The notes: generated by a model not told the origin, from the sequence alone. A DNA stretch of 64,000 nt from Williamsoniiplasma luminosum (GCF_002803985.1 NZ_CP024963.1:248001-312000); one strand, 5' to 3'. Numbered from the stretch's first letter, positions 1 through 64,000 are shown. A program made the numbers and translations.

Positions 1-394
1 AACCAACCATTTCGCTTGCGCTAGTAAAGCTGGTGTCGACTCACATTAAATCCCCAAACGGAGTTGCATTAGGATGATGATCCAATTTAATTAAAAAATT
101 ACCCATAGCAAAGCGTTGGTCATCAATTCTTTCGGTGTTTCCACAATCAGTAACAATGACCAAAGCATTGTTATAAGTTGCATCAGAAACATTACGATCC
201 ATTGAACCAATAAAGTTTAAGTAGTTAATGTCTAAACCAACTGCTAGAACTTCTTTGTCTGGGTAATTTTCTTTAATTAAATATTTTAATCCTAGTTGTG
301 AGCCATAAGCATCTCCATCTGGGATAATGTGGCGATGTAGAATGATAGTTTCGTGTTTTTCAATCTCTGCTTTTATTTTGTTTATTATTTCCAT
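1..394 (-). CDS. nrnA: DHH-family phosphoesterase (NrnA-like), C-terminus cut by window edge
   Basis: Family members hydrolyse short oligoribonucleotides (nanoRNA) and 3'-phosphoadenosine 5'-phosphate in the cytoplasm. Seen: the N-terminal DHH domain with HRHIIPDGDAYGSQ (motif I, about residues 20-33), VIVTDCGN (motif II) and KLDHHP (the DHH motif itself). An in-frame TGA (Trp) at 41-43 is followed by VDTSFTSASEMVG, matching the family's D-T-S-S-T-S-E region, so the gene runs on past base 1. The ATG at 392-394 is preceded by AAGGGGTCC on the coding strand, a usable ribosome binding site. The DHHA1 half lies outside the window. A second paralogue is at 55970. The family call is firm; the exact substrate is inferred. 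Confidence 0.9.
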
Positions 395-708
395 TGGACC
401 CCTTAACTTTAATAAAAATCAAAACCGAATTGGTGATTTCATAAGTAAACAAATGTATTAATTTAAAAATAAAGACATCTATGGGCATAGATTTTATTTA
501 ATAAAAGATAAATTAATACAAAAATGCTTACAAGATAATCATATATAAAAAAGGGACACTTTTGAGTGCTTTTTTAATGTTTATGGCTTGAAAATGATAA
601 TTTTTTTTTAAAATTTCAAATTTAGCAAAAGTCAGTACCCCCTCTTGCTTACAAAACAAAACGGAAATATAATTGAATTATAAGAGTGTAAGCTCTTGAG
701 GTGTTGAT
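395..708. other. Divergent intergenic region
   Basis: This 314-base AT-rich stretch separates the minus-strand DHH gene from the plus-strand lipoprotein. It holds the lipoprotein promoter near its right end and a weak, imperfect dyad around 548-577 (AAAAAAG...CACT...AGTG...CTTTTTT). No ORF with a ribosome binding site was found in it. Confidence 0.6.
645..673 (+). promoter_or_regulatory. Promoter of the lipoprotein gene
   Basis: TTGCTT at 645-650 and TATAAT at 668-673 are separated by 17 bases, close to the sigma-A consensus. The lipoprotein start codon lies 36 bases downstream of the -10 box, with GAGGTG at 698-703 as ribosome binding site. Confidence 0.6.
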
Positions 709-1302
709 ATGAAAAAGATACTAACGTTATTGGGAAGCATTGGAATTGTTGGAGCAGCAGCGACAACCGTTGTGTCATGTGAGAACCATGATCATCACGA
801 TAATGGTGATCGACAAGCAGAAATTAATAATCAATTAAACAACTTGAAGGATATTGATACAGTAATTCCAGAGTCTAATAGAGACTTGGGCGTTCTAGAA
901 GATATTGGAATGAACACGATAAAAGATGCTTTTCGAGATAACAATCAGAATTTAAATTTAAACAATGATAATTTTCAAATTTCACAAATTAGCAATGAAT
1001 CAGCAATGCTGCATAGTTTTAAGGGCTATAAAGGACACATAACTGTTACATATAAAGTTTTCAAAAATTTATTTTCAGACAATGGCCAAAACCTAGGTGC
1101 ACTACCTAATGCCAAAGAAGAAACTATTCGTAAAGCAATTCTTGAAAAAAACTCAAAAATCCGAGAATTAAATCCTAACTTTGTTGTTTTTCAAATCAAC
1201 AAAGTTAAAGATAATAAATATCAAGCTTTAATTAAGGGTGAACAAAAGCATTCAAAATCAACAATTGTTGAATTTACAATTCCCCAAACTCAAAATGCAT
1301 AA
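709..1302 (+). CDS. Surface lipoprotein of unknown function
   Basis: A 197-residue predicted lipoprotein. Residues 1-24 form a typical spiroplasma/entomoplasma type II signal peptide: MKK, a hydrophobic core with IGIVGAAATT, and lipobox VVSC with Cys24 as the lipidated residue. A His/Asp-rich stretch (ENHDHHDNGDRQ) follows, then a soluble domain with no motif I recognise. The start is set by the signal peptide and by GAGGTG nine bases upstream. It stands alone with its own promoter. The His/Asp cluster might bind metal, but that is speculation; the mature protein should sit on the outer face of the membrane. Confidence 0.85.
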   Translation: MKKILTLLGSIGIVGAAATTVVSCENHDHHDNGDRQAEINNQLNNLKDIDTVIPESNRDLGVLEDIGMNTIKDAFRDNNQNLNLNNDNFQISQISNESAMLHSFKGYKGHITVTYKVFKNLFSDNGQNLGALPNAKEETIRKAILEKNSKIRELNPNFVVFQINKVKDNKYQALIKGEQKHSKSTIVEFTIPQTQNA

Positions 1303-1334
1303 ATTTAATTTCTTTTAATTACTAATTTTTTGTT

Positions 1335-1362
1335 TTGACCATTTTCAGAAAAGGTATAGAAT
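1335..1362 (+). promoter_or_regulatory. Probable promoter of mnmG
   Basis: TTGACC at 1335-1340 and TAGAAT at 1357-1362 are separated by 16 bases. This is upstream of mnmG, which has the ribosome binding sequence AAAGGAAG shortly before its ATG. Confidence 0.45.
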
Positions 1363-1450
1363 AAATGTAGTTATTATTGTCAAAGAATTAATAGCTCAAC
1401 TAATTGTATATGTCAAAGATATACCGACTTATTTTAAAAGGAAGTTATAT

Positions 1451-3328
1451 ATGCAAAACAAAAACTATGAAGTTTTGGTTGTTGGTGCTGGACATGCTGG
1501 AGTCGAAGCTGCGTTAGCAGCTGCTCGTTTACATAAAAAAACAGGCTTAATTAATTTATACACAGACAAAATCGCTTTGATGCCATGTAATCCAAGTGTG
1601 GGGGGACCCGCTAAAGGAATTGTGGTGCGAGAAATTGATGCTTTAGGTGGAGAAATGGGAAAAGCCGCTGACGCCACTGCCTTACAAACCAAACTATTAA
1701 ACTCATCAAGAGGACCAGGGGTGTGAGCACTACGTGTTCAATCCGACAAAGAAGAATATTCAAAATACATGATTAACAAGGTGCAAAACCAAGAAAATCT
1801 AGATTTAATTGTGGGCGCTGCTATTGATCTTGTTGTTGAAAACAACAAGATTGTTGGTGTTCAATTACAAACTGGAGAAATCATTTATGCTAAAACAGTT
1901 GTGCTAACAACTGGAACATATTTAAAATCATTAATTTTACAAGGTGAAGAAAAAACTGAATCTGGACCAAATGGAGAAATGACCACTAAAGGAATTAGTG
2001 GTAGTTTAAAAGCACTTGGAATTGATTTGTTTAGATTTAAAACCGGAACTCCAGCCAGAATTTATAAAGATTCTGTTGATTTAACAAATGCAGCCCCAGA
2101 ACCTGGAACTGATGCTAAATTAGCATTCAGTTTTTCAACAAAAACCTTTACCCCAATTGAAAAACAAGAAATGTGTTATTTGATTCACACAACTAAAGAA
2201 ACTAAAAAAATTATTGAAGAGAATTTACATCGTTCACCAATGTATTCTGGAACTGTTGAATCAATTGGACCAAGATATTGTCCAAGTTTTGAAGATAAAG
2301 TTGTGCGTTTTGGGCAAAAAGATACACATCAAATTTTTATTGAACCAGAATCAAAAAATTTAGACACTTGATATATTCAAGGATTTTCAACATCAATGCC
2401 AATTGATGTTCAAGAAAAAATGTTAAAAAGTTTACCAGGATTTGAAAATATGCGCGTTAAACATTGATCATACGCCATTGAATATGATTGCATTGATCCA
2501 ATGCAATTAAAACCAAGTTTAGAACTTCAAAAAATTCAAGGTTTATTCACAGCCGGTCAAATTAATGGAACAAGTGGATATGAAGAAGCGGCAGGTCAAG
2601 GATTGATTGCGGGAATTAATGCCGCTCGTCAAGTTGATCAAAAAGAACCTTTAATTTTAAAAAGAAATGAAGCTTACATCGGGGTGATGATCGATGACTT
2701 AATTAATAAAGGTGTGTGAGAACCATACCGTTTATTAACAAGTCGTGCTGAGCACCGATTATTATTAAGAAACGATAATGCCGAACAACGTTTAAAAGAA
2801 TATGGATACAAAATTGGTTTAATTCAAGAAGATGAATGAAAAGAATATTTAAATTACTTAGATGAAAATGAAAAAGCAGTCCAAGAACTTAAAGAAATTA
2901 GATTTACCCCAAAATCTGAATTGGCAGAAATTTTATTGAACAAATATCAAATCTCTTTAAAACAAGGATATTCTGGATATGAGTTAATGAAAATGCCAAA
3001 TATTCCAGTTGAAGAAATGATCCCATTTATTCCGAGCATGCAAAATTTAAGAATTAATCAAATTCAATCAATTACAATTAATGCTCGATTTGAAGGATAT
3101 GTGAAAAAGGAATTGGAACAAGTTGAACGCTTTAATAAACTTGAAAAAAAACAAATTCCCAACGATTTAAATTATGATAATGTTGCTAATTTAGCATCAG
3201 AAGCACGTCAAAAATTGAAAAAAATTCGTCCTTTAAATATCGGACAAGCATCAAGAATTACTGGAGTTAACCCAGCTGATATTCAAATGCTATTATTTTA
3301 TTTAAAATCACAATATGCAAATGATTAA
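1451..3328 (+). CDS. mnmG: tRNA uridine-5-carboxymethylaminomethyl(34) synthesis enzyme MnmG (GidA)
   Basis: With MnmE, this FAD enzyme adds the (carboxymethyl)aminomethyl group to wobble uridine 34 of some tRNAs in the cytoplasm. The 625-residue product has normal family length. Seen: the N-terminal FAD-binding [12 protein letters not shown], the first GidA signature [11 protein letters not shown] (about residues 46-56), and the second signature [17 protein letters not shown] (about 368-384). A C-terminal helical region, the MnmE-binding part in the family, follows. The reading frame is crossed by several in-frame TGA codons, for example after RGPGV (WALR), where Trp is expected. It is followed by a strong terminator at 3367 and appears monocistronic. 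The mnmE partner is not in the window. Confidence 0.97.
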
Positions 3329-3366
3329 GGTTTTATTTTAAGTAATAAAATCAAAATCCAATTATC

Positions 3367-3394
3367 AAAAAATAGGCAATCATGCCTATTTTTT
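3367..3394. terminator. Intrinsic terminator after mnmG
   Basis: A perfect 12-bp stem (AAAAAATAGGCA / TGCCTATTTTTT) with a four-base loop, ending in a T-run. It lies 38 bases beyond the mnmG stop. Confidence 0.85.
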
Positions 3395-3484
3395 GAATTT
3401 TATAATTAACATTTATTTAAACTGAAATTTTGGTTTATTATCCCATCAACTATTTTGTTTTCTTAAATATAAATATTTTTTAAT

Positions 3485-3493
3485 TGGTATAAT
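3485..3493 (+). promoter_or_regulatory. Extended -10 promoter of purA-purB
   Basis: TGGTATAAT is an extended -10 element (TGn plus TATAAT) 27 bases before the purA ATG. No good -35 hexamer is visible, which is usual for extended -10 promoters. Confidence 0.55.
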
Positions 3494-3519
3494 TACAAAG
3501 TAATTAAGAGGAGTATGAA

Positions 3520-4821
3520 ATGAAAAGAGATTTTAAAACACTGGTCGTAATAGGAACTCAGTGAGGAGACGAAGGGAAAGGTAAAATTACTGATTACTTT
3601 GCTCAAAAAGCAGAAATGGTTGTGCGATTTGCTGGTGGAGATAATGCTGGTCACATGATTGAATTTGGTGGAGTACGTTACAAAGTAACAATTGTTCCAT
3701 CAGGAATTTTTAACCCGAAAGTAAAAAACATTATTGGTAATGGAACTGTGGTTAATTTAGAAAAATTAGTCAGTGAATTAGCAGGATTAAACCAAGCAGG
3801 AATTGATACATCAAACTTGTTTATATCAGGGCGCGCTCACCTTATTTTGCCTTTCAATTTAAAAATTGATGAACTACAAGAAGAATTTCGAAAGGAAAAT
3901 AAAATTGGAACAACAAAACGTGGAATTGGGCCAACATATGCTGATAAAATAGCGCGTATGGGAATTAGAGTTCATGATGTTTTACAACCAAATTTTAAAG
4001 ATATTTTAAAAGAATCTGTTGATGCTCATAATAAAATTTTGAAAAATTTATATGAATCAGATATTCAATTTACTTTTGATGAAATTTATAATAATTTAAT
4101 GAAAAATTTTGATGTGATCAAAAATAATATTTTAGATACTGGAGAATTAGTAGCTGACACAATCGAACAACAAAAATTTGTTTTATTTGAAGGGGCTCAA
4201 GGAATTTTACTTGATATTGATCATGGTACTTATCCATTTGTAACAAGTTCAAATACAAGTGCGAACAACGCTTCATTAGGAAGTGGAGTTCACTATAAAC
4301 ATATTCAAAAAGTGGTTGGGGTTGCTAAAGCTTACAACACTCGTGTGGGAACTGGGGGAATGCCAACAGAATTATTTGATGAAACCGGAAATCGAATTCG
4401 TGAACGCGGAAGAGAATATGGATCAAATACGGGCCGTCCACGTCGTGTTGGTTGATTTGATGCAGTTGCAATGAAATATGCAATTCGTGTCGGTGGAATT
4501 GATGAATTATTTTTAACTCTATTTGATGTTTTAGACCATGAGGAAAATTTAAAAATTTGCATTGCTTATGAACTTGATGGAAAACAAATTACTTCAATGC
4601 CAACAAGTGATCAAGAATTTAGAAGATGTAAACCAATTTATGTTGAAGTGCCAGGTTGAAAAGAAGATATTACTAAAGTCCGTTCATATGATGAATTGCC
4701 TGAAAATGCTAAAAATTACATGAACAAAATAGCGGAATATTCAGGTGCTGAATTTTTAGGATTTTCAGTTGGACCAGATCGTGTTCAAACAATTTTATTA
4801 AAAGGTGAATTTGATGATTAG
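3520..4821 (+). CDS. purA: Adenylosuccinate synthetase
   Basis: Joins IMP and aspartate using GTP to make adenylosuccinate, the first committed step to AMP. The 433-residue product matches the family length. Seen: the N-terminal IGTQWGDEGKGK phosphate-binding motif (residues 11-22, Trp15 encoded by TGA), the DNAGHMI segment with the catalytic His, the central [16 protein letters not shown] block, and the C-terminal region including GRPRRVGW. The start is fixed by AGAGGAG at 3507-3513. Its last eight bases overlap purB, so the two are translationally coupled and together convert IMP to AMP. Confidence 0.97.
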
Positions 4822-6112
4822 TCGATACAGCGTTGAAGAAATTGAAAAAATTTGATCTGATCAAAATAAATATCAAGTTTGATTGGACGTTGAAAAATAT
4901 GTTGTTGAAGCATGATCAACATTAAAAATTGTGCCCAAACAAGACTTGTTAGTTTTAGAAAAAATCAAAATTGATTTACCAAGAATGTTAGAAATTGAAA
5001 AAGAAACTAAACATGATGTTGTGGCTTTTACAAGAATGTTAAGCGAACAAATTGGTAATGAAAGTCGATGAATTCATTTAGGAATTACATCAACAGATGT
5101 TGTTGATACAGCCCAAAACTTCTTAATCAAATCTTCAAATTTAATTGTTCAAAAAGAGTTAGAAAATTTAGCAAAAACATTAAAATCTTTATCATTGAAA
5201 AATGAAAAAGTTTTAATCATGGGGCGAACTCATGGGATGTATGGAGAGCCCACATCACTTGGTTTGAAATTTGCCTTATGATACGAAGAAATTCAACGCC
5301 AAATTCAACGATTGAATTTAGCAAGACGAGATATTGAAGTTGCAAAAATTTCTGGTTCAATGGGGAACTATGCTAATTTAGAATTGAAAATCGAAGAGTT
5401 TGTAGCTAAGAAAATGAAGTTAGGGATTGATAAAATTTCAACCCAAGTGACACAACGTGATCGTCATGCGTTTTTAATTTCTGTCTTTGGAAATATTGCT
5501 TCAACTTTAGAAAAAATTTCTACAGAAATAAGATTATTTCAACGCAGTGATGTGAATGAATTAGCTGAAGGATTTAGTGTTGGTCAAAAAGGAAGTAGTT
5601 CAATGCCACATAAAAAGAATCCAATTAGTTCTGAAAATATTGCTGGATTATCACGATTTATTCGTTCTTTTGTGACTATGTCATTTGAAAATAATAACTT
5701 GTGACATGAACGAGATATCTCTCATTCATCAAATGAACGAATTATGTTTCCTGATCTTTTCAATGTTTTAGTTTACTCTTTAAGAAGAATGAATGAAACT
5801 TTACAAAATTTAAGTATCAATAAAAAACAAATGCAAAAACACATTTTGGAAGCTAAAAATATTTATTTTTCACAACGTGTTTTGACGTATATTATTATGC
5901 AAAATCATCAAGTTACTCGTGAAAAAATTTATGATTTAATTCAAAATTGCACCACCATTGCTTGAGCAGAAAAAACTGATTTAAAAGATGTTTTGTTACA
6001 AAATAACATTTTAGATTTTATTGACCAAAAAGAATTTGATGCATTATTTGATGATCAATATTTTATTCGACACACAAAAGAAATTTTTAATCGAATTTTT
6101 AAAACCAAATAA
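4814..6112 (+). CDS. purB: Adenylosuccinate lyase
   Basis: Splits adenylosuccinate to AMP and fumarate, and in cells with de novo purine synthesis also SAICAR. Here, next to purA, the AMP branch is the likely role. The 432-residue product contains the fumarase/aspartase superfamily signature [11 protein letters not shown] at about residues 260-270 and a TSTDVVDTA segment near residue 97. The ATG lies inside the purA stop region, an 8-base overlap, and no other start gives the conserved N-terminus [14 protein letters not shown]. The gene ends before a bidirectional terminator at 6121. Confidence 0.97.
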
Positions 6113-6120
6113 TTTAGATA

Positions 6121-6166
6121 AAAACCACACTTGAGATAATTTTTAAATTATTTCAAGTGTGGTTTT
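6121..6166. terminator. Bidirectional terminator between purB and the FtsX-type permeases
   Basis: A 14-bp perfect stem (AAAACCACACTTGA / TCAAGTGTGGTTTT), extended by six more pairs including a G-T wobble, with a short loop. A-rich and T-rich flanks let it end both purB (plus) and the convergent permease gene (minus). Confidence 0.85.
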
Positions 6167-6199
6167 AAAATAGTCTGATTCATTTTGCAACGACTTAAA

Positions 6200-9100
6200 C
6201 TAGAGAAGTGATTTTGGTTTTTGCATTCGAGTATATGTTGAAATTGCAAAATTTATTAAGATAAAAAATGACAACAATGAAGTAATAACAAGGAATACAA
6301 AACCAAGGGTTCATTGAAATGATATTACAAGATTGAAATAAAAGATATCTTGAATTGTAGGTCCCATTTGTCCTAATAAAATCCAGACAATACCAACAGA
6401 TGTTAAAATAGCAAACATCATCGAGACTAAATAACCACTAATTAAATATTTATTAATTTCGCGTTTTTTATATCCAATGATTTTAAACAATAAAATCGTA
6501 TTTCTGTTTTCCAACAAAATAAGAATTGTAATCAACATTGATACAAGAACAGCAATCGCTCCAGACATCACAATAGCAATACCAATCATTCCAGATAATG
6601 GTCTAGTCAATATGATTTGAGCTTCTGTCATTTTACTAAAAATCATCACATAAGCACCAACGTTGTTAATGTATGATTCAAAATGATTTTTTAAATAATA
6701 ATCATTAATATTAGAACCAGCCTTATCCGAGCCATTAGTTGATTTATAAATTGGTAATGTTCAATATTCTAATTGCATTGGAATAATTGATTTTGAAAAA
6801 TAAGAATTAGTCACATAAACAGGATTTGCTTGGTTTATGTTCTTTGCAATTTCGCCAAATTTTTCACTAATATGTTTCTTATCTTGAGTTATTTTCTCAA
6901 GATAAGAAAATAAACTTGCTTGAGGTACATAAACAAATTGAAAACTAGAACTATCACTGTAGAGTACTTTGTTTACTCTCGCTATAACATTATGATAAAT
7001 TGCTTCTGGTTCGGAATTAGACCCATCAGGTTGACCAACTCCAACATTTACTTTTACAACAAATTCGTCTCCAATTTTTAAATTATTGCGTTTAGCATAG
7101 GAACTATTAATGCTTGCATTTAAAGCTCACTGGTTTTTTAGGGTTGTTTGTTCACCATTTATCAATTTTCTCTTAACTACGCCCTCGCTGTTAACATCGT
7201 GTTCGAAATGCCTTCTTGAAAATTCGTCATTTTCAAACCCAATAAAAGTTATAGTTCTTTCAGATCGATCAACACCAACTTTTGCGTAAACACCCATTTG
7301 TTTGCCTTGATTAACATTTGAAGCTTGGCGGCTACCAACAACCTTACCAAACATAATATTGATTCCATCAAATGTCGGAAATTGTTTTCTGAAATTTATT
7401 AATTTATCGATCAAAGGTTTTAAAAGGTTCTTAATTTTAAAAGTTTCAGAACCTTTGTTTTGAACAAATATTGAATCCATTTGATTTAATATTTGTTCAT
7501 AATTTTTTGGGTTTTCAGAAACGTTATTTAAAAAAGCTAAGACTGTTGCTTTGGGGATATAAGCCTTATCCAATCCATTTGTTAATGTTTCCATTATTTT
7601 ATCTGGTGCTTGTTTTCAAAAAACCTTGTCTAATTTTTTATATTTTTCAAGGTCTTTGACATCGATATTTTGATAGGAATCAATTATTGGTTTTTCTTTT
7701 TCATATTCAACAAATTCAGGTAATCAGTGATTGAATTTTATTGATTTATAAGGGGCGTTTCATTGTTCATAGCCATAATTGAAATAATTGACAGAGGTGT
7801 TGAATTGAAAGGCAAAGAAAAGGATTGTAAACGAAAGGGTTAGCATTATATAGGAAATAAGGTTTTTGTATACATTTTGGAAAGCAAACGAAAGCCCCAG
7901 TCTAACCTTACTGTTAAATCTTCTTGTGAAAAATTTTAATTTCATTTGAACATTTGAAATGCTTTTGACAACACCCATTCCAGATATTTTTAAAACATCC
8001 GAATTCATAATCAGTAAACTTATAACAAAGAAACCAATAATGCTAACTCCAAACAAACAGATAATTGAAATGATAAATGGGAATCCCATTGTCCAAAAGC
8101 TATGATGAAAATTTAAAATATCATAAGTCATCTGAGTTAATATGCTTTGCACCATTAATGCCCCAAAAGTACTCAAAGAAAAACTTATTAAAGTTGGAAA
8201 TATTAATGCTGATGTATTTAATATTGATAATTCATAATTTCTTATTCCCATGGATTTTAAGACAAACAAACTTTTTTGTTGAAGTAAGATAATTTGTTGA
8301 CTGATAAAAAAGAAAATTAAAAACAATAATATTAAGACAAAAATAATAACAACGATTGAGACCAATATAACCAGCTGCATCATTGAAGTCGTTGTAAAAC
8401 CCAGATCTTCATGTGCTCAAAATGTTGATGATTGAAGTCCTGATCGGTTTAGACCAGGTTTTAAATTCGTCATCATATTTGTTTCAAATCAATTAGAAAA
8501 ATATTTTTGCCCTTCTTCGACATTGTTTTTATTTGCAAAATGCAAATGAAGTTGGTTGCTAAAAACATTTTGAGCTGAATTTCAATAGTTTTGAAATGAA
8601 TTATTTAAGTGAGGTATTCTGACCTCATATAATAGTTTATTTACAGTTTGCAAAGGGACATAAAGATGCAAATCAGTTGGACGGTATCAAATATCAGGGT
8701 TTAAAATAGTTCCGGCAAAAACCATTTGATAATCTTTTGTACGATCAGCATACCAAGTATTTACAGAATATTTTTCTCCCAATTTTAAGTTCAAATCATT
8801 TGCAACTCTTGGTTGGAGATAGAAAAACATTCCAAACTCTTCTTTGGTTCTATCAAGATAATTTTTAAATTGTTCGCTTTGAAAATTAATTGAAGATTGA
8901 AAATTAACTCGATTAAAATCATTGCTTTGAAACAAACTAAAATTTGTTATTTTGGTTTCGCCTTCTGGAAAATTAACGATTTGTTTTACTATTTCGTCTC
9001 CGTAATAACCTTGATGAATATCACCCATCTTTTCATTTGTTGCCAAATATTCCAACGATCCATTTCGAGGAACATTTTTCATTTTTACATTAAAAGCGTT

Positions 9101-9706
9101 TTGACGATAAAATTGAAAATAAAAGTTTTCAATTTGTTTTTTGGTTGAGTTGCTATTTAAATATTGATTAAGAATAAAAGCCAATTGAATATTGTTGGTT
9201 TTAAATTTTCATTTGAACACATAAGCTATATGATCAACATATTTATTTATCACTTCCAGATTAGAATCCAATTCTGTTAAGTATCCTTGCTTTAAATGCG
9301 AGATATTTCCTGAATTAGATGCAAAATATTTATATATATTTTTAATATTTTCTTCTGGTAGTTGTGGGGAATTAAACCTTTTTAAACCATTTCAAAACTC
9401 TCCTTCTTTGTTGTATTCGATAGTGTCAAGAAAGAAGTGATATATTGGTAGATCTTCTTTTTCTTGTTGAGTATAGTCATCTTTTTCCGGAACCATAACT
9501 GTATAAGGTTCTGGTTTGAAAAGGGCATTTTTGGATGTTGTCAAACCAATAGAATCATCAACATCCTTAAAGAATGATGAAGCAAAAGAAATTAAACCAA
9601 GTGATAAGGATGCTGCAAAAGTTAGAAATAAAGTAAATGTTAAATATAGTGGTCAATAAATAATGAAATCTTTTATTGATTGCTTGAGAAATAATTTCAA
9701 CTTCAT
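6200..9706 (-). CDS. Large FtsX-type ABC transporter permease, paralogue 1
   Basis: A 1168-residue integral membrane protein. Layout read from the translation: a transmembrane helix at about 13-40, a large extracytoplasmic region, a first FtsX-like block of several helices (about 442-590), another helix near 610-635, a second large external region, and a final FtsX block (about 1020-1155) with the sequence LLENRNTILLFKIIGYKKRE typical of such domains. This is the architecture of large bacterial FtsX/MacB-superfamily permeases, which couple an ATPase to lipoprotein release, peptide export or wall-enzyme control. The ATG follows a GGGG-containing site and gives MKLKLFLKQSIKDF, shared with both paralogues. 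No ATPase gene is adjacent. Substrate unknown. Confidence 0.85.
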
Positions 9707-9837
9707 TACCAATACCCCGCACTATTTTTGCATTAAACAGTTCTCTTTTATAATATATCAAAACTAAGGTAAATTCCCAAATCACCATTTTGTAAAAATA
9801 TCAACACAAAAATTAAAATAGGTTATATGGATAAAAG

Positions 9838-12800
9838 CTATAAATCGACAAAAGCATATTTAGGTTGTTGTATTTTTGTGAAGTAGGATATTGCTGAGTT
9901 TATTAAGATGAAAAAGAGAAGAATTGATGCGATCACAATTCCAATAAATCCTAATCCCCAACCAAAATTTAGTGGAATATCAAATCACAATGTTTTCATA
10001 ATTTCCGCCACTACCTTTTCTAAAGTTATTCAAGCAAGAAGGATGGCTGTGAAAACCCCGAGAGTTATTGAAACTAAATATCCACTGATTAAGTAGAGAT
10101 TAATTTCACGCTTTTTGTATCCGATAGTTTTAAACATTAGAATTGTTTTTTTATTTTCTAAAAGAATCAGAATTGTCAGAATTATTGAAACCATCATCGC
10201 GATTGATATTGATGCAATAATAGAAATTCTCATTGTTCCAGTTAATGAAGTCATCAATGTATCCAAACGACGAGTTTCTAAATTGAAGATCATAATTCCT
10301 TGGTTGATGCTATTTAGGTAGTCTTCAAAAAGATTTTTCTTATAATAATCAAAGATGCTAGACCCAGCATCTGCACCCGTTTTATTCAAAATAGGCAATG
10401 TAAAATATTCCAACTGCATTGGCAACATTTGTGTTGAAAAATAGGAATTACTTACATATTTTTGTTGTTTGATATTTGAAACAATTGACTCAAAAAATTC
10501 TTGAAGCGATGGATTGTCAGAATTTGTTTTGGCAAGATATTCAAACAAACTTGATTGAGGAACATAAATATAAGAATCAAAAATTGTATCACTATGCATT
10601 ATTTTGTTTAACCTTAATGTGATCGGTCCTAAATTATTTGTATTAATTACAAACTCATCACCAATGTTTAACTTGGTTCTTTTGGCATAAGTGTTTGAAA
10701 CGTTTGCATTGATTGCTCATCTATTTTTTTGTTGTTCTAATTCTCGATTGTCTGAAGATGTTCGTTCAATCAAACCATATTTATCAAAACCATAATCAAA
10801 ATGGTTTTGAGAATATTCATCATTTTCAAAGGCTAATAAATTCGTACGAATGTTCAACAGTTTATCGTCTCAACCATTAACATAAACCCCCATTTGTCTT
10901 CCTGATTCGATACTTGGTTTCTTGTAAGAACCAACAACCTTTCCAAACATGATGTTCATTCCGTCAAAGAGAGGATTTTCAATTTTCAATAAGATAAATC
11001 GATTTATTAATTTCATTATTGAATCAGCATTCATATGTGGTTTGTCCACTGGATTTTTTGGGAAAATAGATTCAATGATTTTTTTAATTTTGTTATAATA
11101 GGCTGGATCTCTGATCAATCTATTTAAAAAATCAGATACCGTTTGTTTGGGGATATAGGCATTGTGCATTTGCGTGGTTAAAACATTTAATATTTCGCTG
11201 GGTTTATTTCAAAATGCATCATCTAATTTGATCATTGCATTTAACTCGTTAACATCAACAGTTTCGTATGCTGGAATTACTTCTTTTTCACCATTATTTT
11301 CAATCAAATTGTATAAAGGCAGAGCTGTGTTAAGTTTGATTGATTTATAAGGTTCGTTTCATTTTTCATAACTTGTTGAAAATGCTGTCAGGGAATTACT
11401 AAATTGAAATGAAAAGAAAATGATACTAAAGGAAATCGTTAACATGATGTAAGAAATGATATTTTTATAAATATTTTTAAACGTGAAAGCCAGACCGATT
11501 CTAGTTCGACTATTGAATTTATAAACCATTGATTTTAACTTCATTTGCATTTTAGAAATATTTTTAGCAACACCCATGCCAGATATTTTTAAAATTTTGG
11601 AATTGATAATAAAGAAATTAATAGTGAAAAAACCAATAAAACCAGCTATAAATAAGCCCATAAAAGCAATGATAAAAGTATTGTCGATTGTTCAAAAACA
11701 ATGATAGAAATTTAAATAACTAAATGAAATGTTGATAATCGTATTTTGAATGATTAATGCACCAAAAATACTCAAAGTAAAACCGATTAAAATTGGAGTT
11801 AGTAGAGCAAATGTGTTCAATATTGATAATTCAAAATTATTTACTCCCAAGGATTTCAAAAAGAATAAATGTTTTTGTTTAAGTAAAATAATTTGTTGAC
11901 TAATAAAAAAGAAGGTTAAAAAGAGAAGTGCAAAAACAAACAAAATAATGATTGCCGAAACAATTATCGACATTTTTCACATGGTTCTTTTTAACATATT
12001 TAAATCTGTGTCTGCTCAGGCAACAGATGATTGTAATTTATGATCGCTCTTAATGGGTGAAAGCATGTTTTTTTCAAATCAGTTTGAAAAAAACTCTTGA
12101 CCTTCTGCAACATTATCAATATTTGTTAAATATAAATAAAGTGAGTTATAAAAGATTGGTTTTGATGATAGTCAATATTTGCCAAATTCTGTAAATTCTG
12201 TTGCATCTTTGTTTGATTCATACAATATTTTATTGATTGTTTGAATTGGAGAATAGAAGTTAAAAGTCTTTTTATTTCAAGCAAGATCCTTGTTTAAAAA
12301 TGTGCCTGCATAAAGTAGTTCATAGTTTATTTGGGAATTATTTGTTAGAACACCAATTTTGTATTTCTTACCTAATTCTAAATTTAATCAATTAGCAGTT
12401 CTTGGTTGGAGATAGAAAAACATCCCAAATTCTGGTTTGGTCTTATCAATATAATGACTAAATTTTTTGTTTTTAAAGTTGATTGTATTAACGTAATTAA
12501 TCTTGTTAAATTCATCACTTTGAAAAAAACGATAGTTTAATATTTTCGCATCGTGATTACTAGTGTTTGGAATTTCTCCTGCAATGTTTAATTCATCAGC
12601 AAGGATATTTCCATAATAACCTTGATAGAGATCGCCCATATTTTTAGTTGATAGTAATGTCTCCAACGTTACTTTTTGTTCAATGTTTTCAAATTTTATA
12701 CTAAAACGTTGATCGCGATAAATTGGGATATTAAATTTAGGAAGACCTTCTCCTGATTTTGCATTTTGTTCAACATATTTTTTAATGATAAATGCCGATT

Positions 12801-13365
12801 GAACATTTGCAGATTTATATTTATATTTGAACATGAATTGAATATAATCCACATACTTATTTAACTGGTCATAATCAATTTCAGCCTCATTTAATGAGAA
12901 ATTTAAGTATGGGATGGTTTCAATATCATCTTTGATGTGAATGATATTACCTTCGTGATAAGCAAAATATTTATAGATTGTTTTGATTATGTCTTGTGGT
13001 ACTTTTGAGATATCAAATTTTTTGTTTTGATTGGTTACATTTTTGTTATTCGTGTATTCAATAGTTTCAAGAAAAAAATTATAGATTGGTAGTGTAGTTG
13101 GTTCTTGTTGGGCAAAAAGATTTTCTAATTCTGAGCTGTGTTCTTGTGGTGGTCCAACCAAATACTTCTCTGGAGTGAACTTAGCATTTTTGTCTAACTT
13201 TAGACCGATTGAATTTTTAAGATCACTGGTGAATAAGGAGCCAAACGAAGTCAAACCCAAAGATAAGGAAATGCCAATGATTAAAAACAAAGTAAAGGTT
13301 AAGTATAATGGCCAATACACAATAAAATCTTTAATTGATTGTTTAAAAAATAACTTCAATCGCAT
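9838..13365 (-). CDS. Large FtsX-type ABC transporter permease, paralogue 2
   Basis: A 1175-residue paralogue of the genes on either side, with the same helix / external domain / FtsX / helix / external domain / FtsX order. The N-terminus MRLKLFFKQSIKDF is nearly identical to its neighbours, as are FMFFYLQPR- and YQGYYG-containing segments of the external domain and the GMGVAKNISKMQMKLKS segment after the first FtsX block. The ATG is preceded by GAGGTGAT on the coding strand. Only 131 bases, with no clear terminator, separate its stop from paralogue 1, so the two may share a transcript. Function beyond ABC permease is not visible. Confidence 0.85.
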
Positions 13366-13423
13366 ATTAAATCACCTCACTTATTTTTTTATAAAAAAGG
13401 CTTTCTCTGATTAAATTTTATCA

Positions 13424-13469
13424 AAAAAACCCTAAAAACACATATCACCGATGTGTTTTTGGGGTTTTT
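13424..13469 (-). terminator. Terminator after permease paralogue 3
   Basis: A long hairpin (AAAAACCC-T-AAAAACACAT / ATGTGTTTTT-G-GGGTTTTT) located just past the stop of the 13482-17039 gene on the minus strand and followed there by a T-run. It separates that gene from paralogue 2. Confidence 0.8.
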
Positions 13470-13481
13470 ACATTTAAGAAA

Positions 13482-16400
13482 CTAGAGATCTTCAAATGTG
13501 TGTTTAGGTTGTTGTCTTTTGGTGTATGTCGAGATTGCGGCATTGATTAAGACGAAAAATGCTGTGATAGAAGTAATTAAAATCGCGATAAACATTGGGG
13601 TTCACGTAAATGATAATTCAAGATTGAATCAAAACAAGCTTGCAATGTCATTCTTCATGACTTCTAATAAAAATCACACAATTCCAATCGCGGTTAAAAC
13701 CGCAAACGCCATGGAGACAAAATATCCGCTAATTAAATACTTATTAATTTCACTTTTTCGATACCCGATTGTTTTAAATAAGAGAATTGTTCTTCTATTT
13801 TCTAACAAAATCAGAATGGTTACTAAAACAGAAACAATGATTGCAATTGCAGAAGACATAAAAATTGCTATTTTCAAAATACCAGCAAATCCTTGTGTTA
13901 CTTCTTCCATTTTTTGAGTGACGACACTAAATATTAAAACATTTTTAATGATGCTATTTAGGTACCTTTCAAAAGTATTTTTTGAATAATAATCTTGAAT
14001 CTTCTCACCATTAGAATGAAAAATCGGTAATGTAAAATATTCTAATTGCATCGGAAGATTTTGTTGTGAAAAATAAGAATTGCTAATATAAACAGGTTCA
14101 GCTTTTTTCATATCTTTAACAATTTGACCAAATTTTTGACTAATAATTTGCTTATCTCGATTTATTTTTTCGAGATAAGCAAATAAATTTTTTTGAGGTA
14201 CATAAATAGAAGATTCTTTGCTCAGAGTGTTTTTTACTATTTTATTTACTTTTAATTTTATGTTGTGTGCGATGGGTTTAATCGCACCTTTATCTGTTTT
14301 GAAACCAATATTGACTCCAATATCTTTTTGATCTCCAACTTTTAAATTAGCTCGCTTGGCATAAAAATTGGAAATGCCAACTTTTAAAACGGGACTAGAT
14401 TCAAATGTTGTATCAACATTTGAATCTGTTTCTGCAACATTGTATTCGAAATGTTTTTTTGATTCTTCATCATTTTCAAATGCAATTAAATCAACATAAA
14501 GACTGTCCTTTCGATCAAATCCTCTAGTCGTAAAAATACCTCTTTGTTTACCTTCTGGAATCGTTTTTTGGTTAATCGAACCAACCACATTTCCAAACAT
14601 AATATTAATACCTTTAAACGAAGGAATTTGAAGCCTTAATGTTAGCAATTGATCAATAAAACTTTTGAACGGATTTTTGTTTTGAGTGTTTTTTGCAAGA
14701 TTAGATTCTGCAAAAAATGAATTTGCTTGACTTAAGATTTGATCATAATATTTCGGCTTTTTAATCACTTCATCTAGAAATCAAAGAACTGTTTCTTTGG
14801 GAATATATGTGCTTTTCATATCTTCAATTTTATTCAATTTTTCAAGCACAGTGCCACCAGTTGGATTAGTTCAAAAATCTTTGTCTAGTGGTTTGAAATA
14901 TTTAATTTCATTCACATCAATAGTTTTATATGAATCAATTAATTTGTCTTCAATATTAAATAAAGGCAATGAGTGATTAAGCTTTATCGATTTATAAGGT
15001 GCGTTTCATATTTCGGGAGCATTATTAAAAATTTTAATTGAGCTATTAAATTGAAAGGAAAATAAAAAGACAGCAAATGAGAAAGTTAAAATTACGTAAG
15101 AAACAATATTTTTATAAACGTTTTGGAAAGCAAAGGCAAAACCAAGTCTAAGTTTAGGATTTCATCCTTTGATTAAAAATTTCATTTTCATTTGAAAATG
15201 CGAAATACCTTTGGCAACACTCATTCCAGATATTTTTAATGCATCTGAATTTATTATCAGCAAGCTGATAATAAAAAAACCAGCAAAACAAACCAACATC
15301 AAACCAACAAAAGCAATAATAAATTCGAATCCAAATGTTCAAAAACTATGGTAATAATTTCAAAACTCATAGACAATATCCATTAAGATGCTTTGGACCG
15401 CCAACGATCCAAAAATACCGATAGTAAAACTGACCAAAGTCGGGAGTATTAGAGCAAACGTTGTTAAAGTTGATAATTCATGATTCCTAATTCCAATTGA
15501 TTTTAAACAAAATAAATTTTTTTGCTGCAACAAAATAATTTGATGGCTGATAAAGAAGAAAATCAAGAAAAGTAACATCAAAACAATCACAACAATCACG
15601 ATTGTAATCCCAATAAAAACTCTCAACATGACTAACGCTGATGTGTTGGTATCAGTATCTGATCAAACGGTTGCTGATTGAAGTTTTGGTGCATTTCCAT
15701 TAGCGTTTACATGTTCCATTAAATAGGTTTCAAATCAATTTGAAAAATGACCTTGTCCTTCTTTTGTATTTTTACTATTTGGAAAGAGTAAATAAATTAT
15801 ATTGGTGATAGCGTTTGGAGCTGAATTTCAATATTTTTGAAATTCAGTTTGATTAGTATTTGTGTTTTGTTCTGCTGATGTTTCATAAAATATTTTATTT
15901 ATAGTTTGTGCTGGGGTATAAAAATCTCATTCATTTGGAAGATATCAAAGATCGGGATTTAAAATGGTTCCTGCATAAAGCAATTCATGGGTTTTTCTTT
16001 TTTCATCAGTTCCGACAAATACTTTGTATTTTTCTCCCAATTTAAAATTGGCTTCATTCGCACTTTTTGGTTGCATGTAAAAAAACATTCCAAATTCTTC
16101 TTTGGTTCTATCAAGATAATTTTTAAATTGATCACTTTCAAAATCAATTGATGTTTGAAAATTTATTCTGTTGAATTGGTTATTTCAAAATAATTTATAA
16201 TTAGGTATTTTCATCTCTGGGTTTTTTAAATCTGAAATTTTTTCCAGAATTTTATTTCCATAATAACCTTGGTGAATATCACCCATTTTTTCATTTGTCA
16301 CCAATGAGTCTAAAGAAATTTTTTGAGACATATTTTCAAGTCTTAAGTTTCCTTTTGATTGATGAATAAATTGAAAATAAAATTTATCTATCCCATTGTC

Positions 16401-17039
16401 GGTTTTCAAATCTTGTTTCAAATATTGATCAATAATAAAAGCCGATTGGATATTATTGGTTTTGAATTTTGCTTTAAAAATATGTGATATGTAATCAACA
16501 ATTTTATTCAATATGTCAACATTTTTTACCATCTGTTGATGACTCGGCGTATGAAAAATATTTGAAATAGAACTAAGTCTAACATCACTTTCATTTAATC
16601 GGACAATGTTACCACCATTATTAGCAAAATATTTGTATATAAATTTAAGAACTGGATTATTTTGGTCTTCTGCGGTTGTGATTGAGTCATGAGTTATAGA
16701 TAGTGATTTTATTTTTTCTCAAATCTCTTTATTTTCGAAATTGATTGCATCATAAAAGAAATTATAAATAGGAAGTGTTGATTTTTCTTCTTGGAAAAAA
16801 TCTTCATTGGCTTTTTCTTTTTCTTCAGGGATTGTATAGCGTTGAGCAACAAAACGAGCATTTGCATTATACTTTGAACCAAATGAACTTTCGATATCTT
16901 TTCCAAACATGGAAATAAAGGAAATTAAACCCAATGACAAAGAAATTGCAAATGCTAAAAATAATGTAAAGGTTACATAAAGGGGTCAATAGACAATTAG
17001 ATCTTTGAATGATTGTTTAAAAAATAATTTTAATTTCAT
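13482..17039 (-). CDS. Large FtsX-type ABC transporter permease, paralogue 3
   Basis: A 1185-residue member of the tandem set and the first in transcription order. It keeps the two-FtsX architecture: first helix near residues 13-40, first FtsX block from about residue 471 (LLFLIFFFISHQIILLQQKN), second from about 1060, and a short basic tail ending KRQQPKHTFEDL. The frame is open throughout when TGA is read as Trp; I checked 14769-15360 base by base and found no TAA or TAG. The ATG lies after AAGGGGTATTC on the coding strand. No cognate ATPase is next to it, so it must pair with one encoded elsewhere, if it works as a transporter. Confidence 0.85.
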
Positions 17040-17086
17040 AAAAGAATACCCCTTATTTTTTATAACCTATCAATTTGAATATATCA

Positions 17087-17140
17087 AAAATAGAATTAAA
17101 TCCCAAAAATTTATGATTTTTGAAGATTTAATTCTATTTT
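17087..17140 (-). terminator. Terminator of the P-type ATPase gene, overlapping its stop codon
   Basis: A 16-bp perfect stem (AAAATAGAATTAAATC / GATTTAATTCTATTTT) with a second inner stem (CAAAAAT / ATTTTTG). The TAG stop of the ATPase at 17134-17136 lies inside the outer stem. Confidence 0.8.
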
Positions 17141-19917
17141 ATAACTATTTTTTTAGACTTTTTTGTGAATCACAAATTTTTAGATTTTAAAAAAATCTGG
17201 TAGCTAAATCAAATGCACGGAACAACTAGTAGAGTGTTTACAAGAAAAATTGCAAGCAACTCTCAAGGGAGATCGATGGTTTTAAAATTAAAAAAATCAT
17301 TAATTTTTTTCACAGGAAGTAAACTTATAATTGTGATAATTAAAGCAAGGCAAGAAAAAAAGAGTAAACGTTTATTTAAGCTAAATTTTTCTTTGACGGG
17401 TTTGACAACCCCTGCATGATTAATTGGTAAAAAGAAATTATTAAATAAAAGCGAGTAAAGAATTGGGGAAATCATAATTGTCATGTAAACACCGGTCTTA
17501 CTAAATTCTTCAGAAAATATTTGAGGCGCATTGAAGAGTTTAACGATTTCATAATTTAAAACTGCAAATGTTGCATTAAAAACTGTTGTTATGATAATTT
17601 GCATTTTAATTCCTTTAAGCAACGATTCTTTTTTATGGCTTGGTGGGGGATTAAACATAACTCCTTTGCGATCATATTGCATTCCGATGGGAATCGCAAC
17701 AATTGTTTCAATGATTAAAATATGAAATAAAATATTGATTGAAATCAAAGCAATATCTTTATTAATTAATAAAATAAATAAGATTGTTAGAACTTGACTA
17801 ATGTTGGCAGCGATTAAAAATGAAATTGAATATTTAATTTTTTCATAAACATTTCTTCCGGCACGAATTCCAAAAACAATACTTTTAAAATTATCATCTT
17901 TTAAAATGACATCACTAACTTCTTTAGTCACTTGAGTTCCGTTAATTCCCATGGCAATTCCAACATCAGCCTTAACGATACTTGGAGTATCGTTAATTCC
18001 ATCCCCTGTCATTGCAACGATGTTGTTGTTGGCTTGCAATATTCTCACAATAATTGCCTTATGTTCAGGGCTAACTCGGGCAAAAACATTCGTTGTTTTT
18101 ATTTTCTCAGCCAATTCTTCATCAGAAAGAGTGTCTAATTCTGCCCCATCCATAACTTGGTTGTAGTAGTCTGTGTAAATCCCTAATCTTGTGGCAATTT
18201 CTTGAGCAGTAATCTTGTGGTCTCCGGTAATCATAATGACCCTAACCCCGGCCTTATTGGCGTTTTCAATAGCCATTTTCACTTCTGGACGTGGAGGATC
18301 AATAATTCCTATGACACCAATAAAAATTAAATCAGTTTCATACTCTTCATAAACTGAGTTTAAATGTTTGTAAGCGACACCTAAAACTCTTAAACCTTGT
18401 TGTGCATATTTGAATGATTGTTCTTGAATTAAATTTCTATCTTTTTTGGTTAAAGGACTAACAACGCCATTAACTATTTTTTTTGTGGAGTGCTTTAAAA
18501 GATAATCGAATGCTCCTTTTGTATATAAAATTAAATCATTTTTATCTTGATGAACTGTTGTCATCATTTTTCGTTTTGAATCAAATGGAATTTCATCAAC
18601 ACGAGGGTGATTTATTCTAAGTTTTCTATAATCAAAGTTTTGTTTCATCAAAAATTTGATTATAGCGACTTCGGTTGCACTTCCAATAATTTCTGTGTTT
18701 TCACAAACTGCATCATTACACAAAGCAAGAGCATTTAAAAAATGCTTATTATTAGTAATTACACTAGGGTCTTTTTCAGCTTTTAAATCAACAAAAAATT
18801 GATCAATATCCATTTTGTTTTGTGTCAATGTCCCTGTCTTATCAGAACAAATAACATTAACATTGCCCAATGTTTCAATTGATTTTGGATTTTTTATATC
18901 AACATTATTTTTGCTAAGTTTTTTTGTAGCAATGGTCATGCATAACCTCACAATAATGGTTAATGATTCAGGAATCACACTGATTGCAGCAGATACAGCC
19001 AATAACAATAATGTACTTCATGATTTCAAATCTTCTGGTAATTGATTTCGAATAAAAAAAGAAAAAAGCAACAAAATTAAACCAAAAATGAAGGCAATAA
19101 TTCCAATTCGAATCGTCAAACCTTTAGTTTTCTTTTCCAAAGGTGTTCTGATAAACTCTGATTTTGTAATTTTAGAAGCAATTTTTCCAATTTCAGAATG
19201 TGTTCCTGTTTTTAAAACGATGCCAACTAATTTTCCTTCTAAAATCATTGTTGACATGAAGGCCATGTTTTTTTGGTCTGAAATAATTAAATTGTCTGCT
19301 TTGATTATTGTAGCAATTTTTTCCACAGGTTCTGATTCGCCAGTTAAGGATGATTCATCTATTTTTAAAACGGATTCATTGATAATTCTTAAATCAGCTG
19401 GAATAAATTCACCTAATTTAGCATGCACCACATCCCCAGGAACTAAAAAAATTGGATTGATTTGTTGGATTTCACCATCTCTTAAAACAGAAACAAAGGT
19501 ATCTTGTGTTGTGTCCAATGAAGAAATGTAGTTGAGCGATTTCATTTCTTGATAAGTGGAGATGATTGAGTTTGTAAGAATAATTATCCCGATGACACAT
19601 AATCCCGCAATATCGGGCATTGAAAATTTTTCTTCAATTGAATTAGCAATAATTGTGACCAAACCGGTCAGAGCCATTATTACACATAATGGATCTAAAA
19701 ATGTTTTTAAAAAAACAAGCAAAAAATTGTGTCTTTTAGATTGCGGTAAATGATTCAATCCGTAAATTTTTAAACGTCGTTCGACTTCTTGAATGGTTAA
19801 ACCTGTTGTTAAATTGGTATCAAGGATTTTAGCAATCTTTTTATTTGAAAGTTGATATCATTTTTTTGTTATTTTTTTTGGTTGATTAAAATCAAAAGCA
19901 TCAATATTTTTTTCCAT
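17134..19917 (-). CDS. Cation-transporting P-type ATPase, Ca2+-ATPase (P2) type
   Basis: A 927-residue membrane pump. Seen in order: the N-terminal cation-ATPase domain (LTIQEVERRLKIYGLN), the actuator motif SLTGESEPV, the TM4 motif VIPESL (about residues 315-320), the phosphorylation site CSDKTGTLTQ with Asp359, the nucleotide-binding domain with KGAFDYLL, the hinge TGDGINDTPS, and C-terminal helices. The order and TM4 Pro-Glu place it among P2A/P2B Ca2+-type pumps, although PESL replaces the more usual PEGL, so the ion is not certain. The ATG at 19915-19917 follows AAGAGG. It is transcribed alone, ending in the hairpin at 17087. Confidence 0.9.
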
Positions 19918-20076
19918 ATTAATTTACCTCTTGCAACTTTTTAGTTACTTTAAATTGCGAATAAATTATATCAAATTCTAACTTCTTAAATAGAAATTGG
20001 CCTCTTTATCAAATTAATTTTGGAAGGTCAAAAAACTTTTATTAGTCTAACAATCATGTCTCTTTAATACCAAGTG

Positions 20077-20127
20077 AAAAACACAAATTCAATTAGTGGT
20101 TAACCCTCTAATCGAATTTGTGTTTTT
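20077..20127 (-). terminator. Terminator after thiT copy 1
   Basis: A 14-bp stem (AAAAACACAAATTC / GAATTTGTGTTTTT), continued by ATTAG/CTAAT across one-base bulges. It lies about 20 bases past the thiT stop on the minus strand. Confidence 0.75.
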
Positions 20128-20145
20128 TGTTTTTTTAAGCTTAAA

Positions 20146-21189
20146 TTATTTTCTATTTATCAGTAATGAAATCTTAATCATTGGAACCATTAAAACTTGA
20201 TTAACGGGATAACTTAATGCCCAAACAGAAATTCCATTATAAATAATTGAATAAACTCAACCGTTATCTCCTCAACTAGGTCCAAAAGCAGCTACTCAAA
20301 CAAAATATCCTGATATTGTTTGAACAATATAAATTCCTAAAAAAGTGAAAAAACCGACAATAATATAATTTAAATAACTAATGTAACCATTTTTGCGTGT
20401 AATCTTAAATTTCAACATAGAAATCATCCCTGGGATCATCATTGGAATAAAGTAATCCAATAAATATGATCATGGCGAAATGATTAAACCAGAACTTAAA
20501 AATAATAACGACATTAAAGCAGATGCACCCCCTGCTAAAATCGAAAGAACTGGTGAACAAACTACCCCAAGTGTAATTAGTGGTAAGTATTTTAAAGCAA
20601 TCCCGCCCCCATTTGGTAATTGGGGCATAAATTGTTCTGTGTAAGCAAACACAATTGTTAAGGCTGTGAACATTCCACATAAAACAACATCATGAATAGT
20701 TAGTTTTCTAATGCCGAATAACTTTCAACTTAAATGCCTTTTACTTTTTGCTCCTTTATTTGTTTCAAACACATAAATTAAGATTCCAATATTAATAACC
20801 ATTAGCGAAAGCACACTTAATAAAATGAATTGCATTTTATTATTAAGTATTTTATCTAAGTCGGCTAAAAACCAACTAATTGTAATTAAAATTCCGAATG
20901 CAAACGCAAAGGAAAATAGCATAATCGAAAATGTTTGGACATTTTCGAAAACCTGTGGATCGATAATATTAGTTCAAGATATTTCCATCACACTAAACAA
21001 GATCAATCCAACTAAAAGCATAACTGTTGTAATCAAAGAACAAATCATAGCTATTTTTAACAGTCAAGGTTTTTCACGAATTGGATGAATATGTACTCAT
21101 CACTTTTCTTTATTTGTTTGTGAATTTAATAAAAGTTTCACTTCTTCTTGTAAATCCGTTTGTACATTTTGTACTTTTTCTTTTTGCAT
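20146..21189 (-). CDS. thiT: Thiamine ECF transporter S component, ThiT-like, copy 1
   Basis: A membrane protein of 347 residues that should bind thiamine and dock to a shared ECF energising module not in this window. The last ~175 residues look like ThiT: LTIHDVVLCGMFTAL, the loop GGGIALKYLPLI, then IISPWSYLLDYFIPMMIPG, close to the family's SPW...LLDY region. The first ~170 residues, with about three helices, are longer than a standard ThiT of roughly 190 residues. A TPP riboswitch lies directly upstream, which supports a thiamine role. The ATG follows AAAGGAGA. Copy 2 at 21735 has the same layout. The thiamine assignment rests on the riboswitch and the ThiT-like motifs. Confidence 0.85.
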
Positions 21190-21225
21190 AAAAAAATCTC
21201 CTTTTGAGAGACAAAGAAAAAAACA

Positions 21226-21304
21226 ACTAATCTGACTCCCTCCGCTAGTATTAACTAGATCAGGTTCAAAGAGTGTTTCTCAAGCTTGTGCTACCTCTGT
21301 CATA
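21226..21304 (-). promoter_or_regulatory. TPP riboswitch controlling thiT copy 1
   Basis: On the minus strand the thi-box core is clear: GAGGTAGC, TTGAGA, TTTGAACCTGATCTAG, TTAATACTAGCG and GGAGGGAGTC, with TGAC/GTCA closing P1. The -10 sequence TATAAT lies at 21318-21323 (minus). Downstream, TCTC and GGAGA can pair and would bury the Shine-Dalgarno of thiT, which suggests translational control. The aptamer matches the known TPP class; the mechanism is inferred. Confidence 0.93.
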
Positions 21305-21409
21305 TATTTACGTATTTATTATATAACTTTCTAAACATTAGTGAGCAGGTAATGTTTGTTTTTTGGCTTTTTAAAAACAAATTTTCCAGTGTTGAATAAT
21401 GAGTAAAAT

Positions 21410-21712
21410 TTAATTGTTGAGACTTATGATAGTTTTAATAAGTGGTTGTTTGAATAGAAAATATCGAGACGACAAGAATCAAGTTCACAAAGCACCTCAG
21501 TATATAAGCCCAAAAATAATAGGCATTAAAACATGTAAATAAATTTGATTAAAACCACCAAATCAAATGGTTTCAAATGGTTTATATAAATGTATAATGT
21601 TCAAAAAACCCAGTAAAATAAGGCATTAATAAGATAAAAACAAATAAATCAAAGTGGTTGATTGATTATCAACCAAAAGATTTGATTGGCAATAAAAATC
21701 GTAAGAATTTTA
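21410..21712 (-). pseudogene. Remnant of a membrane protein gene, copy A (downstream of thiT copy 2)
   Basis: Minus-strand translation gives a C-terminal membrane-protein fragment, including CLILLGFLNII, NQIYLHVLMPIIFGLIYWG and a tail ending SLNN before TAA at 21410-21412. Upstream, the frame is broken by a one-base deletion relative to copy B at 22990-23305 and by a TAA in the continuing frame, and there is no start with a ribosome binding site. The two copies are clearly alike at the DNA level, for example around 21590-21625 and 23185-23215. I do not recognise the family. It may once have been the gene after thiT in a TPP-regulated operon. Confidence 0.55.
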
Positions 21713-21734
21713 GAAAAAAGTTTTGAATTTTTTT

Positions 21735-22769
21735 CTAAAATTTTCCTTTATTAACCAACAACGCAACCTTAATTGTTGGAACCATTATGATTTGGGTTAA
21801 TGGATAATTAAATGGTCAAATTGATAAGGCATTATAAACAACCGAATAAACAACTCCATTATTCCCTCAAGCCGGACCCCCAGCCATCGCCACTCAAATA
21901 TAATAACCAGAAAGTGTTTGAATAATGTAAATTCCTAAAAAAGTTAAAAAACCAACAATGATGTAATTTAAATAATTGATATAACTTTTTTTGGTTGTAA
22001 TTGTAAATCTTAAAATACTTACAATCCCAGGAATCATCATCGGAATGAAGTAATCTAAAATAAATGATCAAGGTGAAATGATCAAAGTTGATCCGACAAA
22101 TAATAGTGAAAGTAAGGCACCACAAATCCCAACAATAATTGAAAGTGCTGGTGAAATAGCAACACCTAGAATGATTAATCCTAAGTATTTAAAAGTCAAT
22201 CCACCCCCACCAACTAGCCCGGGCATGAATTGTTCTAAATAGGCAAACACGATTGTCAAAGCTGTGAAAACACCACATAATACGATGTCATAAACTGTTA
22301 ATTTTCTGAAGCCTAATTTAAGTCAAAAACCCCTTCATGTGATGCTTGTTTTTCTTTTTTGGACTTGATATTTTTTGAATATATAAATTAATATACCGAT
22401 GTTAATAATTGCTCCTGAAAGAATACTTAAAAGCATAAACTGCATTTTGTTGGTCATAATTTGCTCGATGTCAGTTAAAAATCAACTAAATGTAATTAAC
22501 AAATTAAAAACCAAACTTAATGTAAAAATAGCAATTGTCATTGTTTTGATATTTTCGAAAACTTCAATGTTTGTGATGTTGGTTCAAGACATTTTGAGTA
22601 AACTAAATAGAATTAATAAGCCCAGTATTGTGAGAAAAGATAAGAGAGAAAAACCAAAACCTATCTTAATTATTAATGGTTGTCAGGGTTTATGAATTCT
22701 TAATTTTTTAAACCTATTTCTTACGTCTAAACCTACTGGTTTTACAGTTTGTACTTTTTCTTTTTGCAT
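21735..22769 (-). CDS. thiT: Thiamine ECF transporter S component, ThiT-like, copy 2
   Basis: A 344-residue paralogue of the protein at 20146. Its first seven residues (MQKEKVQ) are identical, the next ~150 have diverged while keeping three helices, and the ThiT-like half is well conserved: KLTVYDIVLCGVFTALTIVF, GGGGLTFKYLGLI, IISPWSFILDYFIPMMIPG. It has its own TPP riboswitch, almost identical to that of copy 1. The ATG follows AAAGGAGA. The divergence between copies could mean different thiamine-related substrates (thiamine, its phosphates, or pyrimidine precursors), but nothing in the sequence decides this. The frame is intact with TGA as Trp. Confidence 0.85.
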
Positions 22770-22804
22770 AAAAAAATCTCCTTTTGAGAGACAAAGAAAA
22801 AACA

Positions 22805-22884
22805 ACTAATCTGACTCCCTCCGCTAGTATTAACTAGATCAGGTTCAAAGAGTGTTTCTCAAGCTTGCGCTACCTCTGTCATGT
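22805..22884 (-). promoter_or_regulatory. TPP riboswitch controlling thiT copy 2
   Basis: Minus strand, with the same thi-box core as the riboswitch at 21226 and only a few single-base differences over roughly 150 bases that run from the promoter region through the start codon. TATATAATAAAT upstream gives a -10 box. The thiT ribosome binding site again lies in a TCTC...GGAGA hairpin. Confidence 0.93.
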
Positions 22885-22989
22885 ATTTACATATTTATTA
22901 TATAACTTGTTCAACATTAACTAGTTGAACTGAGGTCCTTTTTTTAATTTTTTAAAGATTAATTTCTAATTGTCTATAAATAATGAAAT

Positions 22990-23305
22990 CTCAATTGGGG
23001 TTCAGTTATAGTGTTGATAAGCGTTTGAATTAAAATGAATATTAGGAGAGTGTATCTCTAACTCACAAAACATCTAAGTTATTTTTATACTTATGAATTC
23101 AAAAATAAATAAAGCTAAAATATGTAAATAAATTTGATTAGAATCACGCAACCAATTGATTTCAAATGGTTTATATAAAAATATAATGTTCAAAAAACCC
23201 AGTAAAATAAGGCAATAATGCGATAAAACCACAATAAACCAAAGTTTTTGATAGATTATCAACCAAAAACTTGATAGGTAATCAAAACCACTATAGTTTT
23301 AGAAA
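22990..23305 (-). pseudogene. Remnant of a membrane protein gene, copy B (behind orphan TPP riboswitch)
   Basis: Homologous to the remnant at 21410-21712. The best frame gives WFIVVLSHYCLILLGFLNII, then [13 protein letters not shown], and stops at TAG 23074-23076, earlier than copy A. The DNA similarity to copy A continues past that stop to about 22990. There is no start with a ribosome binding site between it and the riboswitch. It looks like the 3' part of a gene joined to a riboswitch by deletion of what lay between. Confidence 0.5.
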
Positions 23306-23326
23306 AAATTTTACAATTAAAACAAC

Positions 23327-23403
23327 TGATCAGACCTATTTCGCTAGTTGTTAATTAGATCAGGTTCAATTAGTGTTTATAAAATTTATGCTACCCCTAT
23401 CGT
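23327..23403 (-). promoter_or_regulatory. Degenerate, orphan TPP riboswitch
   Basis: Minus strand: GGGGTAGC, TTGAACCTGATCTA and CTAGCG remain, but the P4/P5 loop has an extra base (TTAACAACTAGCG rather than TTAATACTAGCG) and GGGA is changed to TAGGTC. GATAGG...TAGGTC no longer resembles the other two copies at P1. No intact gene lies downstream on the minus strand. Confidence 0.75.
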
Positions 23404-23518
23404 ATATTTACAAAAATGTTATATGACTTTTAAGATTTTTTAATATATTTTTACATTTTAATTTAACAATTAATCTTATAATTTATTTTATAATTAGTTT
23501 TACAACGGAGGACATAAA

Positions 23519-26182
23519 ATGAAAAAGAAAACTGCTGAATTAAGGTACCAAGAAGAACAGAAAGTTTTAGACTTAGCTAATTCAAAACTTTTAAATTTTG
23601 AAGAAAATTTAAAAGTTGAAATTGGAGTTAGTTCTGCATCAAGACAACAACGCCAAGAAGTTCAAGGTAAAAACGAACTTATTCATAAAAAATTTAATCA
23701 TTTTAAAAAACTCCTAAGTGTTTTAATCGAGCCATTTAACCTTCTACTTTTAGCAATCGCCATTGCTGAAATTTTAATCTACGCTTTAAAAACTCATCAA
23801 ACAATTGATTTAGTTTCTGCTTTTGTGATTTTGTTTATGATCGTTTTGGCAGGTGGGGTTGATTACTTTCAAGAATACAAAGCTTATAAATCCAATAAGG
23901 AACTTCACCACATGATCGAAAATGCTTTCATGGTTCATGACGGAAAAATGGATATCAACAATATTGATATTAAAAAAGTTAAAAACAATTTACAAAAACT
24001 AGATCAGTCTGAGTTAGTTGTTGGAGATGTGATATTTTTGCAAGCAGGAGATGTTGTTCCAGCAGATATTAGAATTATCTATAGTCAAAACGTGATGCTT
24101 GACGAATCTTCTTTAACTGGAGAAAGCGAAGCTGTTGCTAAGTTTAGTGAAAATAAAACTGGTAAAAAAATGATTGAAATGCAAAACATTGCTTTTTCTC
24201 AAACAACAGTAACTGAAGGAAGTTTGCTTGGAGTCGTGATTAATGTTGGGATCCAAAATTATGCAGCTTCCATTTCAACAATGGCTGAAGAACAAGAAAC
24301 GGTTTCTGAGTATGAAAAAGGACTAGCTAAAGTTGTTAAACTTTTGGTTATTTCAATTTTAGCAATGATTCCAGTGATTCTTTTGACAACTGGTTTTCGT
24401 TTGGGAGGTCAAGAAAATAGTTGAATCCAAGCATTAATTTTTGCTTTGACAATTGCAGTTTCATTAATTCCGGAAGCACTGCCAGCGATCATTTCTTCAA
24501 ACCTGCAATTAGGGTCTAAAAAAATGGCCAAAGATAAAGTTGTTATTAAAGACTTATCTGTGGTTCAAAACATGGGTAGTGTTAATGTTTTGGCAATGGA
24601 TAAAACAGGAACACTAACCAATGAAGAAGTAACTTTAAACAAGTGAATTAATTATGATGGAATTCAGTCTAATGAACTTGGGCAATTGATTTATTTGAAT
24701 GCTTCAAATCAACAAAATTTGACCAACAAAATTGAACAAGGAATTCTAAAAGTTTTAAATGAAACTTGTTTAAATAATAAAACATATAACTTATTAGCAG
24801 ATAAACCATTTGATCATGAGTCAAGAATTGCGAGTGTTTTAGTTCAAAACGATCAAGAATTGCTTCAAATTACAAAAGGTAGTGTTGATGAAATGTTGAG
24901 ACATATTGACTTCATCAGAATCAATGATGAAGTCAAAAAAATTACGCAAAAAAACATTGATCAAATTTTGAAAGAAGTTAAAGAATATTCAGAACAAGGT
25001 TTCAGAACATTAATTATTGGATCAAACAACAAAAGTAAAAAGATTGTTGATCAAAACTTAATTTATGAAGGAATGATGTTGTTTGAAGAAACAATTAAAC
25101 CAAACGCCAAAGAAGCAATTAAATTAATTCATGATTATAATATTGATCTAAAAATTTTAACCGGTGACGCTAAGGAAGTTGCTTTAAAAATTGCCAAGAC
25201 TTTAGAAATCCAAAATCCAATTGCGTTAAATAGTGATGAATTCTTTAAAATGAATGATGATGAAATGGGTGAAGCTTTAAAAACTGTCAACATCATTGCA
25301 AAACTTTCACCAATTGAAAAAGCTAAAGTTATTGAAATTTTACAAACCAAAGATAATGCTAGTGTTGCTTATTTAGGAGATGGTGTTAATGACATGGTTT
25401 CACTTAAAAAAGCTGATGTTGGGATTTCTGTTAACAACGGGACTTCTTTGGCAAAATCTGCATCTTCAGTAATTCTTTTGGAAAAAGATTTAGCAGTTTT
25501 GGAAAAATCTTTTGTAAAAGGAAGAGAAATTTTTACCAATGCCATTAAATATATCAACATCACAATCGCAGCTAATTTTGGTCTCTTGTTAACTTTAATT
25601 ATTTCTTCAATTTGATTTTCAAAATTTACAGCCATGCAACCTGTGCAATTATTATTGCAAAATCTATTATATGATTTTGCGAATTTGATTTTTGTTTTCG
25701 ATAAAGTGGATAAATTTTCTATTGAACATCCCAAAAAATGAAGTGCAAATAGAATCATTGTTTTTGCATTTTGAAATGGAATAGTTGCCACAATAATTAG
25801 TGTAATCAACTTCTTAATTATTGGATATGGGATGGGGTTATTCAATGAAATTAGTAATGGAGTTGATGGGGCAATTCAACGCTTTCAAACGACATTCTTT
25901 TTAGAATCAATGATCACACATATGATGTTAATTTTGGTTTATCGCACAGAAAAAATTTCCTTAATTCAATCACGACCTTCGTGACAACTTGTTTTGGGAA
26001 TGGTATTTTTTATTGGTCTTTCATTCTTAATTACCTACATCCATCCAATCGCTCATGTTGTAAATTTTGAACAACCAAATAATTATTGATTATTAGTTTT
26101 ACTTGGTTTAATTGCGATGACATGAGTTCTTGGAGAGTGTTCAAAATTTGGATATAAAAAGCTTTTTAAACAATGATATTAA
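23519..26182 (+). CDS. mgtA: Magnesium-translocating P-type ATPase (MgtA/MgtB type)
   Basis: An 887-residue P3B pump that would import Mg2+ across the cell membrane. Seen: the actuator motif SLTGESEAV, the TM4 segment LIPEALPAIISSNLQLG (MgtA-like PE-LP-I-SSNL), the phosphorylation site MDKTGTLTNEE with Asp361, the hinge AYLGDGVNDMVS, and the C-terminal LLLQNLLYDFANLIFVFDK that resembles the MgtA LLLQNLMYD...WDK block. These features distinguish it from the Ca2+-type pump at 17134. The ATG follows CGGAGGA. The 5' leader is short, with no room for an M-box riboswitch, so Mg2+ control by that route is unlikely. Confidence 0.9.
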
Positions 26183-26292
26183 ATTTCAAAAACCAGAACA
26201 CAAACAAATTTTGACATTTTGTCTCATACATAAAAAAATAATGTACAATCAAAATAATTATTTTTTGACCAAATAATTAGAAAGAGAAAAAA

Positions 26293-27867
26293 ATGTTTAA
26301 AAACAAAGCAAAATTTTATGAATTTTTATCATTGTTTATCATGACTATTGGAACTGTCATTGGTTCTGGTATTTATATGAAAAACAATCAATTATTACAA
26401 TTGACACATAACCCTATCATCGCCATTATTTCATGAATGGCTGTCGGGATGGTTTGTATCATGATCGTTTATGTTTTTATTGAAATTTCAAGTGCAACAA
26501 TGCACATGGGTAATGGAACAGTTCCGACTTGAACCAAAATGTTTATTAATCGTAAAACAGCTAGTTTGTTTTCAATTATTTATACAGTTTTATACTACCC
26601 AATTTGTCAAGCGCTTTTTGCCAGTGCTTTTGTTGCTTACTTTTTTAAGACAATTAATCAAGCACTATCTGCGAATAACCAATTGATTATTTTGTTAACT
26701 TGTGGAATTATTTTTATTCTTATTTTTAATTTAATGAATATGTTTAATCAAAAAATTGGAGGTCGATTTCAAATTGTCGCAACCATTTTTAAATTTATCC
26801 CGTTAGTAATTGCTTTGTTTGCTGGTTTCTTTTTATTTGATTCAAATTCATCAATCAACACCACTGGAATGGATGGTGGAACTTGATCAACTTCAAATTT
26901 TGCCCCCGAAAATTTCATTCGAGGTTTTGGTCCAATTTTATTTGCTTTTGATGGTTTTATTTTAATCGCTAATGCTCAAAAAAAGGCAAAATTTAAAGAA
27001 GTTGTACCCAAGTCATTATTGTTTGGACTAATTTTTGTGGCCGTCTTTTATGTGTTGATGGCCGTGTCATTATTTATGGGATCACCTGATGGAAGTATTG
27101 TTGAATTATTAGCTAAATTATTTGGAAGTTCTGGTTCTGCAGATGCCAAAAAAATTGCAAATATTGTTTCAAATGTGATTTTGATGTTCATTTGTTTATT
27201 CGGTGTAAACATCTTTTCAATGGTCCCAATCAATATGTTGGAATCTGATGTTGATGCTAAATTAGTTTATACAAATAATAAACACGTTTCATTTGTCAAA
27301 GCTGGGATTATTCATTCAATTTTTACAATTATTGTTTACTTATTTTTAGTTTTAATGGGAGCATTAGTTGCAAGGGGAAATTGAAATGGAATCTCAACCA
27401 ATTTTGAAAGTTGATCAGCGTTAAATCCAGGTAAACAGATTCAAGATTATTTAGGATTTACCACTGATAAAATTTTAGCTTTTATTAACACAGTAAGTAC
27501 AGCTATTTCGACTTTTGGTTTTTCGATGGTTGGAGTGCTATTAATTGCTTCAATCTTTAATCGAAAAACTCAAAAAGTTGAAGTTGTTAAAGTGAAACAT
27601 TTTGTGCCAATCGCAATTGTTTCTTCAATTCTTTTATTGTTCTTTGTGGCTTGTGGAATTATCACTTTTGCATTACCTGATAAAGGTCAGTTTTGAGTCG
27701 AATCAGATGGTTTCTTCTTTACAATGATTTTCATTGCTCTATTAGTTTTTGTTTTAATCTTATTTTTGATTCAAGAACAATTATTTAAAAAGAACGGTGT
27801 TCACGGTGGTTTTGATGGTTTTGTTTCTCATGGAAATAAAAAGGACATAAACCATGTCAAACAATAA
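26293..27867 (+). CDS. APC-superfamily amino acid permease, paralogue 1
   Basis: A 524-residue membrane protein of the amino acid-polyamine-organocation type, probably with 12 or more helices. The first helix carries IGTVIGSGIYMKNN, the G-[ST]-GI[FY] substrate-binding signature of the superfamily, and the middle has FIRGFGPILFAFDGFILIAN, the TM6 break. The substrate cannot be read from sequence; arginine or another amino acid is possible given the arc operon nearby. It starts a run of three related permeases and overlaps the next by 14 bases. The ATG follows AAAGAGAAAA, a weak ribosome binding site. Confidence 0.87.
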
Positions 27868-29434
27868 ACCAAAAGCAAAAACGTTTGAGTTTTTATCCTT
27901 ATTTATCATGGTGATTGGAGCTGTGATTGGTTCTGGTATTTACATGAAAAATAACGAGTTATTGCAATTAACTCATAACCCGATCATTGCGATTATTTCT
28001 TGGTTGATTGTGGGGATGGTTTGTATCATGATTGTCTATGTTTTCATTGAAATTTCTAGTGCAACCACCCATATTGGAAATGGGACAGTTCCAACTTGAG
28101 CGAAGATGTTTATTAATCGAAAAACAGCAAGCTGATTTTCGATTGTTTATACAGTTTTATATTATCCAATTTGCCAATCGCTTTTTGCTGGAGCTTTAGT
28201 TGCTTACTTTTTCAAATCGATTAATCAACCACTTTCTGCCAACAATCAACTAATTATTTTATTAGTTTGTGGAATTGTTTTCATCTTGATATTTAACCTA
28301 TTAAATATGCTTAAACCGCAAATCGGAAGACAATTTCAAATTGTAGCAACGGTTTTTAAATTTATTCCTTTAGTGATTGCTTTGTTTGCTGGTTTCTTTT
28401 TAATTGGACCAGATTCATCAATTAAAAATGGTGGATTTGAAGGCAACATGTGATCAACTTCTGATTTCGCCCCAGAAAATTTCATTCGTGGTTTTGGTCC
28501 GGTTTTATTTGCCTTTGATGGCTTTATTTATATGGCCAATCTACAAAAACGTGCCAAGTTTAAAGATGTTGTTCCAAAATCATTATTATTTGGACTTGTT
28601 TTTGTGACTATATTTTATGTGTTAATGGCAATTTCGTTGTTTATGGGATCACCTGATGGAAGCATTGTTCAGTTATTAACCAAATTATTTGCAATTTCTG
28701 GTTCAGAAAATGCAAACACAATTGCAAATATTGTTTCAAATATCATTTTGATGTTTATTTGTCTATTCGGAATTAATATTTTTTCAATGGTCGCAATCAA
28801 TGGTTTGGAATCTGATGTTGATGCTAAATTGATTTACACAAATAACAAGCATGTTTCATTTGTCAAAGCAGGGATTGTTCATTCCATTTTTACAATTTTC
28901 TTTTTCACATTTATAGTTTTAATGGGGGCCTTAGTTCCAAGAGGAAATTGAATGGGAATATCAACTAATTATGAAAATTGATCAAGTTCGCATCAACAAT
29001 TAGGTGTTCCAGAATATTTAAGATTTACAACAAACCATATTTTAGCTTTCATCAACACAATCAGTACAGCGATCTCAACTTTTGGTTTCTTAATGATCGG
29101 AATTGTGCTAATCGCTTCGATTTTTAATCGCAGATCGAACAAGGTAGAAGTTGTCAAAATGAAAGGTTTTATTCCGATTGCAATCATTGCTTCAATGCTC
29201 TTAATTTTCTTTGTAATTTGTGGAATTATCACTTTCGTTTTACCCAATAATAATGAAAAATGAATCGACTCTGAAGGCTTTTTATTCACAATAATCTGTT
29301 TTTGTTTGTTTATTTTTGTTTTTAGTTTATTCTTAATTCAAGAACATTTTTTCAAAAAAAATGGTCTAGACGGTGGTTTTGAAGGATTTATTTCTTCAAA
29401 CCAAAGAAAGGAAATGGATTATGTTAAGGAATAA
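27854..29434 (+). CDS. APC-superfamily amino acid permease, paralogue 2
   Basis: A 526-residue permease very similar to paralogue 1 over long stretches (HNPIIAIISW, VGMVCIMIVYVFIEISSAT, FMGSPDGSIV, GLESDVDAKL), so a recent tandem duplication is likely. It keeps IGAVIGSGIYMKNN in helix 1 and FIRGFGPVLFAFDGFIYMAN in the TM6 region. The ATG at 27854 sits inside the end of paralogue 1 with AAAAGGAC upstream. It overlaps paralogue 3 by 14 bases, the same overlap as at its own start, which again points to duplication of a gene with its junction. Substrate unknown. Confidence 0.87.
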
Positions 29435-30971
29435 ACCAAAAACGAAAACGTTTGAATTTTTAACACTATTTACAATGGTTATCGGGACTGTGATGGGTGC
29501 TGGTATTTATATGAAAAATAACGAGTTATTACAACAAACACAAAACCCAATTATTGCAATTAGCTTGTGAGTTCTTGTCGGTTTTGTTTGCGTGATCTCA
29601 GTGAGAGTTTTTATTGAGATTTCTAGTTCTACCAAACACTTTGGTAATGGAACAATTGGAAATTGAGCAAAACTTTTTATTAATCGAAAGGTGGCCTCAT
29701 TCTTTGCAATTTTCTATTTAGTCATGTATGTGCCTTCAACTCAAGCGTTTTTTGTTGGAACATTTATTATGTATTTCTTTCAAGCTTTAGGAATTGTTAT
29801 TAGTCCAGCGACTCAATTATCAATTTATTTAGCTGCCGGAATTGCGATTTTGACAGGTTTTTCATTATTACAAATTTATAAACCTAAATATAATAAAATA
29901 TTACAAGTTTTTGGAACGATTTTTAAATTCATTCCCCTAGTTATTGCTTTAGTTGCAGGATTTATTTTAATTGATAAAACTGGTGATTCATCTGCGATGT
30001 GAAATGGAGGAGCTGGAGGAAGTCATTGATCGACTACTTCCATTTCCAAAACCGCCTTTATCGGTGGTTTTGGAGCCATTCTGTTTTCATTTGATGGTTA
30101 TATTTATATTGCCAATGCTCAAAAAGATGCCACACATAAAGATGTGGTGCCAAAAGCCTTATTCTTTGGAATGATCTTTGTTTCAATCTTCTACGCATTA
30201 ATGGCGGTTTCATTGTTCTTGGGTTCTCCAGATGGTTCAATTCAACAACTTTTCGAAAAAATGTTATCGGGAGGAAGTCCAAGTAAAGCCACAGCTGATG
30301 CTGCAAGAATTATTTCGAATGTGATTTTAATTGTTATTTGTGGTTTAAATATTAATGTCTTTACATATATCGGGTCTGTTGGGGTGCAAGCTGATACAGA
30401 AATGGGGTTGTTGTATGCTGGTAAAAACCAAGCCAAAGCAACACCTAAAAAAGCCAGTTGAGCCCAAACTTTGATGGTGATCATCATTTATGCAATTATG
30501 ATTTTGATGGGATTCTTTATTCCGATTGCGACGTCTGGATGAGATGGTATAAACACAGTTATCACGCCGGAGATGATCGCGAAGAGTAACGATATTTGAT
30601 ATTCTCCATTAACGTTAATGGGAGAGTTTGCTTCTGCGATTTCTGCCCTTTCATTTATCTTGATTTCAGCCATTGTGTTTGCAGCAGTTCGTAATCGAAA
30701 AACCAACAAAGTAAAAGTTGATAAAGTAAAATATTTTGTTCCGTTAGCTATTTTTTCATCAGTTGCCATGTGCATATTTACATTTTTTGGAATCTTTACA
30801 TTTGTTTTCCCGAACGCCTTTTTATTAGAAGGTAAACCATGAATTGAAACTGGTGGAATGGTCTTTACAACCATGTTAGTTTTCTCAATTGTGATGGGAA
30901 TTGGTTCTTATTTCATTCAAGAAAAACTGCTTTTCAAAAACAAATCATCAAAGGAAATTGCAAAGGTATAA
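29421..30971 (+). CDS. APC-superfamily amino acid permease, paralogue 3
   Basis: A 516-residue permease, more divergent than paralogues 1 and 2. Helix 1 has IGTVMGAGIYMKNN and the TM6 region has FIGGFGAILFSFDGYIYIAN. The ATG at 29421 (MLRNKPKTKTFEFL) lies within the last codons of paralogue 2 after AAAGGAAATGG; an upstream in-frame ATG would lengthen the overlap without a better site. The order and overlaps suggest one transcript for all three. The different middle region, with QALGIVISPATQLS, may reflect a different substrate. Confidence 0.86.
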
Positions 30972-31019
30972 TCCAAAACTTTTTGTTCATGCTAAAATTA
31001 AACAAGATTAGGAGAACTT

Positions 31020-31643
31020 ATGAATTGACCAAATAGAATAACTGTTTTTAGATTAATATTAGTTCCATTTATAACTATTTTAATGTTGTTAGGCTTTTAT
31101 TTAAAAGCAGAAACACTTCTTATTGGCAATAATAGTTATCAAATTTCGATCTTTTATCTAGTTGCTGGAATTTTATTTATTTTAGGAAGTTTGAGTGATT
31201 TTTTAGACGGATATTTAGCCAGAAAAAATAATCAAGTAACTGATTTTGGAAAATTTTTTGATCCAATCGCGGATAAACTTTTAGTTAATACAACGTTAAT
31301 TCTATTTGCTTGAACAGGAATGTTGCCTGTTTGGATTGCTTTGATTTTGATTGCAAGAGATATCTTTGTCGATTTTATCCGCATGATTTTAAGCAAAAAA
31401 CAAGTAACTCTTGCAGCCGGAATTTGAGGAAAATTAAAAACAACTTTCCAAATGCTTGGATTAAGTTTAATTTTCTTTTTATCATACAAATTTTTCCCTC
31501 AACACCAATTCCAAGAATATGGTTGATTGAATATGGTTGTTCAAATTCCGATGTTTATCGCCACAGGATTTAGTCTTTATTCTGGAGTTGATTACTTCAT
31601 TAAAGCTTATCCAACACTATTTAAAGGAAACACAAATGTTTAA
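31020..31643 (+). CDS. pgsA: CDP-diacylglycerol-glycerol-3-phosphate 3-phosphatidyltransferase
   Basis: Makes phosphatidylglycerolphosphate from CDP-diacylglycerol and glycerol-3-phosphate in the membrane. The 207-residue product has the complete CDP-alcohol phosphotransferase motif with exact spacing: Asp60, Asp63-Gly64, Ala67-Arg68, Gly77, Asp81, Asp85. The N-terminus MNWPNRITVFRL is typical of PgsA, with Trp3 from TGA. The ATG follows AGGAGAACTT. The last eight bases overlap rsmG. Other CDP-alcohol transferases share the motif, but the N-terminal NxxTxxR sequence favours PgsA. Confidence 0.94.
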
Positions 31644-32340
31644 TAATTGAAAAATTTTTGATGAATATAAAAATCTAAAATTAACAGATGTAATCAAAAC
31701 ACAATTAAATCAATACTATGATTTTCTGGTTTCAGAAAATGAAAAATATAACCTAACAAGAATCACTTCTGAAAACGAAGTTTTTGAAAAACATTTTTTG
31801 GATTCATTACTATTCACTCAAGAAATTAATTTGGAAAATCAAACGATTGCCGATATTGGAACTGGTCCTGGATTTCCAGGAGTTGTTTTAAAAATCTTTT
31901 TTCCGAATTTAAAAATCACATTAATTGAGTCTAATAATAAAAAAGTTTTATTTTTAAAACAACTGATTAATTTGCTTAATTTAAAAGATATTGATGTTGT
32001 TGATCAAAGAGCAGAAGTGTTTTCAATTGAACATCAAGAAGAATTTGATCTGGTCATTTCACGAGCAGTTGCTTATCTAGATATCATTTTAGAAATCGGT
32101 GTGCAAATGCTCAAAATTGATGGATATTTCGTCCTATTAAAAGGTCCTAAAGCTGAAGAAGAAATCAAAAATATGGGGAATAAAGATCAAAAAATGAAAC
32201 TAGAACTTGTTCAAAAACAAGTTCTAGTTGATGTTGGTTTTGGTAGCAGAACCAATTTGTTTTATCAAAAAAAGGCCAAAACACCTAAAGAATATCCCCG
32301 TAAATATGCCCAAATTAAGAAAGATTCAAAGCAAAATTAA
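31636..32340 (+). CDS. rsmG: 16S rRNA (guanine(527)-N(7))-methyltransferase RsmG (GidB)
   Basis: Methylates G527 in the 530 loop of 16S rRNA using S-adenosylmethionine. The 234-residue product is normal length. Seen: the N-terminal NEKYNLTRIT segment (family N-LT-I), the SAM-binding loop IADIGTGPGFPG, the acidic end of strand 2 (LIESNNKK), and VISRAVAYLD for the catalytic region (family SRA). It starts within the last codons of pgsA, an 8-base overlap, preceded by AAAGGAAA. The two form a short operon with the permeases just upstream. Confidence 0.95.
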
Positions 32341-32423
32341 GTTTTTTAAGTAATTTATAGTTATTAATATAAGATAAATTCAAGATCGTAAGATTAATAA
32401 AAATAAAAATTCGGGAGGTTTTT

Positions 32424-32819
32424 ATGAATAAAACAAAATTTGAAGGAACATATAAAGCTGGAGTTATAGTTTCGATCGTCGGAGCGTCTATTTCACTTGC
32501 GTGAGTTGCACTTTTTGGCTTAATTGCCGCTATTGGCATGGGTGTTTTCAAAAACATTGGCAGTGGGTTTGGATTGGCCACACTGATTATCTGTATAATA
32601 GGAATAATTCCAAGTATTTTAATTTTAATTTTTGGAGCTAAAAGCTTAAAAGATAAATCAGCAGATAAAAGAATCGCAATTGGGATTATGTCGATTATTT
32701 TCGGAGTATTGTTAATAATTTTTGTTTTTGGAATTATTCTTTTAGTTGGTGGGATCATGATGTTATCTGCATCCAAAGAAATAACATACAATGACAATCC
32801 TCAAAACATGACTGAATAA
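32424..32819 (+). CDS. Small membrane protein, paralogue 1 of 3
   Basis: A 131-residue protein with three likely transmembrane helices (about 12-38, 51-75, 88-112) and a short polar tail. The start MNKTKFEGTYKAG is set by CGGGAGG just upstream. It shares with the proteins at 33083 and 33665 the pattern TxFE-xYKxG at the N-terminus, a central SLK-Q/D-S segment, and (A/I)(V/I)xSIIFG near the last helix. I do not recognise the family, and no catalytic residues are visible. It has its own terminator at 32848. Confidence 0.75.
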
Positions 32820-32847
32820 AATAATATTAAATTCAAACAAAAAATTT

Positions 32848-32876
32848 AAAAAATTACCAAATTGGTAATTTTTTTA
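32848..32876 (+). terminator. Terminator after small membrane protein 1
   Basis: Stem AAAAAATTACCA / TGGTAATTTTTT around a short AT-rich loop, ending in a T-run, about 30 bases past the stop. Confidence 0.75.
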
Positions 32877-33082
32877 ACTAAATATTAAATCAGGGTGATT
32901 ATCAAAACAACAAAATTAATTTGTTGATCGAATTATTTAACAAAACAATTGAGATTATAATAAAAAAACTTTTTCTACCAATATCTTTATTAAAGAATAG
33001 GTCTTTTTTTGATGTAAAATATTAATCATAATATCAATACACAAAAGATATTATAGTATTTAAAAAGAAGGGGGAGGTTTAA

Positions 33083-33475
33083 ATGAAAACAAAATTTGAA
33101 GGGTTATATAAATCTGGATTAATATTAACAATTCTCGGTGCTGCTTTAACAATAGCCTTGATTGCAATCATTGCATCAATTTTTATTGCAACTGGTGCTT
33201 CTACAAACGTTGATTGATATGTCGATCTAGCTGTTATGACGTACTTATGATTAATCACATTTGTTGTGATCTTAGTCCCGTGTCTTTTAATTATCGTTTT
33301 TTCGAGCATATCCCTAAAAAGACAATCACCATACCAAACAATTCCGATTGCGGTATTATCAATTATTTTTGGAAATATTGTTGGAATGATTGGTGCAATT
33401 TTGATGCTATGTGCTCCCCAAGACCAAGCAAATGCACCACCAGCACAACCAACTATTGAGTCAAACACCAATTAA
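33083..33475 (+). CDS. Small membrane protein, paralogue 2 of 3
   Basis: A 130-residue protein with three likely helices (about 11-36, 50-72, 85-105) and an Ala/Pro/Gln-rich tail (QANAPPAQPT). It starts MKTKFEGLYKSG after GGGGGAGG, a strong ribosome binding site, and shares FSSISLKRQS and IPIAVLSIIFG with paralogue 3. It has its own AT-rich upstream region and a hairpin downstream, so it seems transcribed separately from its neighbours. Function not recognised; a membrane accessory role is all the sequence allows. Confidence 0.75.
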
Positions 33476-33492
33476 CATGTGTTATAAAATCG

Positions 33493-33526
33493 AAAAGATT
33501 TATCATTTTTGATAAATCTTTTTTTT
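33493..33526 (+). terminator. Terminator after small membrane protein 2
   Basis: Stem AAAAGATTTATC / GATAAATCTTTT with loop ATTTTT, followed by a T-run. Confidence 0.8.
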
Positions 33527-33553
33527 AACATCATTTTGAAAATGATGTTAAAA
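33523..33553. repeat. Perfect 15-bp inverted repeat with single-base centre
   Basis: TTTTAACATCATTTT and AAAATGATGTTAAAA flank a single G. It directly follows the terminator at 33493 and lies about 110 bases before small membrane protein 3. It could be a second terminator arm, an operator or a cruciform; nothing else in the sequence decides. Confidence 0.6.
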
Positions 33554-33664
33554 ATTGATGGATAAAATGTCCAAAACACTACTGCAATATGTTTGAGTAT
33601 TCAAACAATTTAGAGATATAAAATTATATTAATGTATAATTAATAAGTTATTTAGGGGGTATAT

Positions 33665-33961
33665 ATGCAAAAAACAGAATTTGAACAAAAATATAAAACA
33701 GGATTAATTTTAATGATCATTGGAGCTTCTATGACCTTGATTTTTTCATTTATTTTTCTTTTTATTCCCAACATTCTTATTTTAGTTTGGGCAAGCCAAA
33801 GTCTAAAAACTCAATCAATGGAAAAAAAGGTTCCACTAGCAGTTCTATCAATTCTATTTGGTGCTATTTTAGGAATTATTGGTGGAATTATGATGCTAGT
33901 AGCGCAAGAAACAATAATTAAAACAGAGGCACCAATTAAAGAGATTGGGGAATCACAATAA
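33665..33961 (+). CDS. Small membrane protein, paralogue 3 of 3, coupled to ychF
   Basis: A 98-residue protein with two or three helices (about 11-45 and 58-82), shorter than its two paralogues because the polar stretch between the first helices is missing. It shares YKTGLILMIIGAS, SQSLKTQS and PLAVLSILFG with them. The ATG follows TTAGGGGG. Its TAA overlaps the ychF ATG by one base (TAATG), so the two are translationally coupled, an odd partner for a conserved soluble GTPase-family protein. Function not recognised. Confidence 0.75.
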   Translation: MQKTEFEQKYKTGLILMIIGASMTLIFSFIFLFIPNILILVWASQSLKTQSMEKKVPLAVLSILFGAILGIIGGIMMLVAQETIIKTEAPIKEIGESQ

Positions 33962-35055
33962 TGGCATTACAAGTTGGAATCGTTGGTTTACCAAATGTGG
34001 GAAAATCTACCCTGTTTAATGCAATTACTAACTCTAAAGTGGAAGCTGCAAATTATCCTTTTGCAACAATCGAACCAAATGTGGGAGTAGTTGAAGTTCC
34101 TGATAAAAGACTAGATCGCTTAAAAGAGATTTTTGGTTCTAAAAAACGTGTGGCAACAACAATTGAATTTGTTGATATTGCAGGTTTAATTGCTGGAGCT
34201 TCAAAAGGTGAAGGTTTAGGAAATGCTTTTTTAGCCAACATTAGAGAAACTAATGCAATTTGTCAAGTTGTGAGATGTTTTGATAATAAAGATATTACTC
34301 ATGTTGAGGGAAGTGTGGACCCAATTCGTGATATTGAAATTATCAATTTAGAATTAATGCTAGCTGATGAAGCGACAATCAAAAAACGTATTGAGCGTAT
34401 CGCTGCCAAAGTTCGATCAAATGATAAATTAAGCAAAGAAGAAAATGATGTTCTCCTTAAATGCAAAACCCATTTAGAAAATAATTTAATGTTAAATTCT
34501 TTAACATTAACAGAAGAAGAAACTAAAGTTTTACAAGGGTTTCAATTACTAACTTCAAAACCATTTATTTACGTTGTTAATGTCAATGATGATGAAATTT
34601 CAATTGATAATGACTATGTTAAAAAAGTGCAAGAATATGCAAGTAAACAAGGCTTTAAAGTTGTTAAAATTTCTGCCAAAATCGAAGAAGATTTATCTGA
34701 AGCTGATGAAGAAGAAAGACTAGCTTTCTTGCATGAATTAGGAGCTGATCAAACTGGATTAGAATCATTAATTCAAGCAGCTTATGAAACACTTGGACTT
34801 CAAACATACTTTACAGCCGGACCACAAGAAGCGCATTCATGACAATTTAAAAAAGGGATGACAGCCCCACAAGCAGCTGGAATTATTCATACTGATTTTG
34901 AAAAAGGATTTATTAAAGCAGATGTTTATAACGTCAAAGATTTATTTGAATTAGGGACTGAAAAAGCGGTCAAAGAAAACGGTAAAATGCGTTTAGAGGG
35001 TAAACAATATATCATGCAAGATGGTGATGTTTGCTTCTTTAAATTTAATGTTTAA
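33961..35055 (+). CDS. ychF: Redox-regulated ATPase YchF (Obg family)
   Basis: A 364-residue Obg-family P-loop protein that in other bacteria binds ribosomes and hydrolyses ATP rather than GTP. Seen: the P-loop GLPNVGKST (residues 9-17), switch region [34 protein letters not shown], the altered G4 motif NVNDDE near residue 207 in place of NKxD (fits ATP use), a coiled-coil insertion, and a C-terminal TGS-like domain ([10 protein letters not shown]...). The frame crosses one TGA at HSW. The start is fixed by the TAATG overlap with the preceding gene. Confidence 0.96.
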
Positions 35056-35094
35056 TTACTTTGAATTAAACATTAATGCATGAAAATAATTTTT

Positions 35095-35123
35095 AAAAAT
35101 GTAGTTTGCTCAACTACATTTTT
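35095..35123. terminator. Terminator after ychF
   Basis: Perfect 12-bp stem AAAAATGTAGTT / AACTACATTTTT with loop TGCTC and a following T-rich tract. Confidence 0.85.
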
Positions 35124-35187
35124 ATTTTTTAGAATTATTTTTCGATAAACAAATAATATTATTTATAATTTATAAGGGAACAAAAAT

Positions 35188-35874
35188 ATGGCAACAATGA
35201 AAAAAACAATTAGTGTTAATGGCAATCTTGTTAACTACAATTTAACATATCGAGATCAAAAAAATCTTGTGTTAAAAGTTAGAGATGGCCAAATTTGTAT
35301 TTCTGCCCCAGTTCGTGCCAATGATTGAGATATTGAACAAATTATTTATAAAAATTACCACACAATCAACAAATATCAAATCAGTTATGATGTGCATTTA
35401 AAATATGATTTATATAGTAATCAACCTTGAATCAAAATTTTTGATCAAAAAATTAACGTCGTTTTTTCAACTGATAACATCCATCCTAAATTGATTAATA
35501 ACGAACTACATATTAAAAATTATCTGAATCTTGATGAGCAAATAGCTAAAATTTATACCTTCCTAGCGAAACAATATAAAAATTGATTTATTAATCAAAC
35601 TGGCCAATGAGCGAGTTTGATGAATTTACATTTTAAAAATTTAAGTCTAAAAGCAATGACAACAAAATGAGGTGTTTGCTACCCGCAAACACAAAAAATT
35701 ATGTACAATATAAAATTGATTCATTTCAAACCAGAAATCATTGACTACGTCATTGTTCATGAACTTACACACCTAGAATTCCCTAATCATTCAAAAGATT
35801 TTTGACGTCGAGTTGAAAAATTTTTACCACATTATAGAGAGTTAAGCAAAGAATTAAATCAGCCTGGGGCATAG
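35188..35874 (+). CDS. YgjP-like (DUF45) zinc metallopeptidase
   Basis: A 228-residue protein split by seven TGA codons in the standard code but open when TGA is Trp (checked codon by codon). The zinc motif HELTH lies at residues 191-195 in VHELTHLEFPNHSKDFW, the M48-related YgjP/DUF45 signature; His201 is a likely extra ligand. Upstream LKAMTTKWGVCYPQT resembles the family's S-WG-C segment. YgjP-type proteins are predicted metal-dependent peptidases of uncertain substrate. The ATG follows AAGGGAAC. It stands alone between ychF and the arc operon. Confidence 0.88.
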
Positions 35875-35885
35875 GCTTTTTTTTG

Positions 35886-35911
35886 TGGTATACTATTAGA
35901 AAATTTTCTAA
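35886..35911 (+). promoter_or_regulatory. arc operon promoter with palindromic candidate operator
   Basis: TGGTATACT (35886-35894) is an extended -10 box. Directly after it, at 35896-35911, is a perfect 16-base palindrome, TTAGAAAATTTTCTAA, covering the expected transcription start. A repressor bound there would block the arc operon. It does not resemble the classic ArgR box, so the regulator is unknown. Confidence 0.5.
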
Positions 35912-35972
35912 CTTTTTATTTTTTTTTGGAAATGGTTATTTACATAGGTAATCGACAGGAGTAAAATATTTT

Positions 35973-36023
35973 ATGTGAGGCAATTCTAAAAAAGAATTAC
36001 ATCCGATTAAAAATATCAAATAA
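35973..36023 (+). CDS. Possible 16-residue leader peptide before arcA
   Basis: A short ORF (MWGNSKKELHPIKNIK) has its own AGGAG at 35957-35961 and ends with TAA fused to the arcA ribosome binding site (TAAGGAG). Trp2 is a TGA codon. The arrangement, a well-placed ribosome site and a stop touching the next ribosome site, suits a translated leader that couples to arcA. It holds no Arg codons, so classic arginine attenuation is unlikely. Chance occurrence cannot be excluded. Confidence 0.35.
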
Positions 36024-36035
36024 GGAGATAAAATT

Positions 36036-37238
36036 ATGGAAAAAAAAGTTCATGTATTTTCAGAAATTGGTAAGCTAAAAAGTGTTTTAGTTCACCGTCC
36101 TGGAGATGAAGTAGAAAACTTAACACCTGAATACTTAGAAAGGCTTTTGTTTGATGATGTCCCATTTAAAAAAGTGGCTATTGAAGAACACAACAAATTT
36201 ACAAGTTTAATAAGAGAAAATGGCGCAGAAGTGCTTTACATCGAAGAATTAGTTGCAGAAACATTAGATCAAAACCCAAAAATTAAAGAAGCGTTTGTGG
36301 ATCAATTTATCAACGAAGCAAGCGTGAGAAAAGACTTGGTAAAACCCTTCAAAGATTTCTTAATGAAAATGACTAATTTAGATATGGCAGTTAAAATGAT
36401 TGCTGGAACTAAAAAATTAGAATTAGGAATTACAAATGATGCTGATAAATATCCATTTATCGCAGACCCATTACCAAATGTCTTATTCCAAAGAGATCCA
36501 TTTGCATCAATTGGAAATGGTGTGACAATGCATCACATGTGATCAGTGACAAGAAACAGAGAAACAATTTTCCCTGATTTGGTTTTCAAAAACCATAAAC
36601 GTTTCGCAGGAAATGTTCCTTACTTTTATGAAAGAGACTGAAAAGATTTCATCGAAGGTGGAGATATTCTTGTCTTAAATAGTGAAACATTAATTATTGG
36701 TGTTTCACAAAGAACTTCAATGGCAGCCATCGAAAAGGCTTCAAAGCAAATTTTCAAAGAAGGTTCATATAATAAAATTTTGGTTTTAGATTTACCAAAA
36801 AGTAGAGCATTTATGCACCTTGATACTGTTTTCACAAATGTTGATTATGACAAATTTATCGTGCATCCATTAATTTTTGATTCAATTGATCAATTTAAAA
36901 TTTTCGAATTATCAAAAGATGGTAAAAAAGAAATTAAAAAACCATTAGTCGACGTTTTAAGTGAAGCTACAGGCTACAAAGTTCAATTAATTAAATGTGG
37001 TGGAGAAGATCCAATCGCAGCTGGTCGTGAACAATGAAATGATGGGACAAATGTTTTAACAATTGCCCCTGGTGTTGTTATTGCTTATGAAAGAAACTGA
37101 GTAACTATCGACTTGTTAGAAAAAGCTGGAGTTAAAGTTATTAAAACTCCATCTTCAGAATTATCACGTGGACGTGGTGGTCCAAGATGTATGACGATGC
37201 CAATCATCAGAGAAGATTTACCAAAAAAATCATCATAA
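36036..37238 (+). CDS. arcA: Arginine deiminase
   Basis: Converts arginine to citrulline and ammonia, the first step of the energy-yielding arginine dihydrolase pathway. The 400-residue product has [20 protein letters not shown] at the N-terminus, [10 protein letters not shown], the EGGDILVL-containing block, and the catalytic Cys385 in [10 protein letters not shown]. Length and motifs match mycoplasma arginine deiminases. The ATG follows AAGGAGAT. First gene of the arc operon; argF, arcD and arcC follow on the same strand. The enzyme is cytoplasmic. Confidence 0.97.
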
Positions 37239-37305
37239 TAAATTAATAAAATTTTAAAATGCTATACTTGTTTAAAAATAAAATAAGAATAAAAGGAGAA
37301 ATAAA

Positions 37306-38301
37306 ATGGCAGTAAATTTAAAAGGTAGAAGTTTCATCAAACTTCTAGATTTCACACCAAGAGAAATCAGGTACTTGTTAGATTTATCACGTGATTTAAA
37401 ACGTGCTAAATATGCAGGAACAGAACAAAAAATGATGGAAGGTAAAAACGTAGTTTTACTTTTCCAAAAAGATTCAACAAGAACACGTTGTGCTTTTGAA
37501 GTTGGGGCTTTAGATCAAGGTGCTCACGTAACTTATTTAGGACCTTCAGGTTCTCAATTTGGGAAAAAAGAATCTGTTGAAGATTCAGCCAAAGTTTTAG
37601 GAAGAATGTATGACGCAATTCAATTCCGTGGTTACAAACAAACTGATGTTGAAGCTTTAGCGAAATATTCAGGAGTACCAGTTTACAATGGTTTAACTGA
37701 TGAATTTCATCCAACCCAAATTTTAGCTGACTTCTTAACAGTTGAAGAACACTTAGGAAACTTAAAAGGACGCAAATTAGTTTTTGCTGGAGATGCTCGT
37801 AACAATATGGGTAATTCATTAATGGTTGGAGCTGCCAAAATGGGAATGCATTTTGTCGCAGCTGCGCCAAAAGATTTATGACCAGATAGTAAACTAGTCG
37901 AAACATGCAAAGAAATTGCTAAAGAAACTGGGGCAAAAATCGAAATGATGGATGACATGCTAAAAGCATGTAAAGATGCTGATGTGATCTACACAGACGT
38001 TTGAGTTTCAATGGGAGAACCAGCTGAAGTTTGAGCAAAACGTGTTAAGGAATTAAAACCATTTCAAGTGAATATGAATGCAATCAAAGTCGCAAAACCA
38101 GAAGTTTTATTCATGCATTGCTTACCAGCATTCCATGATTTAAATACTGAAGTTGCTCAAGATATTCATAAACAATTTGGTCTAACTGAAATGGAAGTAA
38201 CTGACGAAGTGTTTAATTCAAAACATTCAGTTGTCTTTGAAGAAGCTGAAAACCGTTTACATACAATTAAAGCCGTAATGGTTGCAACAATAGGAAAATA
38301 A
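37306..38301 (+). CDS. argF: Ornithine carbamoyltransferase, catabolic
   Basis: Phosphorolyses citrulline to ornithine and carbamoyl phosphate in this pathway. The 331-residue product has the carbamoyl-phosphate site STRTR (residues 57-61), the HPTQ motif at 135-138 and HCLP at 271-274, all standard for the family. Its place between arcA and the antiporter argues for the catabolic form (also called arcB). The ATG follows AAAAGGAG. The stop codon lies in the loop of a hairpin at 38286-38317. Confidence 0.96.
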
Positions 38302-38317
38302 CAATTTTCCTATTGTT
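38286..38317 (+). terminator. Hairpin spanning the argF stop codon
   Basis: Perfect 14-bp stem AACAATAGGAAAAT / ATTTTCCTATTGTT with a four-base loop that contains most of the TAA stop. The tail (TATGTTTAA) is not a good T-run, so it may be a weak terminator or an mRNA-stabilising or processing hairpin within the operon rather than an operon end. Confidence 0.5.
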
Positions 38318-38354
38318 TATGTTTAACATAAAAAATTAAAAAAGGAGGAATTCT

Positions 38355-40001
38355 ATGACTAACGTAGAAGAGAAAAAAGGTTTATTTAAATTAAAACCAA
38401 AGAACTCTAATAAGCATAAAAAAGGATTCAAAATGTGATCTGCATTTTCAATCTTAATGTTGATTATTGTAGTTCTTGTCTTACTTTCTTGAATCCTGAA
38501 ATGAGCTGGAGTAGAAACCACGGTTCACATCCCAGGAGCTTGAGAAAACGGCAAAGAAGGTGGCACTTGAATCGCTGCCCACGACAATGTTGAAAAAATT
38601 AAAGCACTAGGGATTTTAGATATCTTTGTCGGACCAATGAATGGGTTCTTAGAAAAAGCAGGAATTATTGTTTTTGTTCTAACTCTTGGAGCATTCATTA
38701 ATATGGTTATTGTGACCAAATCACTTGAAGGATTTTCACAATCAATCATTGCCAAATTAAAAGGAAAAGAAATTTGAGCAATTATTCCATTGATGATATT
38801 TTTCTCAATTGCTGGAACTGCTGAAGGAATGGCTGAAGAATCATTAGCATTTTACATGATTATGATTCCGTTAATGATTGCTGCTGGATTTGATACGTTC
38901 ACAGGATTATTAATTGTTCTAGTTGGAGCTGGAGCTGGAGTGCTTGCTTCAACTGTTAACCCATTTGTAATTTCAGTGGCAGTTGACGGATTGAATACAG
39001 GTCAAACAACTGACTTAATGTCAGTTGGAGATGGATTGGTTTGACGTTTAATTTCATGAGTTGTGATTACTGCAATTGCGATTGGATTTGTATTTTGATA
39101 TGCAAAACGTGTTAAATCAAATCCACAAAAATCAGTTACATTTGCTACACGTGAAGGTGATAAAGAATTTTTCTTAGCAAATGTAACAGAAAAAATTGAG
39201 ATGAATTGAAGAAAGAAAACTACATTAGCATTCTTTGGTGTAACTTTCTTATTCATGATCATTTACTTAGTTGGTTGAGATAAAATTTTTGGTAATACTG
39301 CAATGGAAGATATGGCAAATTGAATCCATGTAAACATTCCATACTTAAACTCAACTATTCCTGGATTCGGGAATGGTGGTTTAGAAATCGTGGCTGGTTT
39401 CTTCTTAATCGGAGCACTTGCTGTGGGAATGATTAACACTATTGGTGTGAAAAAAGAAGAAGGCCAAACAGCAGAAACCATGATCTTAAAAGATTTCATG
39501 GGTGGAGCTGCTGACATCTTAAGTGTCTGTCTAATTATTGCGACAGCTGCTGGAATTGGCTTTGTTCTAAAAAATTCACATATGCAAGAATGAGTTGTTT
39601 CCGGTTTAACTGGTTCAATCGGAAGTATCGATTCAGGAATTGGTAAAGTGATTGTTTTATACATTATCTTCTTACCATTATCTTTCTTAATTCCATCAAC
39701 ATCAGGATTTGCAGCCGCTGTTTTCCCACTATTAACAGGGATTGCTCAAAATAAAACTGGAGGTGGATTCGACCCAGTTGTTGGATCAGGATCAGTGATG
39801 GCATTCTCATTTGCTTCAGGAATAATTAATATTATTACTCCAACAAGTGGAGTTGTAATGGGGGCAATGGCGATTTCAAGAGTTGACTATGGAAAATTCT
39901 TGAAAGGTGTTGCACCATTATTAGGGATTCTGCTTGTGGCTTCAATTGCTTTAATGGCAATTGGAGGAGCGATTGCTGGAGTTGCTGGTTCAATCGCATA
40001 A
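38355..40001 (+). CDS. arcD: YfcC-family membrane transporter, probable arginine/ornithine antiporter
   Basis: A 548-residue membrane protein with many helices, of the YfcC/DcuC-like C4-transporter superfamily. Seen: AWENGKEGGTWIAA after the first helix, repeated Gly-rich membrane stretches such as VGAGAGVLAS, and IPSTSGFAAAVFPLL near the C-terminus, a YfcC-type motif. Its place between argF and arcC makes exchange of arginine for ornithine the likely role, but the family also carries other substrates. The ATG follows AAAGGAGG, the strongest ribosome site of the operon. Confidence 0.87.
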
Positions 40002-40043
40002 CATGCAATTGAACACTAATAGAAAATACGGAAGTAAAAATAG

Positions 40044-40976
40044 ATGTCAAAAATAGTTGTTGCTGTGGGTGGTAATGCTTTAGGAAATAATCCTGAAGAA
40101 CAAAAAATTATCGTCAAAAACACAGCCAAACACTTAGTTGATTTTGTTGCCAAAAACAACGAAGTCATTATCGTCCATGGTAATGGACCACAAGTTGGAA
40201 TGATCTCTAATGGATTTGATCTTGCACATAAAACTGATGGAAAATCACCAATTGTTGATTTTCCAGAAGCAGGAGCGATGAGTCAAGGTTATATTGGTTA
40301 TCATTTACAACAAGCGATCATTAATGAACTTAATGCTCGTAAATTAAATAAATCAGTTGCTTCAATTGTGACGCAAACTGTTGTTGATGCCAATGATCAA
40401 GCATTTCAAAATCCATCAAAACCAATCGGATTATTTATGTCAGAAGTGGAAGCTAAACAAATGGCTAAAACTAACGGTTGAGATGTTAAAGAAGATGCTG
40501 GTCGTGGTTGAAGAAGAGTGATTGCTAGTCCTAAACCAATTGATATTGTTGAAAAAGAAATTGTCAAAACTTTAGTTGAACAAAAATTCATCACCATCAC
40601 AGCTGGTGGAGGTGGAGTTCCGGTCATTAAAAAAGGCAATGATTATCTGGGAGTTGCTGCTGTTATTGACAAAGATTTTGCAGCTGCTAAAATTGCTGAA
40701 ATTATTGATGCTGATTCACTGGTTATCTTAACTGCCATTGATCGAGTGTTAATTAATTACAAACAACCAAATGAAAAAGGCTTAGCTGAAATGTCAATTT
40801 CAGAGGCTGAAAAATATATTGGTGAAAATCAATTTGCCCCTGGGTCAATGTTACCTAAAGTTCAAGCCGCAATGGCCTTTGTTAAATCAACAAATGGTAA
40901 ACCAGCCTTTATTGGATCTTTAGATAAAGTTGAAGATGTTTTAAAAGGTGCTTCAGGAACCAAAATCATAAAATAA
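40044..40976 (+). CDS. arcC: Carbamate kinase
   Basis: Transfers phosphate from carbamoyl phosphate to ADP, giving ATP, CO2 and ammonia; the energy-yielding step of arginine breakdown. The 310-residue product starts SKIVVAVGGNALG, has VHGNGPQVG, TAGGGGVPV and a VIDKDFAAA segment that binds substrate, all typical of the amino acid kinase family member ArcC. The site before the ATG (GGAAG) is rather weak. It is the last operon gene; a terminator follows at 40982. Confidence 0.97.
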
Positions 40977-40981
40977 TACCT

Positions 40982-41040
40982 AAACAAAAAATGGAAAAAC
41001 AATGGGATTTATCTCATATGTAAACTTCCATTTTTTGTTT
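40982..41040. terminator. Terminator of the arc operon
   Basis: A 15-bp perfect stem AAACAAAAAATGGAA / TTCCATTTTTTGTTT closed by a 29-base loop. Confidence 0.75.
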
Positions 41041-41144
41041 GCAATTGATAATATTTTAAGATTTTTTGAGCATTTTTACCCCTTTTTATTAATTATATTG
41101 TTAAATTAACGTATACATAAAGTATATATAGGAGGGATGTTATT

Positions 41145-41927
41145 TTGACTACACAAAAAATCTTAACAATTCAAAATTTAACCAAAAAATTTAAGAATGG
41201 AGCCGGAGTGAATCAAGTGTCTTTTGCAATAGATAAAGGCAAAATTGTTGGTTTCATTGGTGATAATGGAGCCGGGAAAACCACCACGATTAAGTTAATT
41301 TTTGGTGAATACAAAAAAGATAGCGGAGATGTCTTGGTTGATGGAATTGCTCATGAAAAAAAAGAAGCGTTACAAAAAATTTCTTTCTTTCCAGATCAAA
41401 ATAGTTATCCCAAACATTACAAAATCAAAAAATATGCATACTATTCTGCAAGTTTAAAAGGTATCGATAAAAAAGAAGTTGATAAAATTTATTTCGAACT
41501 TTTAAAAGCCTTAAACTTAGAAGAATTTGCTAAATCTAAGTTTGACGAACTTTCAGCTGGGATGCAAAAAAGAGCACTACTTTTAGCAACTTTAGTGACT
41601 GATCCAGAACTAATTATTTTAGATGAGCCCACATCCAATCTTGATGTAAAATCAAGAATTGAATTTTTAGAGGTCTTAAAATTTTTGGCAGAAAAGCGTA
41701 ATACAACCATAGTAATTACAAGCCATAATATTGATGAACTTAGTTCACTTATAAATGAAGTAATTATTATAAAAGATGGTGAAATTCAATATCAAAATGC
41801 TTTTGATCCAGCAAAAGAAAATTTAAGAAATGTTTATAACGAACACGTTGATTCGGAAAAATCTTCAATTCAATACAAACGCATTGAAGATATTTTCCGA
41901 GAAAAGGAAGGTGAAAACAATGCATAA
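41145..41927 (+). CDS. ABC-2 type exporter ATP-binding protein
   Basis: A 260-residue ATPase: Walker A GDNGAGKTTT (residues 39-48), signature LSAGMQKR (136-143), Walker B LIILDEP with Asp160-Glu161, and H-loop His194 in TSHN. The start is TTG at 41145, well spaced from AGGAGGG at 41130-41136; the nearby ATG at 41138 is out of frame and stops early. It overlaps the permease by eight bases. Together they make an ABC exporter of the CcmA/YtrB type. Substrate unknown. The upstream GTATAC-ATAAA-GTATAT pattern might bind a regulator. Confidence 0.93.
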   Translation: MTTQKILTIQNLTKKFKNGAGVNQVSFAIDKGKIVGFIGDNGAGKTTTIKLIFGEYKKDSGDVLVDGIAHEKKEALQKISFFPDQNSYPKHYKIKKYAYYSASLKGIDKKEVDKIYFELLKALNLEEFAKSKFDELSAGMQKRALLLATLVTDPELIILDEPTSNLDVKSRIEFLEVLKFLAEKRNTTIVITSHNIDELSSLINEVIIIKDGEIQYQNAFDPAKENLRNVYNEHVDSEKSSIQYKRIEDIFREKEGENNA

Positions 41928-43847
41928 ACTTCAGTTTCTAAGTAATAAAAAATTCTTTTCTCTTTCAATATTTAAAAGAATTTCATTAGAAATATTAACT
42001 TCTAAAACGTGAATTATTTTTACTTCCGCAATATTTTTATTTGCAATCATTTGAGAAATTTTACTTGCTTTTATTTTGGTTGACATTCAACTAGGTGATA
42101 GAATTTTAACTTCTTTTGTGCCACTACTTTTAATGTTTATTTGGGTTACTTTTTTTCACATTTTTAATATTTCACAAAACTTTAGTAAAGAAATTGAAAC
42201 AGGTGTAATAAATTTAGAAATTAGAAGCGGAGTTTCAAAATCCAAATTGTTTTGAGAAAGAGTGTTGGCTAATAGAGTTTTCACATTTAGTTTTATCTTT
42301 ATTTACATTTTTTTATATTTCTTTTGATTTATTGTAGCCCCTTCAGGGTCTAGCAAACTTATTGCTTTAAAATTTACTCCAGGACTATTTTTTATAATTA
42401 TTTATGATTTATTTTTAATGGGAGTTCTCTTGTTAATAATCATGATTAAAAAAAGCGTTTTAATTGGAGTTGTCGGAACACTAACTTTTGTGCTATTTGC
42501 AGCGATTCCATTTGGAGGTCCCCTTGCGTCTTCAGACAGATTGCGCGGTGTTCCATATGATTTTGCTAGTCAAAATTATAGTTTACAAATTGCAAAAAAA
42601 GTAAATGATTTGAGTGAGAAATATGGTGGAGATTCGTACATTAATCAAATGATTAATGATATGAAAAGCTTTAAAGAAAATAAATTTACATATTATAAAG
42701 CTGACAAAACAACGCCTTTAAATATAAATACCAATGACATGGATTTGACAATAGCTTTTTTTTCAACTCCCGAATATAAAAAAAATTCCGACTATTATTT
42801 ACGTAATCCTGTTTATCCTTCATTAGAGGATTTTGATAAAAATTATCTATATGACTTAATGCTTACCGGATTAGGATCGGAAGTTGAAAAACTGCCTGTA
42901 TTTATAAAGGAAAGAACTAATAGTTACCCACCGAAAGAATGAGAAGAAATTTATGTAGAACTTTCCCCAAAAATTAAGGAAACAACTATTTGAAAATGAA
43001 TGAAACGCATAAAAGAAATTGGTGGTTTTAAAACCCCTGAAGAAAACAAATAGCGTATTCACCTAGTCAAATTAAAAAATCTCTTTTTTATGATGATGGA
43101 TCGGGTCGTAGAGATATTGGAAATAAAAATAAGCGTTTTTTTGGAGAATTCGAATATTTCCAAACATTAGAAAAATTATTGAAACAATCTGATGAACAAG
43201 AATCTAAATTATTAAATTTAACAAAAGAAATAATTAAGGGAAACTATCTATTATTAAATGGAGGAGCATTTGAAAGTTTTGATAAGCGACAATCTATAAA
43301 CAATTTTAATTTCATTGAAAATGAAAAATTAGATTATGATGTTAAAACTGATTGAACATGGTCTAAATTTTTGGACATCGCACCAGGTGTCCGAACAATT
43401 CAAAAAGTCATGTTTAATCTTATTGAAAAAACTGCATATGTTGACAAGCGAGTTGAAAGGAATGAAAACGATTTATTCTCAAAAGAAGAAGGAGTTTTTC
43501 AAGAAATTAAAGCTAAATCTTGAAATCCTTTGAATGTATTTTGAAAGCAACTTATCAATACTTCTAGTGATGATATTTTAGAATTACCTTTAGATACCGA
43601 ACCTTTTTCACCCCAACCCTCAAAACTAGTAACTACTGTATATAAAGCAGTGGGTGTGGATTGAGGTACCGATAATAAGATGGGTTTTTATAAATTTACA
43701 GGTCAGAACAATGGTAGAAATTATAAATCAATAGAAGTATTGGGCAATACAATTAACCTCCCATTAAGTTATGTAATGATGATTTTGATTGTACTAATTT
43801 TTATCTTACTTTCATACTTTATCTTTTATAAAAAGATAATTAAATAA
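41920..43847 (+). pseudogene. ABC-2 type permease gene interrupted by a frameshift
   Basis: From the ATG at 41920 the frame encodes an N-terminal part with about six helices and the beginning of a soluble domain, ending at TAG 43051-43053 after FKTPEENK. The -1 frame is open from 43032 through to TAA 43845-43847 and gives a continuous soluble domain and a C-terminal helix (LSYVMMILIVLIFILLSYFI). The second frame has no plausible start for over 300 bases. One protein of about 640 residues seems to have been split by an indel near 43040-43053. A sequencing error or real inactivation could explain it. The 8-base overlap with the ATPase is intact. Confidence 0.75.
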
Positions 43848-43898
43848 TGGTCAAAATCTTCTTTACAAAATTAAATTAGATATAAATTTTCAGTTTAA

Positions 43899-43943
43899 AA
43901 AACCCACAAATAATGAATTAAAAATTCATTATTTGTGGGTTTT
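43899..43943. terminator. Bidirectional terminator between exporter permease and topA
   Basis: A 21-bp perfect stem (AAAACCCACAAATAATGAATT and its complement) with a 3-base loop lies between converging genes. Confidence 0.88.
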
Positions 43944-43964
43944 ATTATTCAACAAAATAATTAA

Positions 43965-45998
43965 TTATTTTGTTTTTTCTTCTTTGATTTTTGCTGCTTT
44001 TTCTTCTTTAGCTTTGCGTCTATTATCTCAATATTCTTTGCGTTTAGCTAAAAATTCTTCACGTTTTTTAGCGTTTTCTTCACGTTGCTCAGGGGTTGGT
44101 TCAACGTATTCTTTTCAAGTATCATCTGGTTGTTGATACTCACGATAACCACATTTAGTAGTTGTAAAATTTGAACATCCACGTCCACGCCCAAACCTAG
44201 TTTTAATAAAAACTAAAGTTCCTTCATGACAACGAGGACAAATTTCTGTTCCGGTTTTAGCTTTTTCAATTTCTTCTTTAACTTTAGTTGAAAGATTAGC
44301 ATAAGTTTCTTTTAATCAATCAACGTTGTTGAACTTACCTTCACTAATTAAATCTAATTTCGCTTCCATATCAGCTGTATAACCTAAGTTAAAGAAATCA
44401 TTATAGTTAGCATATAAAAATTTCTCTGCATCAAAACCTTTATTAGTTACTTCAATTGGTTTTGAGCGTTCAAAATCAACATATTCTCGTTCTTTTAATT
44501 TTGTCAGAATGGGGTTATAAGTTGAAGGTCGACCAATTCCAAGTGAACGCAGTTCCTTAATCAATGTTCCGGGATTATACATGCGCGGTGGTTTAGTTTC
44601 AGTTGTTTCATCTTTAATTAAAGACTTATCAATTTTAATGACAAAATCTTTTTCTTTAGCAAGCATTGGAACTTGATCAAGTTCTGTTTTTACAACTTCA
44701 TCACTTTCGTCATCAAGTTCAATATCTTCATCATGTTTAGTATTTGTTTTTAAAGCTTGATATCCAGGATTTAAAACTTCTTGATAAGTTTGTTTAAATT
44801 TATATCCGCTATTGTCAAAAACTCATGAGTGATTAAACCCACTTGGTCCATGCATCAATGATTTGATGGTGTTCCATCAAATCATTGTATAAAGACGTTT
44901 TTGGACAGCGTCACTCAATTGTGTTTCAATAACATCAGGAGTGTTCTTAAGGTCTGTTGGTCTAATTGATTCATGGGCGTCTTGAGCATTGTTATCTTTT
45001 TTAACAATTGGATCTGCATATAATTTTTCATCTCATCGATTAGCAATATAAGTTTTAGCATCATTGATGAAATCTGCAGAGTAACGATTTGAATCTGTAC
45101 GAATATAAGTTACTAATCCAGCTTCATATAATTTTTGAGCAGCTACAGTAATTTGACTTGTACTTAATTTTAATTTTGAAAACCCATCAACTAACATGTT
45201 GGCAGTTGAATAAGGAGAAAAACTACGAGTTTCAAAAGCGTTGGCTTTGTAATCAATACACTTATAATCTTCAGTTAATTCACTTAAAATATTTTGAGCA
45301 ATTTCATCAGTAATTCAGTATGTTTTGTCGTCATTGAAATTGCTATTATTTTTGTCTTTAAATAATGGCATTGAAAGTTTTTGACTATCATCTTGAACAC
45401 TGATTTTGTGGTATGGGGTTGGAACAAAAGCATTAATTTCTTTTGCACGTTCTGCCAAGATATATAAAGCTGGAGTTTGCACACGCCCAGCACTCATTAA
45501 ACCAGTTGATTTTTGCAATGATTTTGAGACCAAATATCCAATAATTTTATCAAGCATTTGTCTGGTTGTTTGAGCATTAACTAAATCCTGATCAATCTCT
45601 TGCATATTTTCAAAACTCTTAATGACAGCATTTTTTGTAATTTCATCAAAAGTTACCCTTTTGATTTCTTTGTTCATATTTTCAAAAAGATTTGCAAGGT
45701 GTCAAGCAATCGCTTCTCCTTCACGATCCGGATCGGAAGCTAGAACAATTAAATCAGCGGTTTTCCCTGCTTTTTTAATATTACTAATATTTTCTTTTTT
45801 AGTTTTTTCGTTAACGAAAGTGGGTGTCATTGTTTCCAAATCAATTCCTAAAAGGGCAACACCCTTATCAGCAATCTTATTAATATGCCCCCCACTTGCC
45901 ATTACAACGTATTCGTTTTCAGGAAAACCCTCACTTAAAAAGTGTTGAATTTTTGCAACTTTGGCTGGTGATTCTAACAAAACTAAGACTTTACTCAT
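43965..45998 (-). CDS. topA: DNA topoisomerase I
   Basis: Relaxes negative supercoils by cutting one strand. The 677-residue product starts SKVLVLLESPAKVAKI (Toprim strand), has ASDPDREGEAIAWH with the metal-binding acids, LMSAGRVQTPAL, the active-site tyrosine in YIRTDS, and PRMYNPGTLIKELRSLGIGR. A single C-terminal zinc finger (CPRCHEG ... GCSN ... CGY) remains, and the protein ends in a Lys/Glu-rich helix (KKREEFLAKRKEYW). The ATG follows AAGGAGGA on the coding strand. It is divergent from gltX. Confidence 0.97.
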
Positions 45999-46178
45999 AT
46001 AAATTCCTCCTTGGATCTTCTTGATATAATTCCTCATTAAAATATAATACTTATTTTTAAAAGTAAAACAAGGACTATATAATTATGATAATAACTTAAT
46101 ATTTTAATATTAACTTTTTTGAAAAATTTCTTCATTTATTTTGGTGTTATTATATATATTAGCATTTAAAGGAGAATT

Positions 46179-47633
46179 ATGAGCAAGTTTAGATTAAGGT
46201 ACGCACCCTCACCAACTGGTTTTTTACATATTGGGAATACAAGAACAGCATTAATGAATTATGTTTTTGCCAAACATTTTGATGGAGATTTTATTGTCAG
46301 AATTGAAGACACGGATTTAGAACGTAATGTGGATGGGGCAATTGAATCACAATTTGAAAATTTAAATTGAATGGGAATTATTCCTGATGAATCATTTTTA
46401 AAACCGGGATTGGCAAAATATGGCAAATATATGCAGTCACAAAAATTTGATCGTTATAAACAATTAGCTTTAGAATTAGTTGAAAAAGGAGATGCTTATA
46501 AATGCTTTTGTACATCTGAAGAACTGACAGCTGATTATGAAAAACAAACTGAACAAGGAATTGTAGCCACTCAATATAATAAAAAATGTTTATCATTATC
46601 AGCTCAAGAATTAGCTGATAATGATAAAACCAACAAACCATTTTCAATTAGATTTAAAGTCCCTTTAAAATCATGAAACTTAAATGATATGGTGCGTGGA
46701 GATGTGATTTTTTATGGTAAAGATTTAGGGGATTTTGTAATTTTAAAAACTAACGGGATTCCAACTTATAATTTTGCTGTTGTTGTTGATGACTTTGATA
46801 TGGAAATCACCCACGTCATTCGTGGAGAAGAACATATTTCCAATACACCACGTCAAATGATGATTTTTGATGCTTTTGGTTGAACATATCCAAGATTTGC
46901 GCACCTTACATTAATTGTTGATTCAACTGGGAAAAAGCTTTCAAAAAGAAGTGGTAATAACTTGTTTTTTATCGAACAATATAAAAAACAAGGTTATTTA
47001 CCACAAGCAATATTTAACTATATTGCTTTACTTGGTTGATCTCCAGGGGTCGAACAAGAAATTTTTACTACAGATGAATTAATTAAAATTTTTGATGAAA
47101 AAAGATTTAGTAAATCTCCATCAACATTTGATATGGTGAAAATGACATGAATCAATTCTCAATATATGAAGGCATTAAGTGATGATGATTATTTAAATTT
47201 TGTCAAACCTTTTGTTGATCAAGATAAATTTAATTTAACTAATAAATCTGAAGACTGAATCAATCAAGTTCTCTTATTATTTAAAAAAGAAATTGATTTT
47301 GGTGTTCAAATCAATGAAAAAATTGGTCTCTTTTTTGAAAATTTTGAATTCAACGAAATCACAAAAGAACAACTTGTTCAATTCGAAAACCGTCTTGGAT
47401 TAATTAATATTTTTGAAGATAAAATTCGTCAGTTAGAAGAATGAAATATTGAAAATATTAAAAATATTATCAAAAACAGCGGAACAGAAGCTGAATGCAA
47501 AGGTAAGGATTTGTTCATGCCGATTAGAATTTATGCTTCAAAAACTGAACACGGACCAGCTCTAGCGGACTGCATTTTCTTAATCGGAAAAGACAAAGTT
47601 CTTGAAAATATCGATTTTGTGAAAAATCAATAG
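46179..47633 (+). CDS. gltX: Glutamyl-tRNA synthetase
   Basis: Charges tRNA-Glu, and in bacteria with GatCAB also tRNA-Gln. The 484-residue class I enzyme has HIGN (residues 17-20, HIGH motif), [10 protein letters not shown], and KLSKR (253-257, KMSKS motif), then an all-helical anticodon domain. The ATG follows AAAGGAGAA, with TATATAT as a possible -10 upstream. Two TGA codons encode Trp in WSPGVEQ-type positions. It ends at a terminator at 47634. Whether it is discriminating cannot be told here. Confidence 0.97.
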
Positions 47634-47663
47634 ACCACTTTTGTTGAAAAAAAGTGGTTTTTC
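47634..47663 (+). terminator. Terminator after gltX
   Basis: Stem ACCACTTTT / AAAAGTGGT with a short loop and a following TTTTTC tract, starting at the base after the gltX stop. Confidence 0.8.
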
Positions 47664-47705
47664 TTTATAATAAATAGCAATAAATAGCACGAAGGAATTA
47701 ACCAT

Positions 47706-48914
47706 ATGTACGAAAAAGTTATTAGAGATAACGTTCATGGTGATATATATTTTAATGACCCAATATTCATCGAAATTTTAGACACATTTGAAATGCAAAG
47801 ATTAAGAAGAATTTTGCAACTAGGAGGAACGGCCTTGGCTTATCCTGGGGCAACTCACACTAGATTTTCACACTCAATTGGTGTTTATCATATTCTGACC
47901 TTATTTTTTGAATCAAATGATCTTTCACAAATTTCTGAAAAAGATCAAAAACTAGTTTTATTAGCTGGATTGATGCATGATGTTGGTCATGGTCCATTTT
48001 CTCATTCATTTGAAAAAATCAATGCCGAAAAGCACGAAAAATATAGTGGTTATATTATTAAAAACCCAAACGGTAATATTTTAAAAATTTTAAATAAATA
48101 TCAAATTGATCCCAATGATGTTGTCTCAATTATTGAAGGGACACATCCAAATAAAATTTTAAATTTATTAGTCAGTTCCCAACTTGATGCTGACAGATTG
48201 GATTATTTAAAAAGAGATTCTTATAATTGTGGTGTTGATTATGCGACATTAGACATTCGTTGAATTGTTCGACATATTAAAGTTGTTGATCATAAAATGG
48301 TCTTTCCTAAAAAATTAGTTTATGCGATTGAATCTTATTTACTTGGACGACATCACATGTACAAACAAGTTTATAATCACAAATGTTCAATTATTTTTGA
48401 TGCTTTATTAGAGGTTTGATTCAAACGTTTAAAAGATCTTTATCAGTCAAATTTTGACTTTAAAAATATTTATCTTGAAAATATTTTTAAAGAACTTTTG
48501 AATAATCAAAGCATTCCAATTGATAAATATTTAGAATTAGATGATTACACAATGTTTGAAATCTTTAAAGTTACAAAAAAATCTGATGATAAAATTCTTG
48601 CTGATTTATCATTAAGATTGTTGGATCGCAAAACTTTTGCCATTGCCAAGGAATCAGAAGTTGATAAAAAACTTCTATTCAAGCAATTAGAAAAAAATGG
48701 TTTAGATCCTAACTATTATTTAATTGAATTAACACCAAAAAAATCAATTATTTATCGAGATGGAATAATTAATGGAAAAGATGAGACGATTTGGATTCAA
48801 AACAAGACCCAATTAGAGCCCCTTTCTAAATATTCAATGTTTGGGGAATCAATGAAAATCATTAACGAAACTAATAATGAAAAAATTTTGTTATTTCCGA
48901 AAAAATTAGTGTAA
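47706..48914 (+). CDS. HD-domain phosphohydrolase (SAMHD1/dGTPase-like)
   Basis: A 402-residue protein of the YwfO/SAMHD1-like HD superfamily. Seen: N-terminal VIRDNVHGDIYFNDP, HTRFSHSIGV (His51 and His56), the HD pair His91-Asp92 in LMHDVGHGPFSHSFE, and SSQLDADRLDYLKRDSY with the later metal-binding Asp. Relatives hydrolyse dNTPs or act on other phosphoesters; the substrate is inferred only from the family. The ATG lies after GAAGGAATTAACC. It is followed closely by rpoE and pyrG. Confidence 0.9.
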
Positions 48915-48948
48915 TATATTTTGAGTGATAGATATGGGAGGTATTATT

Positions 48949-49335
48949 ATGTCAAAATTATCAAATATAGATTTAGCTTACGAATTTCTGCAAGAAAAAA
49001 AGACCCCAGTTAAATTTAATGAAATCTGAAAAAATATTTCAAAAAAACAAGTGCAAGAGCACCAAGATTTAAATGCGGTTATGGCAAATCTATACGCCTC
49101 TTTAATTACAGACAATCGCTTTGCATTAGCACAAGACGGTTCATGAGCTTTAAGTAGCAACATGAAAATTGACGATGTGAAAAAGCAGTATGACAATCTA
49201 AACACTATTAGATCAGTCCAAGCTTCAGCAATTGAAGATGAAAACTTAACCTTCTACGGTGCAATAGACGAAGAAGAAGAGGAAGACTACGAACCCGAAG
49301 AAGATGATTTCGGTGACGGAGATATTGAAGAATAA
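48949..49335 (+). CDS. rpoE: DNA-directed RNA polymerase delta subunit
   Basis: A 128-residue protein: an N-terminal HARE-HTH-type domain (SNIDLAYEFLQEKKTPVKFNE, then FNEIWKNI and a DGSWALSS end) and a highly acidic C-terminal tail of Glu/Asp (DEEEEEDYEPEEDDFGDGD). This is the Gram-positive RpoE delta layout, which speeds polymerase recycling. It was missed in the standard code because of TGA codons at conserved Trp positions (IWK, SWAL). GGGAGG precedes the ATG. Adjacency to pyrG is conserved in Firmicutes, where it supports the call. Confidence 0.93.
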
Positions 49336-49339
49336 ATTT

Positions 49340-49377
49340 AAAGGTTTTTAAAAAATTAGTTTTTTATGACCTTTTTA
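49340..49377 (+). terminator. Probable terminator after rpoE
   Basis: AAAGGT / ACCTTT enclose an inner AAAAAA / TTTTTT stem, and a T-rich tract follows. Confidence 0.5.
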
Positions 49378-49413
49378 TTTTTTATAATTTTAAAATAAGA
49401 AGAGGAGAACAAA

Positions 49414-51006
49414 ATGACGAAATATATTTTTATAACTGGTGGGGTGGTTTCAGGATTAGGAAAAGGAATTACTGGAAGCTCGCTTGGGAGATTATTAGTA
49501 AATTCAGGGATCAAAGTTTTTATGCAAAAATTTGATCCATATTTAAATGTTGATCCGGGAACAATGTCCCCATATCAACACGGAGAAGTTTATGTGACAG
49601 ATGATGGAGCAGAAACTGATTTAGATTTAGGACATTATGAAAGATTTATTGATACTAATTTGTCAAAAAAATCTTCAACTTCTTCTGGAAGAATTTACTT
49701 AGATATTTTAGAAGCAGAAAGACGTGGTGATTGAGGAGGAAAAACTGTTCAAGTAATTCCTCATATCACCGATCATATTAAAAATAAAGTTTATGCAATT
49801 GCTGATGAACCAAATGTGGATGTTGTGATCACTGAAATTGGTGGAACAGTTGGGGATATTGAATCTCAACCATTTTTAGAAGCATTGCGTCAAATTCGCA
49901 TGGAAAAAGGCAAAGAAAATGTCTTATTTGTTCATGTTGGATTGGTTCCTTATATTTCAGCTTCTAAAGAATATAAAACTAAACCAATCCAACATTCAGT
50001 TAAAGAACTTTTAAGTTTAGGAATTCAACCAGATATTATTGTCACTCGCTCTGATAAAAAAACCCCAATTGAAATTGCGAATAAAATTTCATTATTTTGT
50101 AACGTGCCTAAAGAAAATGTGATTCAAGCAATTGATGTTGATTCAATTTATGAAGTTCCGGTGATGATGGGACAACAAAATTTGCACAAAATTGTGATTG
50201 ACCAATTAAAATTAAAATCTCAACCAACAAACATGCAAGAATGAGAAAAATTTGTGGCCAATATTCATGAATCAAAAGAAGAATTTGAAGTTAGTTTTGT
50301 TGGAAAATACATTGAAATGCCGGATGCTTATTTATCAGTTATTGAATCTTTAAAAATTGCTGGATATGCCAATAAAAGAAAATTAAAACTAAACTGAGTG
50401 CACTCAGAGGAATTGAATGAACAAAATTATCAAGAAGTGTTCAAAAATGCTCAAGGAATTTTAGTTCCTGGTGGTTTTGGTAATCGTGGGATTGACGGAA
50501 TGATTTTAGCTGCAAAATTTGCTCGTGAAAATAACGTTCCTTATTTAGGAATTTGTTTAGGAATGCAAATTGCTTCAATTGAATTTGCAAGAAATGTTTT
50601 AGGATTAAAAGATGCCAATTCAACTGAATTTAATGATGCAACAAAAAATCCAATCATTGATTTCATCCATGGAATTGATCAAAACAATTTAGGCGGAACA
50701 TTACGTTTAGGTGCTTCAAAAGCCACACTGAAACCGAATACTTTAGCGCATAAATTGTATGGTAAAACCGAAATTTGAGAAAGACACCGTCATCGTTATG
50801 AATTTAACAATTCATATCAAGAAGCGTTTGAAAAAGCTGGTTTAGTTTTTTCGGGAATTTATCAAGCCAAAAACTTAGTTGAAATGATTGAAATTCCTGC
50901 AAATGATTTTTTCATGGGAGTTCAATTTCATCCAGAATTTACATCAAGACCAAATAAACCAAATCCAATGTTTAAAGGTTTTGTTGATGCAATTATCAAA
51001 AAATAA
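49414..51006 (+). CDS. pyrG: CTP synthase
   Basis: Makes CTP from UTP, ATP and glutamine. The 530-residue product has the synthetase P-loop [17 protein letters not shown], the [17 protein letters not shown] block, and a C-terminal class I glutaminase domain with the nucleophile Cys381 in GICLGMQ and the His-Glu pair in FHPEF. The ATG follows AGAGGAGAA. It lies between rpoE and fba, an order found in Bacillus and relatives. The C-terminus ends normally (VDAIIKK). Confidence 0.97.
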
Positions 51007-51017
51007 TTGCTCTTTTT

Positions 51018-51045
51018 GCTTTTCTTTGTTCAAAAAAAGAAAAGC
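51018..51045. repeat. Inverted repeat after pyrG
   Basis: GCTTTTCTTT and AAAGAAAAGC form a 10-bp stem with an 8-base loop, but no T-run follows. It is a weak terminator candidate. Confidence 0.4.
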
Positions 51046-51101
51046 ACATAATAATGGTTATAATAATATAGTTAAAGAATAGATAAATAAGAGGAAAAAA
51101 T

Positions 51102-52007
51102 ATGTCAAAAATTTACAACAAAAGATTAGTTAATGCTCACAACATGATTGAAGCAGCACATCAAAACAAATTTGCAATTGGACATTTTAATATTAATAAT
51201 TTAGAATGAACAAAAGCAATTTTAGAAGCCGCTCAAGAAACAAACACACCAACAATTATTGCAACAAGTGAAGGAGCAATTAAATACATGGGTGGAGTTG
51301 ATGTTGTTGTCGGAATGGTGAATGGTTTATTAGAAGATTTAAACATTACAATTCCTGTGGCATTACATTTAGACCATGGTCAAACTGTTGAGATGTGTAA
51401 AAAAGTCATTGATGCTGGATACTCATCAGTAATGTTTGATGGATCACATTTACCATATGCAGAAAACGTGGCAAAAACCAAAGAAGTTGTTGCTTATGCA
51501 AAACAATACGAAGTTTCAGTTGAAGCAGAAATTGGTTCAATTGGTGGAGAAGAAGATGGAGTTGTTGGTCAAGGTGAACTTGGAGATCCAAAAGAAGCTG
51601 CTGAAGTTTCTAAATTAGGAATCTCAATGTTGGCAGCTGGAATTGGAAACATCCATGGAAAATATCCTGAATGATGAAAATCACTTTCATTTGAAACATT
51701 AGAGGCATTGCAAAAAGCAGCACCTTTCCCGATGGTTTTACATGGTGGTTCAGGAATTCCTCAAGACCAAGTTAAAAAAGCAATCTCAATGGGAATCTCA
51801 AAAATTAACGTCAACACAGAATTGCAATTAGCATTCCGTGATGCAACTCGTTTATATTTTGAAGCCAAAAAAGATTTAAATGACGAAACTAAGGGATTTG
51901 ATCCACGTAAATTATTAGCCCCAGGATACAAAGCATTAAAAACTACATTTGTTGAATTAACAACATGATTTGGATGCTTAGGAAAAGCTGATTCAGTTAA
52001 AAAATAA
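51102..52007 (+). CDS. fba: Fructose-bisphosphate aldolase, class II
   Basis: Splits fructose-1,6-bisphosphate to glyceraldehyde-3-phosphate and dihydroxyacetone phosphate in glycolysis. The 301-residue product has AIGHFNINN near the N-terminus, HLDHG at residues 89-93 with Asp91 and zinc-ligand His92, EAEIGSIGGEEDG (a second zinc ligand Glu), GNIHGKYPE, and LHGGSGIP. These are class II features. The ATG follows AAGAGGAAA. A strong bidirectional terminator follows at 52039. Confidence 0.97.
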
Positions 52008-52038
52008 TAAAAATTTATCAATTTGATAGAACAAAAAT

Positions 52039-52083
52039 AAAATGCAACCAACAAGTGAATTGTTCACTTATTGGTTGCATTTT
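52039..52083. terminator. Bidirectional terminator between fba and the HAD gene
   Basis: A long stem (AAAATGCAACCAA pairing with TTGGTTGCATTTT, plus inner AAGTGAA / TTCACTT) lies between converging genes, with A- and T-runs on either side. Confidence 0.88.
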
Positions 52084-52096
52084 TTAAAGCCGAGTA

Positions 52097-52939
52097 TTAG
52101 TCATTTTTTAAATATTTATTTAAAGCATGAACAATTCCATCTTCATTATTTGTTTTGGTTACGAAATCAGCTACATTTTGAACCTCTTCGCGAGCATTTC
52201 CCATCGCAACCCCAATCCCGGCATATTCAAGCATGCTCATATCGTTTTGACCATCCCCAAAAGCTAGTAAGTTTTCAGGATCAATACCTAGTTGAGGTAA
52301 AAAACTTTTTAGAGCATTGGCTTTGTCAATTCCAATCGCAGTATATTCATAAAAGAAATCTGAAGTAAACATTGAATTTGCTTTACCGATAAACGGAGCT
52401 CTTAGTTCTTGTTCAACTGATCTTAAATAATCTGATTGTCCAGCAGATAAAACTTTATACATTGGAAAATCAGCAAATTCAACAAGGTCTTTGACTTCGC
52501 AAATCAACATATCACATCCATGAGCTTCGTGCTCAACAATATTTAACTTGTGTCCATTTCAAGCGATTTGTTCATAATAAGCATTTTCAACATAAACATA
52601 ATCACCTTTATACAACATCACTAACACATTAAATTCTTTTAAATGGGCGATAATGTTTTGTGCTTGTTCTGCTGAAAGTGTTTTTTCATAAATAATTTCA
52701 TTGGTTTGTAAATCAGTGACCACAGCCCCATTATAAGAAATTAAAAATCCATGATTTTTGTCTAATTCCAATTCTTTTGCAAATTCCATCATTCCAGGAG
52801 TTGGTCGACCAGACGCTAAAATCACTTTAATTCCATCTCTTTGAGCTTGAATTAAAGCTTTCTTAGTTCCTGATGAAATGATTCTTTCATTAGTAATTAA
52901 TGTCCCGTCAATATCGAGTACGATCGCTTTTATTTTCAT
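52097..52939 (-). CDS. Cof-type HAD-superfamily phosphatase
   Basis: A 280-residue HAD-IIB (Cof) hydrolase. Seen: the catalytic DIDGT with Asp9 and Asp11, ILASGRPTPGM (motif II, Ser/Thr), a type IIB cap with FLISYNGA, Lys in the third motif region, and GDGQNDMSMLEYAGIGVAMGNA (motif IV and the Cof signature). Mycoplasma relatives act on sugar phosphates, nucleotides or pyridoxal phosphate; the true substrate is unknown. It starts three bases after the end of the nicotinamidase gene, so both share a minus-strand transcript. Confidence 0.92.
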
Positions 52940-52942
52940 TTT

Positions 52943-53452
52943 TTATCCTTCTAATCCAATTGAACCATTTAGATCAATTTGGGCTTTATATCCTAATTTT
53001 ATTGCATCATCATATGTGTGTTTGACACATATGTTTAATGCCACTCCAACAATTGTGAGATCTGTAATTTGGTTTAGTTTTAAATATTCATCTAAACCAT
53101 TGCTTTTTTTGAAATCATCAAAAAAAGCAGAATAACTTTCACAATTTTGGTCAACACCTTTGATAATCACCTTATCAATCATGCTAATTGCATCATTGTC
53201 TAAATATAAATTAGACCCAAAACTGCCTTGTACACAGTGTGGTGGTCAAATTTTAAATGACAGATGATTATTTGGATGAAAATCCATTGAAGCAACAACC
53301 AGTTGATGTTTGTTGTGAAAGTTTTGAATTAAATTTTCAAGATATGGTTTTAAAGTTTCTGCCCGTGGAATATATAAACTTCCCTTAGGGTCAACAAAAT
53401 CATATTGGTAATCAACAATCAGTAGTGCTTCTCTTTTCATTTTTAGCCTCAT
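52943..53452 (-). CDS. pncA: Nicotinamidase (isochorismatase-like family)
   Basis: Deamidates nicotinamide to nicotinic acid for NAD salvage. The 169-residue product has the full catalytic triad of PncA-type enzymes: Asp14 in LIVDYQYDF, Lys98 in VIIKGVDQN, and Cys142 in VALNICVKHTYDDA. The metal site Asp57-His59-His63 is visible in MDFHPNNHLSF. The start at 53450-53452 has AAAGGTGAT upstream; a second in-frame ATG 12 bases later (MKREALLIVDY) is also possible. It is cotranscribed with the HAD gene. Confidence 0.92.
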
Positions 53453-53765
53453 TTCATCACCTTTTTATTTTAATGGATTAATTCGAAGGATCTAGTTTTT
53501 TGTTGATAAAGAAACATATATCAAATAAAGAAAATTCATTTTTTTAAATTCTGCAAAATCTTTAGGTAAGATTAAGAAAGTTTGAAAGCACTCGCTTACA
53601 AAAGCGAGTGCGAAAGTTATGATCTTTGCTGCAAAAATATAAGTTTCAACCTTTGGTTTCAAAGCAATATTTTTAATTTATAATGGTTTTTTTTCAAAAA
53701 CCCACTATAATATACTAAGTACTTAAAAGTATATCTGTGAAAACATAGTAAAGGAGATAAAATCT
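53453..53765. other. Divergent intergenic region before rpmE
   Basis: This 313-base stretch between pncA (minus) and rpmE (plus) contains a GC-rich hairpin at 53588-53611 (see separate entry) and, near 53705-53730, TATAATATACTAAGTACTT, a -10 region with a small dyad. No ORF with a ribosome site was seen in it. Confidence 0.6.
53588..53611. repeat. GC-rich hairpin in AT-rich intergenic DNA
   Basis: A perfect 10-bp stem GCACTCGCTT / AAGCGAGTGC with a four-base loop, with 12 of its 20 stem bases G or C, where the neighbourhood is about four-fifths AT. No T-run follows on either strand. It may be a structured RNA element or a site for protein binding. Confidence 0.65.
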
Positions 53766-54008
53766 ATGCCAAATAAAGATATTCAACCAAAATATTTCGA
53801 CAATGCGAAATTTGTATGTACAACTTGCGATAACGTAATGGAAATCGGTTCGACAAAAGCTGAGGAAATCAGAATTGACGTTTGTTCAAATTGCCATGCT
53901 TTTTACACTGGAAACCAACTATTTTCAAACACTGCAGGTCGTGTTGAACAATTCAAAGCAAAATTTGCTAAAAAAGACGAAATTAATTCAAAGAAAAACA
54001 AAAATTAA
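53766..54008 (+). CDS. rpmE: 50S ribosomal protein L31
   Basis: An 80-residue ribosomal protein of the zinc-containing L31 type: Cys18, Cys21, Cys40 and Cys43 form two CxxC-like pairs, as in other bacteria. It begins MPNKDIQPKY, like the family's M-K-IHP-Y. It is slightly longer than usual, with a basic tail. The ATG follows AAAGGAGAT. A terminator at 54020 separates it from the downstream operon, although rpmE next to tdk-prfA-prmC is conserved in Firmicutes. Confidence 0.95.
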   Translation: MPNKDIQPKYFDNAKFVCTTCDNVMEIGSTKAEEIRIDVCSNCHAFYTGNQLFSNTAGRVEQFKAKFAKKDEINSKKNKN

Positions 54009-54019
54009 TCGAGTAAATC

Positions 54020-54042
54020 AAAAAGGCAATGTATGCCTTTTT
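54020..54042 (+). terminator. Terminator after rpmE
   Basis: Stem AAAAAGGCA / TGCCTTTTT with loop ATGTA, followed by CTTTTG, about 12 bases past the stop. Confidence 0.78.
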
Positions 54043-54090
54043 CTTTTGCAATAAAACCTTTAAAATTATAAATATAGATTTGAGGATCAA

Positions 54091-55980
54091 ATGAGTTATA
54101 GATTAGACAATTTAAAATTTATTGATAAAAAAAACATTTTAGAAAACGTTAATTTTGAAGTCAATGATTCAGAATTTGTGACTATTTTTTCTCGTAATAA
54201 AAAACAAAAAAAATTTATTAAACATACATTAAAAGGTGAAACCAGAATTTTATCAGGAAGATTTCAAATCAACAATACAGATTTAGTTGGTGCTAAATTT
54301 GTGAAAAATAAAGTGAATTTTATTTCTCCTGATACTTGGTTTGAAAGGTTAGTTCCACCAAGAACGACTTTAAATTTATCGCGATTATTTGATAATCATT
54401 TTCTAAGAGGTGCAAGAACACATAAAAATGATAAAAAATTTGATTACTTATCATTTGTAAATTCTCGAAACGATGTAACTGAAATGCATTTAAGAAGAGA
54501 AATCGATCAAACAATTTCATTTTTTTTGAGTAAAGTTAAACACATAAACAAAACTTTGCACAAAGCATTTATTGCTAAAATTGAAGAGTTGAATCAAAAA
54601 CAAAATGAAAAAAATTTTTCCAAATTTTATGCCCAAATTAAAATGTTAATTCTTGGATATTTTAATTTAATGTTAAGTTGAGAATTAGATAATTTATCTC
54701 TAACTTTTTATCAAGTTGTTTGGGATCAAATTTATGGATTTAAAGATTTGAGACACTCTTGCCCGTGTGAATATAATGTTCGTAAATCAGCCAACAAAGA
54801 GTTAAAAAAAGTAATTTACAAATTTAAATATGAGCAACCTAATTATATGGTTCAAAAACAATTGCGAATAATTGCGATTAGACTTTTGGAATTAAGAGTC
54901 AGATTAATTAAAAATCATAAAATAATCAAAGCGACTAAAAAACAAATTGATATTGAAATCAAGAAATTTTTTATTGATAACAAGATTGAAAAAGAAGAAC
55001 AATTTGTTACTCAAAAATATTTAGAAAACTGAACCAAAACGATTCAAGATTTACTTGAAGATTTCAAAATTTCACAAAAAAAAGTTCTTTTTGAATCGAT
55101 CCGTAATGACGGGGCGTTAAGTGAAAAACAAATCATTCATTTAACACATGAATATCACACCAAAGTTCTGGCAAGAACAAATAAAATCGGAAACAAAAAT
55201 GAATTTAAAATTTTAAAAAGACATTATAAAAAACAAATTGAAGGAATCTACAAACAAGCAACCACTTGAACACAAGAAAATTTAAAAAAATTAAATATTA
55301 AATTTGATTGATATCTAAAAAGTGGATTTAAAATTTCTTCAATCAATATCATTTATTTAAAAATTCTAAAAGCAATTAATATGAATAAAAAAAATATTGT
55401 TTTTTACAATGTCATAAATTTGTTAACAAAAAATGATGCCAAACTTTTAATGAATACCATTGAAGTGATTAAAAAAGAACATCCAAATCTTTGTTTTGTG
55501 AACTTAACAGATGACTTTGTTTCGATTCTTGATTTTGATCAACCAATTTATTCAATAGATGATAAAAATAGACTTACTAAAATGATGCCAGAAAAAATTT
55601 ATAATAATGGAGTTCTTCATTCTGCAAAACCATTTATAAATATCAATTTAATTTCATATAAAAAAGTTAAAGATGGAATTGAATTTGAAGAAAGGTTTTG
55701 ACCAGTGAAAAGTACTGCCTTTGATGAAAGTGGCAAGATAAATATTAATCCATTTATGATAAAATTAGAGGAACAAAAAGGTGTTGCTGGACAATTGATT
55801 CTGGAAGTTTTAACCAAAGCTAGTTCTAAATTTTTAAATCGAAAAATATGAGTGGGTGTTACTAATTCTGGAACTAAAATAACTTTCTATTCAGATAAAA
55901 TTATTGAACCAAATAAAAAAATATTAATCTATATTCAACCAACAGCAATTATAGTAAAAAGGAAACCAAATGATAAGTAA
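54091..55980 (+). CDS. Degenerate ABC-ATPase-like protein without Walker A
   Basis: A 629-residue protein not confidently assigned. The first 60 residues run like the start of an ABC ATPase (LKFIDKKNILENVNFEVNDS, then EFVTIFSRNKKQKKFIKHTL) but the P-loop GxxGxGK[ST] is replaced by SRNKKQKKF. About 330 residues of charged, mostly helical sequence follow, and then a C-terminal part that resembles the end of sugar/phosphate importer ATPases: LLMNTIEVIKKEHPNLCFVN, DDFVSILDFDQPIYSIDD in place of the HD-switch region, and a TOBE-like end. It lacks visible ATP-binding residues, so it could be a structural partner of a transporter. The ATG follows TTTGAGGATCAA. It overlaps the next gene by 11 bases. 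Confidence 0.6.
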
Positions 55981-56929
55981 AAAAGATGCTAAATTAATTA
56001 GTAAAAAAATAAGCGAATACGATAATATCGTAATTGTTAAGCACCAATTACCAGATTGAGATGCTCAAGGGAGCGCAATGGGACTTGCACATTTAATTCA
56101 AGAAAATTGAAAAAATAAAAATATTTTTATCCCTGGAGCGAGACTAAATGACGATCAAAATTTTTCACAAAATTTTGATCAAAACACTTTATCAAAAGCC
56201 TTAATTATCACTGTTGATACAGGGAACTCATCTAGATTGGATTTTGATCAATGAAATCAAGGAGCAGAGGTTCTTAAAATTGATCACCATATTCCAGTTG
56301 AAAATTATGGAAATTATAATATCGTTGATGTTGAAGCAGTTGCGGCTGCACAAGTCATTGGAATGTGAGCAATCATGATGAAATTGAAAATTTCTAAAGA
56401 AGCTGCTGAAAACATTTATACAGGTATCTCAACAGATTCAGGACGTTTTTTGTTTGATAGAACTAGTCCAGAAACAATGGAAGTTGCAAAAACATTGTTA
56501 ATGGCTGGTGCTGATCTAAATAAAATTAATAAGTTTTTATATGTTGGTTCTTTGAAACAAAGACAATGAACAAACTATGCCTTTGGGAAAATGCAATTAA
56601 CAAAAAGCGGGATTGCCCATATCATTCTTGAAGAAAAAGATTACAAAAAATTTGCTTTATCATATGATGAAGTTAAATCTGCATTAAGCACAATGGCTGG
56701 GCTAAATGAAATCAAAATTTGATTCACAGTGATTGAATGAGAAGGTATTTATAAAGTTTCACTTCGTTCAAGAGATTATGATGTTAATTCAGTGGCAATC
56801 AATTATAATGGTGGAGGTCACAAATTAGCAAGTGGGGCAAAACTTAAGGATTTAAACGAAGTCAAAAAGCTTGTTGCCAATCTTGAAAAACTACTTAAAA
56901 CCAAAAAAGGAATCGAAAATGAAAAATAA
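55970..56929 (+). CDS. DHH-family phosphoesterase, second NrnA-like copy
   Basis: A 319-residue paralogue of the protein at 1-394. Seen: KHQLPDWDAQGSAMGL (motif I, with a TGA-encoded Trp where the other copy has Gly), IITVDTGNSSR (motif II), KIDHH (DHH motif), STDSGRFLF and the C-terminal DHHA1 motif NGGGHKLASGA. Such proteins degrade short RNA or act on phosphoadenosine phosphate or cyclic dinucleotides; the substrate is inferred only from the family. It overlaps the gene before it by 11 bases and tdk by 11 bases, so it lies within an operon. Confidence 0.9.
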
Positions 56930-57530
56930 TATCTTATCAAACCAAACCAATGAAAAATTAGGTTGAATTGAACTTATAACTGGGTGCATGTTTGCTGGAA
57001 AAACCGAAGAATTTATTCGAAGATTAAGAAGACAAGCTTATGCTAAAAATAATGTGATTGCTTTTAAACCAAGTATTGATCAAAGATATTCTTCATCTTC
57101 AATTGCATCACATTCTGGTTCAATTTTGCCTTCCTTTCCTGTGTCTTCAACTGAAGAAATAAGAGATATTTTTGAAAGAGAAAATAAGAAGCAAACCATT
57201 GATGTTGTTGGAATTGATGAAGTTCAATTTTTAGATTTAAACGTTGTTGATTTCATCGATGAACTTGCAAATAAAGGTGTGGTAGTGATTGTTACTGGAT
57301 TGGATAAAGATTTTAAATCAGACGCATTCCAAAACGTGGACAGACTTTTACCAATGGCTGAATTTGTTGACAAATTGACTGCAATTTGTCACAAATGTGG
57401 TAATTTTGCCAATCGCACACAAAGATTAGTAAATGGTAATTATGCCAAAAAATCAGATCAACTAATTTTAGTTGATGGACAAGATAGTTATGAGGCTCGT
57501 TGCCGTAATTGTTATATAAAACCAGAATAG
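56919..57530 (+). CDS. tdk: Thymidine kinase
   Basis: Phosphorylates thymidine, a salvage step needed because Mollicutes do not make pyrimidines fully. The 203-residue type II enzyme has the P-loop GCMFAGKT (residues 22-29), the acidic GIDEVQFLD, and a C-terminal zinc site with CHKC and CRNC. The ATG at 56919 gives MKNNILSNQTNEKLGW, which is somewhat longer than usual at the N-terminus. It overlaps the DHH gene, and prfA starts 13 bases after its stop, typical of the conserved tdk-prfA-prmC cluster. Confidence 0.96.
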
Positions 57531-57543
57531 AAAAGGGGATAAA

Positions 57544-58638
57544 ATGAATCCAAAAACTCTCGAAGCTTTAGAAACCATGGAAAAAAGAATCAATAAAATT
57601 GATTTAGATTTACAAGATGAAAACATCACTTCAGATATTAAAAAATTAACAGAATTAAATAAAGAGAGATCTACTCTAGAAGATGTTGTTGCCAAATTTC
57701 AAGAATACAAAAAAGCTTTAGTTGCGATCAAAGAGGCTAAAGAAATTTTTAACATTGAAAAAGATCAAGAAATGATCGAACTTGCCAAAATGGATCTTCA
57801 AGAAAATGAAGAAATCATTGAAAAATTAGTTCCAGAAATTGAACAAATGTTAATTCCCAAAGATCCAAATGATGATAAAAATGTAATTATCGAAATCCGT
57901 GGTGCAGCTGGTGGAGATGAAGGAAACATTTTTGCTGGTGACCTTTTTAAAATGTACAAATTATATTGTGAAAAAGCTGGTTGAAAAATGAATATTATGG
58001 AAGCTTCAATTTCTGAAGCTGGAGGATATTCACAAATCGTTTTTATGGTTAAAGGTGATGGAGTATATTCAAAATTAAAATTTGAATCAGGAGCTCATCG
58101 TGTTCAACGTGTGCCCAAAACCGAAGCAAAAGGTCGAATCCAAACTTCAACAGCAACTGTTGCGGTTCTTCCTGAAATGAGTGATGTAGAAATAAACATT
58201 AAACCAATTGATTTAAGAATTGATACATACCGATCATCTGGGGCTGGAGGTCAACATGTTAACACCACTGATTCAGCTGTCAGAATTACTCACTTACCAA
58301 CAGGAATTGTGGCGTCAAGTCAAGATGGACGTAGTCAACTTGATAATAAAGAAACTGCAATGAAAATGTTGCGTGCCAAAGTTTACGAAGCAGAAGTTGA
58401 AAAACAACAATCAGTTGCTGATGCAACAAGAAAAAATGCAGTTGGAACTGGAGCGAGATCTGAAAAAATCAGAACTTATAATTATCCTCAAAATCGTGTT
58501 ACTGACCATAGAGTCAACTTATCATTAAATAAATTAGATCAAGTAATGGAGGGAAATATTGATGAGTTTATTATTAGTTTAATTAACCACCATCAATTAG
58601 AACAAGTTGCTCAAAGACTTGAAGAGGAAGCTAATTAA
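57544..58638 (+). CDS. prfA: Peptide chain release factor 1
   Basis: Ends translation at UAA and UAG, the only stops used here. The 364-residue product has the GGQ motif at 235-237 in [10 protein letters not shown] and the PxT tripeptide as Pro-Lys-Thr (191-193) in [10 protein letters not shown]. Mollicutes that read UGA as Trp lack RF2, which agrees with the TGA usage across the window. The ATG follows AAAGGGGAT. Its TAA overlaps the prmC ATG by one base (TAATG), so the two are coupled. Confidence 0.97.
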
Positions 58639-59468
58639 TGACAATTCACCAAGCATATTTAGAATTGAAAAAGCATATTTTGAATCAATCAGAAATTTAT
58701 GAAATCTTAGAATATCTAACCGGACATAAATATGATTGATTAATTTGTCATCAAGACAAATTAATTGAAAATATATCTAAATATGAAAGTGTGATTGAAG
58801 CATTAAAACAATTCGTTCCTGTTGCTTATATTGTTAACAACAAAAGATTTTACGGCATCGACTTTTTTGTTGATCAGCGTGTTTTGATTCCGAGAATCGA
58901 AACAGAATTAGTTGTTGAACAAGCTTTGAAATGATTAAATAATCAAAATAATAAAGTCATAATTGATCTTTGCACAGGCAGTGGGAATATCGGTATCACG
59001 TTAAATCATCTAACAAATAATTCAACTTATTTATTAGATCTTTCAGACCAAGCTTTGGAAGTTTGCAAAATTAATCTAGCAAAAATTCAAGCGACAAAAA
59101 TTCAGATTTTGCAAGGTGATTTTTTAGAACCATTATTGGAAAACCAAATCAAAGGTGATTTAATTGTTTGCAATCCACCATATATTGATTTTCAAGATGC
59201 AAATGTTGGTTTTTCAACCAAATACGAACCACAAAACGCACTGTTTGCTGATGAAAAAGGTCTTAAATTTTACAAAGAAATGTTTTTAAATTTCCCAAAA
59301 ATTATTAAGGATATTAATAATTTTTGTCTAATTATGGAATTTGGTTTTGAACAAAAAACGGCAATTGAAAAACTTTATACTGAATTTGTCACAGATAAAA
59401 ATTTTAACCATGAGTTTTTAAAAGACAATTCAAATAATTGAAGATGTATAATGATTACAAATATTTAA
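58638..59468 (+). CDS. prmC: Release factor glutamine methyltransferase
   Basis: Methylates the Gln of the RF1 GGQ motif, using S-adenosylmethionine. The 276-residue product has RVLIPRIETELVVE in its N-terminal half, the SAM loop DLCTGSGNIGI, and the substrate-binding NPPY at 179-182 (VCNPPYIDF). Coupled to prfA by the TAATG overlap, it acts on the neighbouring gene's product. The frame is open with TGA as Trp, including near the C-terminus (NNWRCI). Confidence 0.95.
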
Positions 59469-59477
59469 GGAGGAAAA

Positions 59478-60923
59478 ATGCAAAAGAGAAATCATAATTT
59501 TGGTTCAAAATTTAAATTAAATTGAAAAATAAAAGATCCAAATGAAAATGTAATTAAAAAAAATGCGTTTCTTTACAAAATTTCTGCTTTAGTCCTTTTT
59601 CTTTTTACCATTTTATATTCATTAACCTTTCTTTTTATTTTTATTGTTGCAAATGATAAACATTTGCATGTTTATTTTGAATATTTAAATAGTTTAACCA
59701 AGGAAGGTTTTATCATGCCTTCATTTAATGATGTCTGAGGAACACTTATTTCCTCACTTGTTTTTTTTGGGATTTCTCTTGTTTTAATTTTTTTATATAA
59801 ACCAATCGTCACTTCCAATTCAATTACATTAACCAAGCAATCAATTTATATCAAAGCCACAGCAACATTTTTGATGGTTTCGTTTTTATTAACTTCTTTA
59901 TCACAATACCACTATGCAAATTATGCCGCCTTCATTAAATTAGAATTAGCAACTGAAGCTAATGAAAATTTTACAGCTGCTTTAAAAAGCGTTGGACCCC
60001 ATTTGAGTTTTTCATGAAAAACTCCATCGATTGTCTGATGGGTTTTGTTTGTTCAAATTATTATCCTTTTTTCAATCATTTTATTTTTAGAAAATGCCAT
60101 TTCGAGAAAAGAAAATATTGTTGGGATTGAAAAATATATTGAATATAATTTGAAAACATCAAAAAGTTTTGCTGGTTCAAAAATTATTGAAAAAATGAAT
60201 AAATTTTTCAAACCAACAACAAGAAATATTTCAATTTGAGCACTAGTGATTGTTGGTTTGATTTTGTTACCTAATTTTATCTATACAATTTTAATTTCTA
60301 ATTCATCGACCAAAATGGGTGCGCTTATTCAATGATCGTATAATTTACCGAATTTGTTAAAAGATTTTAAAGGAATTGATCTGTTATATGCAAATTTATT
60401 GGGTGATAAATATTCATTGGCATATTTTGCATTAAATTCATTACCGATCATTATTATCGGAATTACATTTTCCACAACATTTTTCTTCTTGTCAATTATT
60501 GTCCGTAGTGAAAAACAAATTTCAGACAATGTTTTCATTTTACAAAATGTTGTTTTAGCCTTTGAAACTTTATTCCTCTTAATTCTTATGTTGGTTATCA
60601 AATTTGAAGTTAATAATTTAGCCAACATTTGAAAAACTGAAGGTGCAAAATTCGAAGAAGGACTTAGAGGATTAATGCAAGCAAAAGATTTTCAAGAAAT
60701 CACAACAATGTTCCATTGAGATGCCATCCAAGATGTAATTAGAACCAATAAAATTGAATGATTTTCACAAAACGGGATCATTGCAGAAACTATAATTAGT
60801 TTTGCATTTGCAGGATCAACCTTCACAGGTATCGGTATCGGGTTAGTGAAAAATATCAAAATCCATCGAGCATTTTTCAAATTGCAAAAAGAAATAGAAG
60901 GGGATGAAGAATATGCTTACTAA
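59478..60923 (+). CDS. Integral membrane protein of unknown function
   Basis: A 481-residue protein with about eight hydrophobic segments (near residues 33-58, 86-107, 126-143, 187-208, 255-278, 320-345, 355-380, 430-450) and a basic N-terminus (MQKRNHNFGSKFKLNW). No catalytic motif or family signature was recognised. A strong AAGGAGG precedes the ATG. It lies in the operon after prmC and overlaps tsaC by 11 to 20 bases depending on the tsaC start. TGA-encoded Trp residues occur throughout (WKI, WTL-like). Confidence 0.8.
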
Positions 60924-61413
60924 GGAACAAATCGCCAAAGCTGTTGCAAATTTAAAAGACAACAAAATTATTATTTTACCAACAGACACCATTTATGGTT
61001 TATCAAGTATTGTCAACATAACAAACAAAATCCGAATTAATGAATTAAAAAAAGCTGACAAAAACAAGGAATTAATTACTTTATTTTCCAAATACAAACA
61101 ACTTAAAAACGTTGTCAAAATTGATAAAGAGATTAAAAAATTTATCAAAACTCATCAAAATACAACAATAATCTTAAAAACGCAAAATGGGACCATTGCA
61201 CTGCGTAGACCTAAAAGAAAAGATTTAAATAAAATCATTAATCAAGTTGGATTGATCTATTCAACTTCGGTTAATACGCATGGAGCAGCGCCCTTATTTT
61301 CTCAATTTGAATTAAAAACTTTTCATAAAACAGTTAATCTTTATTTTGATCGAGAATATAATGCAACACCTTCTCGAATTTTTGATTGAGAAAATAAGGT
61401 TTGAGTAAGATAG
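60904..61413 (+). CDS. tsaC: Threonylcarbamoyl-AMP synthase, short TsaC/Sua5-like
   Basis: Makes threonylcarbamoyl-AMP from threonine, bicarbonate and ATP for t6A37 tRNA modification. The product is 169 residues from the first ATG (166 from the second at 60913, which is better spaced from GAAGGGG). Seen: IIILPTDTIYGLSSIV, the family's PT[ED]T-YGL motif, KKADKNKE, and LRRPKRKD. It is short for the family, as in other Mollicutes. The last codons were missed in the standard code because of two TGA codons (FDWENKVWVR). It ends within the next gene's start region. Confidence 0.93.
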
Positions 61414-62108
61414 TGGCAATTAATATACATGACATTAATAATGCGGTTGTTTATGATGAAAAAACGTTTAAATATTTGTTAAAAAACCCGAAGCAACTAG
61501 AAAATCATCATTTAAAAATCATTGAACCGTTTTTGGCAGAAGAAGTGATCGAGATTCCAACAATTTCAGGTCTTTTAAATGAAGTTTACCCTTTTATTGA
61601 AAAACGCAATCCAGATTTAATCGAAACATTAATCCAACGAACACAAGAAATTAATAAACTTGTATCTTTGGCAATCAATAATAAAAAAGGTTTCGAACTT
61701 ACTTTTACCCCAATTGATGATAAAGATAAATTTATTAATAACTTAGCAAAATCAATCATTTATGACATTAATAAATTAATTTACAAATTTAATATTTCCC
61801 ATATTTGAGCTAATAAAACCTTTATTAATCTTGATATAAACCAGATTTTCATGGGTACAATTCCAATTATTGCCACAAATAAAAAGGAATGATTTTTAAT
61901 TAATTATAAAACTAGTCGTAGTGGCTATAATCAAAAATACGCTGCAGAATTAACTTTGCAAAAGCTTTTATTTGAGTCAAATACCAAATTTAAAATTGCA
62001 AAAACTATCTTATTAAACCCTCGAGCAGAAAGAGCAATGATCGAAACCCAAACTATTTCGAACTATGAAAAAATTAAACTCGAAAAATTAATGTACAATT
62101 TGAATTAG
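61401..62108 (+). CDS. Unknown protein, possibly a degenerate PD-(D/E)XK (RecB-like) nuclease
   Basis: A 235-residue protein. The C-terminal half has IFMGTIPIIATNKKEWFLIN followed by YKTSRSGYNQKYAAELTLQK, reading like the RecB-family core G-xIDxI ... xxDYKTG ... QLxxY but with Pro in place of the first Asp and Asn in place of the second, so a nuclease would be inactive. The first half is helical and charged. Start codon uncertain: TTG 61401 or GTG 61413, which directly follows the tsaC stop; neither has a strong ribosome site. It lies in the operon after tsaC. This is only a fold-level guess. Confidence 0.5.
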
Positions 62109-62187
62109 TGGAAAAACGTGTGTTTTTTAGTAGTTGATTTTTCCAATGCTAAAGATTACAATAACCACATAGCCAGAGGAAAACGAG

Positions 62188-63090
62188 ATGGAAAAATTTG
62201 AATTGATCTATGATTATAGAGATAACAAACATTATAATGTTGAATTGTTAAATTTAATGAAGAGAGAAGGCGCTAAATCAACATTCGAAGATTGAATGGT
62301 TAGATACCAATGAGATGATAATTATGTGCCTTTTGCCTTAGTTAATCATAAAGGTGATATTGTTGCCAATGTTGGAGTGATGAAAATGAGTGTTTTCGTT
62401 GGAAACACTCGATATAAAGGAATTCAATTAATTAGTTTGCTTGTCAGAGATTCATATAAGAATCAAGATGTGGAATCAATTCTTTTGAATATGATTGTGA
62501 ATAAATTTGAAAATGTCGTTGATGCGATTTATTCTTTTGACGAAGACATCAATGAATTCTTACAAGATTTCCCTCATTTTGACAAAATTGAAGAATTTAT
62601 TTATAGCAAAAAATGAGATCCTGAAAAAGCATCAAGTGGTGTGATTGTCAAAAAAATGGATCTTTCAAACAGCAAAGAATTTGATTTGCTATATCACGAA
62701 ATTAAACATACAACTAGAGTGTCCCCAATTATAGCCACTAGTGGAGATGTTTCAATTAAATTATTTAATATTTTAAAATATTATGATCGAAACGTTTATC
62801 ACGTCCCATCAAAAGATGCGTTCGTTATTTTTACAAATATCGATAATGTTTTTAGAATCGTTTCAATATATTCTAAATCACAATGTGATTTACAAGAATT
62901 GTTGAATATTTTAGTACCCAAAGGAACTACTAGAGTTGAGTTTGGATTTATTCCCGGACCAATCATTACAGACATGGATATAATTCCCAATACTGAAGGA
63001 AACAAAAAAAATAAAATTTTCCTTCGTGATATTTCAGCAGGTGTTGATAAATCTAAAATATTCTTTCCAACACTATCTCGAGGAAGATAA
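62188..63090 (+). CDS. GNAT-like acetyltransferase-fold protein
   Basis: A 300-residue protein. Its middle part (about residues 47-110: VPFALVNHKGDIVANVGV ... IQLISLLVRDSYKNQDVESI) reads like a GNAT core, a beta hairpin with a polar strand, then strand 4 ending in LVRDSYKNQ in place of the RGxGxG pyrophosphate loop, which is not well kept. The C-terminal ~150 residues are not recognised. The ATG lies after AGAGGAAAACGAG. It ends before a strong hairpin at 63089. Activity as an acetyltransferase is uncertain. Confidence 0.55.
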
Positions 63091-63116
63091 AAAATAAGTT
63101 TAAAAACTTATTTTTT
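63089..63116. terminator. Terminator after the GNAT-like gene
   Basis: Perfect 13-bp stem AAAAAATAAGTTT / AAACTTATTTTTT around a 2-base loop, with the last T-run. Confidence 0.8.
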
Positions 63117-63139
63117 GTGGTTTATAGAAGGGGGAAATA

Positions 63140-63829
63140 ATGAAAATATTTTCACTTAAAAAATTCTTTCAAAATATACAATTTAAGCTTTTCTTAGAAG
63201 AATGAGAAATTGATTCTAAGAAATTTTCGTATGCGTCAGAAGTGGATAAAAAAAATATTATTCTAAGAAATATGAATGCTTTATTGAAAATTGCTAAATT
63301 GGATAATGATGAATTTATTACCAATATGAACATTATTCGTCTGCTTTCAACCCAGTTATATTACGTTTCAAACAGCGCTTTAGATGCTGAAACTCAACTC
63401 CAATTAAATGAAAGAATTACTGATTTACTGAATGAATTAAATTTGGTTATGACAACTGAAAATTTAGAGCAAAAAGTGATTCAGGACTATGCTTTTTCAG
63501 AGGATCAAATTCAAAAATATTTTAACTATAATCAACTATATTCTTTAATTGCAAATGCTTTTGCAGCCCCTTTTATTCAAGAAGAAAACTACTATTTATA
63601 CTATGAATACGCCTATTATTTATCAATGTATTTAAATTTACATTACTTTTCAAACGTTCAAAATATCAATCCTGATTTTAATGTTTTTCTTGCAAAATTA
63701 TCGACTCAAACCAACATGGTTAGTGCAATTCAAACGATTAATCCAGTTAAATTTAATGATTTAATTATCAAAAATAACAAGTGAATTGGTGCGATAAGAT
63801 TCAAAAAAATGAACAAGGAGAACCAATAA
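63140..63829 (+). CDS. Unknown protein of 229 residues
   Basis: A soluble-looking protein with a short basic N-terminus (MKIFSLKKFFQNIQFK), a Leu/Asn-rich helical body (MNALLKIAKLDNDEF), and Tyr-rich stretches (ENYYLYYEYAYYLSMYLNL). No motif or family was recognised and no signal peptide is seen. The ATG follows AAGGGGGAAAT. The frame crosses TGA codons at EEW and KW. The stop overlaps the ATG of the next gene (TAATG), so the two are coupled. Confidence 0.75.
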
Positions 63830-64000
63830 TGAAAAAATCCCTAGTAGCAATCAGCTCTTTAATTTTTATGCTTTCAACCTTAATTGCGGTCGTGGTAATT
63901 CTATCAATCTTTACATCAATAGAAGCTTTATGACTTCTATTTGGGCTAGAAATGGCATCTGTTGCTTGAGCTTTTGTTGTTTTATTAAATCCAAAAAGAA
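63829..64000 (+). CDS. Membrane protein, cut by window edge
   Basis: The first 57 residues of a gene whose ATG overlaps the stop of the preceding gene. Two hydrophobic helices are visible: MKKSLVAISSLIFMLSTLIA, continuing into VVVILSIF, and then LWLLFGLEMASVAWAFVVLL. The remainder lies outside the window. Function not recognised; AAGGAG lies 10 bases upstream. Confidence 0.7.

Follow-up and report, generated by a model that had tools for sequence, protein, structure and literature searches.

Tandem TPP riboswitch-thiT units in Williamsoniiplasma luminosum: an old duplication with leaders probably homogenised after speciation

The 64,000-nucleotide stretch of Williamsoniiplasma luminosum DNA analysed here (the window) contains two minus-strand units in tandem, each made up of a TPP riboswitch and a gene for a ThiT-like S component. 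The leaders of the two units are nearly identical, the coding regions behind them have diverged widely, and the two parts support conflicting trees. The whole is probably best explained by an old duplication followed by later homogenisation of the leaders, with both transporters under switch control.

Two riboswitch-thiT units in tandem

The window comes from the 1.03 Mb genome of a small insect-associated mollicute whose genes use table 4 (TGA = Trp); in what follows, lum denotes its Williamsoniiplasma species and luc denotes W. lucivorax. The two units lie in the order B then A, with the following parts.

20146-21189, minus strand: ORF A, a ThiT-like S component of 347 aa (table 4) with a ~150-aa N-terminal membrane extension; PF09515 E 8e-14, 3rlb Z 19.4
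21163-21219, minus strand: expression platform A (linker, Shine-Dalgarno, start codon, codons 2-9), probable extent; UCUC/GAGA hairpin and linker/codon pairing predicted
21220-21308, minus strand: TPP riboswitch aptamer of unit A; RF00059 65.8 bits, E 1.1e-10
21735-22769, minus strand: ORF B, a diverged ThiT-fold S component of 344 aa (table 4), without a Pfam ThiT match; orthologue in W. lucivorax, support 100/100
22743-22798, minus strand: expression platform B (linker, Shine-Dalgarno, start codon, codons 2-9), probable extent
22799-22887, minus strand: TPP riboswitch aptamer of unit B; RF00059 64.5 bits, E 2.3e-10

Both aptamers exceed the Rfam RF00059 gathering score of 54.3 bits in the covariance-model search and are the sole Rfam TPP matches in the whole genome. 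Each directly precedes a gene of the thiamine-transport type, with a PF09515 match in A, and the preliminary description of two thiT-like genes each behind a TPP riboswitch is borne out by these scores and by the ThiT fold of both products. Judged from sequence, TPP binding and control of expression by the two aptamers are putative. The ORFs start ~30 nt downstream of the respective aptamer match and, because each contains nine in-frame TGA codons, both are fragmented under table 11. An upstream extension of the ORF A frame (20146-21303, minus strand), open through the aptamer from an internal ATG, is probably due to chance, a one-base indel closing the frame in B. A promoter scan gave matches no more numerous than those in shuffles, leaving separate promoters for A and B without support. 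Elsewhere in the window (6200-17039, minus strand), three successive ORFs of 1170-1185 aa appear by eye to encode large membrane proteins, probably a tandem paralogue array.

Fold, binding pocket and cargo of the S components

Copy A matches PF09515 with 52.6 bits against a curated cut-off of 25.8, and the profile also matches A of W. lucivorax and six of the six other relatives' proteins tested; copy B gives no match in either the window species (E up to 1) or W. lucivorax (E up to 10). A PDB sequence search with the single proteins returned nothing, and a profile search found ThiT and served to map the L. lactis positions given below. In structural models, the best fold match of the C-terminal ~190 aa is ThiT 3rlb for both proteins, with Z 19.1 for B, and the next fold outside ThiT is that of RibU (Z 16.6 for A and 17.0 for B). 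A and B therefore share the fold of known ThiT structures (PF09515; PDB 3rlb, 4muu, 4tkr) at Z 19, but both add a ~150-aa N-terminal membrane segment, which is common to Spiroplasma-like relatives. Within the window species, A and B are 47% identical over the N-terminal 150 aa and 65% over the ThiT domain (66% in the pairwise comparison of units), while between the window species and W. lucivorax identity is 86% for the B domain, 68% for the A domain and about 50% for the N-terminal parts.

The ligand-contact positions D84, Y85, Q125, G129, W133, Y146 and N151 (L. lactis numbering) are identical in A and B; among these, we take positions 85, 129, 146 and 151 to be ThiT ligand contacts. Beside the pocket, B has changes of its own (P43 to G, LVGGGGLTFKYLG). 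The thiamine-contact residues of L. lactis ThiT are W34, E84, H125 and W133 (PMC5037267), of which W133 is kept in A and B but E84 is replaced by D, H125 by Q and W34 by G, a pattern also found in Williamsoniiplasma and Spiroplasma-like relatives.

The genome encodes EcfT and a thiamine pyrophosphokinase (TPK), and on sequence evidence at least A is likely to carry thiamine. Both transporters would import thiamine through a shared ECF module, with TPK then making TPP. No ThiE was found in the genus by a search that was positive in 11 of 14 control genomes, so that HMP or thiazole, if taken up, could be turned into thiamine only by a route not yet known. PF08543 kinase matches, which are partial and to a broad family, were not accepted as ThiD.

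The preliminary description had also suggested that the transporters specialise, perhaps for different thiamine forms. In such a scheme thiamine would be imported by A, and the substrate of B would be some related compound such as thiamine phosphate or a B6 vitamer, with both transporters under TPP control; we consider this possible, if rather doubtful, and it may hold together with an old duplication and later homogenisation. The failure of B to match PF09515 in both species, when A and the other relatives tested do so, points towards it, as do the stronger constraint on the B domain between species and the changes beside the B pocket. The ligand of an S component can also differ from the one assumed, HmpT having been found to bind pyridoxamine (PMC4860826). 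However, A and B do not differ at the main contact positions, the best fold match of B is still ThiT, and with no ThiE found in the genus HMP or thiazole would be of no use for thiamine production by the known route. Specialisation is thus possible but unproven, B failing the Pfam profile while keeping both the ThiT fold and the contacts of A. If B does have a different ligand, it would represent a new S component for vitamins, controlled by thiamine.

Leaders and coding regions compared

When leaders and ORFs are aligned separately, the leaders of A and B agree at 137 of 142 positions (96.5%) and codons 1-9 at 26 of 27, while past codon 9 the remainder of the ORFs matches at 641 of 980 (65.4%). 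The contrast first noticed by inspection, of near-identical leaders and first codons with widely differing coding regions, is thereby confirmed, the two identities being clearly unequal. Identity between A and B falls from ~1.0 to 0.23 across some 40 columns right after codon 9, and a column-permutation test gives a best homogenised tract with sharp borders.

21168-21329, minus strand: homogenised tract of unit A, from a -10-like TATAAT region through the aptamer and start codon to ~codon 8; permutation p <= 0.0005, tree conflict
about 22748-22908, minus strand: counterpart of the homogenised tract in unit B

Gene conversion or strong constraint had been offered as causes of this contrast. In a comparison of 946 pairs of units, leaders were generally conserved for longer than proteins, and the single-copy orthologues of genomes G010 and G011 are 92% identical in the linker and 93% in codons 1-9 at 58% identity in ThiT, with similar cases in genus g9. 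The leader/protein contrast is therefore rejected as proof of gene conversion, since single-copy orthologues show the same, and for riboswitch genes that lack a sister species alike leaders with unlike proteins are a misleading sign of it. These orthologues, and likewise the tandem pair of genome G006 (below), which falls within the range of constraint, would suit a reading in which there was no conversion and purifying selection alone froze both leaders as the proteins evolved fast. We judge that reading unlikely: orthologous Williamsoniiplasma leaders have diverged, with linkers 72-81% identical between the two species, despite the conservation of the B domain, and both copies of the window species share states absent from either W. 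lucivorax copy. Thus the paralogous linkers of lumA and lumB are 98% identical at 66% ThiT-domain identity, whereas the orthologous linkers of lumB and lucB are 72% identical at 86%. Both of the proposed causes hold, constraint being general, as G010/G011 illustrate, but failing on its own to account for Williamsoniiplasma.

W. lucivorax likewise has two TPP-thiT units in the order B then A; its tandem spans two contigs, with an overlap of 99 identical nt within the A leader. In the ORF tree lumB and lucB form a clade with 100/100 support and, both copies being present in W. lucivorax, the duplication therefore predates the split of the species. The leader tree of the Williamsoniiplasma copies conflicts with the ORF tree and joins paralogues within species, the pattern by which gene conversion is recognised. 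Among the four copies, leader site patterns group by species (concerted) at ten sites, by copy (orthologous) at none and in the third way at none; over the whole alignment 69 patterns group by copy, 41 by species and 23 in the third way, with 26 concerted patterns inside the ORFs. The AU test rejects grouping by copy for the leader (p 0.032, or 0.021 with G003 as outgroup) and grouping by species for the ORF (p 1.3e-4 and 3e-5); the leader test that includes codons 1-9 is weaker (p 0.078). The high leader identity within the window species compares with 82-84.5% between species. The best reading of these sequences is that the leaders were homogenised after speciation, on a signal of ~ten sites and one sister species, with gene conversion as the most likely mechanism.

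Near-identical leaders could also be explained without conversion by a very recent duplication within the window species, the proteins having diverged fast under positive selection. This account is hardly credible, as lumB groups with lucB at full support, the ORF data reject lumA and lumB as sisters (AU p 0.001 or less) and W. lucivorax has both copies in the same order; it is already refuted unless there was transfer between species.

Expression platform and putative switching

The first codons are probably part of a translational switch, which would account for the reach of the homogenised tract into the gene; by analogy with relatives, alternative pairing of the linker probably explains this entry. 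The linker sequence of genera g7, g9, g3 and others is complementary both to the aptamer 5' strand and to the start codon with codons 2-4. The AUG lies within a predicted stem in 31 of 49 leaders (structures predicted per sequence, a leaning towards pairing), and start-codon hairpins in g7 and g3 reach z -3.8 to -5.3. Pairing of the linker with the aptamer 5' strand and its flank has a mean z of -2.4, with z < -2 in 31 of the 49, and across genomes the pair types are exchanged on both sides (G-C, A-U and U-A at position -1). This suggests that in the relatives there is a translational switch with the first codons inside the expression platform.

The platform architecture of A is the same as in the relatives, but there it is much stronger. 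The Williamsoniiplasma linker can close on the Shine-Dalgarno, through UCUC/GAGA in the window species; in W. lucivorax the pairing is AUCUC/GAGAU for A and CCUC/GAGG for B, and in G003 the stem has 12 bp. In the window leaders the switch pairings are not significant against shuffles (z -1.85 and -0.80 for the hairpin, about -0.1 for the linker with the 5' strand), and it is by analogy with the relatives that we infer translational switching in this species.

In the history that we propose, an ancestral TPP-riboswitch/thiT unit duplicated in tandem before the two Williamsoniiplasma species split, and the coding regions then diverged, A staying a recognisable ThiT and B leaving the ThiT profile yet remaining well conserved between the species. 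Later, in the window species, the segment from the -10 region through aptamer, platform, start codon and ~9 codons would have been homogenised between the copies, the simplest mechanism being ectopic gene conversion between the tandem repeats or their recombination over a short tract, and strong purifying selection would keep the module unchanged alongside conversion. Without TPP, the U/C-rich linker would pair with the aptamer 5' strand and leave the start open; with TPP, the aptamer would take the 5' strand and the linker would close on the Shine-Dalgarno and start region, so that plentiful TPP would shut off both transporters together.

In individual leaders of g7, g9 and g3 (e.g. L098, L010 and L092), the start codon and codons 2-4 make up the 3' arm of a strong predicted hairpin, and its 5' arm is also able to pair with the 5' strand of the aptamer, which would make this piece of the coding region part of the expression platform.

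A decayed third aptamer and repeated spacer patches

Upstream of unit B lies the remainder of a third aptamer, and the two spacers contain related non-coding patches. Neither feature is mentioned in the preliminary description, although both fall within the range it covers or at its edge.

23340-23401, minus strand: aptamer C, a third TPP aptamer, decayed and lacking a gene, upstream of unit B; nhmmer E 2.1e-6
23116-23318, minus strand: spacer patch R, separating aptamer C from unit B; repeat of R'
21527-21734, minus strand: spacer patch R', separating ORF B from unit A; 84% identical over 203 nt to 23318-23116

Aptamer C was recognised with an nhmmer profile of the relatives' aptamers from which the two window copies had been left out, and is absent from the RF00059 covariance-model results even at E up to 5. 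It deviates at 10 of 48 near-invariant columns (>= 95% conserved), where other sequences deviate at two or fewer; the UGAGA motif is lost and the pyrophosphate side is also altered. There is no ORF downstream, and no third aptamer or counterpart of C was found in W. lucivorax, where short matches were to known aptamers or AT-rich sequence. Aptamer C passes directly into R, as the stop of ORF B passes directly into R'. The simplest reading is that C would be the remnant of a third unit whose coding part has been deleted. A sequence that can still be recognised (E 2e-6) and a position on the strand of unit B, upstream of it, would be in keeping with a working riboswitch, having a changed ligand or acting as a tandem partner of B, but the altered near-invariant positions, including the UGAGA motif and the pyrophosphate side, the missing ORF and the failure to find a counterpart in W. 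lucivorax make such a function very improbable.

Inside R' there is a terminator-like stem (21675-21655). A second homogenised tract, 21678-21527 against about 23265-23116, is 75-95% identical over most of its length (permutation p <= 0.0005). Between the two homogenised patches identity is only 45-65%, and for this reason a single conversion event does not account for the spacer as a whole. No real match to R was found elsewhere in the genus, and blastn against W. lucivorax gave only short AT-rich words and nothing convincing. We rejected R as a mobile or dispersed repeat, there being two genomic copies only, and as a decayed gene, substitutions being even across codon positions (14, 15 and 18) with no long common frame.

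Comparison with relatives and known systems

The preliminary description had recommended a comparison of copy number among relatives. Of 60 genomes of the family, 52 contain TPP riboswitches, almost always a single one each, and two further Williamsoniiplasma congeners have one copy each; two are found in W. lucivorax and G006. In the latter genome, of genus g3, the second tandem TPP-thiT pair (L092:3299-4909) has its units 841 bp apart, leaders 95% identical and proteins 48%. The G006 paralogues form their own clade (99/95), and their duplication is therefore independent of that in Williamsoniiplasma. They show the same leader/protein contrast as the window pair, but their ThiT is short and without the extension. 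Constraint alone may suffice for the contrast in G006; gene conversion is not needed there, since the constraint seen in genus g7 yields similar numbers.

In Lactococcus lactis, the TPP riboswitch RSthiT precedes thiT, with a possible terminator U-stretch just before the start codon (PMC8862789). The window units have the same aptamer family and the same kind of gene behind it, but form a tandem of two with one gene behind each aptamer, accompanied by a third aptamer that has decayed, and the platform looks translational and in relatives includes the first codons. The term tandem riboswitch is used for aptamers that jointly control one gene (reviewed in PMC9481103); here several aptamers likewise lie close together, but each of the two units has an ORF of its own. 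Bacterial rRNA operons are an example of concerted evolution by gene conversion (PMC6002687), and in the window pair, too, copies within a genome are more alike than orthologues between genomes, although this is confined to the regulatory module and first codons and the remainder of the gene diverges. The window pair is a real instance of a type of evolution already known rather than a novel type of system, and offers a natural comparison in which a cis-regulatory RNA is held constant as the gene behind it diverges.

In a more far-reaching version, the riboswitch module from the -10 region to ~codon 9 would itself be the unit of concerted evolution, with the first codons part of the switch; conversion and selection would keep it identical across paralogues and leave the transporters free to change ligand. 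This would have taken place separately in two or more mollicute lineages, and copy B would be a TPP-controlled S component that has acquired a new ligand. Taken together, these propositions seem quite unlikely to hold. Among the papers searched, none was concerned with TPP riboswitches of Spiroplasma or of its relatives.

Two further loci in the relatives depart from the usual arrangement. In G024 (L093:2576-2672) an orphan TPP aptamer is followed by an ORF that by eye is transposase-like, with no thiamine gene. G028 carries an additional thiT without a riboswitch (L095:2109-3020), a few kb from its normal TPP-thiT locus, and by eye the frame of this additional gene is joined behind a segment resembling a transposase N-terminus.
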